Notes under the pieces: model-generated
The model's database searches: none
What the model saw: the letters and a program-made list of their open reading frames with translations, nothing else
Told to the model about the DNA's origin: nothing
Program-made: the position numbers and the translations under genes
Part shown: positions 1 to 64,000 of the stretch, piece after piece
How the letters are laid out: the number at the start of each line of letters is the position of its first letter
Position numbering within the stretch: position 1 is the stretch's first letter
NCBI GenBank assembly: GCA_003157015.1
Contig: PMIJ01000076.1
Location: 1 to 64,000 of the forward strand
Reading direction: 5' to 3'
Source: Bacteroidales bacterium
GTDB lineage: Bacteria; Bacteroidota; Bacteroidia; Bacteroidales; VadinHA17
Length of the DNA stretch: 64,000 nt

Positions 1-57
1 TAATTTTTAGTGGACACTAATGATTTAATTAGTTTAATTGTCAGACGATAAATCTTT

Positions 58-813
58 TTAGAAATTAATATCAAGCTGTGTTGTAAAAGTATTGGCATTC
101 TGGTTATTGGTATTATAATAAGCATTTTTGTTATTATAAATATCATAGGCAACAATAACAGATACATTTTTAGAGAAGGCCCATGATGCGCCTAGATTTA
201 ACGCTCCAAGATAATTTTTCCCTCCCTGGTAATCAACTGAAAACCAGAGCTTATCAGATATTTCTGTCATTGTTCTGTCCCAGGACAATAAAATTCCACT
301 GTTTGCTTTCTTCATGTTTTCATCGACAAGAATCTTTTCGTTGCCATTGTAATAGCCAACAGTAAGTCTGCCTATTAATGGAAGTGTTTTTGCAATTTCC
401 CCATATAGAATATTATAATTTGTAAGATTATTTTTTAGTCCAAAGTTAAATGCCCCTACAGCAATTGCCGGAGAGCCTTTGAACAATGTGCTTTCGGGAA
501 AACCAAATTTTGCGTTGAAATAAATTGGATGGTTATCGTAATTACTGTCCCCCATGTACAGATAGTCAACGCCAATCTCTCCCTGGAACTTTTTGAAAGG
601 CAGCAGTCCGGTTGTAAAACCTGCATCGTAAATGGCTGCGCCCCGTACTCCGTTTATATTTGACATTCTGATATAGTTATCAATTCCCAGGTGCATTGTT
701 TTCCAGGCCTGAAAATCAGTTGACGGAATCCATAATTGTGTTGAAGGAGTTGATAGTAATATTTCAACCTTTAGAACAGACAATACTACACAAATTACTA
801 AGAGTTTTTTCAT
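58..813 (-). CDS. Putative outer-membrane beta-barrel protein downstream of amtB
   Basis: A 251-residue protein starting with a signal-peptide-like MKKLLVICVVLSVL stretch. The rest is rich in alternating polar and hydrophobic/aromatic strands (for example GRLTVGYYNG, LNLGASWAFS, VSVIVAYDIY) and ends in LDINF, the terminal-Phe strand expected of an outer-membrane barrel. I recognise no named family. It follows amtB on the same strand after 115 bases containing a hairpin, so it is probably co-transcribed with glnK-amtB and could assist passage of a nitrogen source through the outer membrane; that role is inference from position. ATG start at 813. Sure that it is a gene and a secreted barrel-like protein; unsure of function. 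Confidence 0.75.
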   Translation of the reverse strand: MKKLLVICVVLSVLKVEILLSTPSTQLWIPSTDFQAWKTMHLGIDNYIRMSNINGVRGAAIYDAGFTTGLLPFKKFQGEIGVDYLYMGDSNYDNHPIYFNAKFGFPESTLFKGSPAIAVGAFNFGLKNNLTNYNILYGEIAKTLPLIGRLTVGYYNGNEKILVDENMKKANSGILLSWDRTMTEISDKLWFSVDYQGGKNYLGALNLGASWAFSKNVSVIVAYDIYNNKNAYYNTNNQNANTFTTQLDINF

Positions 814-864
814 GATAAAATGATTTAGAGTAAATAATTCAACAGTTTTTACGGATTGAAAGAT

Positions 865-914
865 GACAGCCGGGGAGCGGATTATAGCGGGAAAAGAAAT
901 GACGCTCCCGACTG
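865..914 (-). promoter_or_regulatory. Intercistronic hairpin between amtB and the barrel gene
   Basis: The arms GCCGGGGAGCG (from 869) and CGCTCCCGACTGC (from 902) can pair with one or two mismatches around a loop of about 23 bases. There is no T-tract directly after it on the minus strand, so it resembles a processing or mRNA-stability hairpin more than a strong terminator. It could set different expression levels for amtB and the barrel gene. Function is inferred. Confidence 0.4.
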
Positions 915-928
915 CCAGCCAACAAATA

Positions 929-2479
929 TTATCTTGATAATGGAGTTTCTGAGTTTTTATCCATCTTAATGCCTACGTAAGCCTCAGTTCCCATTTCAGG
1001 AACATCAAGTCCTTCCAATTCTGTATTAACAGAAACTCTGTTACCGACACCCATACCGATAAGCTTAAATATTACATAACTTATTAATCCAATGGTAATA
1101 AAGTTTGTCAGAACCCCTATAAATTCCGCTGCGAACTGTGAAGCATCACCATAGAATAATCCTCTGACAGTACCTGAAACACCATTCCATCCATCTCCAT
1201 AGGTGCCATCTGCAAAAAGACCCAATGCTAAACATCCCCAGGCACCATTAATACCATGAACTGCAATTGCTCCAACGGGGTCATCGACTCTTAGTTTCCT
1301 TTCTACAAAGAAAGCTCCCTCAACAGCTAATAGTCCTGCAATGACACCAATGAGACCTGCACATTGAACATTTACGAATGCGCACGGTGCAGTAATTGCA
1401 ACCAGTCCGGCCAGTAAACCGTTAATCATCATTGTCGGATCAGGCTTTTTGGTACGAACAATCCACATCCAAAGTGTAGATGCAATAGCGCCGGTAATAG
1501 AGGCTATCAGGGTATTGACCGCAACAACAGAAATTCTTAAATCGCCGCCAGCCAGTGTAGAACCCGGATTAAATCCAAACCATCCGAATGCAAGAATGAT
1601 AGCACCGATGACAGCCATAGGTATATTGTGACCTGGGATTGCATTTGGTGATTTATCTTTGTTATACTTACCCATTCGTGGACCTAATATCCACGCTCCT
1701 ACGAGAGCAATAACACCACCTGTCATGTGAACAACTGATGAGCCTGCAAAATCTACATGCCCATGTCCAAGGTGGAAGTTGGCGCCTAATTGTGATAACC
1801 AGCCTCCTCCCCATACCCAGTTTCCGAAAAGAGGATATATCAGCGCCCCCACTAAGACACCATAGATTGTGAAAGAAACAAATTTCCATCTTTCAGACAT
1901 AGCTCCGGTTGGAATTGTAGCAGCAGTATCCATAAATACTACCTGAAAAAGGAATAGAGTAAAGACACCCACATCATAGACGCCTGACAGGAAAAATCCC
2001 TTAGTCCCAATGAGGCCAAATGCATGCCTGAAAAGTTTAATTGTAAATTCCTGGTTCAAACCATCAAAGCCACCTAATGTGCCTAAGCTGCCAACACCAC
2101 CAAACATTAAAGCAAATCCACATGCCCAGAATCCAAAAACGCCGAGCCCGTATACAAATAGGTTCATGGCCATAGTATGGGCGGCATTCTTAGCTCTTGT
2201 TAACCCTGTCTCTACCATAGCAAAACCTGCCTGCATAAAGAAAACCAGAAATCCGGTAATTAAAGTCCAGATGATATTTATAGCAACTTTGTTATGCCCG
2301 ATCTGGTTAGCTAATTCCATTATAGTCGGTTCGCTGGGTTTTGCAGATGGAACATCACTTGCATTTCCGGTGCTTATTCCACTCGGATCAGGTTTTCTGG
2401 GGGCATTTGTCTGTGCGTAACACTCAATTCCTAAGGTCAGCATAAATACTGATATGATTAACAAAAGTTTTTTAGCCAT
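929..2479 (-). CDS. amtB: Ammonium transporter AmtB
   Basis: Inner-membrane ammonium/ammonia channel of the Amt/MEP/Rh family. The 516-residue product starts with a cleavable-type signal peptide (to about residue 22), then a polar Pro/Ser-rich segment and about 11 membrane helices. Family marks visible are the DFAGSSVVHMTGG signature, with the first pore His, and the second pore His in AVHGINGAWG. It is longer than E. coli AmtB (about 428 residues) because of the N-terminal extension and a cytosolic tail. It lies 22 bases behind the PII gene, the classic glnK-amtB arrangement in which PII plugs the channel under ammonium sufficiency. Expression probably comes from the -24/-12 promoter in front of the PII gene. 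Confidence 0.95.
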   Translation of the reverse strand: MAKKLLLIISVFMLTLGIECYAQTNAPRKPDPSGISTGNASDVPSAKPSEPTIMELANQIGHNKVAINIIWTLITGFLVFFMQAGFAMVETGLTRAKNAAHTMAMNLFVYGLGVFGFWACGFALMFGGVGSLGTLGGFDGLNQEFTIKLFRHAFGLIGTKGFFLSGVYDVGVFTLFLFQVVFMDTAATIPTGAMSERWKFVSFTIYGVLVGALIYPLFGNWVWGGGWLSQLGANFHLGHGHVDFAGSSVVHMTGGVIALVGAWILGPRMGKYNKDKSPNAIPGHNIPMAVIGAIILAFGWFGFNPGSTLAGGDLRISVVAVNTLIASITGAIASTLWMWIVRTKKPDPTMMINGLLAGLVAITAPCAFVNVQCAGLIGVIAGLLAVEGAFFVERKLRVDDPVGAIAVHGINGAWGCLALGLFADGTYGDGWNGVSGTVRGLFYGDASQFAAEFIGVLTNFITIGLISYVIFKLIGMGVGNRVSVNTELEGLDVPEMGTEAYVGIKMDKNSETPLSR

Positions 2480-2501
2480 TATTCTAAGATTTAAATGATT
2501 A

Positions 2502-2873
2502 TTACTTAATTAATTTTTCATCTCCCGGGCCCGCAGTTGAAGCTTCACCCCGTGCTCCGTTACTGATCCTGACTGATTCTTCAATGTTATAACAGAAGAT
2601 CATCCCATCTCCGATTTCTCCTGTGAAAGCGGCTTTCTCAATGCAGTCGATGGTTTTCTGAACATTGATGTCACGAAGCACGAGTGAGAGAAAAATCCTT
2701 GGTATATATTGGGTGTCATAAACAGTGCCGCGGTAACTGTGATGTCCGCGCTGATGCTCATTTCCAACTCCTGATGCATCCCAATAGGAAAAGAAATCGA
2801 TTCCAATTTCTTTCAGCTGGGCTTTGACATCTTCAAATTTTGATGTCCTGATAATTGCTTCAATTTTCTTCAT
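2502..2873 (-). CDS. glnK: PII-family nitrogen regulator (GlnK/GlnB-like, divergent)
   Basis: Trimeric signal protein expected to sense ATP/ADP and 2-oxoglutarate and to block AmtB. The product starts MKKIEAIIR, as in classic PII proteins. The ATG at 2873 is preferred over an upstream TTG at 2882. The T-loop keeps the uridylylation-type Tyr in YRGTVYD (Tyr52, equal to Tyr51 of E. coli GlnB) but is one residue longer and His-rich (NEHQRGHHS). The B-loop reads TGEIGDGMIF, so the Lys at E. coli positions 85 and 90 are Glu and Met; Arg101 is kept but Arg103 is Ser. About 15 residues extend past the usual C-terminus. It lies directly before amtB. Family assignment is firm; altered ligand binding is inference. 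Confidence 0.92.
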   Translation of the reverse strand: MKKIEAIIRTSKFEDVKAQLKEIGIDFFSYWDASGVGNEHQRGHHSYRGTVYDTQYIPRIFLSLVLRDINVQKTIDCIEKAAFTGEIGDGMIFCYNIEESVRISNGARGEASTAGPGDEKLIK

Positions 2874-2967
2874 ACGATTCAATTGTTAGTTATTAATGAT
2901 TCAGTTTAAATATTCGTTAGGGCAAAAAGATACAATGCTGTATACTTTTGTATCCGGCAGACTATAA

Positions 2968-2983
2968 GGCCAAATGCATGCCA
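2968..2983 (-). promoter_or_regulatory. Sigma-54 (-24/-12) promoter of the PII-amtB operon
   Basis: On the minus strand the bases read TGGCATGCATTTGGCC. This gives the -24 GG and the -12 GC with the invariant spacing of the consensus TGGCACG-N4-TTGCA. It lies about 95 bases upstream of the PII start codon and faces it. The presence of a NifA/NtrC-type activator next door makes the match more meaningful. The expected start of transcription is near 2956. Confidence 0.65.
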
Positions 2984-3095
2984 TTCTTAGAAATAAAACA
3001 ATGGGATTATTTACAACAGGTCTGTAAACCACTAAAAAACAGGCCGTTTGAGAGCAGTAAAAAAAATTCAGGCTTAAGTCACAGGTAAAAAAAAA

Positions 3096-3140
3096 CTACT
3101 AAGCGGTAGGAATCAACAAAAAATCCTACATAATTGTAGG
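3096..3140. promoter_or_regulatory. Tandem CTAC-N6-GTAG palindromes, candidate activator sites
   Basis: Two palindromes share the same half-site and the same inner spacing: CTAC-N6-GTAG at 3096-3109 and at 3126-3139. Their centres are exactly 30 bases apart, close to three helical turns. They lie about 115-155 bases upstream of the -24 element of the PII-amtB promoter, the usual distance for enhancer sites of sigma-54 activators. The second, extended to CCTACA-N4-TGTAGG, also resembles the terminator of the activator gene, so a double role is possible. Confidence 0.5.
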
Positions 3141-3144
3141 ATTT
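3117..3144 (-). terminator. Possible intrinsic terminator of the NifA-like gene
   Basis: A 10-bp perfect stem (AATCCTACA and its complement) with a 4-base loop is followed on the minus strand by a run of six T. It sits 60 bases after the stop codon of the activator gene. The same palindrome is also a candidate protein-binding site, so the assignment is not exclusive. Confidence 0.45.
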
Positions 3145-3206
3145 TCTCTGCTCATGGCAAGGCTATATGGAAATGATTGATTTACAGGATATTAAAACTA
3201 ACGATT

Positions 3207-4745
3207 TCAAGCCATTTTAAACTTCTTGAATATTGCGGGATCAATCTGGTACTTCTTGATTCTCAGACCCATCATTCGTTCTGTAAGTTTAAGTTGTTCT
3301 GCAGCTTTAGACATATTCCCTTTGGACATATTCAGGGCATCGATCAGCATCTGTTTTTCAACATTCTCCAGAATAGCTTCCAGACTTCCGTCCACACGGG
3401 AATGTGTTGATGCGGCACTCTGCAAGGTAGGTGGAAGGTTATGTGATCTGATCACCCTGTCGGTACTGAGAATTGCTGCCCGCTCAATACAATTTTCAAG
3501 CTCCCTGATATTGCCGGGCCAGTGATATGTCATCAGAAGATCGATAGCAGTTGAACTGATACGTTTAATCTCAAGACCATGTATCTTATTGTACTTTTCA
3601 ATAAAATGATTTACAAGAAGCGGAATATCGCCCCGTCGTTCCCTTAGAGGAGGAATAAATAATGGAAATACATTTAACCTGTAATAGAGATCCTCGCGGA
3701 ACTCATTCTTAATAATCATCTGCTCGAGGTTACGATTGGTCGCAGCAATAATCCTTACATCGGCCCTGATTGTTTCATTTCCGCCCAGGCGTTGAAATTC
3801 CTTTTCCTGTAAAACTCTCAGCAGTTTAACCTGCAGGTTCGGCGACAGGTCGCCTATCTCATCAAGAAAAATTGTGCTTTTTTCGGCTAATTCAAAACGG
3901 CCTTTATGCAATTTGTCTGCTCCTGTAAAAGCTCCTTTTTCATAACCAAACAATTCGCTTTCTATAAGCATTTCGGGAATAGCAGCACAGTTAATTTTGA
4001 CCATCTTTTGCTTAGAGCGCGGGCTCTGATCGTGTATAGCAGTAGCAACCAGCTCTTTGCCGACTCCGCTCTCTCCCCGTACGAGGATTGTTGCGTTTGT
4101 CATAGCCACCTTTGATATCATATCATATACTTCCTGCATTGTTCCTGATTCACCTACTAGCGAAGTGATCCGGTCATTATAGCTGTAAAGCCCCTGCTCC
4201 CTTAGTTTCCGGTAATGAAGTTTCTCAAGCTCCTCAATCTTGTCCTGTCTCGACCTTACCAGCCGTGCGAACATTGAAGCCATAATGGTCAAAAACTGCA
4301 AATCATTCTGAAATGACCGGTCAGAATTATATTTAAGTTTTACGCCGAGGGTACCTATTATTGCATTTTTTGCCTTAATAGGAACGCAGATAAATGAATC
4401 CTCATCATCTAATTTAGTGGTGGATTTTGTTTTATTCAGATAACGCGGTTCATCTGAAATATGCGGAATAACCACTGGTTCCCCCGTTTTAACCACTTCC
4501 CCTATAATGCCTTCCCCTATTTTATATTCACCTCTCTTCTGTTGTTCCCTCGTCAAACCATAACCTACCTCAATATATATTTTGGAAGAATTGCGGTTGA
4601 GAACAGTCAGGAAGGCCTGGATAATACCAAACTTATCAGCCATTTCCTCCATTACCTGGAGGAGAGCTTCCCCGAGATCAGAACTTTTTACAACCACCTC
4701 GCTTACCTGAGAAAGAAGAGATAAATTATCAGAGTGATCAGCCAT
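3207..4745 (-). CDS. NifA-like sigma-54 dependent transcriptional activator
   Basis: A 512-residue enhancer-binding protein. An N-terminal GAF domain (about residues 15-165) is followed by an AAA+ sigma-54 interaction domain with Walker A GESGVGKE, an intact GAFTGA loop in GYEKGAFTGADK, and Walker B FLDEIGDL. The C-terminal Fis-type helix-turn-helix is LTERMMGLRIKKYQID, which resembles the DNA-binding helix of NifA. There is no receiver domain, so control should come through GAF or through PII, as for NifA proteins. It lies just upstream of, and in the same direction as, PII-amtB, whose promoter has -24/-12 boxes, so that operon is the likely target. Whether nitrogen-fixation genes exist elsewhere cannot be seen. 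Confidence 0.85.
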   Translation of the reverse strand: MADHSDNLSLLSQVSEVVVKSSDLGEALLQVMEEMADKFGIIQAFLTVLNRNSSKIYIEVGYGLTREQQKRGEYKIGEGIIGEVVKTGEPVVIPHISDEPRYLNKTKSTTKLDDEDSFICVPIKAKNAIIGTLGVKLKYNSDRSFQNDLQFLTIMASMFARLVRSRQDKIEELEKLHYRKLREQGLYSYNDRITSLVGESGTMQEVYDMISKVAMTNATILVRGESGVGKELVATAIHDQSPRSKQKMVKINCAAIPEMLIESELFGYEKGAFTGADKLHKGRFELAEKSTIFLDEIGDLSPNLQVKLLRVLQEKEFQRLGGNETIRADVRIIAATNRNLEQMIIKNEFREDLYYRLNVFPLFIPPLRERRGDIPLLVNHFIEKYNKIHGLEIKRISSTAIDLLMTYHWPGNIRELENCIERAAILSTDRVIRSHNLPPTLQSAASTHSRVDGSLEAILENVEKQMLIDALNMSKGNMSKAAEQLKLTERMMGLRIKKYQIDPAIFKKFKMA

Positions 4746-4947
4746 TTATTAAAAATTTGAATATAATGTTCAAATCAGATGAATTAAGTTTAAAATATTA
4801 CGCTTTTTATGCCAATTTATAACAAATATTAAATTAAACCATAATAAATCCAACGAAAACATACAATTGCAGCTAAAATCTATAAAATCATAAAAACAGG
4901 ACATTCCAAAGTTATTAATAAATCCCGATACATGGAGTTAATGCATT

Positions 4948-4980
4948 TTTGACTTTATGCAATTTTTTTCATTACTTTCG
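4948..4980 (+). promoter_or_regulatory. Bacteroidota-type promoter of the orphan lipoprotein
   Basis: A -33 box TTTG (4948-4951) and a -7 box TACTTTCG (4973-4980, one mismatch to TAnnTTTG) are separated by 21 bases. The start codon follows 20 bases later, giving a very short leader. Confidence 0.5.
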
Positions 4981-4999
4981 AAACCTCAAAACAGCTGAA

Positions 5000-6301
5000 A
5001 TGAAGAAATGGATAATTTTCTCTCTCTTATTAATACTGATTAACTGTAAAGGGAAAAAAAATGAATCATACTTTACAACAGAAAAAGCATCCGTATATTT
5101 CAAAGAAATTGAGCAAATATGCAACCGCGACAGCGGAAAGCTTTGGGGGAAAAACCTTTACGGGCCAATAATGTTCGTTGAAAGAGTAACTCGCAGGATT
5201 ACATCTAACCTACCTGATAATGAGGGCCTTCTGAAATACAAAGACGGTGTGTATACCGGTCTGTATCCGAAAGAACTGATACTAAGCAACGCTCCCGTAA
5301 AATTCGGAGGAACACAGTTTGCCATGACTCCGCTTCCTGAGGAAGAAGAAATGTACAGGATAAAGACCAGGGCAATTCACAGTCTTTTCCATCGGTTTCA
5401 GGAAAATGAAGGAGTTGCTTCTTCTCCCTTTAATGAAAATAATATGGATGAAAAAGAGGCCAGGCTCTGGATCAAACTGGAATGGAAAGCATTACGGAAA
5501 GCAATAAATACCCACGGAGATGAACGGCAGCTCGCAATACGCGATGCTCTCATCTTCAGAGGAGCCAATAGGGAACTTTATCATAAATATGCCGATGATG
5601 AAAATAAATTTGAAACTTATGAGGGATTGGCAACATTTACATATACCACGTTATGCACAAATTCACCGGAAGAATATAAGGTCAGATTATTCGAAAACCT
5701 CGACCGTATCTATTCAATGCAATCATACGCAAGGTCGTATGGAATAATTCATGGAGCATTATATGCAACACTTCTTTATGATAAGGGATATGATATCAAA
5801 AAAATAAACACAGAAAGTTTTGATCTTGGAAATGCGGTCAGGGAGTTATACAATATTGAATTACCAGCTATATGCAGGGACGTGGCTGGAAGTCTTGCTG
5901 TGAATTATGATATTGATGCTATAAATAAAGAGGAAGAAAAAAGGGATGCCGATATCAAAGAAAGCATCCATAGCCAGATCAGCATCTTTACTGAGAAACC
6001 TGTGGTATTTCTGGAACTTGAAAGCCCGTATTTTGATTTTGAACCCGAAGATATTCACTCGCTCGACACACTTGGGACATTATACAATTCGATCAGAGTC
6101 TCTGATAACTGGGGAAAACTCACAGTTGACAAAGCTGGTTGTCTGGTCTCAAATAATCTGAAGTTTATCCGCATTACAGCAAAGTCATTCAAAGCAGATA
6201 AAGACCATATTTCAGGTGATGGATGGCATCTTATTCTCAATAACGATTGGGAACTGGTACCGGTTGAAGAAAACTATTATGTAAGGAAGCTGGTACCCTG
6301 A
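5000..6301 (+). CDS. Lipoprotein of unknown function with metallopeptidase-like motifs
   Basis: The 433-residue product starts MKKWIIFSLLLILINCKGKK, a lipoprotein signal with Cys in the lipobox, so it is probably anchored in the periplasm or outer membrane. Upstream in-frame starts are disfavoured because they would bury the signal peptide and lie inside the promoter. I do not recognise the family. The centre contains HSLFHRFQENEG and, about 100 residues later, YEGLATFTYT. An HxxxH pair followed by a Glu-Gly helix is seen in some zinc peptidases, but the canonical HExxH is missing, so enzymatic activity is only a guess. The C-terminal third is beta-rich. It is a single gene, convergent with valS, with two repeat elements between them. 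Confidence 0.7.
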   Translation: MKKWIIFSLLLILINCKGKKNESYFTTEKASVYFKEIEQICNRDSGKLWGKNLYGPIMFVERVTRRITSNLPDNEGLLKYKDGVYTGLYPKELILSNAPVKFGGTQFAMTPLPEEEEMYRIKTRAIHSLFHRFQENEGVASSPFNENNMDEKEARLWIKLEWKALRKAINTHGDERQLAIRDALIFRGANRELYHKYADDENKFETYEGLATFTYTTLCTNSPEEYKVRLFENLDRIYSMQSYARSYGIIHGALYATLLYDKGYDIKKINTESFDLGNAVRELYNIELPAICRDVAGSLAVNYDIDAINKEEEKRDADIKESIHSQISIFTEKPVVFLELESPYFDFEPEDIHSLDTLGTLYNSIRVSDNWGKLTVDKAGCLVSNNLKFIRITAKSFKADKDHISGDGWHLILNNDWELVPVEENYYVRKLVP

Positions 6302-6321
6302 ACTACGTCTCTTCCCCAAAT

Positions 6322-6386
6322 ATTTTACCCCCATCCCCCAAGGGGGGCTAAAATGCAATTACGGCTTTAAAAGTCCCCCTTGGGTT
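6322..6386. repeat. Short C/G-rich inverted-repeat element, right end truncated
   Basis: The left arm is complete (TTTTACCCCC, then core CCCCCAAGGGGGG and CTAAAAT). It is followed by 14 bases and a right arm that breaks off after CCCCCTTGGG. It begins 21 bases behind the stop codon of the lipoprotein. It belongs to the same family as the two DUF559-carrying elements at 30.8 and 40.8 kb. Confidence 0.8.
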
Positions 6387-6401
6387 CATCGCTTTCCCCA
6401 A

Positions 6402-6486
6402 TTTTTTACCCCCCATCCCCCCCAAAGGGGGGCTAAAATGCATTGAAGGATTTTTAAGTCCCCCTCGAGGGATTTAGGGGTGAAAA
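6402..6486. repeat. Short C/G-rich inverted-repeat element, complete
   Basis: Complete gene-less copy. The left arm begins TTTTTTACCCC and ends CTAAAAT; the right arm runs from TTTTTAAGTCCCC to GATTTAGGGGTGAAAAA. About 15 bases separate the arms. It is the second of two copies in tandem between convergent genes, where the hairpins could stop transcription from both sides. Confidence 0.8.
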
Positions 6487-6501
6487 ACTGAAATGGAGTG
6501 A

Positions 6502-9132
6502 TTATTTTTTCAGCGACTTCAGTGATTCCTGCAACGACTTTATCTTCGATTCAGCATCGCTCTTTTTCTTTCTTTCCAACTCTAATACATCTGCCGGAGC
6601 ATTTTTAACAAAGCGCTCATTGTCAAGCTTTTTCATAACACTGACAAGGAAACCCCTGTTGTAGTTGAGATCCTCCTGAATCTTTGCAATCTCACTTTCT
6701 ATGTCAAGCTTTCCTGCCAGAGGTATAAAATACTCAGTAGTCCCTATCATAAATGAAGCTGTGCCTTCCTGTTTTTCTGAAACAAACAGTATCTCTGACA
6801 GATTACAGAGTTTAGACAGAACGGGAAGAAAATAAGTATCAAAGCTATTTTTATTACTTAAGATGAGAAGCTTAATCTTGTCCCTGGTTGGAATTTCCTT
6901 GTTTTTCCTAACAGTTCTGATAGCACTGATTGTTTCCTTAGCGGATTCAAAACCTGCAATTATCTCTTTATTGAATCTTTTGGCCTCGGGCATCATGGCA
7001 ACCATAATGCTCTCACCCTCTTTTCTTTCAATCAGAAACTGCCAGATCTCCTCTGTTATGAACGGGATAAACGGATGCATCACCTTTGTAAGTCTCTCAA
7101 AGAATTCCACTGTATAGTCATAGGTCTGCCTGTCAACAGACTTTTGATATTCGGGTTTGATAATTTCGAGATACCAGCCTGAGAATTCATCCCAGAATAA
7201 CTTATAGGTGATCATTAAAGCTTCCGAGATCCGGAATTTTCTAAAATTCACATCTATTTCGCTTATCGATTTCCTGAGGATCTCCTCCATCCATTTCACC
7301 GCAATTTTCGATGAATCAGGCTGATCTATTGTTTCGTCAATATTCCAGCTTTTTACAAGTCTGAAGGCATTCCATATTTTATTTGCAAAATTACGTCCCT
7401 GTTCGGGCAATGTTTCTTCAAATAGCAGATCATTTCCGGCCGGTGAACATAAAAGCATCCCTACCCGGACTCCGTCGGCGCCATATTTTTCAATAAGCTC
7501 AATCGGATCAGGAGAATTGCCAAGCGATTTCGACATTTTTCTTCTCTGTTTATCCCTTACAAGCCCTGTGAGATAAACATCATCAAATGGCTTTTTCCCA
7601 CGGTATTCAAATCCGGCAATGATCATTCGTGCAACCCAGAAAAACAGTATCTCAGGCGCAGTAATAAGTACATTTGTAGGATAATAATATTTTATGTCAT
7701 CGTTATCCGGATTATTTATTCCATCAAAGGAGGTTATTGGCCACAGCCATGATGAGAACCATGTATCTAGAACATCACCTTCTTCGCGAAGATCTTCTTT
7801 GCTCAGTTTCGGATTGCTGCTTTTTCCCCGGGCAAGTTCGAGTGCAGCATCGATATTTTCAGCTACCACAAATTCCTCATTTTCATAGTACCAGGCTGGT
7901 ATCCGATGGCCCCAGTATAATTGCCGGCTTATGCACCAGTCCTGAACATTCTCCATCCAGTGCCGGTAAAGATTTTTAAACTTTGCCGGATGAATCCGAA
8001 CATCTCCATTCATTACTGCATTCAATGCCGGTTGTGAGAGTTCTTTCATCTTAAGGAACCACTGAATGGAGAGTTTTGGTTCAATAACAGCATTTGTCCT
8101 TTCTGAACGGCCTATTTTGTTGTCGTAATTCTCAACTTTAACAAGATTTCCTGTTCTCCGGAGTTCTGTTTCAGCAAGCTCTTTAGCCTTAAACCTGTCA
8201 ACACCGACAAATAATCCTGCTCTTTCACTCATTGTCCCGTCGTCATTGAAAACGTCAATTGACGGCAGCTTATGTCTCAGTCCTATCTCATAGTCATTAA
8301 TATCGTGAGCAGGCGTAATCTTAAGACATCCTGTTCCGAATTCCGGATCAACATAGCTGTCAAAAATAAACGGGACTTCCCTGTTAGCCATCGGAACAAT
8401 GACTTTCTTACCTTTCAGATGCTGGTATCTTTCATCATTCGGATTTGCACAGACAGCTGTATCTCCAAGTATTGTCTCAGGTCGGGTAGTTGCAACCATA
8501 ACATATCCTTCCTCTCCGACAATCTTATATCTGACGTAATATAGTTTTGATTTTTCATCAGTATAATTAACTTCTTCATCAGATACTGCTGTCATTGCCT
8601 GGGGATCCCAGTTTACCATTCTTATACCTCTGTATATAAGACCTTTATTATACAGATCGACAAAGACTTTTATTACAGAGTCATACCTTTTCTCATCCAT
8701 TGTGAAGAGTGTCCGGTCCCAGTCGCATGAAGCGCCAAGCCGTTTCAGCTGTTCAAGGATTATTCCACCATGCTTGTGTGTCCACTCCCAGGCATGCTCC
8801 AGAAACTCTTCGCGTGAAAGGTCTCGTTTTTCAATTCCTTCCTCCTTAAGTTTTGCAACAACTTTTGCTTCAGTGGCTATCGAAGCATGATCGGTACCGG
8901 GTACCCAGCACGCATTTTTCCCCAGCATCCTTGCCCTGCGTATAAGGACATCCTGGATAGTATTATTGAGCATATGGCCCATATGCAGCACACCAGTAAC
9001 ATTTGGAGGAGGAATAACAATTGTATACGGCTCTCTTTCATCGGGAGTGCTTTTGAAAAATCCACTTTCCATCCAGTATTTATACCATTTGTTCTCAGCT
9101 TTTCCCGGCTCGTATTTTGAAGGAATTTCCAT
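6502..9132 (-). CDS. valS: Valyl-tRNA synthetase
   Basis: Class I aminoacyl-tRNA synthetase that charges tRNA-Val in the cytoplasm. The 876-residue length is normal. The HIGH-type motif is HMGH at residues 50-53 after PPPNVTG, and the KMSKS loop is in [10 protein letters not shown]. The editing (CP1) domain lies between them and includes the [16 protein letters not shown] stretch. The last about 60 residues form the charged coiled-coil arm typical of ValRS. The ATG at 9132 is followed directly by conserved sequence. It stands alone, with a -7 box 38 bases upstream. Confidence 0.98.
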
Positions 9133-9169
9133 TTGTTTCAGTTCGTATTAATTTTGTAATATAGAATTG

Positions 9170-9177
9170 CAAAAATA
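9170..9177 (-). promoter_or_regulatory. -7 box of the valS promoter
   Basis: On the minus strand this reads TATTTTTG, a full match to TAnnTTTG. It is placed for a start about 30 bases before the valS ATG. No good -33 TTTG is visible at the usual distance. Confidence 0.4.
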
Positions 9178-9282
9178 TTAAAATTAGCAATACTATTAAA
9201 GGTTAAAAAGTTGAAGAGTTGAAAGGTTGAATCTAAGCTTTTCAACTATTGAATCCACTTCAAAAAATTGAGAATATGAATG

Positions 9283-9377
9283 TGCCACCAAGACACGAAG
9301 ACACTAAGGTTCACAAAGAGCTTATATTTAATTACTTATTCTTGGCGCAACTTCGTGCCTTTGTGCCTTTGTGGCAA
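9283..9377. repeat. Small element with GCCACCAAGACACGAAG / CTTTGTGGC inverted ends
   Basis: The left end GTGCCACCAAGACACGAAG and the right end TTCGTGCCTTTGTGCC plus TTTGTGGC are inverted copies around about 35 AT-rich bases. A second, diverged copy lies at 44870-44968. A separate weak inverted repeat (AAAAGTTGAAGAGTTGAA, then CTTTTCAACTATTGAA) lies just before, at 9205-9251. The 9133-9500 spacer otherwise holds only the two flanking promoters. Confidence 0.7.
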
Positions 9378-9455
9378 TAAAAATAAATCTATTGATAGTC
9401 CAGGCAATTAAACAAAATACTATTAATAAATAAATCATAAATTGAGTATTCTATT

Positions 9456-9463
9456 TACTTTTG
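9456..9463 (+). promoter_or_regulatory. -7 box of the aminotransferase promoter
   Basis: TACTTTTG is a full match to TAnnTTTG. It predicts a transcript starting near 9470, about 30 bases before the ATG. No clear -33 box is seen. Confidence 0.4.
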
Positions 9464-9500
9464 TCTTTCTATTGTTTTCGGAGTTTAAAATTAGAACATT

Positions 9501-10697
9501 ATGCCATCAATATCGGAAAAGGGCAAACTTATGCCTGCCTCACCAATAAGAAAACTTGTTCCCTTTGCTGAAGAAGCGAAGCGGAAAGGAAGAAAAGTGT
9601 ACCATCTTAACATCGGACAACCCGATATTCCAACTCCGGAAGTAGCTCTGAATGCACTACGGAATATTAATCTGAAGGTTATTGAGTACAGCCATTCGGC
9701 AGGCAATGAAACATATAGAAGGAAGCTTGCTGAATATTACAGGAAGATCGGTATAGATATCAATTATAACGAGATCCTTATAACTACAGGGGGATCTGAG
9801 GCCATTCTTTTTGCACTTATGTCAAGCGTTAATCCGGGAGAGGAAGTTATTACACCGGAACCATTCTACGCAAATTATAACGGATTCGCGACCACTGCCG
9901 GGATTAAAATTGTTCCGGTAACGTCGCATATAAAAGACGATTTTGCTCTTCCTCCAATTCGTGATATTGAAAAAAAAATAACCTCCAGAACAAAAGGTAT
10001 TATCATTTGTAATCCCAATAATCCCACTGGATACCTGTATTCGAAAGAAGAACTTCTTCATTTAAAAGAGATGATACAGAAACATGATCTGTTTCTCTAT
10101 TCCGATGAGGCTTATCGTGAATTTTGCTACGACGGTGCCGTGCATTTTTCTGCTATGAATCTCGATGGAGTTGAGAATAATGTCATTATGCTTGATTCTG
10201 TATCAAAACGATATAGTGAATGTGGTGTCAGGATTGGAGCATTGATAACCAAAAATAAAGATATCATATCAACTGCGCTGAAATTTGCACAGGCTCGCCT
10301 CTCTCCTCCCGGCCTCGGCCAGATAGTTGGTGAAGCCTCAATTGATACTCCTGATGAGTATTTCAAAGAGGTTAATGATGAATACACAGCTCGCAGAAAC
10401 TACATGGTTGAAGCTCTAAATAAAATTCCCGGAGTCTATTGTCCTAAACCAAAAGGTGCCTTTTATACCGTAGTAAAACTTCCGGTTGACGATTCCGATA
10501 AGTTTGCGCAATGGCTGCTTGAAGTGTTTGAATATAATAATCAAACTGTTATGGTTGCACCTGCATCAGGTTTCTATTCAACTCCCGGATCAGGTAAAAA
10601 TGAGGTTCGTATTGCTTATGTTCTGAAAATTGATGATCTGAAAAATGCAATGACGATCCTGGCAGAAGCTCTTAAGGTTTATCCGGGTAGGGTATAG
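9501..10697 (+). CDS. PLP-dependent class I aminotransferase (aspartate aminotransferase family)
   Basis: Fold-type I aminotransferase of 398 residues. The N-terminal substrate loop reads HLNIGQPDIPTP. The cofactor-phosphate and ring contacts are in TTGGSEAI, CNPNNPTG and YSDEAYREF, and the Schiff-base Lys is Lys236 in DSVSKRYS. The final Arg binding the substrate carboxylate is in NEVRIAYV. These marks fit aspartate or broad-specificity amino-acid transamination in the cytoplasm; the exact substrate cannot be read. It is monocistronic, with its own -7 box upstream and a repeat element behind it. Confidence 0.92.
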   Translation: MPSISEKGKLMPASPIRKLVPFAEEAKRKGRKVYHLNIGQPDIPTPEVALNALRNINLKVIEYSHSAGNETYRRKLAEYYRKIGIDINYNEILITTGGSEAILFALMSSVNPGEEVITPEPFYANYNGFATTAGIKIVPVTSHIKDDFALPPIRDIEKKITSRTKGIIICNPNNPTGYLYSKEELLHLKEMIQKHDLFLYSDEAYREFCYDGAVHFSAMNLDGVENNVIMLDSVSKRYSECGVRIGALITKNKDIISTALKFAQARLSPPGLGQIVGEASIDTPDEYFKEVNDEYTARRNYMVEALNKIPGVYCPKPKGAFYTVVKLPVDDSDKFAQWLLEVFEYNNQTVMVAPASGFYSTPGSGKNEVRIAYVLKIDDLKNAMTILAEALKVYPGRV

Positions 10698-10727
10698 CAC
10701 GTTAGTTTAATTCAGGATGGGATTTAA

Positions 10728-10858
10728 AGATTGCTTCGGCGCTTCGCTTCTCGCTATGACCGTGATATTTATTTAATTTGGTCAAGATCCCATCTACAAA
10801 TGAACTTACGTGCAGTGTCATTGCGAGGAGTCCCGCTTCGCGGGCGACGAAGCAATCT
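10728..10858. repeat. Intergenic element with ATTGCTTCG / CGAAGCAAT inverted ends
   Basis: The left end AGATTGCTTCGGCGCTTCGC...CGCTATGAC and the right end GTCATTGCGAGGAG...CGACGAAGCAATCT are inverted copies with about 50 bases between them. The right arm also contains the small palindrome CCCGCTTCGCGGG. This sequence type is common as a dispersed repeat in many bacterial genomes. It fills most of the 233-base gap between two convergent genes, and nothing else is visible there. Confidence 0.75.
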
Positions 10859-10930
10859 CATGGGGCTACCAGACAATAAATTAAATAAATACCATTTCGA
10901 GAAAATGAATACGAACGAAGCTTAAACTGG

Positions 10931-12103
10931 TTATTTGTACAACAAGTACTTCTCTCTTATTTTTGCAAATTTCGCAAGTCCGTCTTTCCAGGTTGCCCTG
11001 ATTTGTTCTGAAGTCATCCCCTTCTGAATTTGTTTCCTCAGAACCGGTCCGCCGGCAAGCACATCAAAATAAGAATTAAAAAACTTGTCTTTATCCGGAA
11101 AATCTTTGTATGCACTGATAAGCCATTCCAGATTAAGTTCAGGCTTCGGTACAAGATTCTGCTTCATAGCATCCCTCAGATCGGTTCCAAAACATTTTAC
11201 ACCGAGGAGAAGCGGATTTTTTGCCCCCGGAAGACTTTCGGGTATAAAACTGAATCCCTTGTCGGGCAGCTTCGGACTTCCGAAAACCTGAAACGGGAAT
11301 GAAGTTCCCCTTCCCAGGGAAACCGTAGTACCTTCAAAAAAACATATAGATGGGTAGAGATAAACCGAAGTCTGGTTTGGAAGGTTAGGCGATGGCCTGA
11401 CAGGAAGTTCATAAAGTGTTTTATGGGTATAATTCTTGCAGTTAATAACAACCAGATCGCATTTTACACCTTTTTTCAGCCAACCTTCTCCATTTAACAT
11501 ATTTGAATACTCTCCTACGGTCATGCCGTGTACAACAGGAATGGGATCCATGCCTACAAATGACTTATATGTAGTGTCAAGAATATTCCCGTCAAAATAA
11601 AATCCGTTCGGATTGGGTCTGTCAAGAACAAGACATTCAACGTGGTTCTCAGCACACGATTCCAGAATGTAATGGAGAGTTGAAATATAAGTATAGAACC
11701 GAGTGCCCACATCCTGAATATCAAAAATCACAACGTCAATCCCTTTCAAATCCAGAGGGGTGGGCTTAAGATGTGATCCATAAAGGCTGATTATGGGAAC
11801 GCCTGTTTCAGTGTCTTTACTATTTTCAATACTCTCACCTGCATCAGCCAGGTCTCTGAATCCATGTTCGGGTGCAAATATTACTTTTATGTTTATCCCG
11901 ATTGAAAAAAGGGTATCAACCAGATGAGTTGACCCGATCTTTGATGTCTGGTTAGCTACGACAGCAACGGATTTTCCTTCAATAATGGAATTATATAATT
12001 CGATCTGATTTGCACCAGGGATGGGAACTTTCTGAGCTTCAATATAGTCAGGAGATACGATAATCAGTGTTGTGAAAATCAGGGCAAAAAGAATTCTTAT
12101 CAT
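10931..12103 (-). CDS. namZ: Exo-beta-N-acetylmuramidase NamZ family (DUF1343, GH171)
   Basis: A 390-residue protein with a signal peptide (to about residue 23). Family motifs are VVANQTSKIG, FAPEHGFRDLADAGE, SLYGSH, FDIQDVGTRFYTYI, LDRPNP and GRGTSFPFQVFG. The founding member, YbbC/NamZ of Bacillus subtilis, removes MurNAc from the non-reducing ends of peptidoglycan fragments. A role in periplasmic wall-fragment recovery fits. The ATG at 12103 directly begins the signal peptide. It is convergent with the aminotransferase and divergent from the LolC/E-like gene. I see no MurNAc-recycling genes next to it. Confidence 0.88.
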   Translation of the reverse strand: MIRILFALIFTTLIIVSPDYIEAQKVPIPGANQIELYNSIIEGKSVAVVANQTSKIGSTHLVDTLFSIGINIKVIFAPEHGFRDLADAGESIENSKDTETGVPIISLYGSHLKPTPLDLKGIDVVIFDIQDVGTRFYTYISTLHYILESCAENHVECLVLDRPNPNGFYFDGNILDTTYKSFVGMDPIPVVHGMTVGEYSNMLNGEGWLKKGVKCDLVVINCKNYTHKTLYELPVRPSPNLPNQTSVYLYPSICFFEGTTVSLGRGTSFPFQVFGSPKLPDKGFSFIPESLPGAKNPLLLGVKCFGTDLRDAMKQNLVPKPELNLEWLISAYKDFPDKDKFFNSYFDVLAGGPVLRKQIQKGMTSEQIRATWKDGLAKFAKIREKYLLYK

Positions 12104-12141
12104 CGACTAATGTTTTGATGACGTAAAACTAGGCATTTTTT

Positions 12142-12239
12142 TTTGACTCTGTGGTTCTCGTGTTTCTTAGTGTCTCTCTGTGTAACAAAAAGAACTAACA
12201 CAGAGTTGCACAGAGTATTCACAGAGTTACACAGAGAAG
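12142..12239. repeat. CTCTGTG-rich inverted-repeat element
   Basis: The left part ACTCTGTGG...CTCTCTGTGTAAC and the right part ACACAGAGTTGCACAGAG...GTTACACAGAGAAG are loosely inverted to each other, and the right part also holds internal direct repeats of CACAGAGTT. It occupies the spacer between namZ and the divergent permease gene, just upstream of that gene's -7 box. Confidence 0.6.
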
Positions 12240-12255
12240 TTAAGCTTAAATTTCT

Positions 12256-12263
12256 TAAATTTG
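12256..12263 (+). promoter_or_regulatory. -7 box of the LolC/E-like gene
   Basis: TAAATTTG matches TAnnTTTG fully and lies 16 bases before the ATG. The -33 position falls inside the repeat element and has no clear TTTG. Confidence 0.4.
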
Positions 12264-12279
12264 GGAACTTTTCAGAATT

Positions 12280-13524
12280 ATGAATCTACCATATTTCATA
12301 GCGCACAGGCTCATAAAGGGAAGACGTGAAGGCACATCATTTTCACGTCCGATCAATGTTATCGCAATAGTCGGTATTGCTATGGGTCTTGCAGTTATGA
12401 TTCTTGCAGTAGCTATACTTACAGGCTTTAAAAAACAAATAAGGGAAAAAGTTGTCGGTTTTGGATCGCATATTCAGATTATAAACTTCGATTCAAATTT
12501 ATCATTCGAGACCACTCCAATAAGCGACACACAGAAATGTATTCAGAAAATCAGGCAAATACCAGGGGTTGAGCATATGCAGGTATTTGCTACCAAAGCC
12601 GGTATAATAAGGACTGATGAGGATATCCAGGGTGTTGTGCTCAAAGGAATCGGAAGTGATTTTGACTGGAGTTACTTTAAAAGTAATATGGTTGATGGTT
12701 CTGTATTTACGGTTACAGATACGGGACGAACGGATAAAGTGATCATATCAAAAAAGATTTCCGACATGCTGAGGCTGAAAACAGGCGATTCGTTCGCCAT
12801 GCTTTTCATTCAGGATCCTCCGAGAATGAGAAAATTTACCATAAGCGGGATTTATGAAACTAGCCTTGAGGAATTTGATAAAATGTATGTCTATTGCGAC
12901 ATCGGACATATAAAGCGTCTTAACGGATGGAGAGATGATCAGGTTAGTGGATTTGAAGTGTTCATCAGGGATTTCGACAAGCTCGATGAAATGACGGCAG
13001 AAGTCAGAGATGCAATTGGTTATAAAATAACCGAAGAAGACACAAAGTTTAGAGTAACCAATATCAGGATAAAATATCCGCAAATCTTTGACTGGCTGAA
13101 TTTCCAGGATATCAATGTTATAATTATAATTCTGCTAATGCTTATTGTGGCAGGATTTAATATGATATCCGGACTTCTAATCCTTATTCTTGAAAAAACT
13201 AATATGATTGGCGTTCTTAAATCTCTCGGTGCTGAAGATATTACGTTGCGCAGGGTATTTCTTTACCAGGCTGCTTATCTTATAGGGAAAGGACTGCTAT
13301 GGGGTAATTTTATCGGCATTGGGCTTGCTTATCTTCAGCTTAAAACCGGGGTGATTAAACTCGATCCATCTTCATATTATATTAAAACAGTTCCTGTTAA
13401 TCTTGAACTGACCCAAATCCTGTTGCTGAATGCAGGGACAATGGCTGCAATTATAATTATGCTGCTTGTGCCCTCACAGTTAATAAGCAGGATCACTCCG
13501 GTAAAAGCCATTAGGTTCGATTAG
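12280..13524 (+). CDS. LolC/LolE-type FtsX-domain ABC transporter permease
   Basis: A 414-residue inner-membrane permease with one N-terminal helix (about 25-50), a periplasmic MacB-like domain (about 50-270) and three C-terminal helices (FtsX domain). The start PYFIAHRLI and the coupling segment LEKTNMIGVLKSLGAEDITLRRVFL are typical of the lipoprotein-releasing LolC/E group. Lol permeases extract lipoproteins from the inner membrane using the LolD ATPase, which is not in this window. Half the size of, and only distantly related to, the eight array permeases at 16.7-39 kb; it also lacks their C-terminal NPVEALRYE. Its stop overlaps the convergent histidine-kinase stop by four bases. Confidence 0.88.
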   Translation: MNLPYFIAHRLIKGRREGTSFSRPINVIAIVGIAMGLAVMILAVAILTGFKKQIREKVVGFGSHIQIINFDSNLSFETTPISDTQKCIQKIRQIPGVEHMQVFATKAGIIRTDEDIQGVVLKGIGSDFDWSYFKSNMVDGSVFTVTDTGRTDKVIISKKISDMLRLKTGDSFAMLFIQDPPRMRKFTISGIYETSLEEFDKMYVYCDIGHIKRLNGWRDDQVSGFEVFIRDFDKLDEMTAEVRDAIGYKITEEDTKFRVTNIRIKYPQIFDWLNFQDINVIIIILLMLIVAGFNMISGLLILILEKTNMIGVLKSLGAEDITLRRVFLYQAAYLIGKGLLWGNFIGIGLAYLQLKTGVIKLDPSSYYIKTVPVNLELTQILLLNAGTMAAIIIMLLVPSQLISRITPVKAIRFD

Positions 13525-14876
13525 AAACTCAGGCAGAATGCAGTCTCTTTATAAGGCACAGATCTTACTTTCAGGTTTCCGCCGTGGGCTCTCATGATTT
13601 GTCTTGATATGCTCAGCCCGATTCCAGAACCATTTTGCCTGGTGGTAAAAAACGGGACGAATATCTCATCAAGGTTTTCTTCTGAAATGCCCGGACCGTT
13701 GTCGATTACACAAATTTCTGAATGGTTGCCGGAATTTTCTGAGGAAACGATAGTTATCTTGCCGTCAAAATTATTTTCATTGGCTTCCAGAGCATTTTTC
13801 AGGAGGTTTATTAAAACCTGAGAAATAAGATTTTGATCTGCAAATATTTCCAGATCAGACTTTTTCAATGAAATGATCAGATTAGTTTTATTAATGTTAT
13901 CAAGAGAGTTATATAATATCTGCACCCGGCTCATCAGATCAGCCACTTTGAATAGTTTCTTTTCCGGTTCAGGTACCCTGGTAAGTTTTCGGTATGATTC
14001 AACAAACGACATCAACCCTTTTCCCTGTTCCTTAATAACATTCAGGCCCTGTAATGTTGTGGCAATGGTTTTAACATTTACCTGTTCGGGCAAGACAGGT
14101 ATTCCGCCAGTACTGTAAATGTTTGATAGACTCTCCGACAGGGAAGTTATAGGGGTTATTGAGTTCATTATTTCATGCATTAACACTCTTATCAGTTTCA
14201 TCCATGATTCGATCTCTTTTTCATCAAGTTCATTTTTTATATCCTGGATTGAAAGGATCACAAGTTCATTTTCATTAGTCTTAAAAGATGTCGCTTTAAG
14301 TGACAGCTGAATTTCACCCCCGTCCGCAGAAATACCTATGAGTTTTCTTTCAAACGGTTTAATGCTATTTATAGTTTCGAAAAGCTTCTGGTCCTTCCTT
14401 TCAATTTGCTTCAAATGGGTAAGGACATCAATTGCAAGAAGTTTCCTGGCTGATGAATTTGCATGAAGTATGAATCCTTTGTCATTATATGTTATTATAC
14501 CTGCAGCCAGATGCTCAAGTAATGTCCGGAAATATTGTTCCTGCTGTCTGTTCTCTATTTTTAGCTGCTGGATCTGATGGTTTACCTTGTTCATGCTTTT
14601 ATACAGGTCATTTAAAGCATCATTCCTGGTCTCAGCAGGAAAAGAGAGGTTCGAATCATCATTTCGTACTGAATCGAAGAAAAACCTGATCTTTTTATTT
14701 GTACTATTCAGATATGAAATGAGATTGACAGTCAGAAAAACCAGAGTCAGGATACAGATAATTGAAAAACGAAGGGAGTGGTCAATAATGGCAAAATATC
14801 CCAGGACGGCAGAAAACAGCACTATTAATAACACCCTCATTACTATGTTGATATATAGGCTTTTACTGAACATCAT
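13521..14876 (-). CDS. Membrane sensor histidine kinase
   Basis: A 451-residue kinase. Two N-terminal helices (about 10-28 and 33-53) are joined by a loop of only a few residues, so there is no periplasmic sensor domain and the signal is probably sensed in the membrane or cytosol. A PAS-like segment (about 115-220) is followed by the phospho-His box VLMHEIMNSITPI and the ATPase motifs NLLKNALEA, IDNGPGIS, PFFTTRQNGSGIGLSIS. The PAS plus HEIMNSITP arrangement is typical of NtrB/NtrY-like kinases that pair with sigma-54 regulators. Its start overlaps the end of the upstream regulator gene by 14 bases, showing translational coupling in one operon. Confidence 0.93.
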   Translation of the reverse strand: MMFSKSLYINIVMRVLLIVLFSAVLGYFAIIDHSLRFSIICILTLVFLTVNLISYLNSTNKKIRFFFDSVRNDDSNLSFPAETRNDALNDLYKSMNKVNHQIQQLKIENRQQEQYFRTLLEHLAAGIITYNDKGFILHANSSARKLLAIDVLTHLKQIERKDQKLFETINSIKPFERKLIGISADGGEIQLSLKATSFKTNENELVILSIQDIKNELDEKEIESWMKLIRVLMHEIMNSITPITSLSESLSNIYSTGGIPVLPEQVNVKTIATTLQGLNVIKEQGKGLMSFVESYRKLTRVPEPEKKLFKVADLMSRVQILYNSLDNINKTNLIISLKKSDLEIFADQNLISQVLINLLKNALEANENNFDGKITIVSSENSGNHSEICVIDNGPGISEENLDEIFVPFFTTRQNGSGIGLSISRQIMRAHGGNLKVRSVPYKETAFCLSF

Positions 14877-16239
14877 TTTGCTTTTTAAATCTGTTATATA
14901 GAGTCTGCCTTGTTATACCAAGCTGCTCCGCAGCAGCAGTTAAGTTACCATTATTTTTTTCAAGAGCCTGCTGAATCATAACCTTTTCCATCTCTTCTAA
15001 CTTTGTATATGAGCTGTTGCTGCTAACCTGTCCTGCATGGCGTAAATATAAATCATCGGGTTTTATAACTGCTGATTCACTTAAAATTACTGCCTTTTCG
15101 ATGGTATGCTGAAGTTCACGGATATTGCCCGGCCATGAATATTTCAGAAGTTTTTCGTGTGCCTGATGGTTAATCTTCAGGTTAGGTTTATTGTATTTAT
15201 AGGTATATTTATTCAGAAAAAATTCTGCCAGAATGAAAATATCATTACCCCTGTCCCTCAGCGGAGGCAACTCAATCTGGATTGTGTTTATCCTGTAAAG
15301 AAGATCTTCTCTGAACAGTCCCTCTTTAACCATGTTTTCAAGATTCCTGTTTGTTGCACAAATCAGTCGTATGTCGGTAGGTATAAGCTGATTTGATCCG
15401 ATACGCGAAAACTGACGATTCTCAATAACTGCGAGAAGTTTGGCCTGAAGATGAAATGACAGGTTCCCGATTTCATCGAGAAACAAAGTTCCCTTATCTG
15501 CAATTTCAAATTTACCCTGGTGGTTTTCGCGGGCATCAGTAAATGATCCTTTCATATGTCCGAAGAGTTCGCTTTCAAAGAGGGTCTCACTAAGCGCACC
15601 CATATCAACGCTTACAAGAACTTCTTTAGCCCGGTTTGACAGACGGTGTATTTCCTGGGCAATTAATTCTTTCCCGGTACCATTTTCACCCGTTATCAGC
15701 ACGTTTGCATCTGTCCTTGCAACTTTTTTTACCATGTTCATAACATTCATAAGCTGAGGCGATGAGCCGATAATGAACCTCTGGTCGCGGTTGATCTCTT
15801 TTTTGAGTTCAGTTTCTCTCTCTTTTAGATGGCTTACCTCCTGCTTTGACATATTTAACTGTATAGCCAGTTTAAGAGTTGCCAGCATTTTCTCATTATC
15901 CCATGGTTTCAGAATGAAGTCCGATGCACCGGACTTGAGAGCTCTGACAGCAGTATTAATATCTCCGTAAGCCGTTATCATAACAACGGATATTTCAGGT
16001 TTGGCTTCTTTGATCCTTTCGAGCCAGTAAATACCTTCGTTCCCGGTATTGATCCCGGCTTTAAAATTCATATCGAGAATTACCAGGTTGTAATCCTTTT
16101 TTGACAATTCAGATAGTATCTGATTAGGATTCGACAGAAGTGTTAATTCATGAAATTCAGGCGTGAGTAATATCTCGAGTGCGCTGAGGATGCTTTTGTT
16201 GTCATCAATAACGAGAATGTTTCCTTTTGCGTTTTGCAT
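14863..16239 (-). CDS. NtrC-family response regulator, sigma-54 activator
   Basis: A 458-residue regulator. The receiver domain has acidic DD at residues 12-13, the phosphoacceptor Asp56 in VILDMNF and the Lys in FILKPW. The AAA+ domain has Walker A GENGTGKE and Walker B FLDEIGNL, and the Fis-type helix-turn-helix is LTAAAEQLGITRQTLYNRFKK. The sigma-54 contact loop reads GSFTDA instead of GAFTGA, a variant often seen in Bacteroidota proteins of this type. The ATG at 16239 is chosen over a TTG 15 bases upstream. It is divergent from the first FtsX array gene, with paired palindromes between them, so it is the likely regulator of the array. Confidence 0.93.
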   Translation of the reverse strand: MQNAKGNILVIDDNKSILSALEILLTPEFHELTLLSNPNQILSELSKKDYNLVILDMNFKAGINTGNEGIYWLERIKEAKPEISVVMITAYGDINTAVRALKSGASDFILKPWDNEKMLATLKLAIQLNMSKQEVSHLKERETELKKEINRDQRFIIGSSPQLMNVMNMVKKVARTDANVLITGENGTGKELIAQEIHRLSNRAKEVLVSVDMGALSETLFESELFGHMKGSFTDARENHQGKFEIADKGTLFLDEIGNLSFHLQAKLLAVIENRQFSRIGSNQLIPTDIRLICATNRNLENMVKEGLFREDLLYRINTIQIELPPLRDRGNDIFILAEFFLNKYTYKYNKPNLKINHQAHEKLLKYSWPGNIRELQHTIEKAVILSESAVIKPDDLYLRHAGQVSSNSSYTKLEEMEKVMIQQALEKNNGNLTAAAEQLGITRQTLYNRFKKQNDVQ

Positions 16240-16296
16240 ATGGCTTGATATCAAACTTTTTTCTCTTTTGTTTTATGCCCCCTTCTCCCTGGATGA

Positions 16297-16386
16297 TTTA
16301 CCTCTCCCTAAATCCCTCCCCCAAGAGGGAGGGACTTTTAACTTCTGACAAAATTGAAGCCCCCCTTGGGGGGTTTGGGGGTTAAT
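16297..16386. repeat. Short C/G-rich inverted-repeat element
   Basis: Gene-less copy of the DUF559-associated repeat family. The left arm is TTTACCTCTCCC then CCCTCCC...GGGAGGG and ACTTTTAA; the right arm is GCCCCCCTTGGGGGG then TTTGGGGGTTAATAA. This is one of the few copies upstream of genes, between the divergent regulator and the first array permease. Confidence 0.75.
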
Positions 16387-16430
16387 AATACATACAAAGG
16401 TATTTCATTCCAGTACCAAAGTCAATAAAC

Positions 16431-16469
16431 TGTAAAATAATTTTACACTAAACAGTAAAATATATTTAC
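16431..16469. promoter_or_regulatory. Two tandem palindromes, candidate sites of the NtrC-type regulator
   Basis: TGTAAAATAATTTTACA (16431-16447) is a perfect 17-base palindrome. GTAAAATATATTTAC (16455-16469) is a second, imperfect copy with the same GTAAA/TTTAC arms. Their centres are 23 bases apart, close to two helical turns. They lie 55-90 bases upstream of a possible -24/-12 promoter for the FtsX array and also upstream of the divergent regulator-kinase operon, so one site pair may control both. Confidence 0.55.
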
Positions 16470-16522
16470 GATATTTAATCCATCACTTATTTACACCATT
16501 GTATATCAGGCGTATACATTTA

Positions 16523-16538
16523 TGGCATCATTATGGTA
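16523..16538 (+). promoter_or_regulatory. Possible sigma-54 promoter of the FtsX array
   Basis: TGGCATCATTATGGTA has a perfect -24 half (TGGCA) and the correct distance to a -12 half that reads GT instead of GC. The position downstream of the tandem palindromes supports it; the weak -12 argues against. The leader would be about 125 bases long. Confidence 0.35.
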
Positions 16539-16607
16539 ATAAATATTTAATAACAAAAAGAGGTCAGGGAATTAATTTAGGTGTGTGTAGCTTTATAGAT
16601 GACAAGG

Positions 16608-16649
16608 AATAAATAATAAATAATAAATAATAAATAATAAATAATTAAT
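16608..16649. repeat. Heptamer tandem repeat AATAAAT, about six units
   Basis: Five perfect and one imperfect copies of the 7-base unit AATAAAT lie within the leader of the first array gene, ending 26 bases before its ATG. Repeat-number changes would alter the leader length. Confidence 0.85.
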
Positions 16650-16675
16650 AATACGTAACATAAGTAAGTCAATAA

Positions 16676-19000
16676 ATGATCCCTACATACTTTAAATTGG
16701 CATACCGGAGTTTGATCAACAAAAAGCACAATTCAATTATTTCAGTTCTGGGACTTGGAATCGGGTTAGCCACGGCAATGTTAGTTGGAGCTTATATAGT
16801 GAATGAGATTAGCTTCGACAAATTCCAGCAAAACTACAACAGCATATACAGGATAGTTAACAAAACTGGCAATTCAGCCAAACTTGACAAGGAATATATC
16901 AACTCATTGCAAAATGCATTGCCTGGTATCGATAAAGTTTGCCGGATGAATATTTTCTTTGCAATGGTTGGAAATGAAGCTAATCCCGTGAACATAGACA
17001 AGCTGGTTATTGCAGATTCTGCTTTTTTCCAGGTTTTCAGTTTCCCATTGCTTTCCGGTTCCCCAAATGATGTCCTGAATGGACCAAATAAAATAGTATT
17101 GTCACAGTCACTTGCCGCAAAATTGTTTCCCAAGGCATCGGGACTAGGTAAATTGGTTCGTATGGATATGAAAGAATACTGTACAGTTACCGGAATAATG
17201 AAGGATAGTCCGGTGAATTCAAGTATACAACCTGATGCAGTTGTGTCACTTTATACCAGGAATTTGCCTTACACCGGCGGAGATTATTGGACCAATGATG
17301 GAAATTTTCATATAGAAATGGCCCAGTTTTACATTTTATTACGAAATGAGAGAGACACAGTTCAAACACTTAAATTCCTTCGGAATACTTATAGAGAGAA
17401 ATGGACAAAAGAGAATCCGAATCTTTCTTTGCAGCCTTTCTCTGATATCTATTCTACGACTGGAATAGAAGAATCAAGCAATATGATGCATAGTAATAAA
17501 AAGCTACTCTTCTTATTGCTATCTATAGGCATTGTAGTACTGATGCTTGCAATTATCAATACCTTCAATATATTGCTTTCGGAAAGCTTCGGAGAGACCA
17601 GGCGGGCCAGCATTCTTAAAAGTACAGGCGCCGAAAAGCACCATATTGTTTGGCAGGGATTGGCCACTCTTTCACTGACACTGTTTTCAGCTTTAATAGT
17701 TGCAATTGCAATCATAGATTCAGCACTTCCCTGGTTCAGTATGGAAGTTGAACGTCAGATTAATATAAATACCTTTATAAGTCTGCCTTATATAATATTT
17801 GTAACAGTTACTTTCCTTGTATTAATCATTGCCATTGGTTTTTACCCATCATTGCATTTTGCAAAATCTATTCCTATGGATCTTTTAAGGAAAAGAGGAT
17901 TTAGCAACTTTTCTTTCCTTGGTATATCAAGAGCTACTCTGGTATTTCAGTTTGTCGCAGCAATTGCCCTGATAGTATCCGTAATTACTATTGTCAAAGA
18001 AACCAGATTTGTTAAAGAGCACCGACTCGGGTATAAACCTGATTATTTGTTATTTATTCCTGTACATTATTCATTCAGCAAACAAACCCTTACATTAAAA
18101 CAGGAATTACTCAAGAATCCTTCCATTTTGCAGGCTACAGCATCATTTGGTGCACCAGGTAATGTATATAGAAGAAGCGATAATAAGGTTAATGAAAAGG
18201 TTATGAGTTTCTGGGAGATCAGCTGCGACGAAGATTTCTTCGCAACACTTGGCATAAAGTTAAAAGAAGGTCGTTTCTTTTTACCAAGTGAAAAGGACAG
18301 GGCTTGTATCGTCAATGAAATGTTTTATAAGAATGCAGAGTTTAAGGATCTTTCAACAGCAACTTGCAGAAATATTCCAATAGTTGGAGTTGTAGAGGAT
18401 TTTAATACAGAGTCATTACATAATGAAATAAAACCAGGAGCTATCTTTTTCACTGATGAAGATCTGACATGTCTGAGTCTCAGAATTTCTTCTGAAAATG
18501 TAGATAAAACACTGGATTATATAAGTAAGGTATGGAAAAGTATGTGCCCGGATATTACTCTTAGTTATTCCTTTTACGATGACATGATCGGGAAGCAATA
18601 TATACAGGAGAAACGACTGACCGGCACAATAGGTGCTTCATCTGGCATAGCCATTTTTATCAGTTGTCTGGGGTTGTACAGCATGATTCTGTTTGTGGTA
18701 AAACACCGGACTAAGGAAATAGGCATCCGTAAAATAAATGGTGCCAAAGTCTCGGAAGTGATGTTAATGCTGATTAACGACTTCGTTAAATGGGTTGCCA
18801 TTGCTTTTATAATTGCTTGTCCTGTTTCCTTCTACGCAATGCACAGATGGCTTCAAAATTTTGCCTATAAAACTGAAATGAGCTGGTGGATATTTGCCAT
18901 TGCAGGTGTCTCGGCAATTCTCATTGCAGTATTAACTGTGAGCTGGCAATGCTGGAGGTCAGCAACAAGGAATCCTGTGGAAGCTTTGAGATATGAATAA
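16676..19000 (+). CDS. FtsX/MacB-type permease, array member 1
   Basis: A 774-residue double permease: helix 1 (about 18-42), first periplasmic MacB-like domain (about 45-270), three helices of the first FtsX domain (about 280-395), one helix (about 417-440), second periplasmic domain (about 440-645) and the second FtsX domain. The second coupling segment is RTKEIGIRKINGAK near residue 678. The first one, GETRRASILKSTGAEKH, has lost the IGIRK consensus. No nucleotide-binding domain is fused or adjacent, so it must borrow an ATPase or work as a scaffold. It is the promoter-proximal gene of the array and the shortest full member. Substrate is unknown; MacB relatives move peptides, lipids or lipoproteins across the periplasm. 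Confidence 0.9.
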   Translation: MIPTYFKLAYRSLINKKHNSIISVLGLGIGLATAMLVGAYIVNEISFDKFQQNYNSIYRIVNKTGNSAKLDKEYINSLQNALPGIDKVCRMNIFFAMVGNEANPVNIDKLVIADSAFFQVFSFPLLSGSPNDVLNGPNKIVLSQSLAAKLFPKASGLGKLVRMDMKEYCTVTGIMKDSPVNSSIQPDAVVSLYTRNLPYTGGDYWTNDGNFHIEMAQFYILLRNERDTVQTLKFLRNTYREKWTKENPNLSLQPFSDIYSTTGIEESSNMMHSNKKLLFLLLSIGIVVLMLAIINTFNILLSESFGETRRASILKSTGAEKHHIVWQGLATLSLTLFSALIVAIAIIDSALPWFSMEVERQININTFISLPYIIFVTVTFLVLIIAIGFYPSLHFAKSIPMDLLRKRGFSNFSFLGISRATLVFQFVAAIALIVSVITIVKETRFVKEHRLGYKPDYLLFIPVHYSFSKQTLTLKQELLKNPSILQATASFGAPGNVYRRSDNKVNEKVMSFWEISCDEDFFATLGIKLKEGRFFLPSEKDRACIVNEMFYKNAEFKDLSTATCRNIPIVGVVEDFNTESLHNEIKPGAIFFTDEDLTCLSLRISSENVDKTLDYISKVWKSMCPDITLSYSFYDDMIGKQYIQEKRLTGTIGASSGIAIFISCLGLYSMILFVVKHRTKEIGIRKINGAKVSEVMLMLINDFVKWVAIAFIIACPVSFYAMHRWLQNFAYKTEMSWWIFAIAGVSAILIAVLTVSWQCWRSATRNPVEALRYE

Positions 19001-19013
19001 TTAATCCGCCTTT

Positions 19014-19146
19014 GTTTTACCCCTCTGACTCCCCCAGGGGGGAGAACCAAACAAAGGCTTAATAATTTTTGTACTGATGAATAAATAAAAGCAAATTTTA
19101 TCCAGGTCTTAAAGCCCCCCTTGGGGGGGTTGGGGGGGAAAAAGAG
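19014..19146. repeat. C/G-rich inverted-repeat element with longer centre
   Basis: The left arm TTTTACCCCTCTGACTCC...AGAACCAAA is the variant otherwise seen at the left end of the second DUF559 element (40.8 kb). The right arm is GTCTTAAAGCCCCCC...TTGGGGGGG. About 50 AT-rich bases lie between. The right-arm lead-in GTCTTAAA matches the 3' coding end of that DUF559 gene, which suggests an internally deleted copy. It starts 13 bases after the stop of member 1. Confidence 0.75.
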
Positions 19147-19187
19147 AAAAATGAAGAATTATTAAATAACAAAACAACACAAAAGAT

Positions 19188-21539
19188 ATGAAGTACCTTT
19201 TTAAAACAATAATCAGAAATTTCACCCATAGACCGGTAATCAATATGATAAATCTGTTGGGCTTAGCCATTAGCTTTACATTGGTAATCATTCTTTCAGT
19301 GTATTGTTATAGTGAGCTTACCACTGACAGATACCATAAGAATGGGGACCGGGTATATTTGTACCTTCCATCAGCAGACAGGATCTATACACCAGGGATT
19401 CTTAAAGAAGACATTGATCTGAAGGTGCCCGGTGTAGAATCGGCTATAAGGATCGTTGGAACCTGGGAACCGCCTGTATTTCAGACTGAAAATGGAAATC
19501 CTGTCACCTCTCGCCTGCTATTTGCAGATGAAGATTTTTTTAAATTTTTCAGCTACAATTTTATTGAGGGAAATGCACAATCCGCTCTGAAGGATCCAAT
19601 GACTGTAGTGATTACAAAAAAATTATCGGAACAACTTTTCGGCAGTGAAGAATCAGTGGGGAAAGTAATAAAATTAAATAACAGCAAAGAACTTACCGTA
19701 TGTGCAGTTATTGAAGAGCCTGAAAAGAATTCCTGTCTTTCCTTAAGTGCAATTTCTTCTATGGCTACCCAGAAACTTGTACAGGGCGAGAGTGGAGAAT
19801 TCACCGAATGGGGATGGAGCGATTTCCAAACGTTTCTCCTGTTAAAAAATGGGATAAATCCAGCTGACGCTGGAAAAACTATTTTGAATATTATCCCGGA
19901 TGATCTTAAAAAAGAGTATAAAGAGGCTCGTCTTGTTCCGTTAAATAAAGTATACTTTTCAAAATTTGCCCTTCTGGGAAATGACTTTTTAGTAACCGGA
20001 GATAAGAAGAAAGTTATGATCCTCTTAATGGTAGCTGTCATGGTACTTATTATTGCATTGGTCAATTTCTTCAATATTTCATCATCTCAATGGTTCGAAA
20101 GGATAAGGCAAACCGGGGTTTTGAAGATCATCGGGGTCGGCCAGTCAACGATACTTATGAATGTGCTCGCGGAGGCATTTATCTTTTTTCTGGCTGCTCT
20201 TCTTATTGCAGCCGATCTTGTGAACATAATTAACCCCGGAATCCGAAATTATACTGGAATACACTATAGTTCAAGCCTGACTTCTTCTCCGGGATTTATC
20301 ATTACTTCGTTAGCAGGTATCCTTGTTCTAAGTGTATTTTTCAGCATAATACCTGCAGTGAGGATTTCTTCATCTAAAGCAATTGACAATCTGAAAAACA
20401 CTTTAGAGCCCGTTAAATCGAGATTCTCGTTCAGTGGTATTCTAGTTACCATGCAATTTACAATAGCTATTATTTTAATTGCCTTTACGGTACTGGTACA
20501 AAAACAGGTCAGATTCGGTAGCTCTAATCTCGGTTTTAATCAGAAAAACATCATCGTCATTAAAATAACACCACAATTAGATCCGAAAAAAGAAGTATTT
20601 AAAAAGCTTCTTCTCGAAAAACCGGCAATAAAGGAAATTTCTTTTTCACAGTTTTATCCAGGGAAAGACATGTCATACAGAACAGTCCAAATGGACTTAA
20701 ATGGGGATAAGAAAGAGCTGAATTTTGATTTGTTCAGTGCTGATGCAGTTTTTTTTAATATGATGGGATTAAAATTAGTTAAAGGCCGGTTATATTCAGA
20801 TACTCTCTCAACAGACAAATTAAAAGTTGTGGTGAATGAAACATTCCTTCGTGAGCATAATCTTGTAAATCCTCTTGGCATTAAGTTCAGCATGAACAAT
20901 CGTGAATATGAGATTATTGGAGTTGTTAAAGATTTTCATTTCAAACCTGTCAATAAATCCATTACACCACTCGCAATAAGAAATGAGTCCTATGCGTCAT
21001 ATTGTCTGGTAAACCTCCAGACTGCCAGCTATAAATCCCTGAATACCTTGATCAGGGATATAAAAGCTTCTGCCTCGGAGCTCTCACCATCCTTCCCAGT
21101 TGAGGTGAACTTTTTAGACCAGGCAATTCAGAATATGTATCAATCAGAACTCGAGTTCCGGCATACCTTTTCTCTCTTTGCCGGATGTGCAATCGTTATT
21201 TGTTGTCTTGGAATTTTAGCAATGTCATTATTTGCCAGTCATCGCCGGATAAAAGAGATCGGAATCCGTAAAGTAAACGGAGCCAGGATTGCAGAGATAC
21301 TCGCAATGTTAAATAGTGGTTTTGTCAAATGGGTTGGGATCGCTTTTGTGATTGCTTCTCCTATTGCCTGGTATTCCATGCATAATTGGCTGCAGGGTTT
21401 TGCTTACAAAACAGAACTGAGCTGGTGGATCTTTGGTTTAGCCGGATTGATAGCTCTTTGTATTGCTTTATTAACTGTGAGCTGGCAGAGCTGGAGAGCG
21501 GCGACGAGGAACCCGGTCGAAGCTCTCCGATACGAATAG
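19188..21539 (+). CDS. FtsX/MacB-type permease, array member 2
   Basis: A 783-residue protein with the same double layout as member 1: helix 1 at about 18-40, a helix triplet centred near 285, 330 and 380, and a last FtsX domain starting near residue 660. The first coupling segment ERIRQTGVLKIIGVGQST is degenerate; the second, RRIKEIGIRKVNGARIAEIL, is canonical. The C-terminal ELSWWIF...TVSWQSWRAATRNPVEALRYE region is close to that of members 6 and 7 at DNA level. The 31 bases after its stop codon recur after the stop of member 6. It is separated from member 1 by a repeat element and from member 3 by only 84 bases. Confidence 0.9.
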   Translation: MKYLFKTIIRNFTHRPVINMINLLGLAISFTLVIILSVYCYSELTTDRYHKNGDRVYLYLPSADRIYTPGILKEDIDLKVPGVESAIRIVGTWEPPVFQTENGNPVTSRLLFADEDFFKFFSYNFIEGNAQSALKDPMTVVITKKLSEQLFGSEESVGKVIKLNNSKELTVCAVIEEPEKNSCLSLSAISSMATQKLVQGESGEFTEWGWSDFQTFLLLKNGINPADAGKTILNIIPDDLKKEYKEARLVPLNKVYFSKFALLGNDFLVTGDKKKVMILLMVAVMVLIIALVNFFNISSSQWFERIRQTGVLKIIGVGQSTILMNVLAEAFIFFLAALLIAADLVNIINPGIRNYTGIHYSSSLTSSPGFIITSLAGILVLSVFFSIIPAVRISSSKAIDNLKNTLEPVKSRFSFSGILVTMQFTIAIILIAFTVLVQKQVRFGSSNLGFNQKNIIVIKITPQLDPKKEVFKKLLLEKPAIKEISFSQFYPGKDMSYRTVQMDLNGDKKELNFDLFSADAVFFNMMGLKLVKGRLYSDTLSTDKLKVVVNETFLREHNLVNPLGIKFSMNNREYEIIGVVKDFHFKPVNKSITPLAIRNESYASYCLVNLQTASYKSLNTLIRDIKASASELSPSFPVEVNFLDQAIQNMYQSELEFRHTFSLFAGCAIVICCLGILAMSLFASHRRIKEIGIRKVNGARIAEILAMLNSGFVKWVGIAFVIASPIAWYSMHNWLQGFAYKTELSWWIFGLAGLIALCIALLTVSWQSWRAATRNPVEALRYE

Positions 21540-21570
21540 TGAGGAGAGCGGAGACACTGACCGAAGAGTC
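21540..21570. repeat. 3'-flank repeat shared with array member 6
   Basis: These 31 bases, from TGAGGAGAGCGGAGACACTG to CCGAAGAGTC, occur with one mismatch at 33668-33698, again directly after a stop codon of an array gene. It marks recombination between array members that ran past the gene end. Confidence 0.8.
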
Positions 21571-21623
21571 GGAGTGGAATCACTTAGGGATGAATGACAT
21601 ATTAAAAACTAAAACTTATTAGC

Positions 21624-23963
21624 ATGTTATTGTATAATCTGAAATCCTCCTTAAAAAATTTAAGAAAAAACAAACTTTTTTCTATTCTTAACCTGATTGG
21701 ATTTACAGTCGGTTTTACTGTTTGCATTGTATTATCATTATTCATTTTTAAGGAATTTACTGTTGACACAGGTTTTGATAACCATAAAAACATTTACAGG
21801 TTAATCGACTCGACCAGTAATAGTTCCAAAATGGATTATGATATCTCGTCTGAAATAAAGGAAAAATTTCCGGATATCACCCAGGCAGCACCTGTATATT
21901 ATTCTGGTCTCAATCTTCCAATGTACATAAGATCTGTCAAAAGGACTGATTATGTACTTATTAAAGAGATGATTTCTACTAAAAATGACTTCTTCCGGAT
22001 TTTTACCTTACACGTTCTTGCTGGAGATAAGGATAAACCATTTTCGGATTTGAATTCAATAGTGATTACAAGATCCACTGCAAATAAGCTATTCGGGAAA
22101 ATAGATGTGCTGGGTGAGATTGTACATTTTGATAATTCTCTCGAACTCCGCGTCAGTGCTATTGTAGAAGACATGCCCGAAAACTCCAGTCTGCGGGCTG
22201 AAATTTTTTTTAATAGTGAAAATGAAAAACTGCGGTTCTCACAAACTTGCCATGGCACTGAAAAAGGTAATATTTGCTATAATCCCGTGGATCTTTATGT
22301 CCTTATTAATGAAAAAAAAGATGCTTCATTAATTCAAAAGGAGGTTAATTCAGAATTCCCCACAAACAAATCAAATACAAAAGGTGTCCTTTTTCAGCCG
22401 TTAGTTAATATTTACCTGACACAAGGTATTAAAGAGAATGATAACAGATCAGGAAGCACAGGTCTTATATATATTTTCATTTCAACTGCTTTGCTTATCC
22501 TGTTACTTTCAGTTATTAACTATATTATTTTTACATTGTCAAACTACTTCAGCACTCTGAAAATTATAGGAATAAGGATCACAAATGGCGCTAACAGCAA
22601 TCAATTAAAACAATATTTCTATATTGACATAACCTTAACAGTTCTTGTTTCTTTTCTTGCAGCTCTTTACCTCGCCTCTGCTATTCTTCCATTAATTGAG
22701 AAATTACTTGACTCGAATCTGGAATTCAAATGGTTTTTTTCGTGGCAGATATCAACTCTGTTCATAACTATAATACTGATCGTAGTTATGGTATCTATGT
22801 TGGCCCCATCTTATATTATCAAACATTCCGATGTTCAGACTCTTTTCGGGAAAAAAGGATTAAAACACGGGAAAAGGTTAGGACAGAGGTTACTTACCGT
22901 TTTTCAGATTACGGTATCTATAATTCTGCTTATATGCCTGGCATTTATCCAAAAACAATTGATTTATGTAAAAACTTCTGATTTGGGATTTGATAAAGAG
23001 TTATTATTAAGGTTGGATATCCCACATGATTTTCAGAATAAACCGGCACTGAAACAGCAGATTAATAATCTTTCATTTGTAAAAAATTCTTCTTTTAGCA
23101 ATGGAGGACCTGGTCTGATAAGAAATCATATGTCCGTCCCTGAAACGGAAGGTCTAATGTTTAATTGTATTTATATTGACCGTCAATTCCTTGAAACTTT
23201 TGACATTAAATTGGTTAAAGGCAGGAAGCTTTTGGATGGGGACTTTAACGAATCGTGCTACATTAATGAGAAAGCGCTTAAAATATTTGGTTGGGAAAAT
23301 CTGGAAAACAGGAGATTTAACAATGGTAAAGAAAATGGATACAATATTGTCGGTGTGGTGAGAAATTTTAACATTGCCTCTCTGCATAAAGAGATTGAAC
23401 CTGTTTGCCTCATATTTTCTGATCAGTATTCAATATTAAATATAAGATTACTACCGGGAAATTTAGACGAACAAATGAAAGTAATTCATGGAATATGGAA
23501 ATCGATTTTGCCAGGGACTCCATTCTCTTATACATTTTTGGATGAATATTTTAATTCTCTCTACCATAAAGAAGATCAGCAGGGAAAAGCCATAGCCATG
23601 TTTTCACTTATAGCATTTATAATAACTTGTCTGGGTATGTTAGGACAGATAATGCAGGTTACAATAAATAAAACAAAAGAAATAGGTATTCGCCGGATCA
23701 ATGGGGCAAAGGTTTCAGAGATTATGAGAATGCTAAATAAAGAATTCATAATTGGTGTGCTATTGGCATTTCTGATTGCGGTCCCCGTTTCAGTATTTAT
23801 TATGAATAAATGGATAGAAAATTTTGCTTACAAGACCAGCATGAGCTGGTGGATATTTGCGTTGGCAGGGTTAATGGCTTTGGTAATAGCCCTGGGTACT
23901 GTGAGCTGGCAGAGCTGGAGGGCAGCAACAAGAAACCCTGTGGAGGCACTACGATATGAATAA
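21624..23963 (+). CDS. FtsX/MacB-type permease, array member 3
   Basis: A 779-residue double FtsX permease. Helix 1 is KLFSILNLIGFTVGFTVCIV. The first coupling segment STLKIIGIRITNGANSNQ is half conserved (IGIR and NGA remain); the second, KTKEIGIRRINGAKVSEIM, is intact. The second periplasmic domain is short and carries several Cys and Asn-rich stretches. The C-terminus is SMSWWIF to NPVEALRYE. It starts 84 bases after member 2 with no repeat element in the gap, so these two are the most tightly linked pair and probably one transcript. A repeat element starts 20 bases after its stop. Confidence 0.9.
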   Translation: MLLYNLKSSLKNLRKNKLFSILNLIGFTVGFTVCIVLSLFIFKEFTVDTGFDNHKNIYRLIDSTSNSSKMDYDISSEIKEKFPDITQAAPVYYSGLNLPMYIRSVKRTDYVLIKEMISTKNDFFRIFTLHVLAGDKDKPFSDLNSIVITRSTANKLFGKIDVLGEIVHFDNSLELRVSAIVEDMPENSSLRAEIFFNSENEKLRFSQTCHGTEKGNICYNPVDLYVLINEKKDASLIQKEVNSEFPTNKSNTKGVLFQPLVNIYLTQGIKENDNRSGSTGLIYIFISTALLILLLSVINYIIFTLSNYFSTLKIIGIRITNGANSNQLKQYFYIDITLTVLVSFLAALYLASAILPLIEKLLDSNLEFKWFFSWQISTLFITIILIVVMVSMLAPSYIIKHSDVQTLFGKKGLKHGKRLGQRLLTVFQITVSIILLICLAFIQKQLIYVKTSDLGFDKELLLRLDIPHDFQNKPALKQQINNLSFVKNSSFSNGGPGLIRNHMSVPETEGLMFNCIYIDRQFLETFDIKLVKGRKLLDGDFNESCYINEKALKIFGWENLENRRFNNGKENGYNIVGVVRNFNIASLHKEIEPVCLIFSDQYSILNIRLLPGNLDEQMKVIHGIWKSILPGTPFSYTFLDEYFNSLYHKEDQQGKAIAMFSLIAFIITCLGMLGQIMQVTINKTKEIGIRRINGAKVSEIMRMLNKEFIIGVLLAFLIAVPVSVFIMNKWIENFAYKTSMSWWIFALAGLMALVIALGTVSWQSWRAATRNPVEALRYE

Positions 23964-23983
23964 TAAACCTCCAAATCCTCGGG

Positions 23984-24063
23984 TTTTTACCCCCATCCCC
24001 CCAAGGGGGGCTAAAATAATGCAGGATTTAAAAGTCCCCCTTGGGGGATTTAGGGGTAAAAAA
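23984..24063. repeat. Short C/G-rich inverted-repeat element, best-preserved copy
   Basis: Clear 80-base example: TTTTTACCCCC, a joint, core CCCCCAAGGGGGG, CTAAAAT; then ten bases; then TTTAAAAGTCCCCC, TTGGGGG, ATTTAGGGGTAAAAA. The outer 30-odd bases of the two ends are inverted copies, and each arm is itself a small hairpin. No target-site duplication can be recognised because the ends run into T and A tracts. Confidence 0.85.
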
Positions 24064-24143
24064 ATCAAAAAAGCAAAACATAAAGAACGAAAACCAAAAC
24101 AAGCAACAAGTAACTCTAAATTTAAAAATATAACTTGATTTAA

Positions 24144-26600
24144 ATGAATGGACAGTATCTTAAAATAGCAATCAGAAGAATTTCACGAAACTACAAATCC
24201 AACTTATTGATTTTTGTGGGTCTGGTAATCGGATTAACAAGTTGCCTGGTTATATATACCAAAATAAATTATGAATTAAGCTTTGACAACTATCACACAA
24301 AAAGCAAAAATATTTATAGGGTTGTTCGTGTTACTTCAGGACTGGAATATACTAATGGCGGTTTGGAATATCGAACGGGTGTTCATTTTCCTCTTCCAGC
24401 CGCTTTTAAAAAATCAGTGCCGGAGTTACAGGATGTTGTGGCCATGTTTTATCTGTTTGGACAGAAAATAAATATTTCGTCAAGAGACAGTACAATTGAA
24501 AAATCATTTGTACTTGATGATGGCATCGTTATGACTGAACCTTCCTTTTTTAATGTCTTCGATTTCGGAAAAACAGGGATTAAATGGTTAAGAGGTGAAG
24601 GCAAACAGGTTCTGGATAAACCATTCACTGCAGTTATTACAGAAAAGACAGCTCATAAACTCTTTGCAGATGAAGATCCCATTGGTCGCGACTTGATTAT
24701 TTTCAGGACAAAATTCACAATAGAGGGGGTAATTCAGGACCTTCCTGAAAATACTGATCTCCCTTTTAAGGTTTTATTGTCATTGAGAACATTTTCAGAA
24801 AAGCTAAACCCACGCTTTGGTACCGACTATGGAAGCTTATCAGACAATTTTCAATGTTATGTGGTCCTGAATAAAAGAAGCGATATAGTTTCGGTAGAAA
24901 AAAAATTCAAAGAAATTTACGCTTCAAATGCAGGAGCTGAAAGACTCGAAGGACGACAATTCAAACTACAGGCTCTTTCACGGGTCCATAAAGAGAGTCA
25001 ATATGGAAATTATAACAACCGCACTGTAAGTGAGGGGTTGCTTTTAGCCCTGACTCTTATCGGTACTTTTATATTTTTAATAGCATCTTTTAATTACAGT
25101 AATTTCTTTCTTGCTGAAACATTTAAACAAAAAAAACAAATCGCCTTAAAATTAATCCTGGGCAGTAAACCCTTTTCAATCTTTCTTCAGTTTTTTACAG
25201 AGTCTATGCTTGTTATTTTCTTCGCATTGTTAGTCAGTCTGCAATTTACGATACCAATTATCAGAAACTTCTACTCATTTATTGACATTCCGCAGGGATA
25301 TAAACCACCAACAGGACTATCCGATATGCTCTTTCTTTTGCTTCTTCTTTTTACAGGAAGCTTTCTTTCAGTAATATTTTCCATTTTCAATTTAAAACTC
25401 AGTTCTTTATCCTTACTCTTAAAAAGGGCTGATTCCGGCAATTCGGGAAAAGGGAACAATTTTGGAAAAGCGAGTGTAATTCTTCAGTTTGTTGTGGCAC
25501 AGACAGTTATAATTGCTACTTTAATTATTATCAAACAGATATATTTTATCAATCATTCCAACCTGGGTTATAATACTGAAAATATCATATTCGCCAGACT
25601 GCCAGAAAATGCTGCTCCGAAATTAAATGCACTGGCTGCTGAACTGGTGTCTGTTCCAGCAGTAAAACAGGTCAGTTTCAGTTCCGTACATCCTGCGGAA
25701 TCACAGTCATGGAGTAATTTCAGCCTATTCATAAATAACGAAAAGAAAAGCATTGATGCTGAGTTAAAATCCATTGATAGTTCTTATCTAAAATTATATT
25801 CATTTGATTTTCTGGCCGGACAAAATTTTACAATCAGCGATACTGTCAATACCATAATCGTAAACATGGAATTCTTAACAGAACTGGGAATCTTAGACCC
25901 CAATAAAGCTCTTGGTATTAAAATTGAGGGGATCGCAAAAGACGGAGCCTATATAAAAGGCGTGGTGAGAGATTTTCACTCCGGCTCTTTACATGGTAAA
26001 ATAAGGCCCTGCCTTTTCTATAATAGTCCCAGGGAATTCAGTACCGTGAGTATTAAAATGTCAGCTATCGGAAACCATTCGGGAAGTATAACCGGGTTCT
26101 TGGCAGGTGATATTGAAAGACTGAGTGAAAAATGGAAAAAAATCTTTCCTGATCAGGTCCTTGAATATAATTTTTTGAGCGACACAATAGCTAATTATTA
26201 TAAATCAGAACATAAGGCACTTAATCTATTCCTTCTTTTTGCTGCAATTACGATTTTTTTGTGTGTTTTGGGGATATTAGGTCTTTCATTAAGTATGAAT
26301 GAGAGAAGAACCAAAGAGATTGGTCTCCGTAAAGTTAATGGTGCTAAAGTCGCAGAGGTAATCATTTTGCTTAATAAAGATTTTGTAAAATGGGTTTCCA
26401 TTGCATTCCTTATAGCTATACCAATTGCCTGGTTCATAATGCACAAATGGCTTGAAAACTTTGCTTACAAAACAGGACTAAGCTGGTGGATATTTGTGCT
26501 TGCAGGTGTCATAGCACTTGCAATTGCATTATTAACGGTCAGCCTGCAAAGCTGGAGGGCCGCATCGAGGAACCCGGTCGAAGCTCTGAGGTATGAGTAG
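24144..26600 (+). CDS. FtsX/MacB-type permease, array member 4
   Basis: The longest array member, 818 residues. The first coupling segment KQKKQIALKLILGSKPFSIFLQ is strongly degenerate; the second, RRTKEIGLRKVNGAKVAEVI, is normal. A second-domain linker SGNSGKGNNFGKASVILQ precedes the fifth helix. The C-terminus departs slightly from the others (SLQSWRAASRNPVEALRYE). The last 24 coding bases (from GTCGAAGCTCTGAGG) are nearly the same as in member 5. Downstream, within 100 bases, come two GGCGTGA copies and four AAACGAT copies, then the next gene. Its function is not distinguishable from its neighbours by sequence alone. Confidence 0.9.
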   Translation: MNGQYLKIAIRRISRNYKSNLLIFVGLVIGLTSCLVIYTKINYELSFDNYHTKSKNIYRVVRVTSGLEYTNGGLEYRTGVHFPLPAAFKKSVPELQDVVAMFYLFGQKINISSRDSTIEKSFVLDDGIVMTEPSFFNVFDFGKTGIKWLRGEGKQVLDKPFTAVITEKTAHKLFADEDPIGRDLIIFRTKFTIEGVIQDLPENTDLPFKVLLSLRTFSEKLNPRFGTDYGSLSDNFQCYVVLNKRSDIVSVEKKFKEIYASNAGAERLEGRQFKLQALSRVHKESQYGNYNNRTVSEGLLLALTLIGTFIFLIASFNYSNFFLAETFKQKKQIALKLILGSKPFSIFLQFFTESMLVIFFALLVSLQFTIPIIRNFYSFIDIPQGYKPPTGLSDMLFLLLLLFTGSFLSVIFSIFNLKLSSLSLLLKRADSGNSGKGNNFGKASVILQFVVAQTVIIATLIIIKQIYFINHSNLGYNTENIIFARLPENAAPKLNALAAELVSVPAVKQVSFSSVHPAESQSWSNFSLFINNEKKSIDAELKSIDSSYLKLYSFDFLAGQNFTISDTVNTIIVNMEFLTELGILDPNKALGIKIEGIAKDGAYIKGVVRDFHSGSLHGKIRPCLFYNSPREFSTVSIKMSAIGNHSGSITGFLAGDIERLSEKWKKIFPDQVLEYNFLSDTIANYYKSEHKALNLFLLFAAITIFLCVLGILGLSLSMNERRTKEIGLRKVNGAKVAEVIILLNKDFVKWVSIAFLIAIPIAWFIMHKWLENFAYKTGLSWWIFVLAGVIALAIALLTVSLQSWRAASRNPVEALRYE

Positions 26601-26610
26601 TAAGGTGGAA

Positions 26611-26698
26611 GGCGTGAGGCGTGAGGTGGTGATGTAGAGACTAAGGGACTTAGAGACTTAGAGACTCAATAAACGATAAACGATAAACGATAAACGAT
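26611..26698. repeat. Heptamer tandem repeats in the spacer before array member 5
   Basis: Two copies of GGCGTGA (26611-26624), about three copies of the octamer GAGACTTA (around 26637-26668) and four perfect copies of AAACGAT (26671-26698) fill the spacer. The last run ends three bases before the ATG of member 5, exactly where ribosomes would initiate, so copy-number change should affect translation. Confidence 0.85.
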
Positions 26699-26701
26699 AA
26701 T

Positions 26702-29068
26702 ATGAATTTACTGCAGTTTAAGAACAGTTTTCGGTTTTTGATGAATAACAAAAACTACCTGTTGATCAATATAATAGGATTGAGTATCGGAATAGCCTCG
26801 TTTTTGGTTCTTTCGTTATTTATCTATAACGACCTGTCCTACAATCACTTTAACAAAAATCTTTCAAATATTTACAGGATCCGTGAAGGAGAAGGTGTTC
26901 AGACAAAGGGTCTGTTGTTGCCTAAGATGATGGAACAAATACCTGAAGTAAAAAACGGGACTCGTATATTTGACTGGGATGGATTCAGAATAAGTTATAA
27001 AGAGACAGCCGTTCCTCAGGGTATTCAGTATGTTGACACCGGTTTTTTTTCAGTCTTCTCATTTCCTTTTATCGAGGGTTCAGCGATTAACGGAGTACAT
27101 GAAAAATATGGAGTTGTAATTAGTTCTGACCTGGCAAAAAAGTTTTTTGGTAAGGAGTCAGCAATAGGAAAGAAACTTCAGGTCAGATTCGACAATATAT
27201 TCCTCCAGGTAAATGGAGTTGTAGACGTCCCGGTCAATTCCTCAGTAAAGTTTGATATAGTAAGTTCTTATGAAACTGGAATGGAGATTTCACCCTGGGT
27301 AAAAAATGTACACGACTGGTATAATACTTTTTCGACCACTTATGTGCTTCTGCGAGATGGAACAAGACCTGCAAGTCTTTATGATAAAATGCAAAACATT
27401 GTTAAAGAGAACTTCATCCCTGTCGGTCAAAGCAAGTCAATTTTAAATCTCCTGCCCCTCAGTGAATATCATGCTTCCCAGGAATCAAACAGGATCCTGA
27501 TCATAATTTTAACAGTCATCGCTCTTGGGATTCTGGGTATTGCTATCGTAAACTTCATAAATCTGACGATAACTAATTCCTTTTCAAGAACTAAGGAAAT
27601 AGGGATTAAGAAAGTGGTCGGTGCATCCAGTAGTAACTTATTTCGTCAGATAATGACTGAAGCTTTACTGGTAAGTTTTATAGCATTGCTTATCGGAACT
27701 CAAATTATGTCGTTGGCTCTTCCTTCTTTTAATAAATTGTTCGAAATTCACTTGCAGGTTCATGACGCCCAGTATAAATTTGTTTTCCCCTTTCTCGTCT
27801 CAATCTGGTTAATTGTTGGTATTTCATCAGGATTGATTCCCTCTTTATTCTGGGCACGGACTAAGCTGATTCAAATCCTTCATGGCAACCTGTTTTCTGC
27901 CAACAAGAAAGGTTCTGAACGTTATTCATTGGTTGTAGTCCAGTTTGTAATTGCAATTATTCTTTTTTCAGGAACTATCCTAATACGAAAGCAAATCAAT
28001 TACATGGTTAATAAGGATCCAAAATTTGACAAAGAGAACGTCATCGTAGCAGATTTGGAAAGCTGGCAATATCCTGATTTAAAACTTGCATCACAAAAAT
28101 TCAAGCTTATTTCAGAGGAGCTGAAGGCCAGTCCGTATGTTGAGTCTGTAAGCTTTTCTCAGAATATTCCCGGAACCTATGAGCAAAATTACAATACATT
28201 TTTCCCTGAAGGAGGAGGGGAACTAAACAAAATCCATCTGAGGCAGGCGTACATCGGCCGGAATTTTTTTAAAACTTATGGCATTAAAATACTAAGCGGC
28301 TCCGGATTCGATGAGGATCTGGTTTCATATAGGGGTTCTGTCGTATTGAATGAATCTGCTATGAAAAAGCTGGGTTATCATGAAGCGGATGGTCAGATCC
28401 TTCACCAGAGCACTGAAACAGGTGAAAGATTAAAGGTAGCAGGCGCAATTGAGGATTTCAGCTACCAGGGAGCGCAAAATGAGATGCAACCTCTCATTCA
28501 CTTTTTCGAAGATTTTGATGACTTTGCAAACTGGAAATACCTGTCGGTAAGATCAAAGCCCGGAGCAAGTCTCAAAGTCATTGATTTGTTAAAAAAGACC
28601 TGGCAGGAAACTGAGCCTAAGTCTACCGTCAATTTCTTCTTTGCAATTGATAAACTAAATGAATATTATAAGGAATATATACAGATTAATAAAATAATTA
28701 TCTGGTTCTCTGCTCTTGCGATAATATTATCCTGTTTAGGTTTGTTTGCCCTTTCATCATACTCTTTGAAACGAAAAACCAAAGAAATAGGGATCCGTAA
28801 AGTAACCGGTGCAAAGATTTTCGAAATAATGATTATGCTGAATAAAGATTTTATCAAATGGGTGGTCCTTGCTTTTTTTATTTCAACACCTATAGCATGG
28901 TTCGCACTTCATAAATGGCTTGAAAAATTTGCATATAAGACTGGACTGAGCTGGTGGGTCTTTGTGATATCAGGAATAATCGCTCTTGTAATCGCAATAC
29001 TTACAGTCAGCTGGCAGAGCTGGAGGGCGGCTACAAGGAATCCGGTCGAAGCTCTCAGGTATGAGTAA
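26702..29068 (+). CDS. FtsX/MacB-type permease, array member 5
   Basis: A 788-residue double permease in which both coupling segments are intact: SRTKEIGIKKVVGASSSNLFRQ in the first half and RKTKEIGIRKVTGAKIFEIM in the second. It therefore looks able to contact two nucleotide-binding domains. Helix 1 is NYLLINIIGLSIGIASFLVL. The start codon is separated from a heptamer repeat by three bases, and no ribosome-binding site is visible. The C-terminal SWWVF to NPVEALRYE block is conserved. It is followed by three TGAGGAG heptamers and then a propeller lipoprotein rather than another permease. Confidence 0.9.
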   Translation: MNLLQFKNSFRFLMNNKNYLLINIIGLSIGIASFLVLSLFIYNDLSYNHFNKNLSNIYRIREGEGVQTKGLLLPKMMEQIPEVKNGTRIFDWDGFRISYKETAVPQGIQYVDTGFFSVFSFPFIEGSAINGVHEKYGVVISSDLAKKFFGKESAIGKKLQVRFDNIFLQVNGVVDVPVNSSVKFDIVSSYETGMEISPWVKNVHDWYNTFSTTYVLLRDGTRPASLYDKMQNIVKENFIPVGQSKSILNLLPLSEYHASQESNRILIIILTVIALGILGIAIVNFINLTITNSFSRTKEIGIKKVVGASSSNLFRQIMTEALLVSFIALLIGTQIMSLALPSFNKLFEIHLQVHDAQYKFVFPFLVSIWLIVGISSGLIPSLFWARTKLIQILHGNLFSANKKGSERYSLVVVQFVIAIILFSGTILIRKQINYMVNKDPKFDKENVIVADLESWQYPDLKLASQKFKLISEELKASPYVESVSFSQNIPGTYEQNYNTFFPEGGGELNKIHLRQAYIGRNFFKTYGIKILSGSGFDEDLVSYRGSVVLNESAMKKLGYHEADGQILHQSTETGERLKVAGAIEDFSYQGAQNEMQPLIHFFEDFDDFANWKYLSVRSKPGASLKVIDLLKKTWQETEPKSTVNFFFAIDKLNEYYKEYIQINKIIIWFSALAIILSCLGLFALSSYSLKRKTKEIGIRKVTGAKIFEIMIMLNKDFIKWVVLAFFISTPIAWFALHKWLEKFAYKTGLSWWVFVISGIIALVIAILTVSWQSWRAATRNPVEALRYE

Positions 29069-29075
29069 CAAGGTG

Positions 29076-29096
29076 TGAGGAGTGAGGAGTGAGGAG
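29076..29096. repeat. Heptamer tandem repeat TGAGGAG, three units
   Basis: Three perfect copies of TGAGGAG lie seven bases behind the stop of member 5, in the leader of the following lipoprotein gene. It is the third spacer of the array with a period of exactly seven. Confidence 0.8.
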
Positions 29097-29197
29097 TGAT
29101 GCGCTTGGCGTTAGGGAGGAACAGGAGAAAGGGAGAGGAGGAATTAGTATCAACGAGATACGTGAAGCAAGAAACGAAAAATAATAACCTTAATATA

Positions 29198-30727
29198 ATG
29201 AAGAATCTCACAAAACTGATATTCCTGCTTTTCTTTCTAATTCAAAATATTGCATGCAATCGTAATCGACTAAAGACCAACGAAAAAGAACTGGCAAAAG
29301 AAATAATTACCAGGGAAAAAGAAATAGATTCGGCAGATAAAGCTGCTAATGAAAAAAAGCTGACCGATACTCTGAATCGTCATCATGGAGGGTTCCGTCT
29401 TAAAGAAAACCGTTCAGTCGATCCTGCACATCTACCTTTAATAATTGATATTGCGGATAACTTGGACAATATAAAGGATATTAACTTGTCCGATGTTGCC
29501 TCAACAATTACTTATATCCGCATAGAACCTGTACCTGATCCCACTCTTCCTGTGGATCTGAAATTCAATTATTACCTTATGGATAAATATATAATTGCGC
29601 GGAATCTATATGGAATTCATTTGTTCTCAAGAGATGGAAGATACATACGGTCAGTCGTGAAAAACCAGTATACAGGGGTTAATGTAAAAGCAGGTTCCGT
29701 AATGTTTTTTACCCACTATACAATGAAAGGTGGTGGCATGTCAATATGGGCAGAAGGGAACAACCTGTTTTATAATTACAGAAATAACATTACCGGACAG
29801 AAATACATCATGGAGTATGATTGTTCCTCTACTCAACTAATACCAGACTCCAAATTTGATCCGGAAAAACCTGATCAGATATCAGGGCTGGGAAAGATTG
29901 CAGTAGATCTGAATCATGGAAAAACTGAACCTCCAAAACCCCGTTCGCAAAATGGAATGTTTGGAGGACCAGTTGAATTTTTATTCTCGGAAAGGAGCGA
30001 ATATATGCTTGACCAGCATTCATACGCTGTCCCCGTTTATGATAATAATATGATGGTAATTCTAAACAATAATGGTGATACTTTATCAACCTTTTCGATG
30101 TTGGAAAAACTGAAAAACTATACAAAAGAGTTGCATCGGGGCACTGATTATGGTATTCAGTATGAACATAATGGGAAATTATACTTCCGTCCTGAGTTTA
30201 ATGATACGGTTTTCCAGGTGATTCCACCAAACAGGTTGCTGCCGGTATATGTATTAAAACTTGGAAATTATAAAGTTTCTAAACAACTGGGAGTTGATCC
30301 TGACTTTAATCTTACAGGCAAAATCATTCCTGGGGAATGGGCTGAAACTAAAGACTATATATTCATGATATATACAAAAGACGATTATGATTGTCAGGTC
30401 ACCAGAAAGAAGAAAACAGTGAAGATCTATCATGCAATATATTCAAAGCTGAATCATCAGTTATCTGTTATCGAAAGTGACCCCTATGATTATACTCCTG
30501 AAATACTTAAAAACAATATCGATGGAGGATTGGCTGTCTGGCCATCTTCCTATATGATCGGTAATAATGGAGAAATGCTGATATCCTTAAAAGGTACAGA
30601 ACTGAAAAATCGGATTAATACGGAGCAGTTTAAAGTGTCAAAAGCTCCTGAAGCTAAAAAGAAAGAGCTGGAAAGAATGGCCCGGGCAGTTTCCAATAAT
30701 GAAGATATTTTGATGATAGTAAAATGA
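29198..30727 (+). CDS. Six-bladed beta-propeller lipoprotein (DUF5128-like)
   Basis: A 509-residue lipoprotein starting MKNLTKLIFLLFFLIQNIAC with the Cys as lipidation site. The ATG at 29198 is chosen because earlier in-frame starts only add a charged, non-conserved stretch. After a Lys/Glu-rich linker (about 22-65) comes IADNLDNIKDINLSDVASTI, followed by YIRIEPVPD and HLFSRDGRYIRSV, typical openings of the Bacteroidota propeller lipoproteins. Such proteins are usually single genes of unknown ligand. Here it is embedded between array members 5 and 6 on the same strand, so it may be a periplasmic partner of the permeases; that is inference. Confidence 0.8.
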   Translation: MKNLTKLIFLLFFLIQNIACNRNRLKTNEKELAKEIITREKEIDSADKAANEKKLTDTLNRHHGGFRLKENRSVDPAHLPLIIDIADNLDNIKDINLSDVASTITYIRIEPVPDPTLPVDLKFNYYLMDKYIIARNLYGIHLFSRDGRYIRSVVKNQYTGVNVKAGSVMFFTHYTMKGGGMSIWAEGNNLFYNYRNNITGQKYIMEYDCSSTQLIPDSKFDPEKPDQISGLGKIAVDLNHGKTEPPKPRSQNGMFGGPVEFLFSERSEYMLDQHSYAVPVYDNNMMVILNNNGDTLSTFSMLEKLKNYTKELHRGTDYGIQYEHNGKLYFRPEFNDTVFQVIPPNRLLPVYVLKLGNYKVSKQLGVDPDFNLTGKIIPGEWAETKDYIFMIYTKDDYDCQVTRKKKTVKIYHAIYSKLNHQLSVIESDPYDYTPEILKNNIDGGLAVWPSSYMIGNNGEMLISLKGTELKNRINTEQFKVSKAPEAKKKELERMARAVSNNEDILMIVK

Positions 30728-30765
30728 AAATGGATCACATGATTATTAAAGAACAATCTCCCTGC

Positions 30766-31230
30766 TTTTTCACCCCCCATCCCCCCAAGGGGGGGCTAAA
30801 ATATATTAGAAAGTTTAAATATGGAAGAATTAGACAAAACGATGTATTTCAAAGCGAAACCTGACATTTTGGAAGCAGCAAGGATTCTTCGTAAAAGCAT
30901 GACAATTCGAGAAAAGTTATTGTGGGATAAACTTAAAGAAAAGCAGATCTGTGGACTGCGTTTTCGCAGACAACATCCAATTGAGTTTTTTATTGCTGAT
31001 TTTTATTGCCATCAAATAAGATTAGTCGTTGAAATCGATGGAGAAATTCACAATCAACAGGAAGAATATGATGATGGAAGATCAGCTGAAATGGAAAAGT
31101 TTGATATTAAAATTATCCGGTTTAAGAATTGGGAGGTTGAAAATGATATTGAAAATGTAATTATAAAAATAAAAAATATTGTTAATGAACTTCTTAAAAG
31201 CCCCCCCTTGGGGGGGTTGGGGGGTAAAAA
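30766..31230 (+). mobile_element. DUF559-carrying inverted-repeat element, copy A
   Basis: The left arm (TTTTTCACCCC, core CCCCCCAAGGGGGGG, CTAAAAT) lies just before the DUF559 start codon. The right arm (TTCTTAAAAGCCCCCCC, TTGGGGGGG, TTGGGGGGTAAAAA) overlaps its 3' end. The arms are inverted copies of each other and of the ends of the gene-less elements in the window. The 465-base unit is therefore a candidate autonomous form, with the nuclease as its mobility or maintenance protein. It begins 38 bases behind the lipoprotein stop and ends 37 bases before array member 6. Confidence 0.7.
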
Positions 31231-31240
31231 CCAAGGGTAG
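30821..31240 (+). CDS. DUF559-family endonuclease-like protein inside element A
   Basis: A 139-residue protein of the DUF559 family, whose fold belongs to the PD-(D/E)XK group and is related to Vsr and restriction endonucleases. Visible motifs are LRFRRQHPI, the acidic residue in FIADFYC, the ExD pair in LVVEIDGEIHNQQ, and DDGRSAEMEK. The N-terminal helix MTIREKLLWDKLKEKQ is typical. The last residues SPPLGGLGGKNQG are encoded by the right inverted repeat of the element, so the gene end and the element end coincide. About 70 percent of residues match copy B at 40.9 kb by eye. No methylase or mismatch-repair gene is near, which argues against a Vsr role. Confidence 0.85.
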   Translation: MEELDKTMYFKAKPDILEAARILRKSMTIREKLLWDKLKEKQICGLRFRRQHPIEFFIADFYCHQIRLVVEIDGEIHNQQEEYDDGRSAEMEKFDIKIIRFKNWEVENDIENVIIKIKNIVNELLKSPPLGGLGGKNQG

Positions 31241-31267
31241 TAAAACGAAATTAATCTCATTTCCGAT

Positions 31268-33667
31268 ATGACCAACTTTATCAAAATTTCTCTAAGAAAC
31301 CTCACAAGAAAACCGATTTATTCGATCATCACATTCACAGGTTTTACTTTCAGCATTGCGGCAAGCTTACTTATTTATCTCTGGGTGTATAATGAACTGA
31401 GCTACGAAAAGTTCCATCCCGATTATCAGCGCATATACCGGGTGCTTACACTGTCAAAGGAGGGTGACAAAATTCTAAAATCTCCGATGTGTTACCGCCC
31501 GGTACCCAAAACCATGAAGATGGATTATCCTCAGATCGAATTTGCCACTTATATTAGTTACGACTCGGAAGATTCTCCCCTGCATCTTGAATCAGGAGGT
31601 GAAAAAATTGAAGCGAGAAGATGCTGGACAAACGGTGACTTTTTTAAAATTTTCGGAGGCTTCAGATTTATGGAAGGTTCATCTAAAAGCGCCCTTGATA
31701 AACCTGATAATATAATACTCTCAGAAAAAACCGCAAAAAAACTGTTTGGAAATCAACCAGCAATTGGGAAGGTACTTATCAGTGATAAATTTTCCAAAGA
31801 AGTTTATACTGTTGGTGGAGTAATACGTATTCCTGAGAATAGCCACATCGATTTCGGATATATGCTCTCTGAAACGAACAGCCAGCTTCTTGATTACTCA
31901 AATAACTGGGGAGACAAAGGGTTTGTACGAGTATATATTAAACTTGCGAAAGATGCACATATTGATGATCGGTTTCTCTCTGCAATATCAAATTATTTAA
32001 GCAGGTACTCGAAAATCACCGACAAACTTATGTTCCAGCCTCTGGCGGATATCCATCTCTATTCAGATTATCAAAATGACTATTACGATAAACACCCGGG
32101 TAGTTACAAGTATGTCTGGATATTTTCAGGGCTTGCTTTACTAATTGTTCTTATGGCATCCATTAATTTCTCAGCTCTTTCAGTTGCCAGGGCATCGGAG
32201 CGTTCGGTTGAAATTGGTATTAGGAAAGTAACAGGGGGAAGCAAAATCAGCATCTTCCGCCAGTTTCTTACAGAATCTGTTTTTCAGACTTTCGCAGCCA
32301 CCATTATTGCCCTCTTTGTTGTCTGGTTCATCCTGCCATGGTTTAATACGCTTTCCTCCCAGAAGTTGACTTTTAATATCTCCACGGGATTAGTCATCAA
32401 CCTTTTCATACTGACCTTGCTGGTAGGTATTATTGCCGGTTTATATCCTTCTATTTACCTTTCTTCGTTTAATCCCATTGGAATTTTCAGAGGTGGTTCT
32501 ATCTCCGGATCAAAGAGCAATTTTATCAGAGTACTCGTTACTGTTCAGTTTACGATAGCTGTCTTTTTTATTATCGCAACATCAATTTTTATTAAACAGA
32601 TGAATTATATTCATAACAAAGACCTTGGTATTGACGATAAGAACGTAATTGTTATTCCAACAGGTTTATGGTATGACAATAAAGATTTTAAACAGGAACT
32701 ATTAAGAAATCCAAGGGTTCTGAGTGTTTCTGCCAGCACCTTTGCACCCATTGACGTTGGTTTTAACGGAGGCTTGTCTTTAAGCCACCAGGGCCGTACT
32801 GATACGCTACAGGTTAATTATTATTTTGTAGATGAAGATTTTGCAAATACCTATAAACTGGATGTAATTAAAGGTCAATTCCTGCAAATGGATTACTCGG
32901 GCTATTGGAAAGAAGGTGAAAAACTGGGTAAGAGCAGGAAAGAGGGAAAAGAATATACTGTGTCTATGCCGATAGTTATTAATCAAACAGCAGAAAAGCT
33001 TCTTGGATTCGATGATCCGATAGGACAGCGGATAGGTGATAATGTAATTGTTGGTGTAGTGAAAGACTTTCATTTCAGATCACTTCATTTTCCTATAGAA
33101 CCGCTGGTTATGTCAAATAATCCTGAAGCAATTGGAACAATGAATGTACGTATTGCACCCGGAAATACAACTGAAACACTTAATTACATCCGCGATACTT
33201 ACAGGAAACACAGGGAAGACAGGGAATTCTCTTACACCTTCTTTGATAACCTTCTGAATGAAAAATACCAGGCAGAGACCCGGTTGAAAAATATCACTGT
33301 TGCATTTGCATTATTGGCAATAGTAATTTCTATCCTGGGAATTCTGGGAATGGCAGTCTTTTCTATCAATCGCCGGACAAAAGAGATTGGTATCCGCAGG
33401 GTTGCAGGTGCAAAAAGCTCGGAAATACTTATTCTGCTTAATAAGGAATTCATAATCTGGGTTCTGGTTGCTTTTATAATTGCCACACCTGTAGCCTGGT
33501 ATATAATGAATATATGGCTGCGGAATTTTGTTTACAAAACAAAACTCAGCTGGTGGATATTCTTGCTTTCAGGAATGATAACTTTTGGAATTGCTTTAAT
33601 AACAGTGAACTGGCAAAGCTGGAGGGCAGCAACGAGGAACCCGGTGGAAGCTCTCCGATACGAATAG
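31268..33667 (+). CDS. FtsX/MacB-type permease, array member 6
   Basis: A 799-residue double permease with both coupling segments intact (ERSVEIGIRKVTGGSKISIFRQ and RRTKEIGIRRVAGAKSSEIL). Helix 1 is IYSIITFTGFTFSIAASLLI. The second periplasmic domain has a charged insert, YWKEGEKLGKSRKEGKEYTV. Its last codons GTGGAAGCTCTCCGATACGAATAG, and the 31 bases after the stop, match member 2 very closely, a sign of gene conversion. Forty bases later an orphan set of codons for VEALRYE-stop follows, so the 3' flank is a recombination product. It follows element A directly. Confidence 0.9.
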   Translation: MTNFIKISLRNLTRKPIYSIITFTGFTFSIAASLLIYLWVYNELSYEKFHPDYQRIYRVLTLSKEGDKILKSPMCYRPVPKTMKMDYPQIEFATYISYDSEDSPLHLESGGEKIEARRCWTNGDFFKIFGGFRFMEGSSKSALDKPDNIILSEKTAKKLFGNQPAIGKVLISDKFSKEVYTVGGVIRIPENSHIDFGYMLSETNSQLLDYSNNWGDKGFVRVYIKLAKDAHIDDRFLSAISNYLSRYSKITDKLMFQPLADIHLYSDYQNDYYDKHPGSYKYVWIFSGLALLIVLMASINFSALSVARASERSVEIGIRKVTGGSKISIFRQFLTESVFQTFAATIIALFVVWFILPWFNTLSSQKLTFNISTGLVINLFILTLLVGIIAGLYPSIYLSSFNPIGIFRGGSISGSKSNFIRVLVTVQFTIAVFFIIATSIFIKQMNYIHNKDLGIDDKNVIVIPTGLWYDNKDFKQELLRNPRVLSVSASTFAPIDVGFNGGLSLSHQGRTDTLQVNYYFVDEDFANTYKLDVIKGQFLQMDYSGYWKEGEKLGKSRKEGKEYTVSMPIVINQTAEKLLGFDDPIGQRIGDNVIVGVVKDFHFRSLHFPIEPLVMSNNPEAIGTMNVRIAPGNTTETLNYIRDTYRKHREDREFSYTFFDNLLNEKYQAETRLKNITVAFALLAIVISILGILGMAVFSINRRTKEIGIRRVAGAKSSEILILLNKEFIIWVLVAFIIATPVAWYIMNIWLRNFVYKTKLSWWIFLLSGMITFGIALITVNWQSWRAATRNPVEALRYE

Positions 33668-33698
33668 TGAGGAGAGCGAAGACACTGACCGAAGAGTC
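33668..33698. repeat. 3'-flank repeat shared with array member 2
   Basis: Second copy of the 31-base segment found after member 2, with one mismatch. In this copy CACTGAC and GTCAGTG (which extends just past the segment) form a perfect 7-bp stem around CGAAGA, which could act as a weak hairpin. Confidence 0.8.
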
Positions 33699-33701
33699 AG
33701 T

Positions 33702-33725
33702 GTGGAGGCGCTGAGATATGAATAA
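33702..33725 (+). pseudogene. Orphan 3' end of a lost array member (VEALRYE-stop)
   Basis: GTGGAGGCGCTGAGATATGAATAA encodes the array signature VEALRYE followed by a stop, 34 bases behind the real stop of member 6. It continues without a break into ACTACCCCCTAAATCC, the same junction that follows members 7 and (with small changes) 8. The body of the gene is gone; the 3' tip with its attached repeat element remains. Confidence 0.7.
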
Positions 33726-33800
33726 ACTACCCCCTAAATCCCCCAAATGGGGGACTTTATAAACGTGATAGCCCCCCTTGGGGGGTTTGGGGGTAAGAAA
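33726..33800. repeat. Short C/G-rich inverted-repeat element
   Basis: Gene-less copy with core CCCCCAAATGGGGG in the left arm and GCCCCCCTTGGGGGG in the right, about 18 bases apart. It starts immediately after the orphan VEALRYE stop, the same junction as behind member 7. Confidence 0.8.
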
Positions 33801-33851
33801 ACAAAGGAAGTTAGAAGTTTTTGGAACGAAAATTAAAATATTGGTAAAAAA

Positions 33852-33893
33852 ACGTCTTAAATACCCCCTTGGGGGGATTTAGGGGTAAAAAAA
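33852..33893. repeat. Solitary right arm of a DUF559-type element
   Basis: ACGTCTTAAATACCCCC, TTGGGGGG, ATTTAGGGGTAAAAA has no left arm nearby. Its lead-in ACGTCTTAAA is the same as the 3' coding end of DUF559 copy B (CAACGTCTTAAAAG), so this looks like the remnant of a gene-bearing element. The rest of the 33726-33953 spacer is AT-rich with a G-run and shows nothing else. Confidence 0.65.
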
Positions 33894-33953
33894 GGGGGGG
33901 GAGAAAAGAAAAATATGGAACTGAATCATTAAATATCATATTATATCATATTC

Positions 33954-36377
33954 ATGAAGATTATCAGAAGGTTAAAACAGAATTGGCAATGGTTTTTGAT
34001 TAATGCTGTTGGACTGAGTTCTGCATTTTCCTGTGTACTTATCATTTTTATCTATACCAGCCAACAATTGAGTTACGATAAATTCCATTCAAAATCAGGC
34101 AGGATTTACCGTATGACAGTTGATACAAATCGCGGTGCTATTTCCATTCACCCGGCAAGAGTATACGGAGATACTCAAAAATTGTTGTCAAAATATCCGG
34201 CTATTGAAAACATGGTTAGAATTGTGCCTTTTAGAAATGCAATTGTCAAAATTGGGGAACAAAAGTTTTACTCCAGAAACGCCTATTCAACAGATAGCTC
34301 ATTCTTTAAAATCTTTGATTTCAAAATATTGGCAGGGAGCCCTGAAAATGCTTTTTCGCAACCGGGAAGAGCTTTTATTTGTCGCAGCCTTGCTTTGACA
34401 TATTTTGGAAGTATTGATGTTGCAGGCAGGAAGATAACCATTTTGCATCAGCAGGACAACGATCCAAAGGTTTATACCATCGATGGTGTAATGGAAGATT
34501 TCCCGAGAAATTCGCACTTTCATGCCGAACTATTAACTTCTTTTACCAGTGATAATGACCGTACGACATGGGCCTATACATACTTATTAATAAAAAAAGG
34601 TGCAGACGTTGATGCTCTCAGAAGTACAATTCAACATAATTGGGAAACTGAAAATAAATCAAATGATTCCATACCTATTTTGTACCTTCAAAAGCTTACC
34701 GATATTCATCTGTTCAGCCAGAAAACACGTGAAATGGAGAAGAACGGTGACATCCGTTCAATTATCCTTCTTGTGAGTTGTACCGTTCTAATTCTATTCA
34801 TAGCCCTTATTAATTACCTTAATCTGAGCCGCGTACAATTAATCGCCAGAATGAAATCAGTGAGAATAAAATTAATAAACGGAGCGTCGAAGTGGACTGT
34901 GGGATGGGAAATTATTCAAGAATCATTACTCCTTTCTGTTTTTTCAATTTTAATAGGATTTTTTATTGCTGACTGGCTGGGAGAATCTCTGAAGATTTCT
35001 GTATTACAGTCCGGCAGGATCTTTGGAATTGGTATAATTTGCACAGGGTTTATTGTTTCCATTGCTCTTCTGGCTGTGTTCCCCCTTTACTCTTCAAAAA
35101 TCATATATGACATTAAAATGACAGGTAAACAGGAGAGTCTGTATTCTTTTCCTCTTGTCATGCAATTTACACTGGCTATAGTGGCAATAGCAAGTACACT
35201 GGTATTAAACCGGCAAATTGATTTTATAAATAGCAAACATCCTGCTGCGCAAAATGCAAACATGGTAGTCATTGCCGACAATCCATGGCAATCAGTGCAA
35301 CGTTATGATTTAATTAAAACTGAATTGCTTAAGAATTCTTCGATAGCCAACGTAACGGCAGCAATGGAAGATCCTGGTAGTGATATTTTAGACGCCGTAG
35401 GCTTCGAGATGGAGGGTGTCGCGAAAAAAGAAGGGCAATCAATAAATATCTTCACTACTGATTCCAATTTCTTTAGATCACTTGGAATTCATCCACTTGC
35501 CGGAACTACTGAGCTGGGCTTTACTCCGTCTCAGCAGTGGGAATCTGATGCAGTTGATTTAAGCAATCTCCGGCAAAGCCAAAATGCCGACAAACAAAAG
35601 TTGGCAGAGTTGGAACGGAAAGTAGGGAATTACCGCGAAAAATATATACTTAATCAAAGTGCGTTAAAACTGCTTGGAATAAATAAACCCGATGATGCCA
35701 TCGGAAAGCGTTTCAGGCTTAATTTCTTTTTGCCTGATCTTTTCCCGGAAGGTGAAATTGTAGGAGTGGTCCCCGATTTCCATTATACTGACCTGCATAG
35801 CCCAGAAAAACCTCTGGCCATAGCTCCCCGGAAATTGTTCAACTACTGTTTTATAATAAGCATCAATCCTCTTCAAAGAAGAGAAGCCTTAAACACGATT
35901 GGTTCAACCTGGCAAAAAATAAATCCTGAATTCCCGTTTCAATACGAATACATAACCGACAGCTATCGAAAAGTATATGCAGGAGAGTACGCACAAACCC
36001 GTGCGCTATCGTTATTCGCACTCATCTCTATAATTCTCTCCTCCCTCGGAATCTTTGCTATGGCAGCTTTCAGCATGCAACATCGTGTTAAGGAAATTGG
36101 TATCAGGAAAATTAATGGTGCCATGATATCTGAAATATTAACAATGCTGAATAAAAGCTTTGTCAGCTGGATCGCTATTGCATTCATTATCGCAACTCCC
36201 ATTTCATGGATTGCCATGCATAAATGGCTTGAAAATTTTGCTTACAAGACTGAACTTAGCTGGTGGATATTTGCTTTGGCCGGATTACTGGCATTGGGTA
36301 TAGCCTTATTAACAGTTAGTTGGATAAGCTGGAGAGCAGCAACAAGGAATCCTGTCGAAGCTCTCAGATACGAATAA
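33954..36377 (+). CDS. FtsX/MacB-type permease, array member 7
   Basis: An 807-residue double permease. The N-terminal cytosolic leader is short (MKIIRRLKQNWQWFL) before helix 1. The first coupling segment IARMKSVRIKLINGASKWTV is degenerate; the second, HRVKEIGIRKINGAMISEIL, is intact. The second periplasmic domain contains a predicted short coiled coil not seen in the other members (LRQSQNADKQKLAELERK and following), which could mediate a partner contact. C-terminus ELSWWIF to NPVEALRYE, with an unusual SWISWRAATR. The stop codon abuts a repeat element. Confidence 0.9.
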   Translation: MKIIRRLKQNWQWFLINAVGLSSAFSCVLIIFIYTSQQLSYDKFHSKSGRIYRMTVDTNRGAISIHPARVYGDTQKLLSKYPAIENMVRIVPFRNAIVKIGEQKFYSRNAYSTDSSFFKIFDFKILAGSPENAFSQPGRAFICRSLALTYFGSIDVAGRKITILHQQDNDPKVYTIDGVMEDFPRNSHFHAELLTSFTSDNDRTTWAYTYLLIKKGADVDALRSTIQHNWETENKSNDSIPILYLQKLTDIHLFSQKTREMEKNGDIRSIILLVSCTVLILFIALINYLNLSRVQLIARMKSVRIKLINGASKWTVGWEIIQESLLLSVFSILIGFFIADWLGESLKISVLQSGRIFGIGIICTGFIVSIALLAVFPLYSSKIIYDIKMTGKQESLYSFPLVMQFTLAIVAIASTLVLNRQIDFINSKHPAAQNANMVVIADNPWQSVQRYDLIKTELLKNSSIANVTAAMEDPGSDILDAVGFEMEGVAKKEGQSINIFTTDSNFFRSLGIHPLAGTTELGFTPSQQWESDAVDLSNLRQSQNADKQKLAELERKVGNYREKYILNQSALKLLGINKPDDAIGKRFRLNFFLPDLFPEGEIVGVVPDFHYTDLHSPEKPLAIAPRKLFNYCFIISINPLQRREALNTIGSTWQKINPEFPFQYEYITDSYRKVYAGEYAQTRALSLFALISIILSSLGIFAMAAFSMQHRVKEIGIRKINGAMISEILTMLNKSFVSWIAIAFIIATPISWIAMHKWLENFAYKTELSWWIFALAGLLALGIALLTVSWISWRAATRNPVEALRYE

Positions 36378-36484
36378 ACTACCCCCTAAATCCCCCATTT
36401 GGGGGACTTTAGAATATGGTTCGCCCCCCATTTGGTGGACTTTATAACACTTTAGCCCCCCATTTGGGGGGTTGGGGGGTAGAA
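36378..36484. repeat. C/G-rich inverted-repeat element with three hairpin arms
   Basis: Three palindromic cores follow one another: CCCCCATTTGGGGG, CCCCCCATTTGGTGG and CCCCCCATTTGGGGGG, with the family's outer ends at both sides. It looks like two overlapping copies or a partial duplication. It begins at the base after the stop of member 7. The remaining 110 bases before member 8 are AT-rich and carry no recognised signal. Confidence 0.75.
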
Positions 36485-36598
36485 AGCTGAGGGAATGAGG
36501 GGTTGAAAACTCTGGGGATTAATTGGTGAAAAACCTGATGTTTTTGCAGCCATTTAAATCAATTATTAATATCTTCAATCTCCATATAATCCTGATAT

Positions 36599-39016
36599 AT
36601 GTTCAGACACAATCTTACCTTAGCCCTGAGAAATCAGTTAAAAAGTAAATTTTTCTCAATAATTAATGTGCTTGGGCTTGCAATCGGAATTTCGGTCTCA
36701 ATTCTTATAATAAATTACGTAAGTTTTGAGTTCAGCTTCGACAATATGCACAGTAAACGGGATCGTATTTACCGTGTTGAAAGTCGTTTCTATGAGGGGA
36801 ATATCCTGACAGATGACTGGGCAACAAGTACATTTGGTTATGGCAGCGCTATAAGCCGGGAAATGACCGGTGTTGAAAATTATGTACGTATTGGTGTTCA
36901 GAATTCTGAACAGACTGTCTCTTACAAAGAGATCCGAAGCCGTGAAAATGGAATCGCTTACACTGGTCCTTCATTTTTCTCTGTTTTTGATTTTAAACTG
37001 AAAGAAGGAGCCATCAACGACCAACTGGTAAGACCAAACACAGTTGTTATTTCTGAAGACATTGCTATTCGCTTTTTTAAAGATGAGAATCCCATTGGCA
37101 AAGTTTTAACTTTCGCTACGGGAACCACTTTTTATAATTGTGAGGTAATAGGTATTATAAGAAATTTCCCGAAAAACTCTCACATCCGTTTCAATTATCT
37201 GATATCATATGAGACACTTCCGGTCTGGATGAAGGAATTCTGGTACCTTCATGAAGCTTATACTTATCTCCTGCTGGCACCTGGAAAGAATCCGAAAGAA
37301 ATTGAATCACAGTTTCCTGCTATGGCCGAAAAATACAAGACTATGAACGCTCTTAAAAATAAAACATGGGCAGTCACTCTTGTACCACTGAAGGAAATAC
37401 ATCTTAACCCTCAAAAACAGTATGAGAGAGAAATAAAGGGAAATAAAAATTCGCTGATCACTTTGATTTTTATCGCTGTCATCATTCTGCTGACTGCCTG
37501 GATCAACTATATAAATCTTACTACTGCAAGGTCGATGGAAAGGGCGAAGGATATTGGAATTAGAAAAGTATCAGGTGCTTTCAGACATCAGCTGATAGGG
37601 CAGTTCTTACTGGAATCGTGGATTGTAAATCTGTTTTCAATTTTCCTGGCTACTATTCTTATACTTCTGTTAAAACCGGTTTTTAACCAGATAATCCACG
37701 AAAATATTGACCTGGTTATTCTTAACCAGCCGGTATTCTGGATCTCTACAATAATAATATTGATCGGAGGAATTCTGCTTTCGGGCTTTTATCCGGCCTT
37801 TATTATGTCGCGTATTAAACCTGTATCAATCCTGAAGGGGAACTATTACAATTTCGGTTCAGCCGGTACGACCCGTCGTATACTTGTGATTTTTCAGTTT
37901 GCAGCGTCTCTCTTCCTCATCTGCGGTATGTTTATTGTTTATAAACAATTGAAATATATGCAACAACAGGATCTTGGAGTCAACATTAATCAGACTATCG
38001 TTATAAAATTTCCAGTAAGCAGACAGGATCTGAATCAACGTGTCACTATGCTTGCTGAAAACCTGAAAGAGGAACCAGGTATTAGTTCTGTGACCATTGC
38101 CGGGGCGGTTCCCGGTATGGAAGTGGCGTTTTTTGCATCAAACAGTTTACAGGGCAGTGGTCAGGATAAACAACGTCTTTATGAAATGCTTTCTGTCGAT
38201 GAAGATTACATAAAAACTTTTGGTTTGAGTTTGCTGGCCGGAAGACCATTTCAGAAAGGATTTGGGAATGAAAGGGGAAGTCTCATAGTTAACGAGGCAG
38301 CAATGTTGTATTTAGGGTTGAATAATCCTGAGACAGCTATTGGCAATAAAGTAATGCTGGAAGGAGAACGGGAACCTGTAACAATAATCGGTGTTTTGAA
38401 AAACTGGCATCAACGCGGTCTGGGCAATGCATACACGCCTGTTATGCTGCTGAAAAACGGACGATTAAGCTGGGTTCCTCCACGATTTATAGCTATTAAA
38501 ACAGCTGATAATAAATATAATAAAACACTGGATGTTATTCACAAACAATGGAGTACCTATTTCCCGGATGCCAGTTTTGACTATTTTTTCCTCGATAGTT
38601 ATTTTGACAGCCAGTATAAATCCGACAGGCTTTTTGGAAAAATTGTCAGTATTTTTACCGGACTCGCATTTTTTATCTCTGTACTTGGATTATGGGGATT
38701 AGCCTCTTTCACTGCTTCAAAAAAAGTAAAAGATGTAGGGGTAAGAAAGATATTCGGAGCACGGATAGGAAACATTGTTTATCAGTTTTCAAAAGAGATA
38801 GTTGTACTTATTCTTATTGCACTTCTGATTGCGACTCCTATCTCAATCCTTATAATGAAGAACTGGTTGCTTAATTATGCTTTCAGGATTGCAATTCCGT
38901 ACTGGATTTACCTGGCCGGAGGTATTATTACTATATCAATTGCAATGATTACAGTGAGCCTGCAAAGCTGGAAAACTGCAGTCAGAAATCCGGTGGAAGC
39001 GCTCAGATATGAATAA
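36599..39016 (+). CDS. FtsX/MacB-type permease, array member 8
   Basis: The last array member, 805 residues, and the most diverged. Both coupling segments are present (ERAKDIGIRKVSGAFRHQL and KKVKDVGVRKIFGARIGNIV). The final helix region lacks the SWWIF block of the other seven and reads AIPYWIYLAGGIITISIAMI. The end, SLQSWKTAVRNPVEALRYE, still carries the array signature. Helix 1 is FFSIINVLGLAIGISVSILI. It may be the oldest or least converted copy. The stop codon overlaps the first base of a repeat element. Confidence 0.9.
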   Translation: MFRHNLTLALRNQLKSKFFSIINVLGLAIGISVSILIINYVSFEFSFDNMHSKRDRIYRVESRFYEGNILTDDWATSTFGYGSAISREMTGVENYVRIGVQNSEQTVSYKEIRSRENGIAYTGPSFFSVFDFKLKEGAINDQLVRPNTVVISEDIAIRFFKDENPIGKVLTFATGTTFYNCEVIGIIRNFPKNSHIRFNYLISYETLPVWMKEFWYLHEAYTYLLLAPGKNPKEIESQFPAMAEKYKTMNALKNKTWAVTLVPLKEIHLNPQKQYEREIKGNKNSLITLIFIAVIILLTAWINYINLTTARSMERAKDIGIRKVSGAFRHQLIGQFLLESWIVNLFSIFLATILILLLKPVFNQIIHENIDLVILNQPVFWISTIIILIGGILLSGFYPAFIMSRIKPVSILKGNYYNFGSAGTTRRILVIFQFAASLFLICGMFIVYKQLKYMQQQDLGVNINQTIVIKFPVSRQDLNQRVTMLAENLKEEPGISSVTIAGAVPGMEVAFFASNSLQGSGQDKQRLYEMLSVDEDYIKTFGLSLLAGRPFQKGFGNERGSLIVNEAAMLYLGLNNPETAIGNKVMLEGEREPVTIIGVLKNWHQRGLGNAYTPVMLLKNGRLSWVPPRFIAIKTADNKYNKTLDVIHKQWSTYFPDASFDYFFLDSYFDSQYKSDRLFGKIVSIFTGLAFFISVLGLWGLASFTASKKVKDVGVRKIFGARIGNIVYQFSKEIVVLILIALLIATPISILIMKNWLLNYAFRIAIPYWIYLAGGIITISIAMITVSLQSWKTAVRNPVEALRYE

Positions 39017-39150
39017 TTTACCCCCTAAATCCCCCATATGGGACCGACTGTTAAGAAATTGCCCTGTGGGCAATTTTAAGGAGGTGCCAGACTGTAGGGG
39101 TGGCGAAAGATGCCTCTTTAGCCCCCCTGGGGGTGGTTGGGGGGGTCAAA
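39016..39150. repeat. C/G-rich inverted-repeat element with an extra internal hairpin
   Basis: The outer arms (ATTTACCCCCTAAATCCCCC and GCCCCCCTGGGGGTGG) belong to the same family. The centre is different: it holds a 9-bp perfect stem, AAATTGCCC-TGT-GGGCAATTT (39056-39076), followed by GGAGGTGCCAGACTGTAGGG. The centre may be a second repeat inserted in the first. The rest of the 39017-39302 gap is AT-rich; no promoter is clear. Confidence 0.65.
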
Positions 39151-39302
39151 AAGCGAGGGGAATTGGTGGTGAAATATAAACAGATACCCTGAAATTTAAT
39201 GCAGCATATAACTCAAATTAACGTCTTTATTAAGTTTATTAAATGAAACCTTCCTCAATCTGATCTTTGCCAATGTTTATTACTAACTTATCTGCCAATC
39301 TC

Positions 39303-40787
39303 ATGAAAACCAGAATTTCTATTCTCACTGTACTGTTTCTTGTTTCCATAACTGTTTCTGCACAAGACGGATACACAATGAAAAAAGACTCTGTTCAGTC
39401 AGATGTTCTTAAGCAAAACCGTAAGATAAGCATCTATCTACCTGAAGGATATGATGCCAAAGATGCAAAATTCCCTGTACTTTATGTTCTCGATGCGGAC
39501 GGACGTGATCAACATACTGTCCCTACTGCCCGATTCCTGTCTGTAAATAACAAAATGCCTAAAGCTATTGTAATCGGAGTTTTCAATATAGACAGAAATC
39601 ATGATTTTCTTCCTGATTCGAGTCAGGCTGCAATTACCGGTGGAGGGGCAGACAATTTTGTACAATTCTTTAAAAAAGAGCTTATTCCTTATATTAATAA
39701 AAATTTTAAAACTGAACCGTTTAATGTATTGATTGGTCATTCATATGGAGGTGTATTTGTAATGCATGCGCTTCTGAATGATCCTGATCTCTTCGATGCA
39801 TATATTGCCATCGATCCCAGTTTCTGGTATAAGAACCAGATGCAGGTTAAAAGCGCCCAGAATGAATTTCTTAAATCCAAAAACTGGAATAAGCCAATTT
39901 ATATTTCAGGTCGCGACGGAGGCGGTATGAAAGATATGGGAATTACATCAATGGAAAAACTTCTTAAAAGCTCTGCTCCAAAAGAGCTGAAATGGAAAGT
40001 AGTTGCATATTCCAACGAAGATCATGGTTCTATACCGTTTAAGAGTGTGTACGATGGTCTGCGTTATATATTTGATTCAGGCGGCAATTTCTCAGTTTAT
40101 CCGATGGCAGGCATTTTACCTAAAGGTACCAGTTCATATGCATTTGTTCAAAATTTAAATCCGAATCTCCATTATACAATTGATGGCACTGAACCTACTA
40201 TTAATTCTCCGCTTTGTAAAAACATGATTAAAATAAATAAAGCCTGTACTTTAAAGGTTAAAAGTGTCTCATCCAATTATAAAAATATCCCAAGTGTTGC
40301 AAGGGTTTTCTCAGAAGGTGATTATATGAACGGACAACAATCAGTTGAAAATCTTAAACCTGGTCTTAAATTTTCTTATTATGAAGGAGTATGGGATTCG
40401 GTTCCTGACTTTTCAAAGCTTATTCCTAAAAAGATTGGTACCACTGAGAAACTCGATTTAAGTTTTGCCCTCAAGAATGACAGTTTTGGCGTAAAGTTTG
40501 AAGGATACCTGCATATCACAAAAAAGGATTTGTATGATCTCTGGATCGTAAGCGATGATGGCTCAAAAGTTTACCTGAATAATACGTTATTATTTGATAA
40601 TGACGGGTTGCATGCAGCAGATAATCCCGTTGTTAAACTTGTTCCGCTTAACCCGGGTTACTACCCGATAAGGATAGATTATTTTCAGAAGACTGGCGAT
40701 AAATCTGTTACACTGGGCTCTGTAAATGGGAAAAAGCATGTTCAGGCACTGCCATTACCGAAAGAGATGTTGTTCTATAAAGAATAA
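39303..40787 (+). CDS. Secreted esterase with CHB_HEX and PA14-like C-terminal domains
   Basis: A 494-residue protein starting MKTRISILTVLFLVSITVSA, a signal peptide; upstream starts are less likely. Residues about 25-265 form an alpha/beta-hydrolase of the enterochelin-esterase-like family, with nucleophile Ser in LIGHSYGGVF, an acidic residue in YIAIDPSF and His in EDHGSIPF. Then comes YTIDGTEPTINSPLC, typical of the CHB_HEX_C_1 domain, and from about 345 a PA14-like domain (FEGYLHITKKDLYDLWIVSD, DGSKVYLNN). A carbohydrate-linked ester or siderophore substrate fits this architecture but is not proven. It is probably monocistronic. Confidence 0.85.
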   Translation: MKTRISILTVLFLVSITVSAQDGYTMKKDSVQSDVLKQNRKISIYLPEGYDAKDAKFPVLYVLDADGRDQHTVPTARFLSVNNKMPKAIVIGVFNIDRNHDFLPDSSQAAITGGGADNFVQFFKKELIPYINKNFKTEPFNVLIGHSYGGVFVMHALLNDPDLFDAYIAIDPSFWYKNQMQVKSAQNEFLKSKNWNKPIYISGRDGGGMKDMGITSMEKLLKSSAPKELKWKVVAYSNEDHGSIPFKSVYDGLRYIFDSGGNFSVYPMAGILPKGTSSYAFVQNLNPNLHYTIDGTEPTINSPLCKNMIKINKACTLKVKSVSSNYKNIPSVARVFSEGDYMNGQQSVENLKPGLKFSYYEGVWDSVPDFSKLIPKKIGTTEKLDLSFALKNDSFGVKFEGYLHITKKDLYDLWIVSDDGSKVYLNNTLLFDNDGLHAADNPVVKLVPLNPGYYPIRIDYFQKTGDKSVTLGSVNGKKHVQALPLPKEMLFYKE

Positions 40788-40804
40788 TCAACCCCTGACT
40801 CACC

Positions 40805-41272
40805 TTTTTTTACCCCTCTTACTCCCCCAAGGGGGAGAACCAAAAAAAGGCTTGACATTTGAATATGAAAGAATTGGACAAAACGATGTATTATAGAGCA
40901 ACCCCTGAAATAATAAACAATGCCAGTATGTTACGTGAAAACATGACTGCCAGTGAGAAATTATTATGGGAAAGACTTAAAGGCAAACAAATATGCGGAA
41001 TTAGATTTCGCAGACGACATCCTATATTTATTTTTATAGCTGATTTTTATTGTCATGAAGCAAGATTAGTTGTTGAGATAGATGGAGAAATTCATAATCA
41101 ACAAATAGAATACGATGATGGAAGATCAGCTGAAATGGAAAAGTTTTTTATAAAAATTATTAGGTTTATTAATTATGAAGTTGAAAATGAAATTGATGAG
41201 GTTATAGAAAGTATAACAAACGCAGTTAATCAACGTCTTAAAAGTCCCCCTTGGAGGATTGAGGGGTAAAAT
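40805..41272 (+). mobile_element. DUF559-carrying inverted-repeat element, copy B
   Basis: The left arm (TTTTTTTACCCC, TCTTACTCCCCCAAGGGGG, AGAACCAAA) is the variant also seen at 19.0 kb. The right arm (CGTCTTAAAAGTCCCCC, TTGGAGGATTGAGGGGTAAAAT) overlaps the gene's stop codon. It begins 17 bases behind the esterase stop, and its last base precedes the ATG of the Nudix gene, so the insertion supplies that gene's leader. Same size and gene orientation relative to the arms as copy A. Confidence 0.7.
40865..41269 (+). CDS. DUF559-family endonuclease-like protein inside element B
   Basis: A 134-residue protein. The ATG at 40865 is used because it aligns with the start of copy A (MKELDKTMYY versus MEELDKTMYF); an in-frame TTG lies six bases earlier. 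The conserved motifs are IRFRRRHPI, FIADFYC, LVVEIDGEIHNQQ and YDDGRSAEMEK, so the PD-(D/E)XK catalytic residues seem intact. The C-terminus SPPWRIEG is encoded by the right repeat, which has drifted compared with copy A. Substitutions versus copy A are spread over the protein while the motifs are kept, which suggests selection for activity and a long separation of the two copies. Confidence 0.83.
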   Translation: MKELDKTMYYRATPEIINNASMLRENMTASEKLLWERLKGKQICGIRFRRRHPIFIFIADFYCHEARLVVEIDGEIHNQQIEYDDGRSAEMEKFFIKIIRFINYEVENEIDEVIESITNAVNQRLKSPPWRIEG

Positions 41273-41959
41273 ATGGAGGAGAATGAAAATAATGGGATTT
41301 GGAATAAGAAATTGAGAATGGATGATTTCGGATTAAGGTTAAAGAAAGAGCTTTTGAAAGGTCTGCCCGGGACTGAAATTCAGTGGCAGATGGCATCATC
41401 GGACCGCTTCATAAAAAATTTTCCAAAGTCACCGGGAAAGGACTCCCGCGAAGCGGCTGTCCTGATACTCCTTTACCCCTATAAGCAGTCAATTTATACA
41501 GTATTTATGCAACGGCCTGATTATAATGGCGTTCATAGCGGCCAGATCAGTTTTCCCGGGGGGAAAAAAGAGCCTGAAGACGAAGATTTAATTCAAACAG
41601 CTCTTCGCGAAGCCTTTGAAGAAACCGGCGTAAATCCTGCCAAAACAGAGATCATCGGCAGGCTTACACCATTGTTTATTCCTGTTAGTAATACAATAGT
41701 GTATCCGGTTATAGGCTGGACAGATGAAAAACCCATTTTTAATCAAAAGTCGGAAGAAGTATTGTTTCTTATTGATGCTGATCTTAAGAGATTTCTTGAT
41801 GCTTCAATCGTAAAAACGAAACCAGTTGAGATAAGAGGCGAAATGCTTGGAGTTAAATATTTTGACTATGAAGAGAATACAATCTGGGGTGCTACTGCCA
41901 TGATTATCAATGAATTGCTGGTTATAATCAGAAGGGGTGGGTTTTTTCTTCCTGAATGA
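41273..41959 (+). CDS. Nudix hydrolase, CoA-pyrophosphatase-like
   Basis: A 228-residue Nudix protein. The Nudix box is GGKKEPEDED...REAFEETGV with the metal-binding REXXEE pattern. It is preceded by QRPDYNGVHSGQISFPGG, matching the extra motif of the CoA diphosphatase (NudL/UPF0035) group. It probably hydrolyses CoA or related nucleotide pyrophosphates in the cytoplasm. The ATG directly abuts the right end of element B. Its 3' end overlaps the convergent transglycosylase gene by 32 bases. Confidence 0.88.
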   Translation: MEENENNGIWNKKLRMDDFGLRLKKELLKGLPGTEIQWQMASSDRFIKNFPKSPGKDSREAAVLILLYPYKQSIYTVFMQRPDYNGVHSGQISFPGGKKEPEDEDLIQTALREAFEETGVNPAKTEIIGRLTPLFIPVSNTIVYPVIGWTDEKPIFNQKSEEVLFLIDADLKRFLDASIVKTKPVEIRGEMLGVKYFDYEENTIWGATAMIINELLVIIRRGGFFLPE

Positions 41960-42746
41960 GATCCTGGTAATGTTCATACCGCTCACGTACCTGGCTTACG
42001 TAATTCACAGACTCTGTCCCACTGAAATATCCGCTTTTTACAACACTGTCATTATAGTATTGACGTTCAGATTTTTTCAGAAGCCATTCTGCAACGCTTC
42101 CATCCCATTTAAGGGGATTCATACCGTTTTTCTCAGCAAGTTTCATGGCATCCAGCACATGACCCGGACCAGCATTATATGCGGCAAGAATGAAATTAAT
42201 TCTTTCCTTCGTGTCGGGAATAAGATTGTCGAATATTGAATGAAGCCAGATTATATACTTAATGCCGGCTCTCATATTGTTTTCGGGAGAGGCAGTTATA
42301 TCTATCCCAAAGTTTCTTCCTGTTTCAGGCATGATCTGCATCAAACCATATGCACCCGCTTCTGATGTTACATCAGGAATAAATCTTGACTCCTGATATA
42401 TCAGCGATGCAAGCAATCGCCAGTCCCAGTTGATACTGATGCTGTAATGCCTTATCATATCGTCGTATTGCGAAATTTTTCGCCAATGTCCGAAAGTTTT
42501 TTTATAGGGCTCTTCATCAGGAAAGGCTTTCAGAAGTTCAAAATTGAAACCCATTGACTTGCCTTTATAAATAAAATAGACAGCTGGATTGAAACCTGTC
42601 ATATCAGCTGATTTATCTTCTTCTCCTATTGAAGCTATATCAAAAGAAACCTTACTTTTCTTTAGAATTTTAGCTGAGTGATGATCTGAACACGAAACAA
42701 AAACTGTTACGATAAGAGTGAACAGAAATAGTGACTTTTTTACCAA
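41928..42746 (-). CDS. MltF-like lytic transglycosylase lacking most of its solute-binding domain
   Basis: A lipoprotein with an SLT catalytic domain: catalytic Glu in LIYQESRF, then AGAYGLMQIMPETG and AYNAGPGHV. The lipobox Cys is in FVSCSDH. Bacteroidota MltF-like proteins usually have a complete type 3 solute-binding domain of about 230 residues before SLT. Here its first strands are present (NPAVYFIYKGKSMGFNFELL) and the sequence then jumps to the final part (HWRKISQYDDMIRHYS), so about 170 residues are missing in frame. No ATG precedes the signal peptide. The TTG at 42746 (272 residues) is preferred over a TTG at 42791 because a -7 box overlaps the latter. It cleaves peptidoglycan glycan strands. 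Confidence 0.83.
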   Translation of the reverse strand: MVKKSLFLFTLIVTVFVSCSDHHSAKILKKSKVSFDIASIGEEDKSADMTGFNPAVYFIYKGKSMGFNFELLKAFPDEEPYKKTFGHWRKISQYDDMIRHYSISINWDWRLLASLIYQESRFIPDVTSEAGAYGLMQIMPETGRNFGIDITASPENNMRAGIKYIIWLHSIFDNLIPDTKERINFILAAYNAGPGHVLDAMKLAEKNGMNPLKWDGSVAEWLLKKSERQYYNDSVVKSGYFSGTESVNYVSQVRERYEHYQDLIQEEKTHPF

Positions 42747-42788
42747 AGATCTTGTATTAGTTAAACATTTTACTTCCAAAAACGGGTA

Positions 42789-42796
42789 CAAAGATA
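42789..42796 (-). promoter_or_regulatory. -7 box of the transglycosylase gene
   Basis: On the minus strand this reads TATCTTTG, a full match to TAnnTTTG. It places the transcript start near 42782, downstream of the TTG at 42791, and so supports the internal TTG start at 42746. Confidence 0.45.
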
Positions 42797-42806
42797 CAAC
42801 AATTTT

Positions 42807-44810
42807 TTAATCGTAAAATGTCCATGACAATCCGTAACGCAACATCCTGATACTCATTGGATACGTGGGCACCATTTCATAGTTGTATCCCATCAGTTTG
42901 GCATTTACATGATCGAACATTACAAAAATCCTTGTTCGTTTAATCTTTAGATTTAAAAAGAGATTTATAAAAGGATAATCACCGGCAGTAAATTTGTCCT
43001 GCCGGTAAAATCTTCCAGTTGTCGGCATATATGCGTACGGATAATACACTGTATTGTAAGTGACATCGAGGCCCAGTTGTGTATAAAGCTTTCCTCCGGT
43101 CTTTGCAAATTTGAAGAGGTTCTCAAAATAACCGGCCTCCCGAACCGTCGCCAATGGAAGGTCAAGTATATTTGAATTGCTGCTTTTCTGGACAATTATA
43201 TCAGAGGCAAGATGAAATTTCCATGCTCTCAGTTCATTTTTCAGAGTTACCGAAGCTACTGAAAGTCCACCCGAATATTGCGAAGGGAGTTTTGTAGTAT
43301 CAAAATCCGTATAATTCTTTATTATGGCATAATTGAATTTCAATTCGGTTTTCTTTGCCGGATATTTGAATGATGTGCCCAGGTCGATCCTGAACTCCTT
43401 TTTAAAGTTATTATCCCATTTAAAATTATTGCTGCCCCAATGGTCGTACCATATTGATGGTTGTCTGTTCATCATTGAACCTGTTATCAGCCAGAATGCC
43501 TTTCCTTTTTCCCATGCAAATGTTTTTGAGATTTCACCATTAAGATTGAAATCACCCACTCTGTATCCGGTTACATACAATTCCCCGGTTGCCAGCCATC
43601 CAAATTTTTCACCTATGCTGTTATGCAATCTCCCGATTAAGACATTACTGTTTAAGTTTGCAATAGTAGGAGTACCATACACCGGATAATGAACCGGATT
43701 AACATAATAATACATAGAAATTTCATTGCGTATTCCGGCGCCTCCACCCAGCGTGAACTTTCTTGATTCATCAGTTGAAAAATCAAATCTCAGCGTATTT
43801 TTTATGGTTCTGGAGTAGATTGAATCATTAGTTCTGGTATTACTTATTAATGTATCCCTGTAAAATCCTGAACCCGGATAACCATCCTTGTATGAACGTG
43901 AGTTGGTTTCATATAATAATATGTGAGAAAAAGTACCGCTTAATCCAAAAAAACCAGATTTTTTATTCGCCGTGCTGTCTTTTTTTACAACAGGATTACC
44001 GCCGATAGTATATCGTTCAACAAACAGCACGTTCCTGTTCTTAACGGTGCTGTTGGCAACATCGAGTTGACCCAGGTTTGTAGGTATTTCGAAGGTATTC
44101 GGCTGGCTTATATCTGAAAAATTTTGTATACCTCCATTTTCGTAGGATAACAGGTTATTAATGCCTGCTGAAAAATATGCTTTATATTTATCTCCTGTAT
44201 AAGAGGAGTAAAAAGTAAACGTTTTATCTGACGACCTTTGGTAATTATACTCTCCAAGACTGAACACAATATCGTAAATGAGACCAAAATTTATAAATCG
44301 GTTGATGTTTTGCGAATACCTGACCCTGAATGTTTGCTCCGAATTAGCAACCGGCCCTCCAAAACTCCAGTCAAGCTCGGTATAAGGAACCTGTGTATTC
44401 ATGAATACCGTGTTTGAAGGAAGATGCATTAACGGATAATAATAGGCATAAAGGAATTTCTCAGGGTCAGTAATCCTGTCAAAAAAATTAAGTTGATAAA
44501 AAGGAAGGCCATAGTTGCCAAGAGTCGCATTTACGGGCGAGTATTTGTCTGCCAGTTTAAACCTGTCTGTTAATGAAAAGACAGTGTCAATCTGTATAGG
44601 AATCTCTTCAGAGTAATCCGGAGAAAGAGTCCATTGCCTTAATATTCTTGGTTTCTTTACGGTATCTGTTTTGTGTGTAATCGAATATCTTGCTTTTATT
44701 AAAGAATCCTGTTTCTGTGTATCTGTTTTAGCTGGAACAACACTTTGTTTCTGGGCATACAGACCTAATGGAACAACTATTAGCAGTATTATAAAAATAT
44801 ATCTGATCAT
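42807..44810 (-). CDS. Putative outer-membrane porin (Porin_10-like)
   Basis: A 667-residue outer-membrane protein starting MIRYIFIILLIVVPLGLYAQ, a signal peptide; an in-frame start 69 bases upstream would precede the promoter. The mature protein is a large beta-barrel with repeated aromatic girdle strands. The segment FYQLNFFDRITDPEKFLYAY, followed by FGGPVANSEQTFRVRYSQNI, is typical of Bacteroidota proteins annotated as putative porin. The end, YGLSWTFYD, is a barrel strand. Substrate is unknown. The -7 box lies only seven bases from the start codon, suggesting an almost leaderless transcript. Confidence 0.82.
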   Translation of the reverse strand: MIRYIFIILLIVVPLGLYAQKQSVVPAKTDTQKQDSLIKARYSITHKTDTVKKPRILRQWTLSPDYSEEIPIQIDTVFSLTDRFKLADKYSPVNATLGNYGLPFYQLNFFDRITDPEKFLYAYYYPLMHLPSNTVFMNTQVPYTELDWSFGGPVANSEQTFRVRYSQNINRFINFGLIYDIVFSLGEYNYQRSSDKTFTFYSSYTGDKYKAYFSAGINNLLSYENGGIQNFSDISQPNTFEIPTNLGQLDVANSTVKNRNVLFVERYTIGGNPVVKKDSTANKKSGFFGLSGTFSHILLYETNSRSYKDGYPGSGFYRDTLISNTRTNDSIYSRTIKNTLRFDFSTDESRKFTLGGGAGIRNEISMYYYVNPVHYPVYGTPTIANLNSNVLIGRLHNSIGEKFGWLATGELYVTGYRVGDFNLNGEISKTFAWEKGKAFWLITGSMMNRQPSIWYDHWGSNNFKWDNNFKKEFRIDLGTSFKYPAKKTELKFNYAIIKNYTDFDTTKLPSQYSGGLSVASVTLKNELRAWKFHLASDIIVQKSSNSNILDLPLATVREAGYFENLFKFAKTGGKLYTQLGLDVTYNTVYYPYAYMPTTGRFYRQDKFTAGDYPFINLFLNLKIKRTRIFVMFDHVNAKLMGYNYEMVPTYPMSIRMLRYGLSWTFYD

Positions 44811-44816
44811 CAGGTG

Positions 44817-44824
44817 CAAATATA
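44817..44824 (-). promoter_or_regulatory. -7 box of the porin gene
   Basis: The minus strand reads TATATTTG, a full match to TAnnTTTG. The expected transcription start falls within about three bases of the ATG at 44810, so the mRNA would be leaderless or nearly so. Confidence 0.4.
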
Positions 44825-44869
44825 GAAAATATGAAAGGCCCTGCCAAATTGAGGGCCCGATTTTCATTT

Positions 44870-44968
44870 TTGCCACCAAGACACAAAGACACCAAGAGGC
44901 ACCAAGACTATATTGTCAACTTTACTAACTTGGTGTAACTTCGTGACTTGGAGCCTTGGTGGCAATTC
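44870..44968. repeat. Small element with TTGCCACCAAG / CTTGGTGGCAA inverted ends
   Basis: The left end TTGCCACCAAGACACAAAG and the right end GGAGCCTTGGTGGCAA are inverted copies, and internal stretches (CACCAAGAGGCACCAAG against CTTGGTGTAACTTCGTG) also pair. It is the second member of the family seen at 9283-9377. It lies between ftsZ and the porin gene and could separate dcw transcription from downstream genes. Confidence 0.7.
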
Positions 44969-44996
44969 TTTTTTCTACAAATCCGGATTTATCAAA

Positions 44997-46481
44997 TCAA
45001 TCTACATTATCATTCAAATAGGCATTATTCTCTCGTAAAACAGGCTCATCATTTTCATCCGAGGTTAAAGTGAACTTTGACAATTTGCTTTCTGTTGCAC
45101 CCTCCGGCGCTCCAAGTGAGAGGTTTCTTCTGACATAAGCCGGTACATCTTCAAAGGTGTCAATATTCTCTTTCATTGTATTATTTGAAAGGCCTTCCCT
45201 TTTCAGAATGTTTTGCATGTGTTTCACCTTTCTCAAAGTCGCTTCAGGCTTCTCATCGCCCTCATCATTTTCAGTTTTTCTCCTGCTTCTTATCTCATCC
45301 ATCTCCTGATTATGCTCAAGACTGAAATCAATAACTCCCTGGGATTCTTCTTCAAAATCAGTAATTATTGCTTTTTTGCCCTTTTCATGAACTGAAAATA
45401 CATCACTCCCTGTTTCCGGGATAATTCTGGAGGGAATAGCATATTTATTTGTCAGCAATTCTACCTTGCTTGGTCTTTTAGGTTTATATGGCTGGAAGAT
45501 ACTGTTTGATTCAAATCCCGTTGCTATTATTGTCACACTGATCTCCTCATTCAGATTGTCATCCTTCGATAAACCCCTTATTATCAGAGCATCTTCAGAT
45601 GCTGCCTCATACATATAATCGGTTATTTCACCAAGTTCATCCATGGTGATCTCATGTTCTCCCTGTCCCGAGGAAATATTAATCAGAATGCTCTTGGCGC
45701 CTGTAATATCATTTGAATTCAACAATGGTGATGCAAGTGCGTTTTCAATTGCTTTTCTTGCCCTGTCTTCACCGGCTGCCTTCCCCATTCCCATTATTGA
45801 AACTCCTGAATTCCTCATTACAGTCTCCACATCGGCAAAATCGACATTTATATAACCTGTTACAGTGATGATCTCGGCAATTCCTTTTACGGCTATTGTC
45901 AGGATATCATCAGCCTTCGCAAATGCAGTAGAAACAGGCTGGTTCCCATATATCTCTCTCAGTTTTTCATTGTTGATAACCAGCAACGAATCAACATAGT
46001 CTTTAAGTTCCGTTATACCATCAATAGCATGCCGGATGCGTACTTTTCCTTCAGATTTAAAAGGAATTGTGACGACAGCAATGGTTAGTAATCCGGCTTC
46101 TTTGCAGGCTTTTGCAATTACGGGCGTAGCTCCTGTACCGGTCCCTCCTCCCATTCCTGTAGTGATAAATACCATCTTTGTGTTGCCCGATAAGGCATCC
46201 ATCACATCATCTATATTTTCAATTGCTGCCTGCCTGCCAATTTCCGGTTTGCTTCCAGCTCCTCTGCCTTCTGTCAGAGATTCTCCGATCTGGACTTTTA
46301 TAGGCACAGGACTTTTTATCAGAGCCTGATGGTCGGTATTGCAAATCACAAAGTTCACATCTGTGATTCCCTTTTCAAACATGTGATTAACAGCGTTGTT
46401 TCCACCGCCGCCTATTCCGAGAACCTTAATAATCGATGATCTTTCCACCGGCAGATCAAAGTTCATTATATCGTCTGACAT
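44997..46481 (-). CDS. ftsZ: Cell division protein FtsZ
   Basis: Tubulin-like GTPase that forms the Z-ring at midcell. The 494 residues show VLGIGGGGNNAV, the tubulin signature GGGTGTGATP, and the T7 loop NVDFADVET that completes the neighbouring active site. A variable linker follows from about residue 330. The FtsA-binding type peptide FEDVPAYVRRNL is not at the very end but followed by about 45 residues finishing ENNAYLNDNVD, as is usual in Bacteroidota. It is the last gene of the dcw cluster, 48 bases after ftsA. Confidence 0.98.
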   Translation of the reverse strand: MSDDIMNFDLPVERSSIIKVLGIGGGGNNAVNHMFEKGITDVNFVICNTDHQALIKSPVPIKVQIGESLTEGRGAGSKPEIGRQAAIENIDDVMDALSGNTKMVFITTGMGGGTGTGATPVIAKACKEAGLLTIAVVTIPFKSEGKVRIRHAIDGITELKDYVDSLLVINNEKLREIYGNQPVSTAFAKADDILTIAVKGIAEIITVTGYINVDFADVETVMRNSGVSIMGMGKAAGEDRARKAIENALASPLLNSNDITGAKSILINISSGQGEHEITMDELGEITDYMYEAASEDALIIRGLSKDDNLNEEISVTIIATGFESNSIFQPYKPKRPSKVELLTNKYAIPSRIIPETGSDVFSVHEKGKKAIITDFEEESQGVIDFSLEHNQEMDEIRSRRKTENDEGDEKPEATLRKVKHMQNILKREGLSNNTMKENIDTFEDVPAYVRRNLSLGAPEGATESKLSKFTLTSDENDEPVLRENNAYLNDNVD

Positions 46482-46529
46482 AGCATAATTATTTAATTGA
46501 TTAGGAGCTCATTATGTTAATATACTGCT

Positions 46530-47894
46530 CTATTTGTTTGTTATAGGCTGATCCTCAACCTCAAACATCCTTGAAAGCATAGTTTTAATTTTTTCTGTGA
46601 GGGAGACTTTTTCCTCTTCCTGAGGCTGGGTTACAAATGTTTCTTTCTCCTCTTCTTCAATGTGGTTTTCATCTGTCACGGCTCTTGGTTTGACAAATTC
46701 TTCCGAATTGCCTGCATTGAAAGCCTTTTTGTAGGTATCAAGATATTCAAAGCCACGCATAATCAAACCAACACTTGTGGCATACATCGGTTGGTTTATT
46801 TCATTTTTTGCAGACCCTGCAAGATGCTCATTGGGAAGACCTATTCGTACATCCATAGCAGTTTTGAATTTCACCAGCTGCGGCAGGTGTTTAAGCATTG
46901 CACCGCCGCCTGTAATTACGACTCCGGCTGCCAGTTTATCAGCATATCCCGAGTTCTGTATTTCAAAATTCACCGCATCGATAATCTCTTCCATCCTTGA
47001 CTGGATAATATAAGCCAGACTTTTGAAAGAAATTTCTTTTGGTTCACGTCCGCTGATACCTGGTATAGAAACAACCTTGTCTTCCGGGGCAATATCACCC
47101 AGAGCTGAGCCATACTGAATCTTTAGCTGTTCCGCATGTCTCTGCAGTATTGCACATCCCTCCTTTATATCTTTTGTAACAACGTTTCCTCCGAAAGGAA
47201 TCACTGCTGTGTGGCGAATTATATTATCATAATAAACTGCCACATCAGTCGTTCCTCCGCCAATATCTACCAGTACCACTCCAGCTTCTTTTTCGTCATC
47301 GGTAAGCACAGCATCTGAGGAAGCCAGTGGTTCAAGGATCATATCCTTCACGGTAAGATTAGCTTTCCTGATACATTTTTCTATGTTTTTTGCTGCTGCG
47401 ACCTGTCCGATCACTATGTGGAAATTAGCTTCCAGACGCCTGCCACACATTCCGATAGGGCTCTTCACCCCTGTTTCATTATCAACAATGAAATTCTGGG
47501 GAATCACATGAATAATCTCCTCCCCGATATCGATATGTATCTTGTGCATATCTTCAATCAGCTTGAAGACCTCCTCTTTCTTGATTTCGTCATCATAAGC
47601 TTCGCGCATTATATAGCCGCGGTTTTTCATACTTTTGATATGTTGCCCGGCAATACCGACAAAGACTTCAGAGAAGAGAATACCTGATCTTTTCTGTACA
47701 TCCTCCACGGTAGTCTGAATGGCGTTTACTGTCTCTTCGATATTAAGAACAACGCCTCTCTTTACACCCTTTGACAGAGCTTTACTAAGTCCGAGAATTT
47801 CGATTTTTCCATTTTCGTTTTTCTTACCGACAATTGCCACAATTTTTGTGGTTCCTATGTCGATGGCTGCTACATATTGTTCCTTTTTGTTCAT
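46530..47894 (-). CDS. ftsA: Cell division protein FtsA
   Basis: Actin-like membrane tether of the Z-ring. The 454-residue protein begins with the phosphate-1 motif YVAAIDIGTTKIVAIVGKK. The inserted SHS2 (1C) domain includes EVFVGIAGQHIKSM. The second phosphate motif is VLVDIGGGTTDVAVY and the adenosine motif VVITGGGAMLKHL. The C-terminal amphipathic region near KIKTMLSRMFEVEDQ would bind the membrane. It lies between ftsQ (12-base gap) and ftsZ. Confidence 0.97.
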   Translation of the reverse strand: MNKKEQYVAAIDIGTTKIVAIVGKKNENGKIEILGLSKALSKGVKRGVVLNIEETVNAIQTTVEDVQKRSGILFSEVFVGIAGQHIKSMKNRGYIMREAYDDEIKKEEVFKLIEDMHKIHIDIGEEIIHVIPQNFIVDNETGVKSPIGMCGRRLEANFHIVIGQVAAAKNIEKCIRKANLTVKDMILEPLASSDAVLTDDEKEAGVVLVDIGGGTTDVAVYYDNIIRHTAVIPFGGNVVTKDIKEGCAILQRHAEQLKIQYGSALGDIAPEDKVVSIPGISGREPKEISFKSLAYIIQSRMEEIIDAVNFEIQNSGYADKLAAGVVITGGGAMLKHLPQLVKFKTAMDVRIGLPNEHLAGSAKNEINQPMYATSVGLIMRGFEYLDTYKKAFNAGNSEEFVKPRAVTDENHIEEEEKETFVTQPQEEEKVSLTEKIKTMLSRMFEVEDQPITNK

Positions 47895-47906
47895 AGCTTA
47901 ATATAG

Positions 47907-48695
47907 TTATTTCTGATTATCTCTTTTTTTACAAACTATCTGATCTTTATATTCAAGATTTATCAATGAGTATTTATTCCATCCAACTACAGGCAGCACC
48001 TTATCATAAAAGGCTTCAAGATTTCTGAGTTTCCCTTCAAAATTTTCAACTGTTCCCAGATGTATCTGCTGGTTTCCGGCACGCGGAATGAGATCGATCT
48101 CATCATTTCCGTCAACATATATCTGATCGATCTGAGCCGACCAGAATCTGTCATCATTTATATAATTCAAAAGCGGGTAAATATCTTTAAGAACAGACTT
48201 TTTTATACTTGTGTCGAGAACACTTACGCCGTTAAGCATGGCAGCACTTATGTTCACATTGCCCTTTATGATGTGTAACCTCGGATTATAGAGGTTTCTT
48301 CTCCTCATTACAACTCCTTCTTCATCAACAAAAAAATCACCTCCGTTGTCGGGCATAATTCTCATGACCGGATTACGCTGTTCAACAAATACATGTACCA
48401 TTCCATCAACTGTCATGTATGCTTCGGCTTTCTTCAATTCTCTCAACACATTAATTCTGTTTTCTATCTCCGAAACTGATACCTCTTTAACAGGTTTACC
48501 GACAATCCTGCCCGAATTCCCATATGCAAGGTTCAAAAGCTGCTTTTTTGTAACAAAATGATAATCAGACGAATCGCTTATATCGATGACTATACCCCCG
48601 CATGGCTTCGAATTCGTTGAATTGGCCATAAAACCTGGTATTATAAGAAGGTATAATATCGGAATGATCAATAATATTTTCAGAAACTTCTTCAT
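47907..48695 (-). CDS. ftsQ: Cell division protein FtsQ/DivIB-like
   Basis: A 262-residue bitopic protein with one N-terminal helix (KFLKILLIIPILYLLIIPGF) and a periplasmic part containing a POTRA-like region (VTKKQLLNLAYGNSGRIVG to VFVEQRNPVMRI) and the beta domain (FFVDEEGVVM, INLEYKDQIVCK). Low sequence conservation is normal for this family; the position between murC and ftsA is decisive. It links FtsL/FtsB to the septal peptidoglycan machinery. Its start overlaps the murC stop by four bases. Confidence 0.92.
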   Translation of the reverse strand: MKKFLKILLIIPILYLLIIPGFMANSTNSKPCGGIVIDISDSSDYHFVTKKQLLNLAYGNSGRIVGKPVKEVSVSEIENRINVLRELKKAEAYMTVDGMVHVFVEQRNPVMRIMPDNGGDFFVDEEGVVMRRRNLYNPRLHIIKGNVNISAAMLNGVSVLDTSIKKSVLKDIYPLLNYINDDRFWSAQIDQIYVDGNDEIDLIPRAGNQQIHLGTVENFEGKLRNLEAFYDKVLPVVGWNKYSLINLEYKDQIVCKKRDNQK

Positions 48696-50086
48696 TTCAC
48701 CCTCTCCATCTTAAGCTTTTTCTCAATTGGGACAATCAGTGAATCAATATCTCCGGCTCCGATTGTTAAAAGAACATCGAGCTTAGTCACATCCAGTTTA
48801 CCTGGGATGTCTTCCTTCATCATCAGCTTCTTATTAGCTGATCTCATTTTATCAAATATCAGTCCTGAGGAAACTCCTTCAATAGGCTTTTCACGTGCCG
48901 GATATATCGGCAGGATTATTGCCTCGTCAAGTTCATCGAGGATTTTTGCAAAACCCTCTGCATGGTCTCGCGTACGTGAAAAAAGATGAGGCTGAAAGAT
49001 CCCGGTAATTTTTCTTCCGGTAAAATATTCCTTTACACATGTTATGCATGCCCTTATCTCTTCAGGATGATGTGCGTAATCATCAACATAAGTAAGCCCC
49101 GGAACATTTATCCTAATATCGAACCTTCGTCTTACACCCTGGAAAAGCAAGACTGCTTTTCTGATTTCCTGTTCATTAACACCACACATCAGTGCAACAG
49201 CAATTGCTGCAGTAAAATTTTCTATATTTATAATACCCGGAAAAGTAAAGCGAAGATCCTCAATTGAAACTGAAGGTGTTTTAATACTGAATATGTAACA
49301 GTCTTCAGTACGTTTAACACCGTATGCAGAGTAATCGGCATCTCTGTCAATTCCATATGTATAACAGACGACTCCCTCAGGGACAACAATTTGTTTACGT
49401 ATTTTGCTATTAACAATCAGAGTACCGCCTCTTCTTATTTTTCCGCAAAACTCATTATAAGCCTTTATCATAGTATCCTGATCTCCGTATATATCCAGAT
49501 GATCAGCATCAAGTGATGTCACAACTGCCATAAGCGGTTTGAGACGGTGAAAGGAACGGTCAAATTCATCTGCTTCCATCACAGTGTACCTGCTGTCGCC
49601 CAGAATAAGATTTGAATTGTAATTTTTCGAGATACCTCCAAGAAATGCTGAACAGTCGATGCTCGATTGTTTCAGCAAATGTGCTATCATGGTCGAAACA
49701 GTAGTCTTACCATGAGTTCCGGCTACGGCAAGGGTATCAGTATTACTTGATATTTCACCGAGGATTTCGGACCGTTTATAAATCAGATATCCGTTTGATT
49801 TGAAAAAGGCGAGAATTATATTTTCGGCAGGAATAGCTGGAGTGAAAACTATAATAATCCGGTTTTTATCAGAAATATTTCTGAACAGATCAGGCAGTGT
49901 ACTTAAATCATCTTTATAAGTAACATTGCAGCCGTTCTCAATTAATGAAACAGTTATCTCGCTTTCCGATCTGTCGTATCCTGCAACAGAATAACCTCCT
50001 TTAGCGAAATAAAGGGCAAGGGCGCTCATGCCGATTCCTCCGATCCCGACAAAATACAATCCTTCTATGTTTTTAAACTCAATCAT
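48692..50086 (-). CDS. murC: UDP-N-acetylmuramate--L-alanine ligase MurC
   Basis: The first Mur ligase, adding L-Ala to UDP-MurNAc in the cytoplasm. In the 464 residues, the N-terminal Rossmann part YFVGIGGIGMSALALYF binds the substrate, the ATP loop is AGTHGKTTVSTMIAHLL, and the C-terminal domain has VDDYAHHPEEI and FQPHLFSRT, diagnostic for MurC. It overlaps murG upstream and ftsQ downstream by four bases each, so translation is coupled. Confidence 0.97.
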   Translation of the reverse strand: MIEFKNIEGLYFVGIGGIGMSALALYFAKGGYSVAGYDRSESEITVSLIENGCNVTYKDDLSTLPDLFRNISDKNRIIIVFTPAIPAENIILAFFKSNGYLIYKRSEILGEISSNTDTLAVAGTHGKTTVSTMIAHLLKQSSIDCSAFLGGISKNYNSNLILGDSRYTVMEADEFDRSFHRLKPLMAVVTSLDADHLDIYGDQDTMIKAYNEFCGKIRRGGTLIVNSKIRKQIVVPEGVVCYTYGIDRDADYSAYGVKRTEDCYIFSIKTPSVSIEDLRFTFPGIINIENFTAAIAVALMCGVNEQEIRKAVLLFQGVRRRFDIRINVPGLTYVDDYAHHPEEIRACITCVKEYFTGRKITGIFQPHLFSRTRDHAEGFAKILDELDEAIILPIYPAREKPIEGVSSGLIFDKMRSANKKLMMKEDIPGKLDVTKLDVLLTIGAGDIDSLIVPIEKKLKMERVK

Positions 50087-51195
50087 TTCCGTGCAAGCTT
50101 TAGAACTTCCTCAGCTATCCTTATATCAGCGTCTCTGTCGGCCATCTTCAGGATGTTATCTGATAGCGTTTCTCTTTTAGTTTTATCAGATAATAATTTG
50201 ATTGCCTCATCTACAAGGGTTTTAGATGCCACATTATCTGAGATTAATAAAGCAGCATCTCTGGTTGAAAGAGCTTCCGCATTCCTGGTCTGATGATCTT
50301 CGGCAACATTCGGAGAAGGGACCAGAATTACCGGTTTGCCAACGAGGCAAAGCTCCGAAATGGTTCCTGCCCCTGCTCTTGAAACTATGATATCAGCGGC
50401 TGAATAAGCATAATCCATCCGGTTGATAAAATCATGCACTGAAATATTTCCACTGAATGATAAGGATACCAGTGCTCTGACGTTTTCAAAATAGTATTTT
50501 CCGGTCTGCCACAGCCATTGGCACTCAGAGTCTCTGAGCTTATCGATGTTTTCTGACATACCGGTGTTAATGCTTCCGGCTCCCAGTGAACCACCCAGAA
50601 CAAGTACCACCGGGAATTCCTTTTTCAGGCTGAAAAATGAAAGTGCCTCATCACGTAAGCTTTTAAGGTTGTCAAAATTCTGCCTAACCGGGTTTCCGGT
50701 TTTAATTATTTTAGCGGAAGGAAAATATTTCCCCATTCCTTCATATGCGACACAAATTGCTGCAGCTCTTTTTGCCAGAAGCTTATTTGTAACGCCTGCG
50801 TAGCTGTTCTGCTCCTGGATAAGGGTCGGAATACCCATTCTTCCTGCCTGGCTCAGCACCGGACCACTAGCATAACCACCGACACCAACAACAACATCGG
50901 GTCCAAATTCCCTGATAACTTTTTTTGCTTTATTCAGACTCTTCAAAAGCTTAATCAGAACTGAAATATTTTTCAGCGAAAGGCTACGATACAGCCCTGC
51001 AACTGGCAACCCTATTATCCTATATCCTGCTGCAGGTACTTTTTCCATCTCCATTCTTCCTTCAGCACCAACAAATAGGATCTCAGTCTCAGGTTCAATT
51101 TTCCTGAGAGCATTGGCAATTGAAATGGCCGGGAATATATGCCCGCCAGTACCGCCTCCGCTTATTATTACCCTATTATGTTTTTGCAGGTTCAT
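50083..51195 (-). CDS. murG: Undecaprenyl-PP-MurNAc-pentapeptide GlcNAc transferase MurG
   Basis: Peripheral membrane GT28 glycosyltransferase that turns lipid I into lipid II. Motifs are ISGGGTGGHIFPAISIA (lipid-acceptor loop), GVGGYASGP, LVLGGSLGAGSIN, and the UDP-GlcNAc site SRAGAGTISELCLVGKPVILVPSPN. The start at 51195 (MNLQKHNR) is preferred because it leaves the normal short lead before GGGTGG; the ATG at 51213 would add six residues and lengthen the overlap with ftsW. Confidence 0.96.
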   Translation of the reverse strand: MNLQKHNRVIISGGGTGGHIFPAISIANALRKIEPETEILFVGAEGRMEMEKVPAAGYRIIGLPVAGLYRSLSLKNISVLIKLLKSLNKAKKVIREFGPDVVVGVGGYASGPVLSQAGRMGIPTLIQEQNSYAGVTNKLLAKRAAAICVAYEGMGKYFPSAKIIKTGNPVRQNFDNLKSLRDEALSFFSLKKEFPVVLVLGGSLGAGSINTGMSENIDKLRDSECQWLWQTGKYYFENVRALVSLSFSGNISVHDFINRMDYAYSAADIIVSRAGAGTISELCLVGKPVILVPSPNVAEDHQTRNAEALSTRDAALLISDNVASKTLVDEAIKLLSDKTKRETLSDNILKMADRDADIRIAEEVLKLARK

Positions 51196-52387
51196 ATATT
51201 TTTTCTCCCTCATCAGAAATTTCTTCAGGCGGAAGTTCCTCTTTTTTTATTCTCGCATTAACCACTCTGCTTACACTTAGAATGGCACCAATTGAAAAAC
51301 TCATCATGAGAACCGATGTTCTTCCCCAGCTAACCATTGGAAGCGTTTGCCCTGTGACCGGGAAAAGTCCTACAGCCACTAACATATTAAGCATCGCCTG
51401 GATGACAATCATTACAATAAGACCCAGCACCAGAAAGGCCGGGAAGGCAGTTTCACATTTTTTCGCAATGGTTATGCCTCTGAATAACAGTATCATATAC
51501 GCCAGGATCAATGGGATGGCGCCGAATAATAGTCCGTATTCCTCTATAATTATTGCAAAAATGAAGTCAGAGTTAGATTGAGGAAGCATGTTCCTCTGGG
51601 TACTTTTCCCGGGCATTTTACCAAATAATCCGCCAGTAGAGATTGCAATCTTTGCCTGGTTCGACTGGTAGTCCTTGTCTTCATTTTCCTTGCCTGAGAA
51701 AAACTGCTCGATCCTGTTTTTCCAGACCTGTACCCTGTTGTCCTTTTTAACCACCATAAGGACCATGGCAAACAGGAGAACAGCCACGACTCCAATTCCA
51801 ATATAAGCAAGAATGAATTTTAAAGGTACTCTTCCGATAAACATAATTATCATGCTCATGCCAAATATCATCAACGCTGTTGAAAGGTTTTCAGGCATGA
51901 TGAGACCACATACAACTGCGACAGGAAAAACAAAATACTTCGAGACCAGGACGAAATCATTCAGTTCTTTCTGATATTTGGCAAGCGATCGGGCCAGGTA
52001 CAATACCAGGGCCACCTTTGCAACATCGGAAGTCTGAAGTCTGAATCCTGTGCCGGGAATGGTAATCGATCGCATTGCCTCATTAACTCTTGAGCCAAAA
52101 GCAAAAGTCAAGACAAGTAATCCTACTGCACAGAGAAGGATCAATCCTGCCATGGAAAAATATATTCTATATGGCAGATAATGAACAACAACAATTATTC
52201 CCAGACCTACAACGAGCATAATAAATTGACTCTTAAGAAAGTATGTAGTATTACCACCATATTTCATAAAAGCCACACCTACTGAAGAGCTGTAAACAGC
52301 TAAAAGGGAATAAAACATAAAAAGAGCAACAAGGCCCCATATGGTCCTGTCTCCTTTAAATGTTTTTGTTAGCCAGCTCTGCTGCAT
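51176..52387 (-). CDS. ftsW: Septal peptidoglycan polymerase FtsW (SEDS family)
   Basis: Ten-helix inner-membrane glycosyltransferase that polymerises lipid II with FtsI. The 403 residues include the family segments PENLSTALMIFGMSMIIMF, AISTGGLFGKMPGKSTQR and LPQSNSDFIFAIIIEEYGL, plus LPMVSWGRTSVLMM near the last helix. The C-terminal cytosolic tail is Glu-rich. It lies between murD (15-base gap) and murG (overlap). The ATG at 52387 directly starts MQQSWLTKTFKGDRTIW. Confidence 0.96.
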   Translation of the reverse strand: MQQSWLTKTFKGDRTIWGLVALFMFYSLLAVYSSSVGVAFMKYGGNTTYFLKSQFIMLVVGLGIIVVVHYLPYRIYFSMAGLILLCAVGLLVLTFAFGSRVNEAMRSITIPGTGFRLQTSDVAKVALVLYLARSLAKYQKELNDFVLVSKYFVFPVAVVCGLIMPENLSTALMIFGMSMIIMFIGRVPLKFILAYIGIGVVAVLLFAMVLMVVKKDNRVQVWKNRIEQFFSGKENEDKDYQSNQAKIAISTGGLFGKMPGKSTQRNMLPQSNSDFIFAIIIEEYGLLFGAIPLILAYMILLFRGITIAKKCETAFPAFLVLGLIVMIVIQAMLNMLVAVGLFPVTGQTLPMVSWGRTSVLMMSFSIGAILSVSRVVNARIKKEELPPEEISDEGEKIYEPAKT

Positions 52388-52402
52388 TTCTCTGATAATT
52401 TA

Positions 52403-53740
52403 TTATAAGTTCCTGACAGCCTGTTTAAACTGACGGCCCCTGTCTTCATAGTTTTTGAACAGATCAAAGCTTGCGCATGCGGGTGACAATAGTACAGTTT
52501 CGCCCTTCTTTGCAAGGTAATATGAAGATCTGACCGCTTCTTCCATTGAAGTCGTTTCAACAATAGTTGCCACTTTATCCTTAAAAGCTTCGATAATTTT
52601 TTTGTTGTCCTTACCAAGACAAACGATAGCTTTTACTTTCTTCTTTACTACAGGGAAGAGCTCTGAATAATCATTGCCTTTATCGACTCCGCCGACAATC
52701 CATATAATGTTATTTTCCATACACTCTATAGCGTACCATGTTGAATTAACATTTGTAGCTTTTGAATCGTTTATGAAATTGATACCACAGACAGTAATAA
52801 CCGGTTCCAGGCGATGTTCAACACCCTTAAAATCAGCCAGACTTTCCCTGATCACCTCCTTGCGGATATTTAGAATCTTACCTGCAATGGCTGCAGCCAT
52901 TGAATTGTAGGTATTGTGACGGCCTTTAAGAGCAAAATCATGAATAGTCATAAGGTTGGTTTTATTTTGGTAATCGATTATCAATTCATCGTTTTCGATA
53001 TATGCTGCCATACCCTCCTTTACTTCGTCGGAAAATGGCATGAGAGTCATTCCATATTTTTTCTTTGACAATTCCTTTTTTATTATGGGATCGCCGTCCC
53101 AGTATATCAGGAAATCTTCTTTCTGCTGGTTTTGCGTTATTCTGAATTTAGAATCTATGTAATTCTGAAGTTTGTAATCGTAGCGGTCAAGATGATCGGG
53201 TGTAATATTTAACAATACAGCTATATCAGCTTTGAAATCATACATTCCGTCAAGCTGAAAACTGCTAAGCTCGATTACATAATAATCATAATTTCCTTCA
53301 GCAACAGCGATAGCAAAACTATTCCCGACATTGCCGGTCATAGCAGCGTTCTTTCCGGCTTTTTTTAGAATATGACAGATGAGATTTGTAACAGTTGTTT
53401 TACCATTGCTGCCGGTAATACAGATCTTTATACCTTTTGCATATCTCCCGGCAAATTCGATTTCTGATATGACAGGAATTCCTTTCTCACGGATCTTCTT
53501 AATTATCGGAGCATTTTCAGGTATTCCGGGGCTTTTTATCACTTCTTTGGCTGAGAGTATGATCGATTCGCTATGAGTCCCTTCCTCCCACGATATTTTG
53601 TTTTTATCTAGAATTTCACGATAGGCGTCCTTCACCTGGCCTTTATCGGATACAAATACATCGAATCCATGTTTCTTCGCGAGAATCGCCGATCCTGCTC
53701 CACTCTCACCTGCTCCCAGTATTATAATTTTCTCAGCCAT
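52403..53740 (-). CDS. murD: UDP-N-acetylmuramoylalanine--D-glutamate ligase MurD
   Basis: Adds D-Glu to UDP-MurNAc-L-Ala. The 445-residue product has the N-terminal IILGAGESGAGSAILAKKHG, the ATP loop CITGSNGKTTVTNLICHIL, NITPDHLDRYDY, and the C-terminal NDSKATNVNSTWYA and LLSPACASFDLFKNYEDRG, diagnostic for MurD. It lies four bases after mraY in the cluster. Confidence 0.97.
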   Translation of the reverse strand: MAEKIIILGAGESGAGSAILAKKHGFDVFVSDKGQVKDAYREILDKNKISWEEGTHSESIILSAKEVIKSPGIPENAPIIKKIREKGIPVISEIEFAGRYAKGIKICITGSNGKTTVTNLICHILKKAGKNAAMTGNVGNSFAIAVAEGNYDYYVIELSSFQLDGMYDFKADIAVLLNITPDHLDRYDYKLQNYIDSKFRITQNQQKEDFLIYWDGDPIIKKELSKKKYGMTLMPFSDEVKEGMAAYIENDELIIDYQNKTNLMTIHDFALKGRHNTYNSMAAAIAGKILNIRKEVIRESLADFKGVEHRLEPVITVCGINFINDSKATNVNSTWYAIECMENNIIWIVGGVDKGNDYSELFPVVKKKVKAIVCLGKDNKKIIEAFKDKVATIVETTSMEEAVRSSYYLAKKGETVLLSPACASFDLFKNYEDRGRQFKQAVRNL

Positions 53741-53744
53741 TTTA

Positions 53745-55001
53745 TTATCTTACCTTAAGTGTCACAATACTTATTACTGCCAGTATTATTGCCACTATCC
53801 AGAATCGTGTGACAATCTTCGGTTCAGGAAAGCCTTTTTTCTGAAAATGATGATGAAGCGGCGCCATAAGGAAGATCCTCCTCCCGACCCCATATTTTCT
53901 TTTTGTTCTTTTGAACCAACTCACCTGCAGTACAACCGACAGATTTTCAACCAGGAAAATCCCGCAAAGAATTGGTATCAAAAGCTCTTTTCTTATTATA
54001 AATGCAAACACCGCGATTATCCCGCCAAGAGCAAGGCTCCCGGTATCGCCCATAAAAACCTGGGCCGGAAATGAATTGTACCACAGGAAACCGATGTTGG
54101 CTCCTATAAAAGCGCCGGCGAAGATGACCAACTCTTCAGAGCCCGGAATATACATGATATTAAGATAATTGGCATATATTATATTACTCGAGACATATGC
54201 CAGTATTGCGAGCGCCGTTCCTATTATTGCCGAGGTCCCGGTTGCAAGACCATCTAATCCGTCAGTCAGGTTAGCTCCGTTTGAAACCGAAGTGACAATG
54301 AATATTACAATTATCACAAAAACGATCCATGTATAAAGACGTCTGTGTTCCGGATTGATAAATGATACGAGCCATGAATAATCAAACTCATTATTTTTCA
54401 CAAACGGAATAGTGGTTTTGGTTGATTTCTTTTCCATGGTAATCACACCCTTGGCTGGAATTTTCATTGATGAGTCGAGAATTTCATGTCTTTCCCCCAG
54501 TGTAAGATTTGCAACATCTACTTTCTCTGCAATTCTGACCTCACTGCTGAAAAACAGTGTCAGGCCAACAATGATTCCGAGCACAATCTGACCTGCAATC
54601 TTGAATCTGCCTGCAAGCCCCTCTTTGTTCTTTCTAAAAATTTTTATATAATCATCAAAAAAACCTATCAGCCCGAGCCAGAATGTTGTTACCAGCATGA
54701 GGATTATATATACGTTCCCAAGCTTTGCAAATAAAAGAGTAGGAATAATAATTGATGCCAGGATTATAACTCCCCCCATCGAAGGTGTTCCCTGCTTTTT
54801 ATACTGCCCTTCGAGTCCCAGATCTCGCACAACTTCTCCAACTTGTTTTTTTTGAAGAAACAGAATAATTTTTTTCCCTATCAGCAGAGATATTATCAGG
54901 GATGTTATAACAGCGGCAGCTGACCGGAACGATATGAACGTAAATAACCTTGCTCCGGGGAAATTAATAGATTCAAGATAATTAAATAAATAGTAAAGCA
55001 T
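53745..55001 (-). CDS. mraY: Phospho-MurNAc-pentapeptide transferase MraY
   Basis: Ten-helix enzyme that makes lipid I from UDP-MurNAc-pentapeptide and undecaprenyl phosphate. The 418 residues show [13 protein letters not shown], the catalytic Asp pair in [32 protein letters not shown] and the MraY-specific [11 protein letters not shown]. Like other Bacteroidota versions it is longer than E. coli MraY (about 360 residues) because of a polar insert around residues 170-220. It is encoded between murE and murD with 12- and 4-base gaps. Confidence 0.97.
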
Positions 55002-55013
55002 TCCCTCTTCTTT

Positions 55014-56468
55014 TTATTTATTCATTAGTGCATTTCTCAATTCTTCCCTGTCGTCAAAGTGATGCCTGACACCCATAATTTCCTGGTAGGTTTCATGACC
55101 CTTCCCGGCAATAAGTACCACATCGCCCTTGTTTGCCAGCATAACTGCTGTTTTAATAGCTTCATGCCGGTTTGATATCCTGAGGACTTTCCTTTTCAAA
55201 TCAGTGTTTATTCCAACTTCCATTTCATCAATAATCTTTTCCGGATCTTCAGTCCTGGGGTTATCGGAAGTGAGGATGATCTTTGTACTTCCTTCTGCTG
55301 ATATTGCAGCCATTTTCGGACGTTTTGTCCTGTCGCGGTCACCACCGGCACCCACTACAGTTATAAGCTGAACTCCGCCTTCACGGATCTTATTAATTGT
55401 ACTTATCACGTTCAGAAGTGCATCGGGTGTATGGGCATAATCAACGATACCTGAAATCCCTCCGGCAGACTTTATTACTTCAAGTCTGCCGGAAACCGGA
55501 TGAAGGTCGCTGATAATTGTAAATATCTCTTTTTGTGAAGCACCCAGAAGATCTGATGCAGCATAGACTGCGAGGAGGTTAGATGCATTGAAATCTCCGA
55601 TAAATCTGGTCCAGATTTCCTCTCCCTGGATTTTCAGTCCCATTCCCTCGAAACCCTGCTCAATAATATTACACCGGTAGTCGGCCATTCCCCTTACTGA
55701 AAATGTATAATGACGGGCCTTGCAATTCTGAAGCATTACGCTGCCATTCCGGTCATCGACGTTTACGAGTGCAAATGCATCCGGAGATAGTGAGTCAAAA
55801 AAACTCTTTTTAGCAGCCAGGTAATTATCAAATGTCTTATGATAATCAAGGTGATCATGGGTGAGGTTCGTAAATATGCCTCCTTTAAATTTAAGGCCTG
55901 CTATACGTTTCTGGTCAGCAGAATGAGAGCTGACTTCCATAAAAGCAAAGTCACAACCTTCACGAACCATCTCTGATAGCAGCCTGTTTAGCTGAACAGG
56001 ATCGGGGGTTGTATGTGTTGCTTCAAGTTCCTTTTCATTAATAAAATTGCAGACAGTTGAAAACAAACCGCATTTATAACCTAATCGCATAAACATCCTA
56101 TACAACAAAGTAGCAATCGTAGTTTTCCCGTTAGTTCCGGTTACACCGACCAGTTTAAGCGAATCTGAAGGATTTCCGAAGAAGTTGGATGCTGCCTGCC
56201 CAAGTGCCCTGGCAGAATCGTTTGTTTTTATCCACACTACACCTTTTTCCGGATTCTCAGGAAGTTTCTCACAGATAATTGCAGAAGCTCCTGAGTCTAT
56301 TGCAGATCTGATATAATCATGACCATCGGATTTATACCCTTTTACAGCAACAAAAAGGGATCCATTCTTCACTTTCCTCGAATCAAAATCAACTCCGGAT
56401 ATGACTCTGTCTTTTGCTCCGCTGACAGAGATAGTCTCAATTCCTTTTAATAACTCTTCAATCTTCAT
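55014..56468 (-). CDS. murE: UDP-MurNAc-tripeptide synthetase MurE (meso-diaminopimelate type)
   Basis: Third Mur ligase, 484 residues. The ATP loop is GVTGTNGKTTIATLLYRMF; the substrate loop has ATHTTPDPVQLNRLL and the modified active-site Lys region HLDYHKTFDNYLAAKKSFF. The amino-acid selectivity motif is SDNPRTEDP; DNPR is the mark of enzymes that add meso-diaminopimelate rather than lysine, so the wall is of the Gram-negative A1-gamma type. It lies four bases after ftsI. Confidence 0.97.
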   Translation of the reverse strand: MKIEELLKGIETISVSGAKDRVISGVDFDSRKVKNGSLFVAVKGYKSDGHDYIRSAIDSGASAIICEKLPENPEKGVVWIKTNDSARALGQAASNFFGNPSDSLKLVGVTGTNGKTTIATLLYRMFMRLGYKCGLFSTVCNFINEKELEATHTTPDPVQLNRLLSEMVREGCDFAFMEVSSHSADQKRIAGLKFKGGIFTNLTHDHLDYHKTFDNYLAAKKSFFDSLSPDAFALVNVDDRNGSVMLQNCKARHYTFSVRGMADYRCNIIEQGFEGMGLKIQGEEIWTRFIGDFNASNLLAVYAASDLLGASQKEIFTIISDLHPVSGRLEVIKSAGGISGIVDYAHTPDALLNVISTINKIREGGVQLITVVGAGGDRDRTKRPKMAAISAEGSTKIILTSDNPRTEDPEKIIDEMEVGINTDLKRKVLRISNRHEAIKTAVMLANKGDVVLIAGKGHETYQEIMGVRHHFDDREELRNALMNK

Positions 56469-56472
56469 AATT

Positions 56473-58581
56473 TCACATATTCATCTCAAGAGAAACTATA
56501 GTTCCTTCATTATATCTCGCGCCATGTTCGGGGGACTGTCTTAGCACTTTCCCCTTGCCATTGACTTTTACCCTTAATCCGGTGTTCTCGAGGAGAAAGA
56601 TTGCATCGCGCAGACTCATTCCCCTTACGTCGGGCACCAGACCTTCCTGAATTTTTATGCCTGCCAGACTCACAGTATCACCACTTTCCCTGGTAGCTAC
56701 CCAGTCGTCATCGGAAGTTCTCCTGTACCTGACATCAAGGTTTTTAAGCACTTCATTAATATCTGCCCTGTATCCGTTACCGGCATCGGGTGCAGATGGT
56801 TTTATCTCATCCTTTTTATCAGGCTTGAAATCCCTGAAAAATCTTGTTGCATATACTTTATCAGATATCTCTTTGAATACAGTCCCTGCCACAACATTCC
56901 CGAAATAAACTCCGTTGGAAGGGGAATTAACTACAACTATACATGAATAGAGAGGACTCTCGGCCGGGAAATACCCGACAAATGAGGCCTGGTAAGAAAT
57001 CTTTGCGTTGGTTTTGTAACCGTACTTGTTTTTTGCTATTTGTGCAGTTCCGGTCTTTCCGGCAATTTTATAATTAGAATTCCTGAGATTGGTTGCCGTG
57101 CCGCGTTCCACAACCCCTTCCATCATTTTTTTAGCTTTCCGTATTGTCGGCCGTGATGCTATAGAGTTGATAATGACCTCAGGATCATAGCTTTTAATAA
57201 TCCTGCCATTTCTCATTACTGCAGTTACAAAAAGCGGACGCATCATTTTGCCATCATTAGCCACAGCATTATAAAAAGCAAGTACCTGCAAGGGAGTCAG
57301 TTGCACTTCATAACCATACGACATCATAGGCAATGACACTCCTGACCATAATTTATCTCCCGGATACCGGATAAGAGGTTCCCCTTCTCCTTTTATCTGC
57401 AGACCCAGTGGTTTATTCAACCTCATAGCATAAAGCCTGTTCACATAATCTTTAGGTCTGTCTTTGTAGTGTTCGTAGATCAGTTTCGATGTTCCAACGT
57501 TAGATGATTCTTCAAATACCTGTTTTACAGTTATTATTCCATGTTGTTTTGTATCTGTGACTGTCCTGTCATAATACTTCACACTTCCGTTACCTGTATC
57601 GACAATATCGCTTGTATCAATTACACCGTCTTCTATAGCGGCCATAAGAGAAGGCAGCTTGAAGGTCGAACCTGGTTCGGTGCTTTCACCTATTGCATAA
57701 TTATAAGTCTCGTGATACTCGCCATCATTCTGAAGACCAAGGTTTACAATAGCTTTAACATTACCCGTTGAAACTTCCATGAGTACCGCACAACCATGGT
57801 CAGCATCATTTTTTTTGAGCTGATTCATGAGAGCCGTAGTAGCAACATCCTGAAGATCAAGGTCGAGTGTAGTTATTACATCATTGCCATCTCTTGATTC
57901 GACACTATTTGGCCCCTCAACAGTTATCCAATCGCCGCCTGTGAGCCGTTGCTTTATTGCCACTCCATTTTTGCCGGCCAGATCTTTATCAAATGCTCCC
58001 TCGACGCCTACCTCGTTTCCTTCGCTACCCAGATTGAGATAACCTACGGTACGGGCTGCAAGCTCACCACCCGGTCGGATTCTCCTGTCTTCTGCCTGGG
58101 CTACCATGCCTCCCTTATACTGACCTTCCTTGAAGATCGGCAGTCCCTTCACTTTCTTTAGTGTTTCATAGTCGACTTTTCGTTCTATAAGGAAATACCG
58201 ATCGCCTTTTCTTCGGGCTTCCGATATTGCTGATTTCCAGCCCGAAGCCAATTTGTCGGGAAACAGCTGAGCCAGGCCTGCCGATAATCCGTTTATACCG
58301 CTTGACCATGTATCGGATGACATCCCGCTACTTCGGGTATCCATATATATTGTATAATATGGAACTGAACTTGCCAGAAGGCGTTCATCACTGGTAAGTA
58401 TATCGCCCCTGTTTGCCTGTACTTCAGCGGTTTTAAATACATATTTCTCGCTCATGTCCGCCCATTTGCCACGCTGAACATATTGAAGAATAAGAATGCG
58501 TACGAGCAAAACAACTGCCAGTAATCCAATTGCAAAATAAACCAGTGCGCCCCGCCATACAATTTCTTCTCTTGCTGCCAT
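56473..58581 (-). CDS. ftsI: Septal transpeptidase FtsI/PBP3 with C-terminal PASTA domain
   Basis: Class B penicillin-binding protein of 702 residues: one N-terminal helix (VYFAIGLLAVVLLVRILIL), the pedestal domain with NRGDILTSDERLLASSVP, and the transpeptidase domain with SxxK in PGSTFKLPS, SxN in ESSNVGTSK and KTG in AGKTGTAQIAKN. A PASTA domain ends the protein (from VPDVRGMSLRDAIFLLENTG to VSLEMNM). The PASTA tail is common in Bacteroidota FtsI but absent in E. coli. It crosslinks septal peptidoglycan together with FtsW. It starts five bases after the ftsL-like gene. Confidence 0.97.
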   Translation of the reverse strand: MAAREEIVWRGALVYFAIGLLAVVLLVRILILQYVQRGKWADMSEKYVFKTAEVQANRGDILTSDERLLASSVPYYTIYMDTRSSGMSSDTWSSGINGLSAGLAQLFPDKLASGWKSAISEARRKGDRYFLIERKVDYETLKKVKGLPIFKEGQYKGGMVAQAEDRRIRPGGELAARTVGYLNLGSEGNEVGVEGAFDKDLAGKNGVAIKQRLTGGDWITVEGPNSVESRDGNDVITTLDLDLQDVATTALMNQLKKNDADHGCAVLMEVSTGNVKAIVNLGLQNDGEYHETYNYAIGESTEPGSTFKLPSLMAAIEDGVIDTSDIVDTGNGSVKYYDRTVTDTKQHGIITVKQVFEESSNVGTSKLIYEHYKDRPKDYVNRLYAMRLNKPLGLQIKGEGEPLIRYPGDKLWSGVSLPMMSYGYEVQLTPLQVLAFYNAVANDGKMMRPLFVTAVMRNGRIIKSYDPEVIINSIASRPTIRKAKKMMEGVVERGTATNLRNSNYKIAGKTGTAQIAKNKYGYKTNAKISYQASFVGYFPAESPLYSCIVVVNSPSNGVYFGNVVAGTVFKEISDKVYATRFFRDFKPDKKDEIKPSAPDAGNGYRADINEVLKNLDVRYRRTSDDDWVATRESGDTVSLAGIKIQEGLVPDVRGMSLRDAIFLLENTGLRVKVNGKGKVLRQSPEHGARYNEGTIVSLEMNM

Positions 58582-58586
58582 CTTCT

Positions 58587-58958
58587 TTACTTCTTATCAA
58601 CCAAAAGCTTATAAGGTGGAGTTTTCATTTCTTCAAGGTTCAGCCCCTTTTCCCTGACCATACTGTATACTTCAGACTGCTTGCTTATATACATCAGAGC
58701 TGCTGAAGTTGATAATGACTCCGCCCTGAGATCTTTAACCTCTCTCAGGAGCTTTGTTTCTTCTCTTGTTATCTTTTCTGCATGAAATCTGTTTCCTATG
58801 TACAAAGCTGTAAGGAATGTAATAAGCGAAACATACCCAAGGTTCTTAAGTATGATCTTTTCAGAGACCATGCTCCCGCTCAGGAGTTCCTTTATAAAAT
58901 TTCCAGGTTTTATCTGTTTACTGTTGTTTTCTTTGATATTCTCCTTATTCGCTTCCAT
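58587..58958 (-). CDS. FtsL-like cell division protein
   Basis: A 123-residue bitopic protein: a polar cytosolic part (about 1-40), one helix (LGYVSLITFLTALYIGNRF) and a periplasmic heptad-rich segment (EKITREETKLLREVKDLRAE). Size, topology and position between rsmH and ftsI match FtsL, although sequence similarity to E. coli FtsL is not recognisable. It would act with FtsQ and an FtsB-like protein to activate FtsWI. Start codon three bases after the rsmH stop. Confidence 0.87.
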   Translation of the reverse strand: MEANKENIKENNSKQIKPGNFIKELLSGSMVSEKIILKNLGYVSLITFLTALYIGNRFHAEKITREETKLLREVKDLRAESLSTSAALMYISKQSEVYSMVREKGLNLEEMKTPPYKLLVDKK

Positions 58959-58961
58959 CTG

Positions 58962-59858
58962 TCATATCTTTTCTGCTATCCTTAGCCTTGCGCTTCTTGA
59001 CCTGTTATTTGCAGTTATCTCTTCATCACCAGGGGTTGTTCCTTTCCGGTTTATTATTCTGAACGGCGTTTCTGAATTTCCATAAAAATCCTTCTTTTCT
59101 TCACCCTCAAAATTGCCGGTCTTCATAAAATTTTTAACCACTCTGTCCTCCAGCGAATGATAGCTGATTATAACAAGTCTGCCGCCTGTGTTCAACATTG
59201 AAAAAGCCTGCTCAAGCATCTGTTGCAGGTAATCAATTTCGTGATTGACCATAATTCTTAAAGCCTGAAACAGCTTTGCATAGAATTTATGTTCCTGCCG
59301 GAAAGGTGCCAGTTTACCAACTGTCTCAACAATATCATTTACAGTAGCTATAGGTTTAAAAGCTCTGGCAGCAACAATTTCCCGGGCTATTCTTCTGGAG
59401 TTCGACAATTCGCCGTACCTTAAAAAAACATCTGCCAAAGATTCCTCGTCCAATGTCATCAGAAGCTGACTGGCTGTAATAGTTCCATTCTTATTCATCC
59501 TCATATCGAGAGGGGCATTCTGTCTGAAAGTAAATCCTCTGCCAGGTTCATCAAACTGATGAAAGGATACTCCTAGGTCTGCGATCAGGCCGTCTATTGA
59601 TGTAATGTTATTGAAGAGAAGATTATTTTTCAGAAATCTGAAATTCTGATTTAGAAAGAGAAACCTTTTGTCATCAGGAGCATTTATAGCAGCATCCTCA
59701 TCCTGATCAAAAGCGATTAGTTTCCCTTTTTTAATACGTTTAAGAATTTCCATTGAATGCCCTCCTCCTCCGAATGTTGCATCTACATAAATCCCGCCGG
59801 GCTGTATATTCAGCCCGTCAATACTCTCTTTGAGCAGTGCGGGAATATGGTAAACCAT
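58962..59858 (-). CDS. rsmH: 16S rRNA (cytosine(1402)-N4)-methyltransferase RsmH (MraW)
   Basis: SAM-dependent methyltransferase that modifies C1402 of 16S rRNA in the ribosomal P site. The 298 residues show YHIPALLKESIDGLNI, the SAM loop DATFGGGGHSMEILKR, IADLGVSFHQFDEPGRGFTF, NHEIDYLQQML and the late IISYHSLEDRVVKNFMK, all diagnostic. The start ATG overlaps the mraZ stop by one base (TAATG), a classic coupling arrangement. Confidence 0.97.
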   Translation of the reverse strand: MVYHIPALLKESIDGLNIQPGGIYVDATFGGGGHSMEILKRIKKGKLIAFDQDEDAAINAPDDKRFLFLNQNFRFLKNNLLFNNITSIDGLIADLGVSFHQFDEPGRGFTFRQNAPLDMRMNKNGTITASQLLMTLDEESLADVFLRYGELSNSRRIAREIVAARAFKPIATVNDIVETVGKLAPFRQEHKFYAKLFQALRIMVNHEIDYLQQMLEQAFSMLNTGGRLVIISYHSLEDRVVKNFMKTGNFEGEEKKDFYGNSETPFRIINRKGTTPGDEEITANNRSRSARLRIAEKI

Positions 59859-60325
59859 TATTTTTCAGGCTCATTTATATTCCCACCCATCAGTTTCTCA
59901 GCCAGGTTGGCAAAATCTTCAGAGGGCATATCAATTTTATTATAGATGTCAGCCGCCCATATTTCAATCCTTCCATCCTGTCCTGCAAGAACAACATCTC
60001 TGTCAGCTCCGATAAGATCCATTAATCTTTTCGGCACAAGCATACGGTTATTGTTGTCAAGCGAGAGTTCTGCAGTCCCTTTAAAAAAATTCCGCAGGAA
60101 CATGTTTTGCTCACGGTTATATTGGTTTATCCTTTTCCGGATCTTTTCCAGCTGCCTGTTCCAGTCTTCGATTGCGTACAATACAAGACAGTTTTCGAAG
60201 ATATCCTTACGAACCACAAAACGATCCTGTGCATCAGTCGGCATCTGCTTCTTAAATGCCATGGGAAGTATGATCCTGCCTTTGACATCAACTTTGCATG
60301 TATAATCACCGATGAATGTGGCCAT
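59858..60325 (-). CDS. mraZ: Transcriptional regulator MraZ
   Basis: A 155-residue protein with two SpoVT-AbrB-type folds: MATFIGDYTCKVDVKGRIIL in the first, and LSLDNNNRMLVPKRLMDLIG in the second. MraZ forms ring-shaped oligomers and binds short repeats upstream of its own gene to regulate the dcw cluster. The ATG at 60325 is used; an in-frame TTG at 60340 would add five residues. It is the first gene of the cluster, with candidate binding repeats 44 bases upstream. Confidence 0.95.
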   Translation of the reverse strand: MATFIGDYTCKVDVKGRIILPMAFKKQMPTDAQDRFVVRKDIFENCLVLYAIEDWNRQLEKIRKRINQYNREQNMFLRNFFKGTAELSLDNNNRMLVPKRLMDLIGADRDVVLAGQDGRIEIWAADIYNKIDMPSEDFANLAEKLMGGNINEPEK

Positions 60326-60367
60326 CCTGACTTTTTTCAATTAAAGGCCTAAAATAAGGAAAAAATA

Positions 60368-60396
60368 TCCACTTTGCTCCACCTTGCCCCACTTTT
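60368..60396 (-). promoter_or_regulatory. MraZ-box repeats in front of the dcw cluster
   Basis: On the minus strand AGTGGGGCAA, GGTGGAGCAA and AGTGGATATT follow one another, three GTGG cores exactly 10 bases apart. MraZ from other bacteria binds three or four direct repeats of this type (TGGGN in E. coli, AAAGTGG in mycoplasmas) ahead of mraZ. Autoregulation of the cluster is therefore likely. Confidence 0.65.
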
Positions 60397-60529
60397 TTTC
60401 GTTTTTTGTTGATAACTTTTAATTCATAAGCTTACCTGCTGCCCTCTGAGTGTAAGCAAACTAACTTATGTCACGTAGCTTCCGATGGATCTTAACCTTT
60501 TCTCCATCTCCTTCCTTTAACGCAGGTTG

Positions 60530-60628
60530 CCTCATCCCCCCTGCCCCTTCTCCCAGGAGAGAAGGGGGGATAACTCTGAGTTTAAATTAATTAAGCCCCT
60601 CCCACCTGGGGAGGGGTTGGGGGAAGGG
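60530..60628. repeat. Diverged C/G-rich inverted-repeat element
   Basis: The left arm CTCATCCCCC...CTTCTCCCAGGAGAGAAGGGGG and the right arm TTAAGCCCCTCC...TGGGGAGGGGTTGGGGG surround an AT-rich centre. It has the same architecture as the DUF559-associated family but different cores (CTCCCAGGAGAG, CTCCCACCTGGGGAG). It fills the divergent gap between mraZ and the acyltransferase gene; the rest of the 60341-60733 spacer holds the MraZ boxes and one promoter. Confidence 0.65.
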
Positions 60629-60671
60629 TTTCTGACAAATCAGAGAAGGCTCAGATAGGAAAAAAACGGAA

Positions 60672-60702
60672 CTTGAAGGTTTGTTTTTTTTCAGTAAATT
60701 TG
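60672..60702 (+). promoter_or_regulatory. Promoter of the acyltransferase pair
   Basis: A -7 box TAAATTTG (60695-60702), a full match to TAnnTTTG, lies 19 bases after a -33 CTTG (60672-60675). The start codon follows 31 bases downstream. Confidence 0.55.
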
Positions 60703-60733
60703 CCCTTCCACACTTTTTAAGACGGTATAATAG

Positions 60734-61579
60734 ATGGGCAATGAACCGGACATAACGGAAAATCAGACATTAGATGTCAAAAATGTCCTTTATTCAAAAA
60801 ATCCGGCACTCGCGAGAGGTATACCCGGTTTTGTGATAAACTATCTGAAAAGGATTGTGCATCAGGATGAATTAAATGAGTTTCTGAATAAATGGGGACA
60901 TCTGAAGGATTCAGAATTAATTGCTGCAGGATTGAAACATTTCCAGATCAGTTATACTGTTACCGGGAGTGAAAAGATACCGGAATCAGGCAGATTTATA
61001 TTTGTCTCAAATCACCCGCTGGGAGGACTAGACGGACTGGTGTTTATTCATGAACTGTCGAAACACTTTCGTGACATTATATTCCCTGTGAACGATTTAC
61101 TTACCAGCATTAAAAACCTGACAGGCATCTTTATTCCTATAAACAAACATGGAGCCCAGGCAAAGGAGGCAGCCATTATGCTTGAGAAAGCTTATGCTTC
61201 AGATTGCCAGATCCTTTATTTCCCTGCCGGGCTATGTTCGAGGAAAAAAAGAGGAGTCATCAGGGACCTTCAATGGCATAAAAGTTTCATTACTAAATCA
61301 ATAGAACACCAAAGAGATATAGTCCCTGCATTTATTTCAGGCAGAAACTCCAATTTTTTCTACGCTTTGGCCAATATCAGGAAGAACCTGGGTATAAAAG
61401 CAAACATTGAGATGCTATATCTTGCCGATGAAATGTTTAAACAAAAAGGTAAAGAGATCAACCTGGTTTTCGGAGAACCTGTTTCCTGGAGAACATTCGA
61501 CAAAACAAAAACAGCCCCTGAGTGGGCCGAATGGGTCAAAGCCAAATCATATGATCTGGAATCATTTATTATCCGGTGA
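60734..61579 (+). CDS. PlsC-type acyltransferase, probable glycine-lipid O-acyltransferase GlsA
   Basis: A 281-residue acyltransferase of the lysophosphatidic acid acyltransferase superfamily. The catalytic motif is NHPLGGLDG (an NHx4D type), followed by the substrate motif FIPINKHG and FPAGLCSRK. Directly downstream lies a GNAT N-acyltransferase. In Bacteroides such a pair (GlsB and GlsA) makes N-acyl-glycine and then acyloxyacyl glycine lipids; ornithine-lipid genes olsB/olsA are organised alike. The assignment to glycine lipids rests on phylum and pairing, not on a direct match. It would act at the inner membrane. Confidence 0.8.
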   Translation: MGNEPDITENQTLDVKNVLYSKNPALARGIPGFVINYLKRIVHQDELNEFLNKWGHLKDSELIAAGLKHFQISYTVTGSEKIPESGRFIFVSNHPLGGLDGLVFIHELSKHFRDIIFPVNDLLTSIKNLTGIFIPINKHGAQAKEAAIMLEKAYASDCQILYFPAGLCSRKKRGVIRDLQWHKSFITKSIEHQRDIVPAFISGRNSNFFYALANIRKNLGIKANIEMLYLADEMFKQKGKEINLVFGEPVSWRTFDKTKTAPEWAEWVKAKSYDLESFIIR

Positions 61580-61660
61580 CAGGGAAACAAAAAAAAATAG
61601 TAAATTGCGTCAGATTTCGTACATAATATCCCTGTAAATCACCCCCTCTAATAATATCCG

Positions 61661-62623
61661 ATGGAACCAGTTGTTGCCCAATTACCAAAAGATCAAATTA
61701 TTGCCGAGCTGACCAGCGACAAGCTCCTGCGCAAGACCAATAATGGCAATAACGAGGTATATGTTTTTGATAATAATAATTCTCCTGCCCTCATGCACGA
61801 AGTGGGCCGGGTCAGGGAAATCACTTTCAGACATGCCGGAGGGGGAACCGGCAAAGAGATAGATATTGACGATTTTGACACCGCTATGGTTGATCCCCAG
61901 AAACAGCTTATTGTATGGGATCCTGAAAACAAGGAGATTATCGGGGGATATCGCTACTATTTCCCTGAAAAAGGCTGTACCAACTGCGACATTACGAAGC
62001 TTGCATCATCAGCCTATTTTCATTTTTCCGATAAATTCCTGACAAAATATTATCCTCACCTGATGGAGCTTGGCAGGTCTTTTGTTCATCCCGATTATCA
62101 GTCGCGTTCCATGGGAAGGAAAAGCATGTTTGCTCTTGATAACCTTTGGGATGGACTCGGGGCAATTATAATCGATAACCATCACCTTAAGTATTTATTC
62201 GGGAAAGTGACTATGTATCCTCACTTTAATCCGAAAGCCAGAAATATGATCCTTTATTTTCTAAAGAGGCATTTCAGGGATTCTGATCGCCTGGTTACTC
62301 CTGTTGATCCTATAAATATTGATCTCCATAAGGATGAGATGAAAAAACTTTTCAGGGGTTGGAGATATAAGGAAAATTACAAGATCCTCTCAAGAGAGGT
62401 CAGAAATCTCAACGAGAATATTCCTCCACTAATAAATGCTTATATGAATCTGTCTCCGACTATGAAGACTTTCGGTACATTCATCAATCATAAATTCGGA
62501 GATGTTGAGGAGACCGGAATTATGATTACGCTCAGGGATATATACGTTGAGAAGATCAACAGGCACCTTGCATCGTACAAAAAAGATTTTGAAATCACAT
62601 GGTTTTCACACGAGAATCAATAA
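61661..62623 (+). CDS. GNAT-fold N-acyltransferase, probable GlsB (OlsB-like)
   Basis: A 320-residue protein of the OlsB/hemolysin-like GNAT family. Family features are VGRVREITFRHAGGGTGKEIDIDDFD at the N-terminus (quoted in part: VREITFR, GTGKEIDIDDFD), LIVWDPENKEIIGGYRYY, and LMELGRSFVHPDYQSRSMG. It would N-acylate an amino acid, glycine in Bacteroides, using acyl-ACP. It lies 81 bases behind the PlsC-type gene on the same strand and probably shares its transcript. The 3' end overlaps the convergent purF-like gene by seven bases. Confidence 0.82.
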   Translation: MEPVVAQLPKDQIIAELTSDKLLRKTNNGNNEVYVFDNNNSPALMHEVGRVREITFRHAGGGTGKEIDIDDFDTAMVDPQKQLIVWDPENKEIIGGYRYYFPEKGCTNCDITKLASSAYFHFSDKFLTKYYPHLMELGRSFVHPDYQSRSMGRKSMFALDNLWDGLGAIIIDNHHLKYLFGKVTMYPHFNPKARNMILYFLKRHFRDSDRLVTPVDPINIDLHKDEMKKLFRGWRYKENYKILSREVRNLNENIPPLINAYMNLSPTMKTFGTFINHKFGDVEETGIMITLRDIYVEKINRHLASYKKDFEITWFSHENQ

Positions 62624-64000
62624 GCTCGTATATTTCTTCCTTCAATATAGTTAATGAAAGACTGGTTGACTACCTTATTCCCTCCGGGGGTTGGATAGTT
62701 GCCGGTAAAATACCAGTCACCCAGATGCCCGGGACACGCTTCATGCAGGCCTTCAATTGTTTGAAACACTATTCTGACTTCTGATTTTATATCACTTGAT
62801 TTAAGCATCGATGATATTTTTGCCGATATCTCATCAGTAGAAAATGGTTTATATATTTCACGAACCATATTTCTCATTTCAATAACGGGTTTTTGAAGCT
62901 CTGACAAAGCTCCATGATATACATCGTTGATTATTGATTCATTACCTGTATCTTTTAAGAGCTCGATAGCGGCTCTGAATGCAATAAAATCACCAAGCTT
63001 GGCCATATCAATTCCGTAGCAATCGGGATATCTCAGTTGCGGGGATGACGATACCACGACAATTTTTTTCGGATCAAGCTTATCAAGAATCCTTATTATA
63101 CTTTTTTTCAGGGTTGTGCCTCTTACGATCGAGTCATCGATTACTACCAGGTTATCAACGTTCCTCCTGATCACTCCGTATGTTACATCATAGATATGTC
63201 CGACCAGATCATCGCGGCTTGTGTCTTCAGTTATAAATGTGCGTAATTTGGCATCTTTAACTGCTATTTTTTCAACTCTTGGTCGCTGGTTAATGATTTT
63301 TTCGAGCTCTTCTCTTTCAAGATATTTTCCCCTGCTGAGTATATGATCGATCTTTACCTGATTGAGATAGTTTTCGACTCCCTTTATCAACCCGTAGAAT
63401 GCACTTTCAGCTGTGTTCGGAATATAGGAAAACACCGTATGGTCAAGATCATAGTCAACAACTCTGAGAACACTGTTAGCAAGAAGCTCACCGAGTTTCT
63501 TGCGTTCCCTGTATATTACTTTATCTGTTCCTCTTGAAAAATATATTCTTTCAAATGAACATTTTCTGGGTTCGGTTTCTTCCCTGATTTTTTCGATTGT
63601 AGTTTCTCCTGATGCCTTAATAATAATTGCAGACGCAGGTGGAAGTTCAAGAACATCATCTGTTCTCACATTGAAGATAGTCTGTATAACCGGGCGTTCA
63701 GAAGCAACCACAACTACTTCATCATCAATATAATAAAATGCAGGTCTGATTCCGGCCGGATCTCTCATAACAAATGCATCGCCATGACCTACCATTCCTG
63801 CCATTGCATAACCGCCATCCCAGTTGCGGCTTGCTTTCTTCAGAATTGAAGTAACATCCAGATGTTTCTCGATCATCGGAGATATTTCCTTTTTCGAAAA
63901 ACCCTCCTCTTTGAATTTGCGGAACAATCTTTCGTTTTCTTCATCGAGCCTGTGTCCGACATTTTCGAGTATTGTTACCGTATCCGAAAAATCAACCGGA
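62617..64000 (-). CDS. purF: Amidophosphoribosyltransferase (PurF family), partial at the window edge
   Basis: The reading frame stays open to the last base of the window, so the N-terminus with the glutaminase Cys is missing; the 460 codons present are the C-terminal part. Visible are the end of the class II glutaminase domain (DGGYAMAGMVGHGDAFVMRDP, quoted to 21 in parts: GYAMAGMVGH, RDPAGIRPAFY) and the phosphoribosyltransferase domain with the PRPP loop VVIDDSIVRGTT. From the missing portion, the full protein should be near 630 residues, longer than E. coli PurF (about 505), as in the long Bacteroidota paralogue. It catalyses, or derives from, the first step of purine synthesis. Confidence 0.88.
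   Translation of the reverse strand, partial: PVDFSDTVTILENVGHRLDEENERLFRKFKEEGFSKKEISPMIEKHLDVTSILKKASRNWDGGYAMAGMVGHGDAFVMRDPAGIRPAFYYIDDEVVVVASERPVIQTIFNVRTDDVLELPPASAIIIKASGETTIEKIREETEPRKCSFERIYFSRGTDKVIYRERKKLGELLANSVLRVVDYDLDHTVFSYIPNTAESAFYGLIKGVENYLNQVKIDHILSRGKYLEREELEKIINQRPRVEKIAVKDAKLRTFITEDTSRDDLVGHIYDVTYGVIRRNVDNLVVIDDSIVRGTTLKKSIIRILDKLDPKKIVVVSSSPQLRYPDCYGIDMAKLGDFIAFRAAIELLKDTGNESIINDVYHGALSELQKPVIEMRNMVREIYKPFSTDEISAKISSMLKSSDIKSEVRIVFQTIEGLHEACPGHLGDWYFTGNYPTPGGNKVVNQSFINYIEGRNIRAY

Follow-up and report, generated by a model that had tools for sequence, protein, structure and literature searches.

Palindromic repeats without a known mover are, to our knowledge, present in many bacterial genomes. 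In the REPtron, according to passages of PMC3733652, a small RAYT (TnpA-REP) gene lies between inverted REP palindromes, and many gene-less copies occur in both intergenic and intragenic positions. CGTC REPs reportedly have no dedicated transposase, according to passages of PMC3733652 and PMC10969869; a passage of PMC3733652 states this as an open question and gives them a stem of 8–9 bp with A-T pairs at the foot, a loop of 4–5 nt and a CCA tail. A literature search found no paper joining 'DUF559' with 'inverted repeat', the DUF559 papers being off-topic as judged by title, and searches that also took in RAYT, MITEs, palindromes and homing enzymes resembling Vsr found nothing matching.

Two DUF559 genes between inverted palindromes

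The window (the whole stretch of 64,000 nt that was analysed) contains two ORFs belonging to DUF559 (PF04480); Pfam searches of the window ORFs gave this domain only, with no HUH and no DDE transposase. As originally predicted, both genes are bounded by inverted C/G palindromes, here called arms. Judging from sequence, we think it likely that one small mobile-element family is represented in the window by two members with the gene and about seven without it. The features are as follows.

6318–6400, no strand, gene-less unit (left arm 6328–6347, internal CTAAAA..TTAAAAG, right arm partial)
6402–6490, no strand, gene-less unit in tandem with the preceding one (repeat comparison and pattern scan)
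16345–16388, − strand, solitary right arm (repeat comparison and pattern scan)
19012–19150, no strand, gene-less unit; over 56 nt its left end shares 88% identity with the left end of element 2
23984–24069, no strand, gene-less unit (inverted-repeat match and pattern scan)
30766–30801, + strand, left arm of element 1 (C-run tail and C/G palindrome)
30821–31240, + strand, DUF559 nuclease gene 1 (139 aa; PF04480, E 7.7e-33)
31199–31230, − strand, right arm of element 1 (84% complementarity with its left partner)
33726–33803, no strand, gene-less unit (repeat comparison and pattern scan)
33849–33896, − strand, solitary right arm (repeat comparison and pattern scan)
36378–36485, no strand, gene-less unit (direct-repeat match and pattern scan)
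39015–39152, no strand, gene-less unit with degenerate left arm (direct- and inverted-repeat matches, pattern scan)
40807–40840, + strand, left arm of element 2 (sequence comparison within the window)
40865–41269, + strand, DUF559 nuclease gene 2 (134 aa; PF04480, E 4.1e-31)
41240–41270, − strand, right arm of element 2, overlapping the stop codon of gene 2

The early count of at least seven gene-less elements is borne out by eye: with divergent copies included, some seven gene-less pairs can be made out. A pattern scan, which misses divergent copies, found 16 arms in the window, eight on each strand, whereas 50 mononucleotide shuffles averaged 0.0. An arm is a palindrome with a mean stem of 8 bp, frequently adjoined by a C- or G-run. 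For the C-run arms of the window, folding support for the suggestion that the arms are hairpins is weak (three folded, z −0.3 to 0.4); it is better among other subtypes, of which three arms were folded (z −2.0 to −3.6). A search of Rfam with four arm-bearing loci gave no match at E ≤ 0.1.

Packing in the two gene-bearing elements is tight: the left arm lies 20–25 nt ahead of the start codon and the right arm overlaps the last codons, the final ∼13 codons of gene 1 being inside and just beyond it. The C-termini SPPLGGLGGKNQG (gene 1) and SPPWRIEG (gene 2), said at the outset to be made by the arm itself, are indeed encoded within or just past the right arm. The left arm of element 1 (L002) scores 23.5 with its right arm versus 9–10 with displaced controls; for element 2 (L006) the pair scores 18 versus 10–11. 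The polarity of the arms relative to the gene is identical in these two copies, while elsewhere both polarities occur.

An ordinary small gene might come to lie among intergenic, terminator-like palindromes by chance, and this region is arm-dense: between 19 and 41 kb most intergenic gaps hold arms. Lying between two arms is therefore weak evidence when taken alone, and the distinctive features of the window elements are their tight packing and the match of each arm to its own partner. We regard chance as extremely improbable, since it is contradicted by the GIY-YIG genes, the displaced windows and the cognate-arm test given below.

Paired arms around DUF559 genes in other genomes

An inverted arm pair (score of at least 16) was found at 141 of 207 DUF559 loci, or at 130 of 193 once near-duplicates (L152, which is the same locus as L185, and a few others) were collapsed. 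The threshold was reached by 3 of 743 displaced control windows and by none of 425 shuffles, and of 28 genes for GIY-YIG nucleases in the genus only one had matching arms; chance packing was rejected on these three controls. DUF559 genes usually lacking arms in related genomes had been named beforehand as a sign of coincidence; most of those tested have paired arms.

By set, the pairs were found at 61 of 83 genus loci, 5 of 9 order loci, 14 of 30 phylum loci (the 30 best-scoring, a non-random sample), 56 of 80 loci on GTDB contigs and all five loci of the viral sample (5 of 9 viral loci). A query of three sequences, all embedded copies (L148, L149 and L152), gave 573 confirmed matches, and the GTDB loci are the best 80 of these; the best-scoring samples are non-random and biased toward embedded copies. 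From the own-genome and genus searches 97 loci were used, of which 37 were supplied and 60 chosen, mostly as longer matches; three edge loci (L021, L078 and L097) were left out, and L079, an N-run artefact, is excluded from the 207. Phage records gave three DUF559 matches.

The 66 loci under the threshold include one of the eight own-genome copies (L001, score 12.0). No matching inverted pair was found at the Azospirillum locus, which has C/G repeats on a single side, at the Neisseria gonorrhoeae locus, where the repeats are direct, or at Escherichia coli YcjD. Across these samples the comparison demonstrates the arm-bounded DUF559 unit in many bacterial phyla.

Gene and arms as one unit

In the cognate-arm test the left flank matched its own right flank better than any other at 49 of 71 loci (16.0 expected). 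After removal of 19 pairs with common outer flanks, arm similarity followed DUF559 identity with r = 0.73, or 0.72 for comparisons between genomes only; none of 2000 permutations exceeded 0.12. Duplicates within one genome, 85–96% identical, have only the unit in common. Sequence comparison shows that DUF559 gene and arms descend together as a unit, although such co-descent is to be expected of any unit that moves whole, whatever its mover.

Across the genus, the Spearman correlation with arm number is 0.69 for DUF559 and 0.07 for RAYT, and window-type arms occur in 28 of 29 DUF559-bearing genomes versus 2 of 7 DUF559-free ones. Gene-less arms in genomes without DUF559 had also been named as an argument for coincidence: five of the seven DUF559-free genomes have no window-type arms, whereas G004 has 9 arms and G006 has 50 with no DUF559 gene, in an assembly that is 81% complete. 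In the phylum, with DUF559 presence set at E ≤ 1e-15, CCCTCTCC hairpins (picked after the arms had been inspected) occur in 71 of 147 DUF559 genomes versus 21 of 198 others (P = 7e-15, and 2e-4 when permuted within families); one of these 21 genomes below the DUF559 threshold, G145, has 32, and 76 DUF559-bearing genomes have none.

Alternatively, the palindromes may be moved by RAYT, by a DDE transposase acting on an outer MITE or by a host recombinase, with DUF559 as cargo that profits. Of the 36 genomes of the genus, 30 do have RAYT genes; several type-B copies are enclosed by an outer MITE with ends CATAGCCGTCAACTTAAG, which may have moved them, and two CATAGCCGTCAACTTAAG-ended MITEs show, by eye, target duplications of 9–10 bp. 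The outer MITE, however, surrounds some copies only, RAYT number is unrelated to arm number and the RAYT genes of the genus are flanked by different palindromes. We consider a passenger role for DUF559 quite improbable, and RAYT as the mover was rejected on the last two grounds.

The DUF559 protein

By sequence, DUF559 matches 3hrl (E 1.7e-33) and 3r3p, the homing endonuclease I-Bth0305I (E 8e-7); Foldseek returns the same two structures (1.8e-8 and 1.3e-3). A relation to Vsr had been proposed; the fold is the EDxHD (Vsr/I-Bth0305I) one, and the nearest characterised relative is I-Bth0305I. Residues E71, D73, H77 and D84 are invariant in 35 sequences, and we read them as the four residues of the EDxHD motif. 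Values of dN/dS are 0.07–0.22 in 14 of 15 chosen pairs, and 0.18 for gene 1 against the G035 copy; the ratios demonstrate purifying selection on the gene.

The fold of I-Bth0305I would also suit homing without transposition. Older palindromes would have been spread by other means, and DUF559 would cut one, be copied in and end up between two; gene-less palindromes would then be targets and not derivatives. We hold this to be rather unlikely.

Filled, empty and deleted sites

The original prediction had proposed comparing related genomes for empty sites, and empty orthologous gaps were found in four relatives. The MetH insert is present in 6 and absent in 22 of 30 stretches (two unread), and Shinella has a site without the unit that is found in related Sinorhizobium; the flanks of the Sinorhizobium unit may correspond to the described RIME repeats. 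Sites lacking the unit are thereby demonstrated. A polymorphic insertion was seen neither among near-identical Azospirillum replicons, where the gene is present in 7 of 7 that are well covered, nor in chromosome-sized Sinorhizobium records, for which the only unit-free site is that of Shinella. At the outer edges of 136 elements no signal of target-site duplication appeared (mean longest direct match 4.85 versus 4.67 for crossed pairs), save for three 9-nt matches versus ∼0.3 expected.

The idea of an autonomous element with deletion derivatives gains from two kinds of gene-less relative: a copy at the orthologous site of G006 that has lost its interior and retains both gene ends, and copies of a repeat (MITE) with homologous flanks, which have one palindrome when gene-less and two when gene-bearing. 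The former demonstrates that a gene-less copy can derive from a gene-bearing one by internal deletion, and so speaks against homing, under which such copies would be targets. The latter, one palindrome alone and two around the gene, is what homing would give, as is the finding that a single intergenic gap is filled by one DUF559 type in G000 and by another in G005. Against homing, the second palindrome of the L350/L007 pair is an inverted copy, judged by its loop, and not a direct duplicate, and arms are mostly absent where DUF559 is absent.

In-frame insertion into host proteins

Insertions that keep the reading frame of a host protein make up much of the phenomenon. The unit lies in frame inside unrelated proteins (LeuRS, MetRS, MetH, HsdR, PriA, Mfd and others), more than 10 unrelated host genes in all, and the host reading frame runs on through the embedded copies. 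Arms are often stop-free when read through, and insertions in the linkers of host proteins could therefore survive in frame. Pfam was applied to 25 of 46 embedded frames, and no intein domain was among the matches (E ≤ 1e-3 for one set, E ≤ 1e-8 only for two sets). The MetH linker is occupied in six species of a single genus, as homing into one site would predict, but inserts in many unrelated genes argue against it. If the nuclease is the mover, the unit would be a source of new protein segments in the proteins named above, because it enters them in frame.

Proposed mechanism

We favour, as the likely reading, mobile elements bounded by arms, with gene-less derivatives and with the nuclease acting on the palindromes. 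DUF559 probably drives a tiny mobile element of a kind not recognised before; that it moves the arms is inferred. The DUF559 protein would nick or cut its cognate palindromes, as hairpin or cruciform, and repair of the break would copy or join the arm-bounded segment, by which gene-bearing copies would spread; gene-less arms would either spread in trans or be formed by arm-to-arm deletion.

Evidence from flanking arms, copy numbers, common descent and the existence of gene-bearing beside gene-less copies ties a nuclease without an assigned role to a broad class of palindromic repeats. Should this nuclease be the mover, it would define a new class of mobile element and answer what many DUF559 genes do. 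We give about even weight to the broader proposal that palindromic repeats across bacteria, the in-frame ones included, have their missing enzymes in the DUF559 (EDxHD) nucleases. They would form a class of transposable element with a sole protein, a nuclease of homing-endonuclease type that acts on hairpin or cruciform ends and is not of DDE, HUH, tyrosine or serine recombinase type.

Comparison with known systems

With a MITE and its autonomous transposon the DUF559 unit shares terminal inverted repeats and an internal-deletion derivative, but it has no DDE transposase and, in the 136 elements, no target-site duplication signal. Rickettsia palindromic elements (RPE) are likewise palindromic repeats lying in frame inside proteins, as passages of PMC3733652 and PMC10969869 describe; no gene is described in RPE or CGTC REPs in those passages, whereas DUF559 units carry one. 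RPE are gene-less and ∼150 bp long, while the DUF559 unit has its gene with gene-less relatives alongside. An identity of the arms with CGTC REPs was rejected, as the features given for the latter in a passage of PMC3733652 do not fit the arms when compared by eye. One Sinorhizobium hairpin has CGTC adjoining, on the opposite strand.

The likeness to EDxHD homing endonucleases (I-Bth0305I) lies in the fold of the catalytic domain and in behaviour as a mobile gene. DUF559 units differ in continuing the host frame, with no intein domain in the scanned proteins, and in occupying very many sites, with arms and gene-less copies.

As in the REPtron, the DUF559 gene has inverted palindromes on both sides, and these are also present in the genome on their own. 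Its enzyme, however, is not an HUH (Y1) tyrosine transposase but has the fold of 3hrl and 3r3p, the arms inspected show by eye no regular GTAG tag at the base of their hairpins, and RAYT genes of the same genus bear palindromes other than the DUF559 arms. Overall, the system would be REPtron-like (RAYT plus REP), with an unrelated enzyme of homing-endonuclease type replacing the HUH transposase.

Paired arms around DUF559 genes

As originally predicted, both window ORFs examined here encode DUF559 proteins, each flanked by inverted C/G-rich palindromes (arms), and the last residues of both proteins are encoded by the right arm:

30766-31240: element 1, arms 30766-30801 and 31199-31230, DUF559 ORF 30821-31240
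40807-41270: element 2, arms 40807-40840 and 41240-41270, DUF559 ORF 40865-41269

A pattern scan detected 16 arms within the window (eight per strand; none in shuffled sequence). The source genome (5.2 Mb, 238 contigs) has eight DUF559 matches. Each DUF559 domain received an arm-pair score, taken from the best inverted match between its two 300-nt flanks; seven of the eight loci have pairs scoring ≥16 (the exception, L001, scores 12.0), with arms of different subtypes. Positions 16676-39016 of the window contain a tandem array of eight paralogous ORFs (774-818 codons), by eye FtsX/MacB-like permeases, with C/G arms in most of the gaps; the window repeats D1/D2 derive from the 3′ ends of these ORFs.

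The prediction called for counting how often DUF559 genes elsewhere have arms at both ends. Over all sets, a matching inverted pair (≥16) was observed at 141 of 207 loci (130/193 with near-duplicates collapsed) and in 3 of 743 displaced control windows. In the same genus and order the count was 68 of 94 loci, including L079, an N-run artefact (displaced windows in the same loci, 0/345); in GTDB genomes and viral contigs it was 61 of 85 (displaced windows 2/298, shuffles 0/425), the cross-phylum samples being top-scoring matches, not random draws. By record title, such loci include Chloroflexi, Alpha-, Beta- and Gammaproteobacteria, Geobacter-like bacteria, Nitrospirae, Brocadiaceae, Gracilibacteria, Caldisericia and Bacillota. 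Several 'plasmid' records in the plasmid collection are chromosome-sized, e.g. CP090106.1 and NZ_CP119142.1 (3.7 Mb Sinorhizobium, 2.2 Mb N. gonorrhoeae). In the same genus, the threshold was reached by 1 of 28 GIY-YIG nuclease genes and by 6 of 20 RAYT genes, whose palindromes differ in sequence. Matching pairs are absent at some DUF559 genes (Azospirillum, E. coli YcjD, N. gonorrhoeae), which may be resident copies. A degenerate C/G palindrome lies on the right side only of E. coli ycjD (L336), possibly left over from an earlier element.

Arm numbers follow the enzyme gene. Of the genus genomes, 28 of the 29 that bear DUF559 (fragments at E ≤ 1e-3 included) have window-type arms, against 2 of 7 DUF559-free ones (p 3e-4); arm number has a Spearman correlation of 0.69 with DUF559 copies and 0.07 with RAYT copies. 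In a phylum-wide set of 345 genomes we counted CCCTCTCC hairpins, the pattern having been picked after the arms had been seen: 71 of the 147 genomes with DUF559 (E ≤ 1e-15) have them, as do 21 of the remaining 198, and the former group contains 694 of the 804 hairpins. The association holds under within-family permutation (71 vs mean 57.4, p 2e-4). A real exception is genome G145, with 32 hairpins and DUF559 absent at E ≤ 1e-15. Arms in genomes without DUF559, which in large numbers would have spoken for coincidence, are mostly absent, yet not from these 2 genus genomes and 21 phylum genomes without DUF559 at that threshold.

Gene and arms as one unit

In 49 of 71 loci (expected 16.0), the flank that best pairs with a gene's left flank within the genome is the right flank of the same gene, and arm similarity tracks DUF559 identity (r 0.73 over 62 elements, with 19 pairs left out because their outer flanks are homologous; none of 2000 permutations exceeded 0.12). 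Within-genome duplicates have only the unit in common: L015/L038 (85% over 548 nt) stop at the arms, while L018/L044 (87% over 594 nt) and L003/L004 (96.5% over 570 nt; L003 leaves its contig at left) continue into an outer MITE. To judge from the sequences, gene and arms are one unit. The gene is under purifying selection: dN/dS was 0.07-0.22 in 14 of 15 hand-chosen pairs, the remaining pair having saturated dS.

The mean perfect stem was 8.3 bp in 137 arms (shuffles 4.0). Of 128 stems of ≥6 bp, 77 are distinct; the palindrome is therefore preserved while its sequence changes. A tail repeating a stem strand is weakly above chance (4.6 vs 4.1 of 6). On DNA folding, three arms of other subtypes beat shuffles and three window arms do not.

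Filled and empty sites

The element 1 site, between genes 29096-30727 and 31268-33667, spans 543 nt in the window. The proposed comparison of relatives yielded arm-free orthologous gaps in G032 (80 nt), G029 (16), G001 (15) and G013 (14); in G020 the gap measures 117 nt and includes a single G-run, and in G035 it contains a DUF559 copy interrupted by a stop codon. At the element 2 site (between 39267-40787 and 41273-41959), G006 retains both arms and both coding-sequence ends with the middle absent, and no DUF559 gene was found in that genome; G005 has a different DUF559 type, and G018 lacks arms. In Sinorhizobium C101 a ∼0.73 kb unit is present that is absent from Shinella at that place, Shinella having a DUF559 gene at another location (H21). 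No target-site duplication was detected for the DUF559 elements.

For the type B subtype we compared repeat copies of one MITE rather than orthologous sites. A single palindrome, CCCCTCC-loop-GGAGGGG, is present in the gene-less copies L350 (G019) and L347 (G012); L007 and L008 (G000) and L044 (G012) have two, with flanks homologous on both sides and inserts of 464, 377 and 533 nt, respectively, that contain DUF559 or what is left of it. When L350 is compared with L007, the loop identifies the second palindrome as the reverse complement of the first; L350/L052 and L348/L018 fit the pattern less completely. These copies would fit gene entry and gene exit alike.

Another repeat family has the ends CATAGCCGTCAACTTAAG and gene-less copies of ∼127-163 bp. 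It encloses some DUF559 copies (L094-L097, L007, L008, L018, L044, L347-L353, in G020, G000, G012 and G019), and some of its insertions lie within C/G palindromes. Target duplications of 9-10 bp can be seen by eye at two copies (L095 CCCCAAGGGG, L348 GATTTAGGG); the family's own transposase was not found. Sinorhizobium L301 and L302 have two-hairpin units in inverted orientation on either side of DUF559 (each ∼130 nt in L301), which we take to be possible RIME repeats; other Rhizobiaceae records match there (H140-H151), the query also including ISRm16.

In-frame copies inside other proteins

The DUF559 frame extends far past the domain in 46 of 212 loci (L037 and L079 doubtful), and enters the right arm by ≥12 nt in 73 of 137 elements. 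Of 25 extended frames searched with Pfam, 21 have a further domain.

Host proteins of in-frame DUF559 copies (Pfam)
LeuRS: L151, insert precedes the editing domain
HsdR: L156 and L251 (one Bacteroidota, one Brocadiaceae genome), between HSDR_N and SNF2 ATPase; L183, another position
MetH: L181
Methylases: MmeI, HsdS, type ISP and others
Others: PriA; Mfd (UvrB_inter, TRCF domains); MetRS; DEAH-type helicase; EPSP-synthase/Nudix frame
RimM: DUF559 upstream in frame, fusion uncertain

In a MetH survey of one genus (match in 37 of 41 genomes, 7 of them not fetched), 30 linker stretches were compared: 6 contain the unit, 22 lack it and 2 were unread. The arms of the MetH inserts translate to PPAPEGG and APPSGAGGAG.

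The enzyme and known systems

The DUF559 profile matches structures 3hrl (N. gonorrhoeae endonuclease-like protein, E 1.7e-33) and 3r3p (mobile intron protein, E 8e-7), again the top two in structure comparison with an AlphaFold model (pLDDT 81.8). The second of these represents the catalytic domain of I-Bth0305I, a homing endonuclease that PMC3943268 presents as typical of the EDxHD family. E71, D73, H77 and D84 are invariant across 35 DUF559 sequences.

There is good support for mobility of the arm-bounded unit. That DUF559 is its mover we infer from the fold, the selection on the gene and its association with arms; in the economical model the nuclease would recognise its own palindromic arms and so spread the unit, and gene-less arms would be by-products or copies mobilised in trans. 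Less likely alternatives are homing alone and carriage of DUF559 as a passenger.

No description of DUF559-arm elements was found in the literature searched, where coverage of subscription journals was poor. REP palindromes of their own, e.g. CCGTTGGCTTCAGCCAACGG, accompany some RAYT genes in the window's genus (among L108-L127), and two enzyme-palindrome pairings therefore coexist in these genomes. The DUF559 unit would work like a REPtron (a RAYT gene with REP palindromes), but lacks the enzyme that defines one. With homing endonucleases DUF559 shares its fold, although no intein is listed around the embedded copies. The in-frame insertions resemble those of Rickettsia palindromic elements, from which the DUF559 unit differs in carrying a gene.
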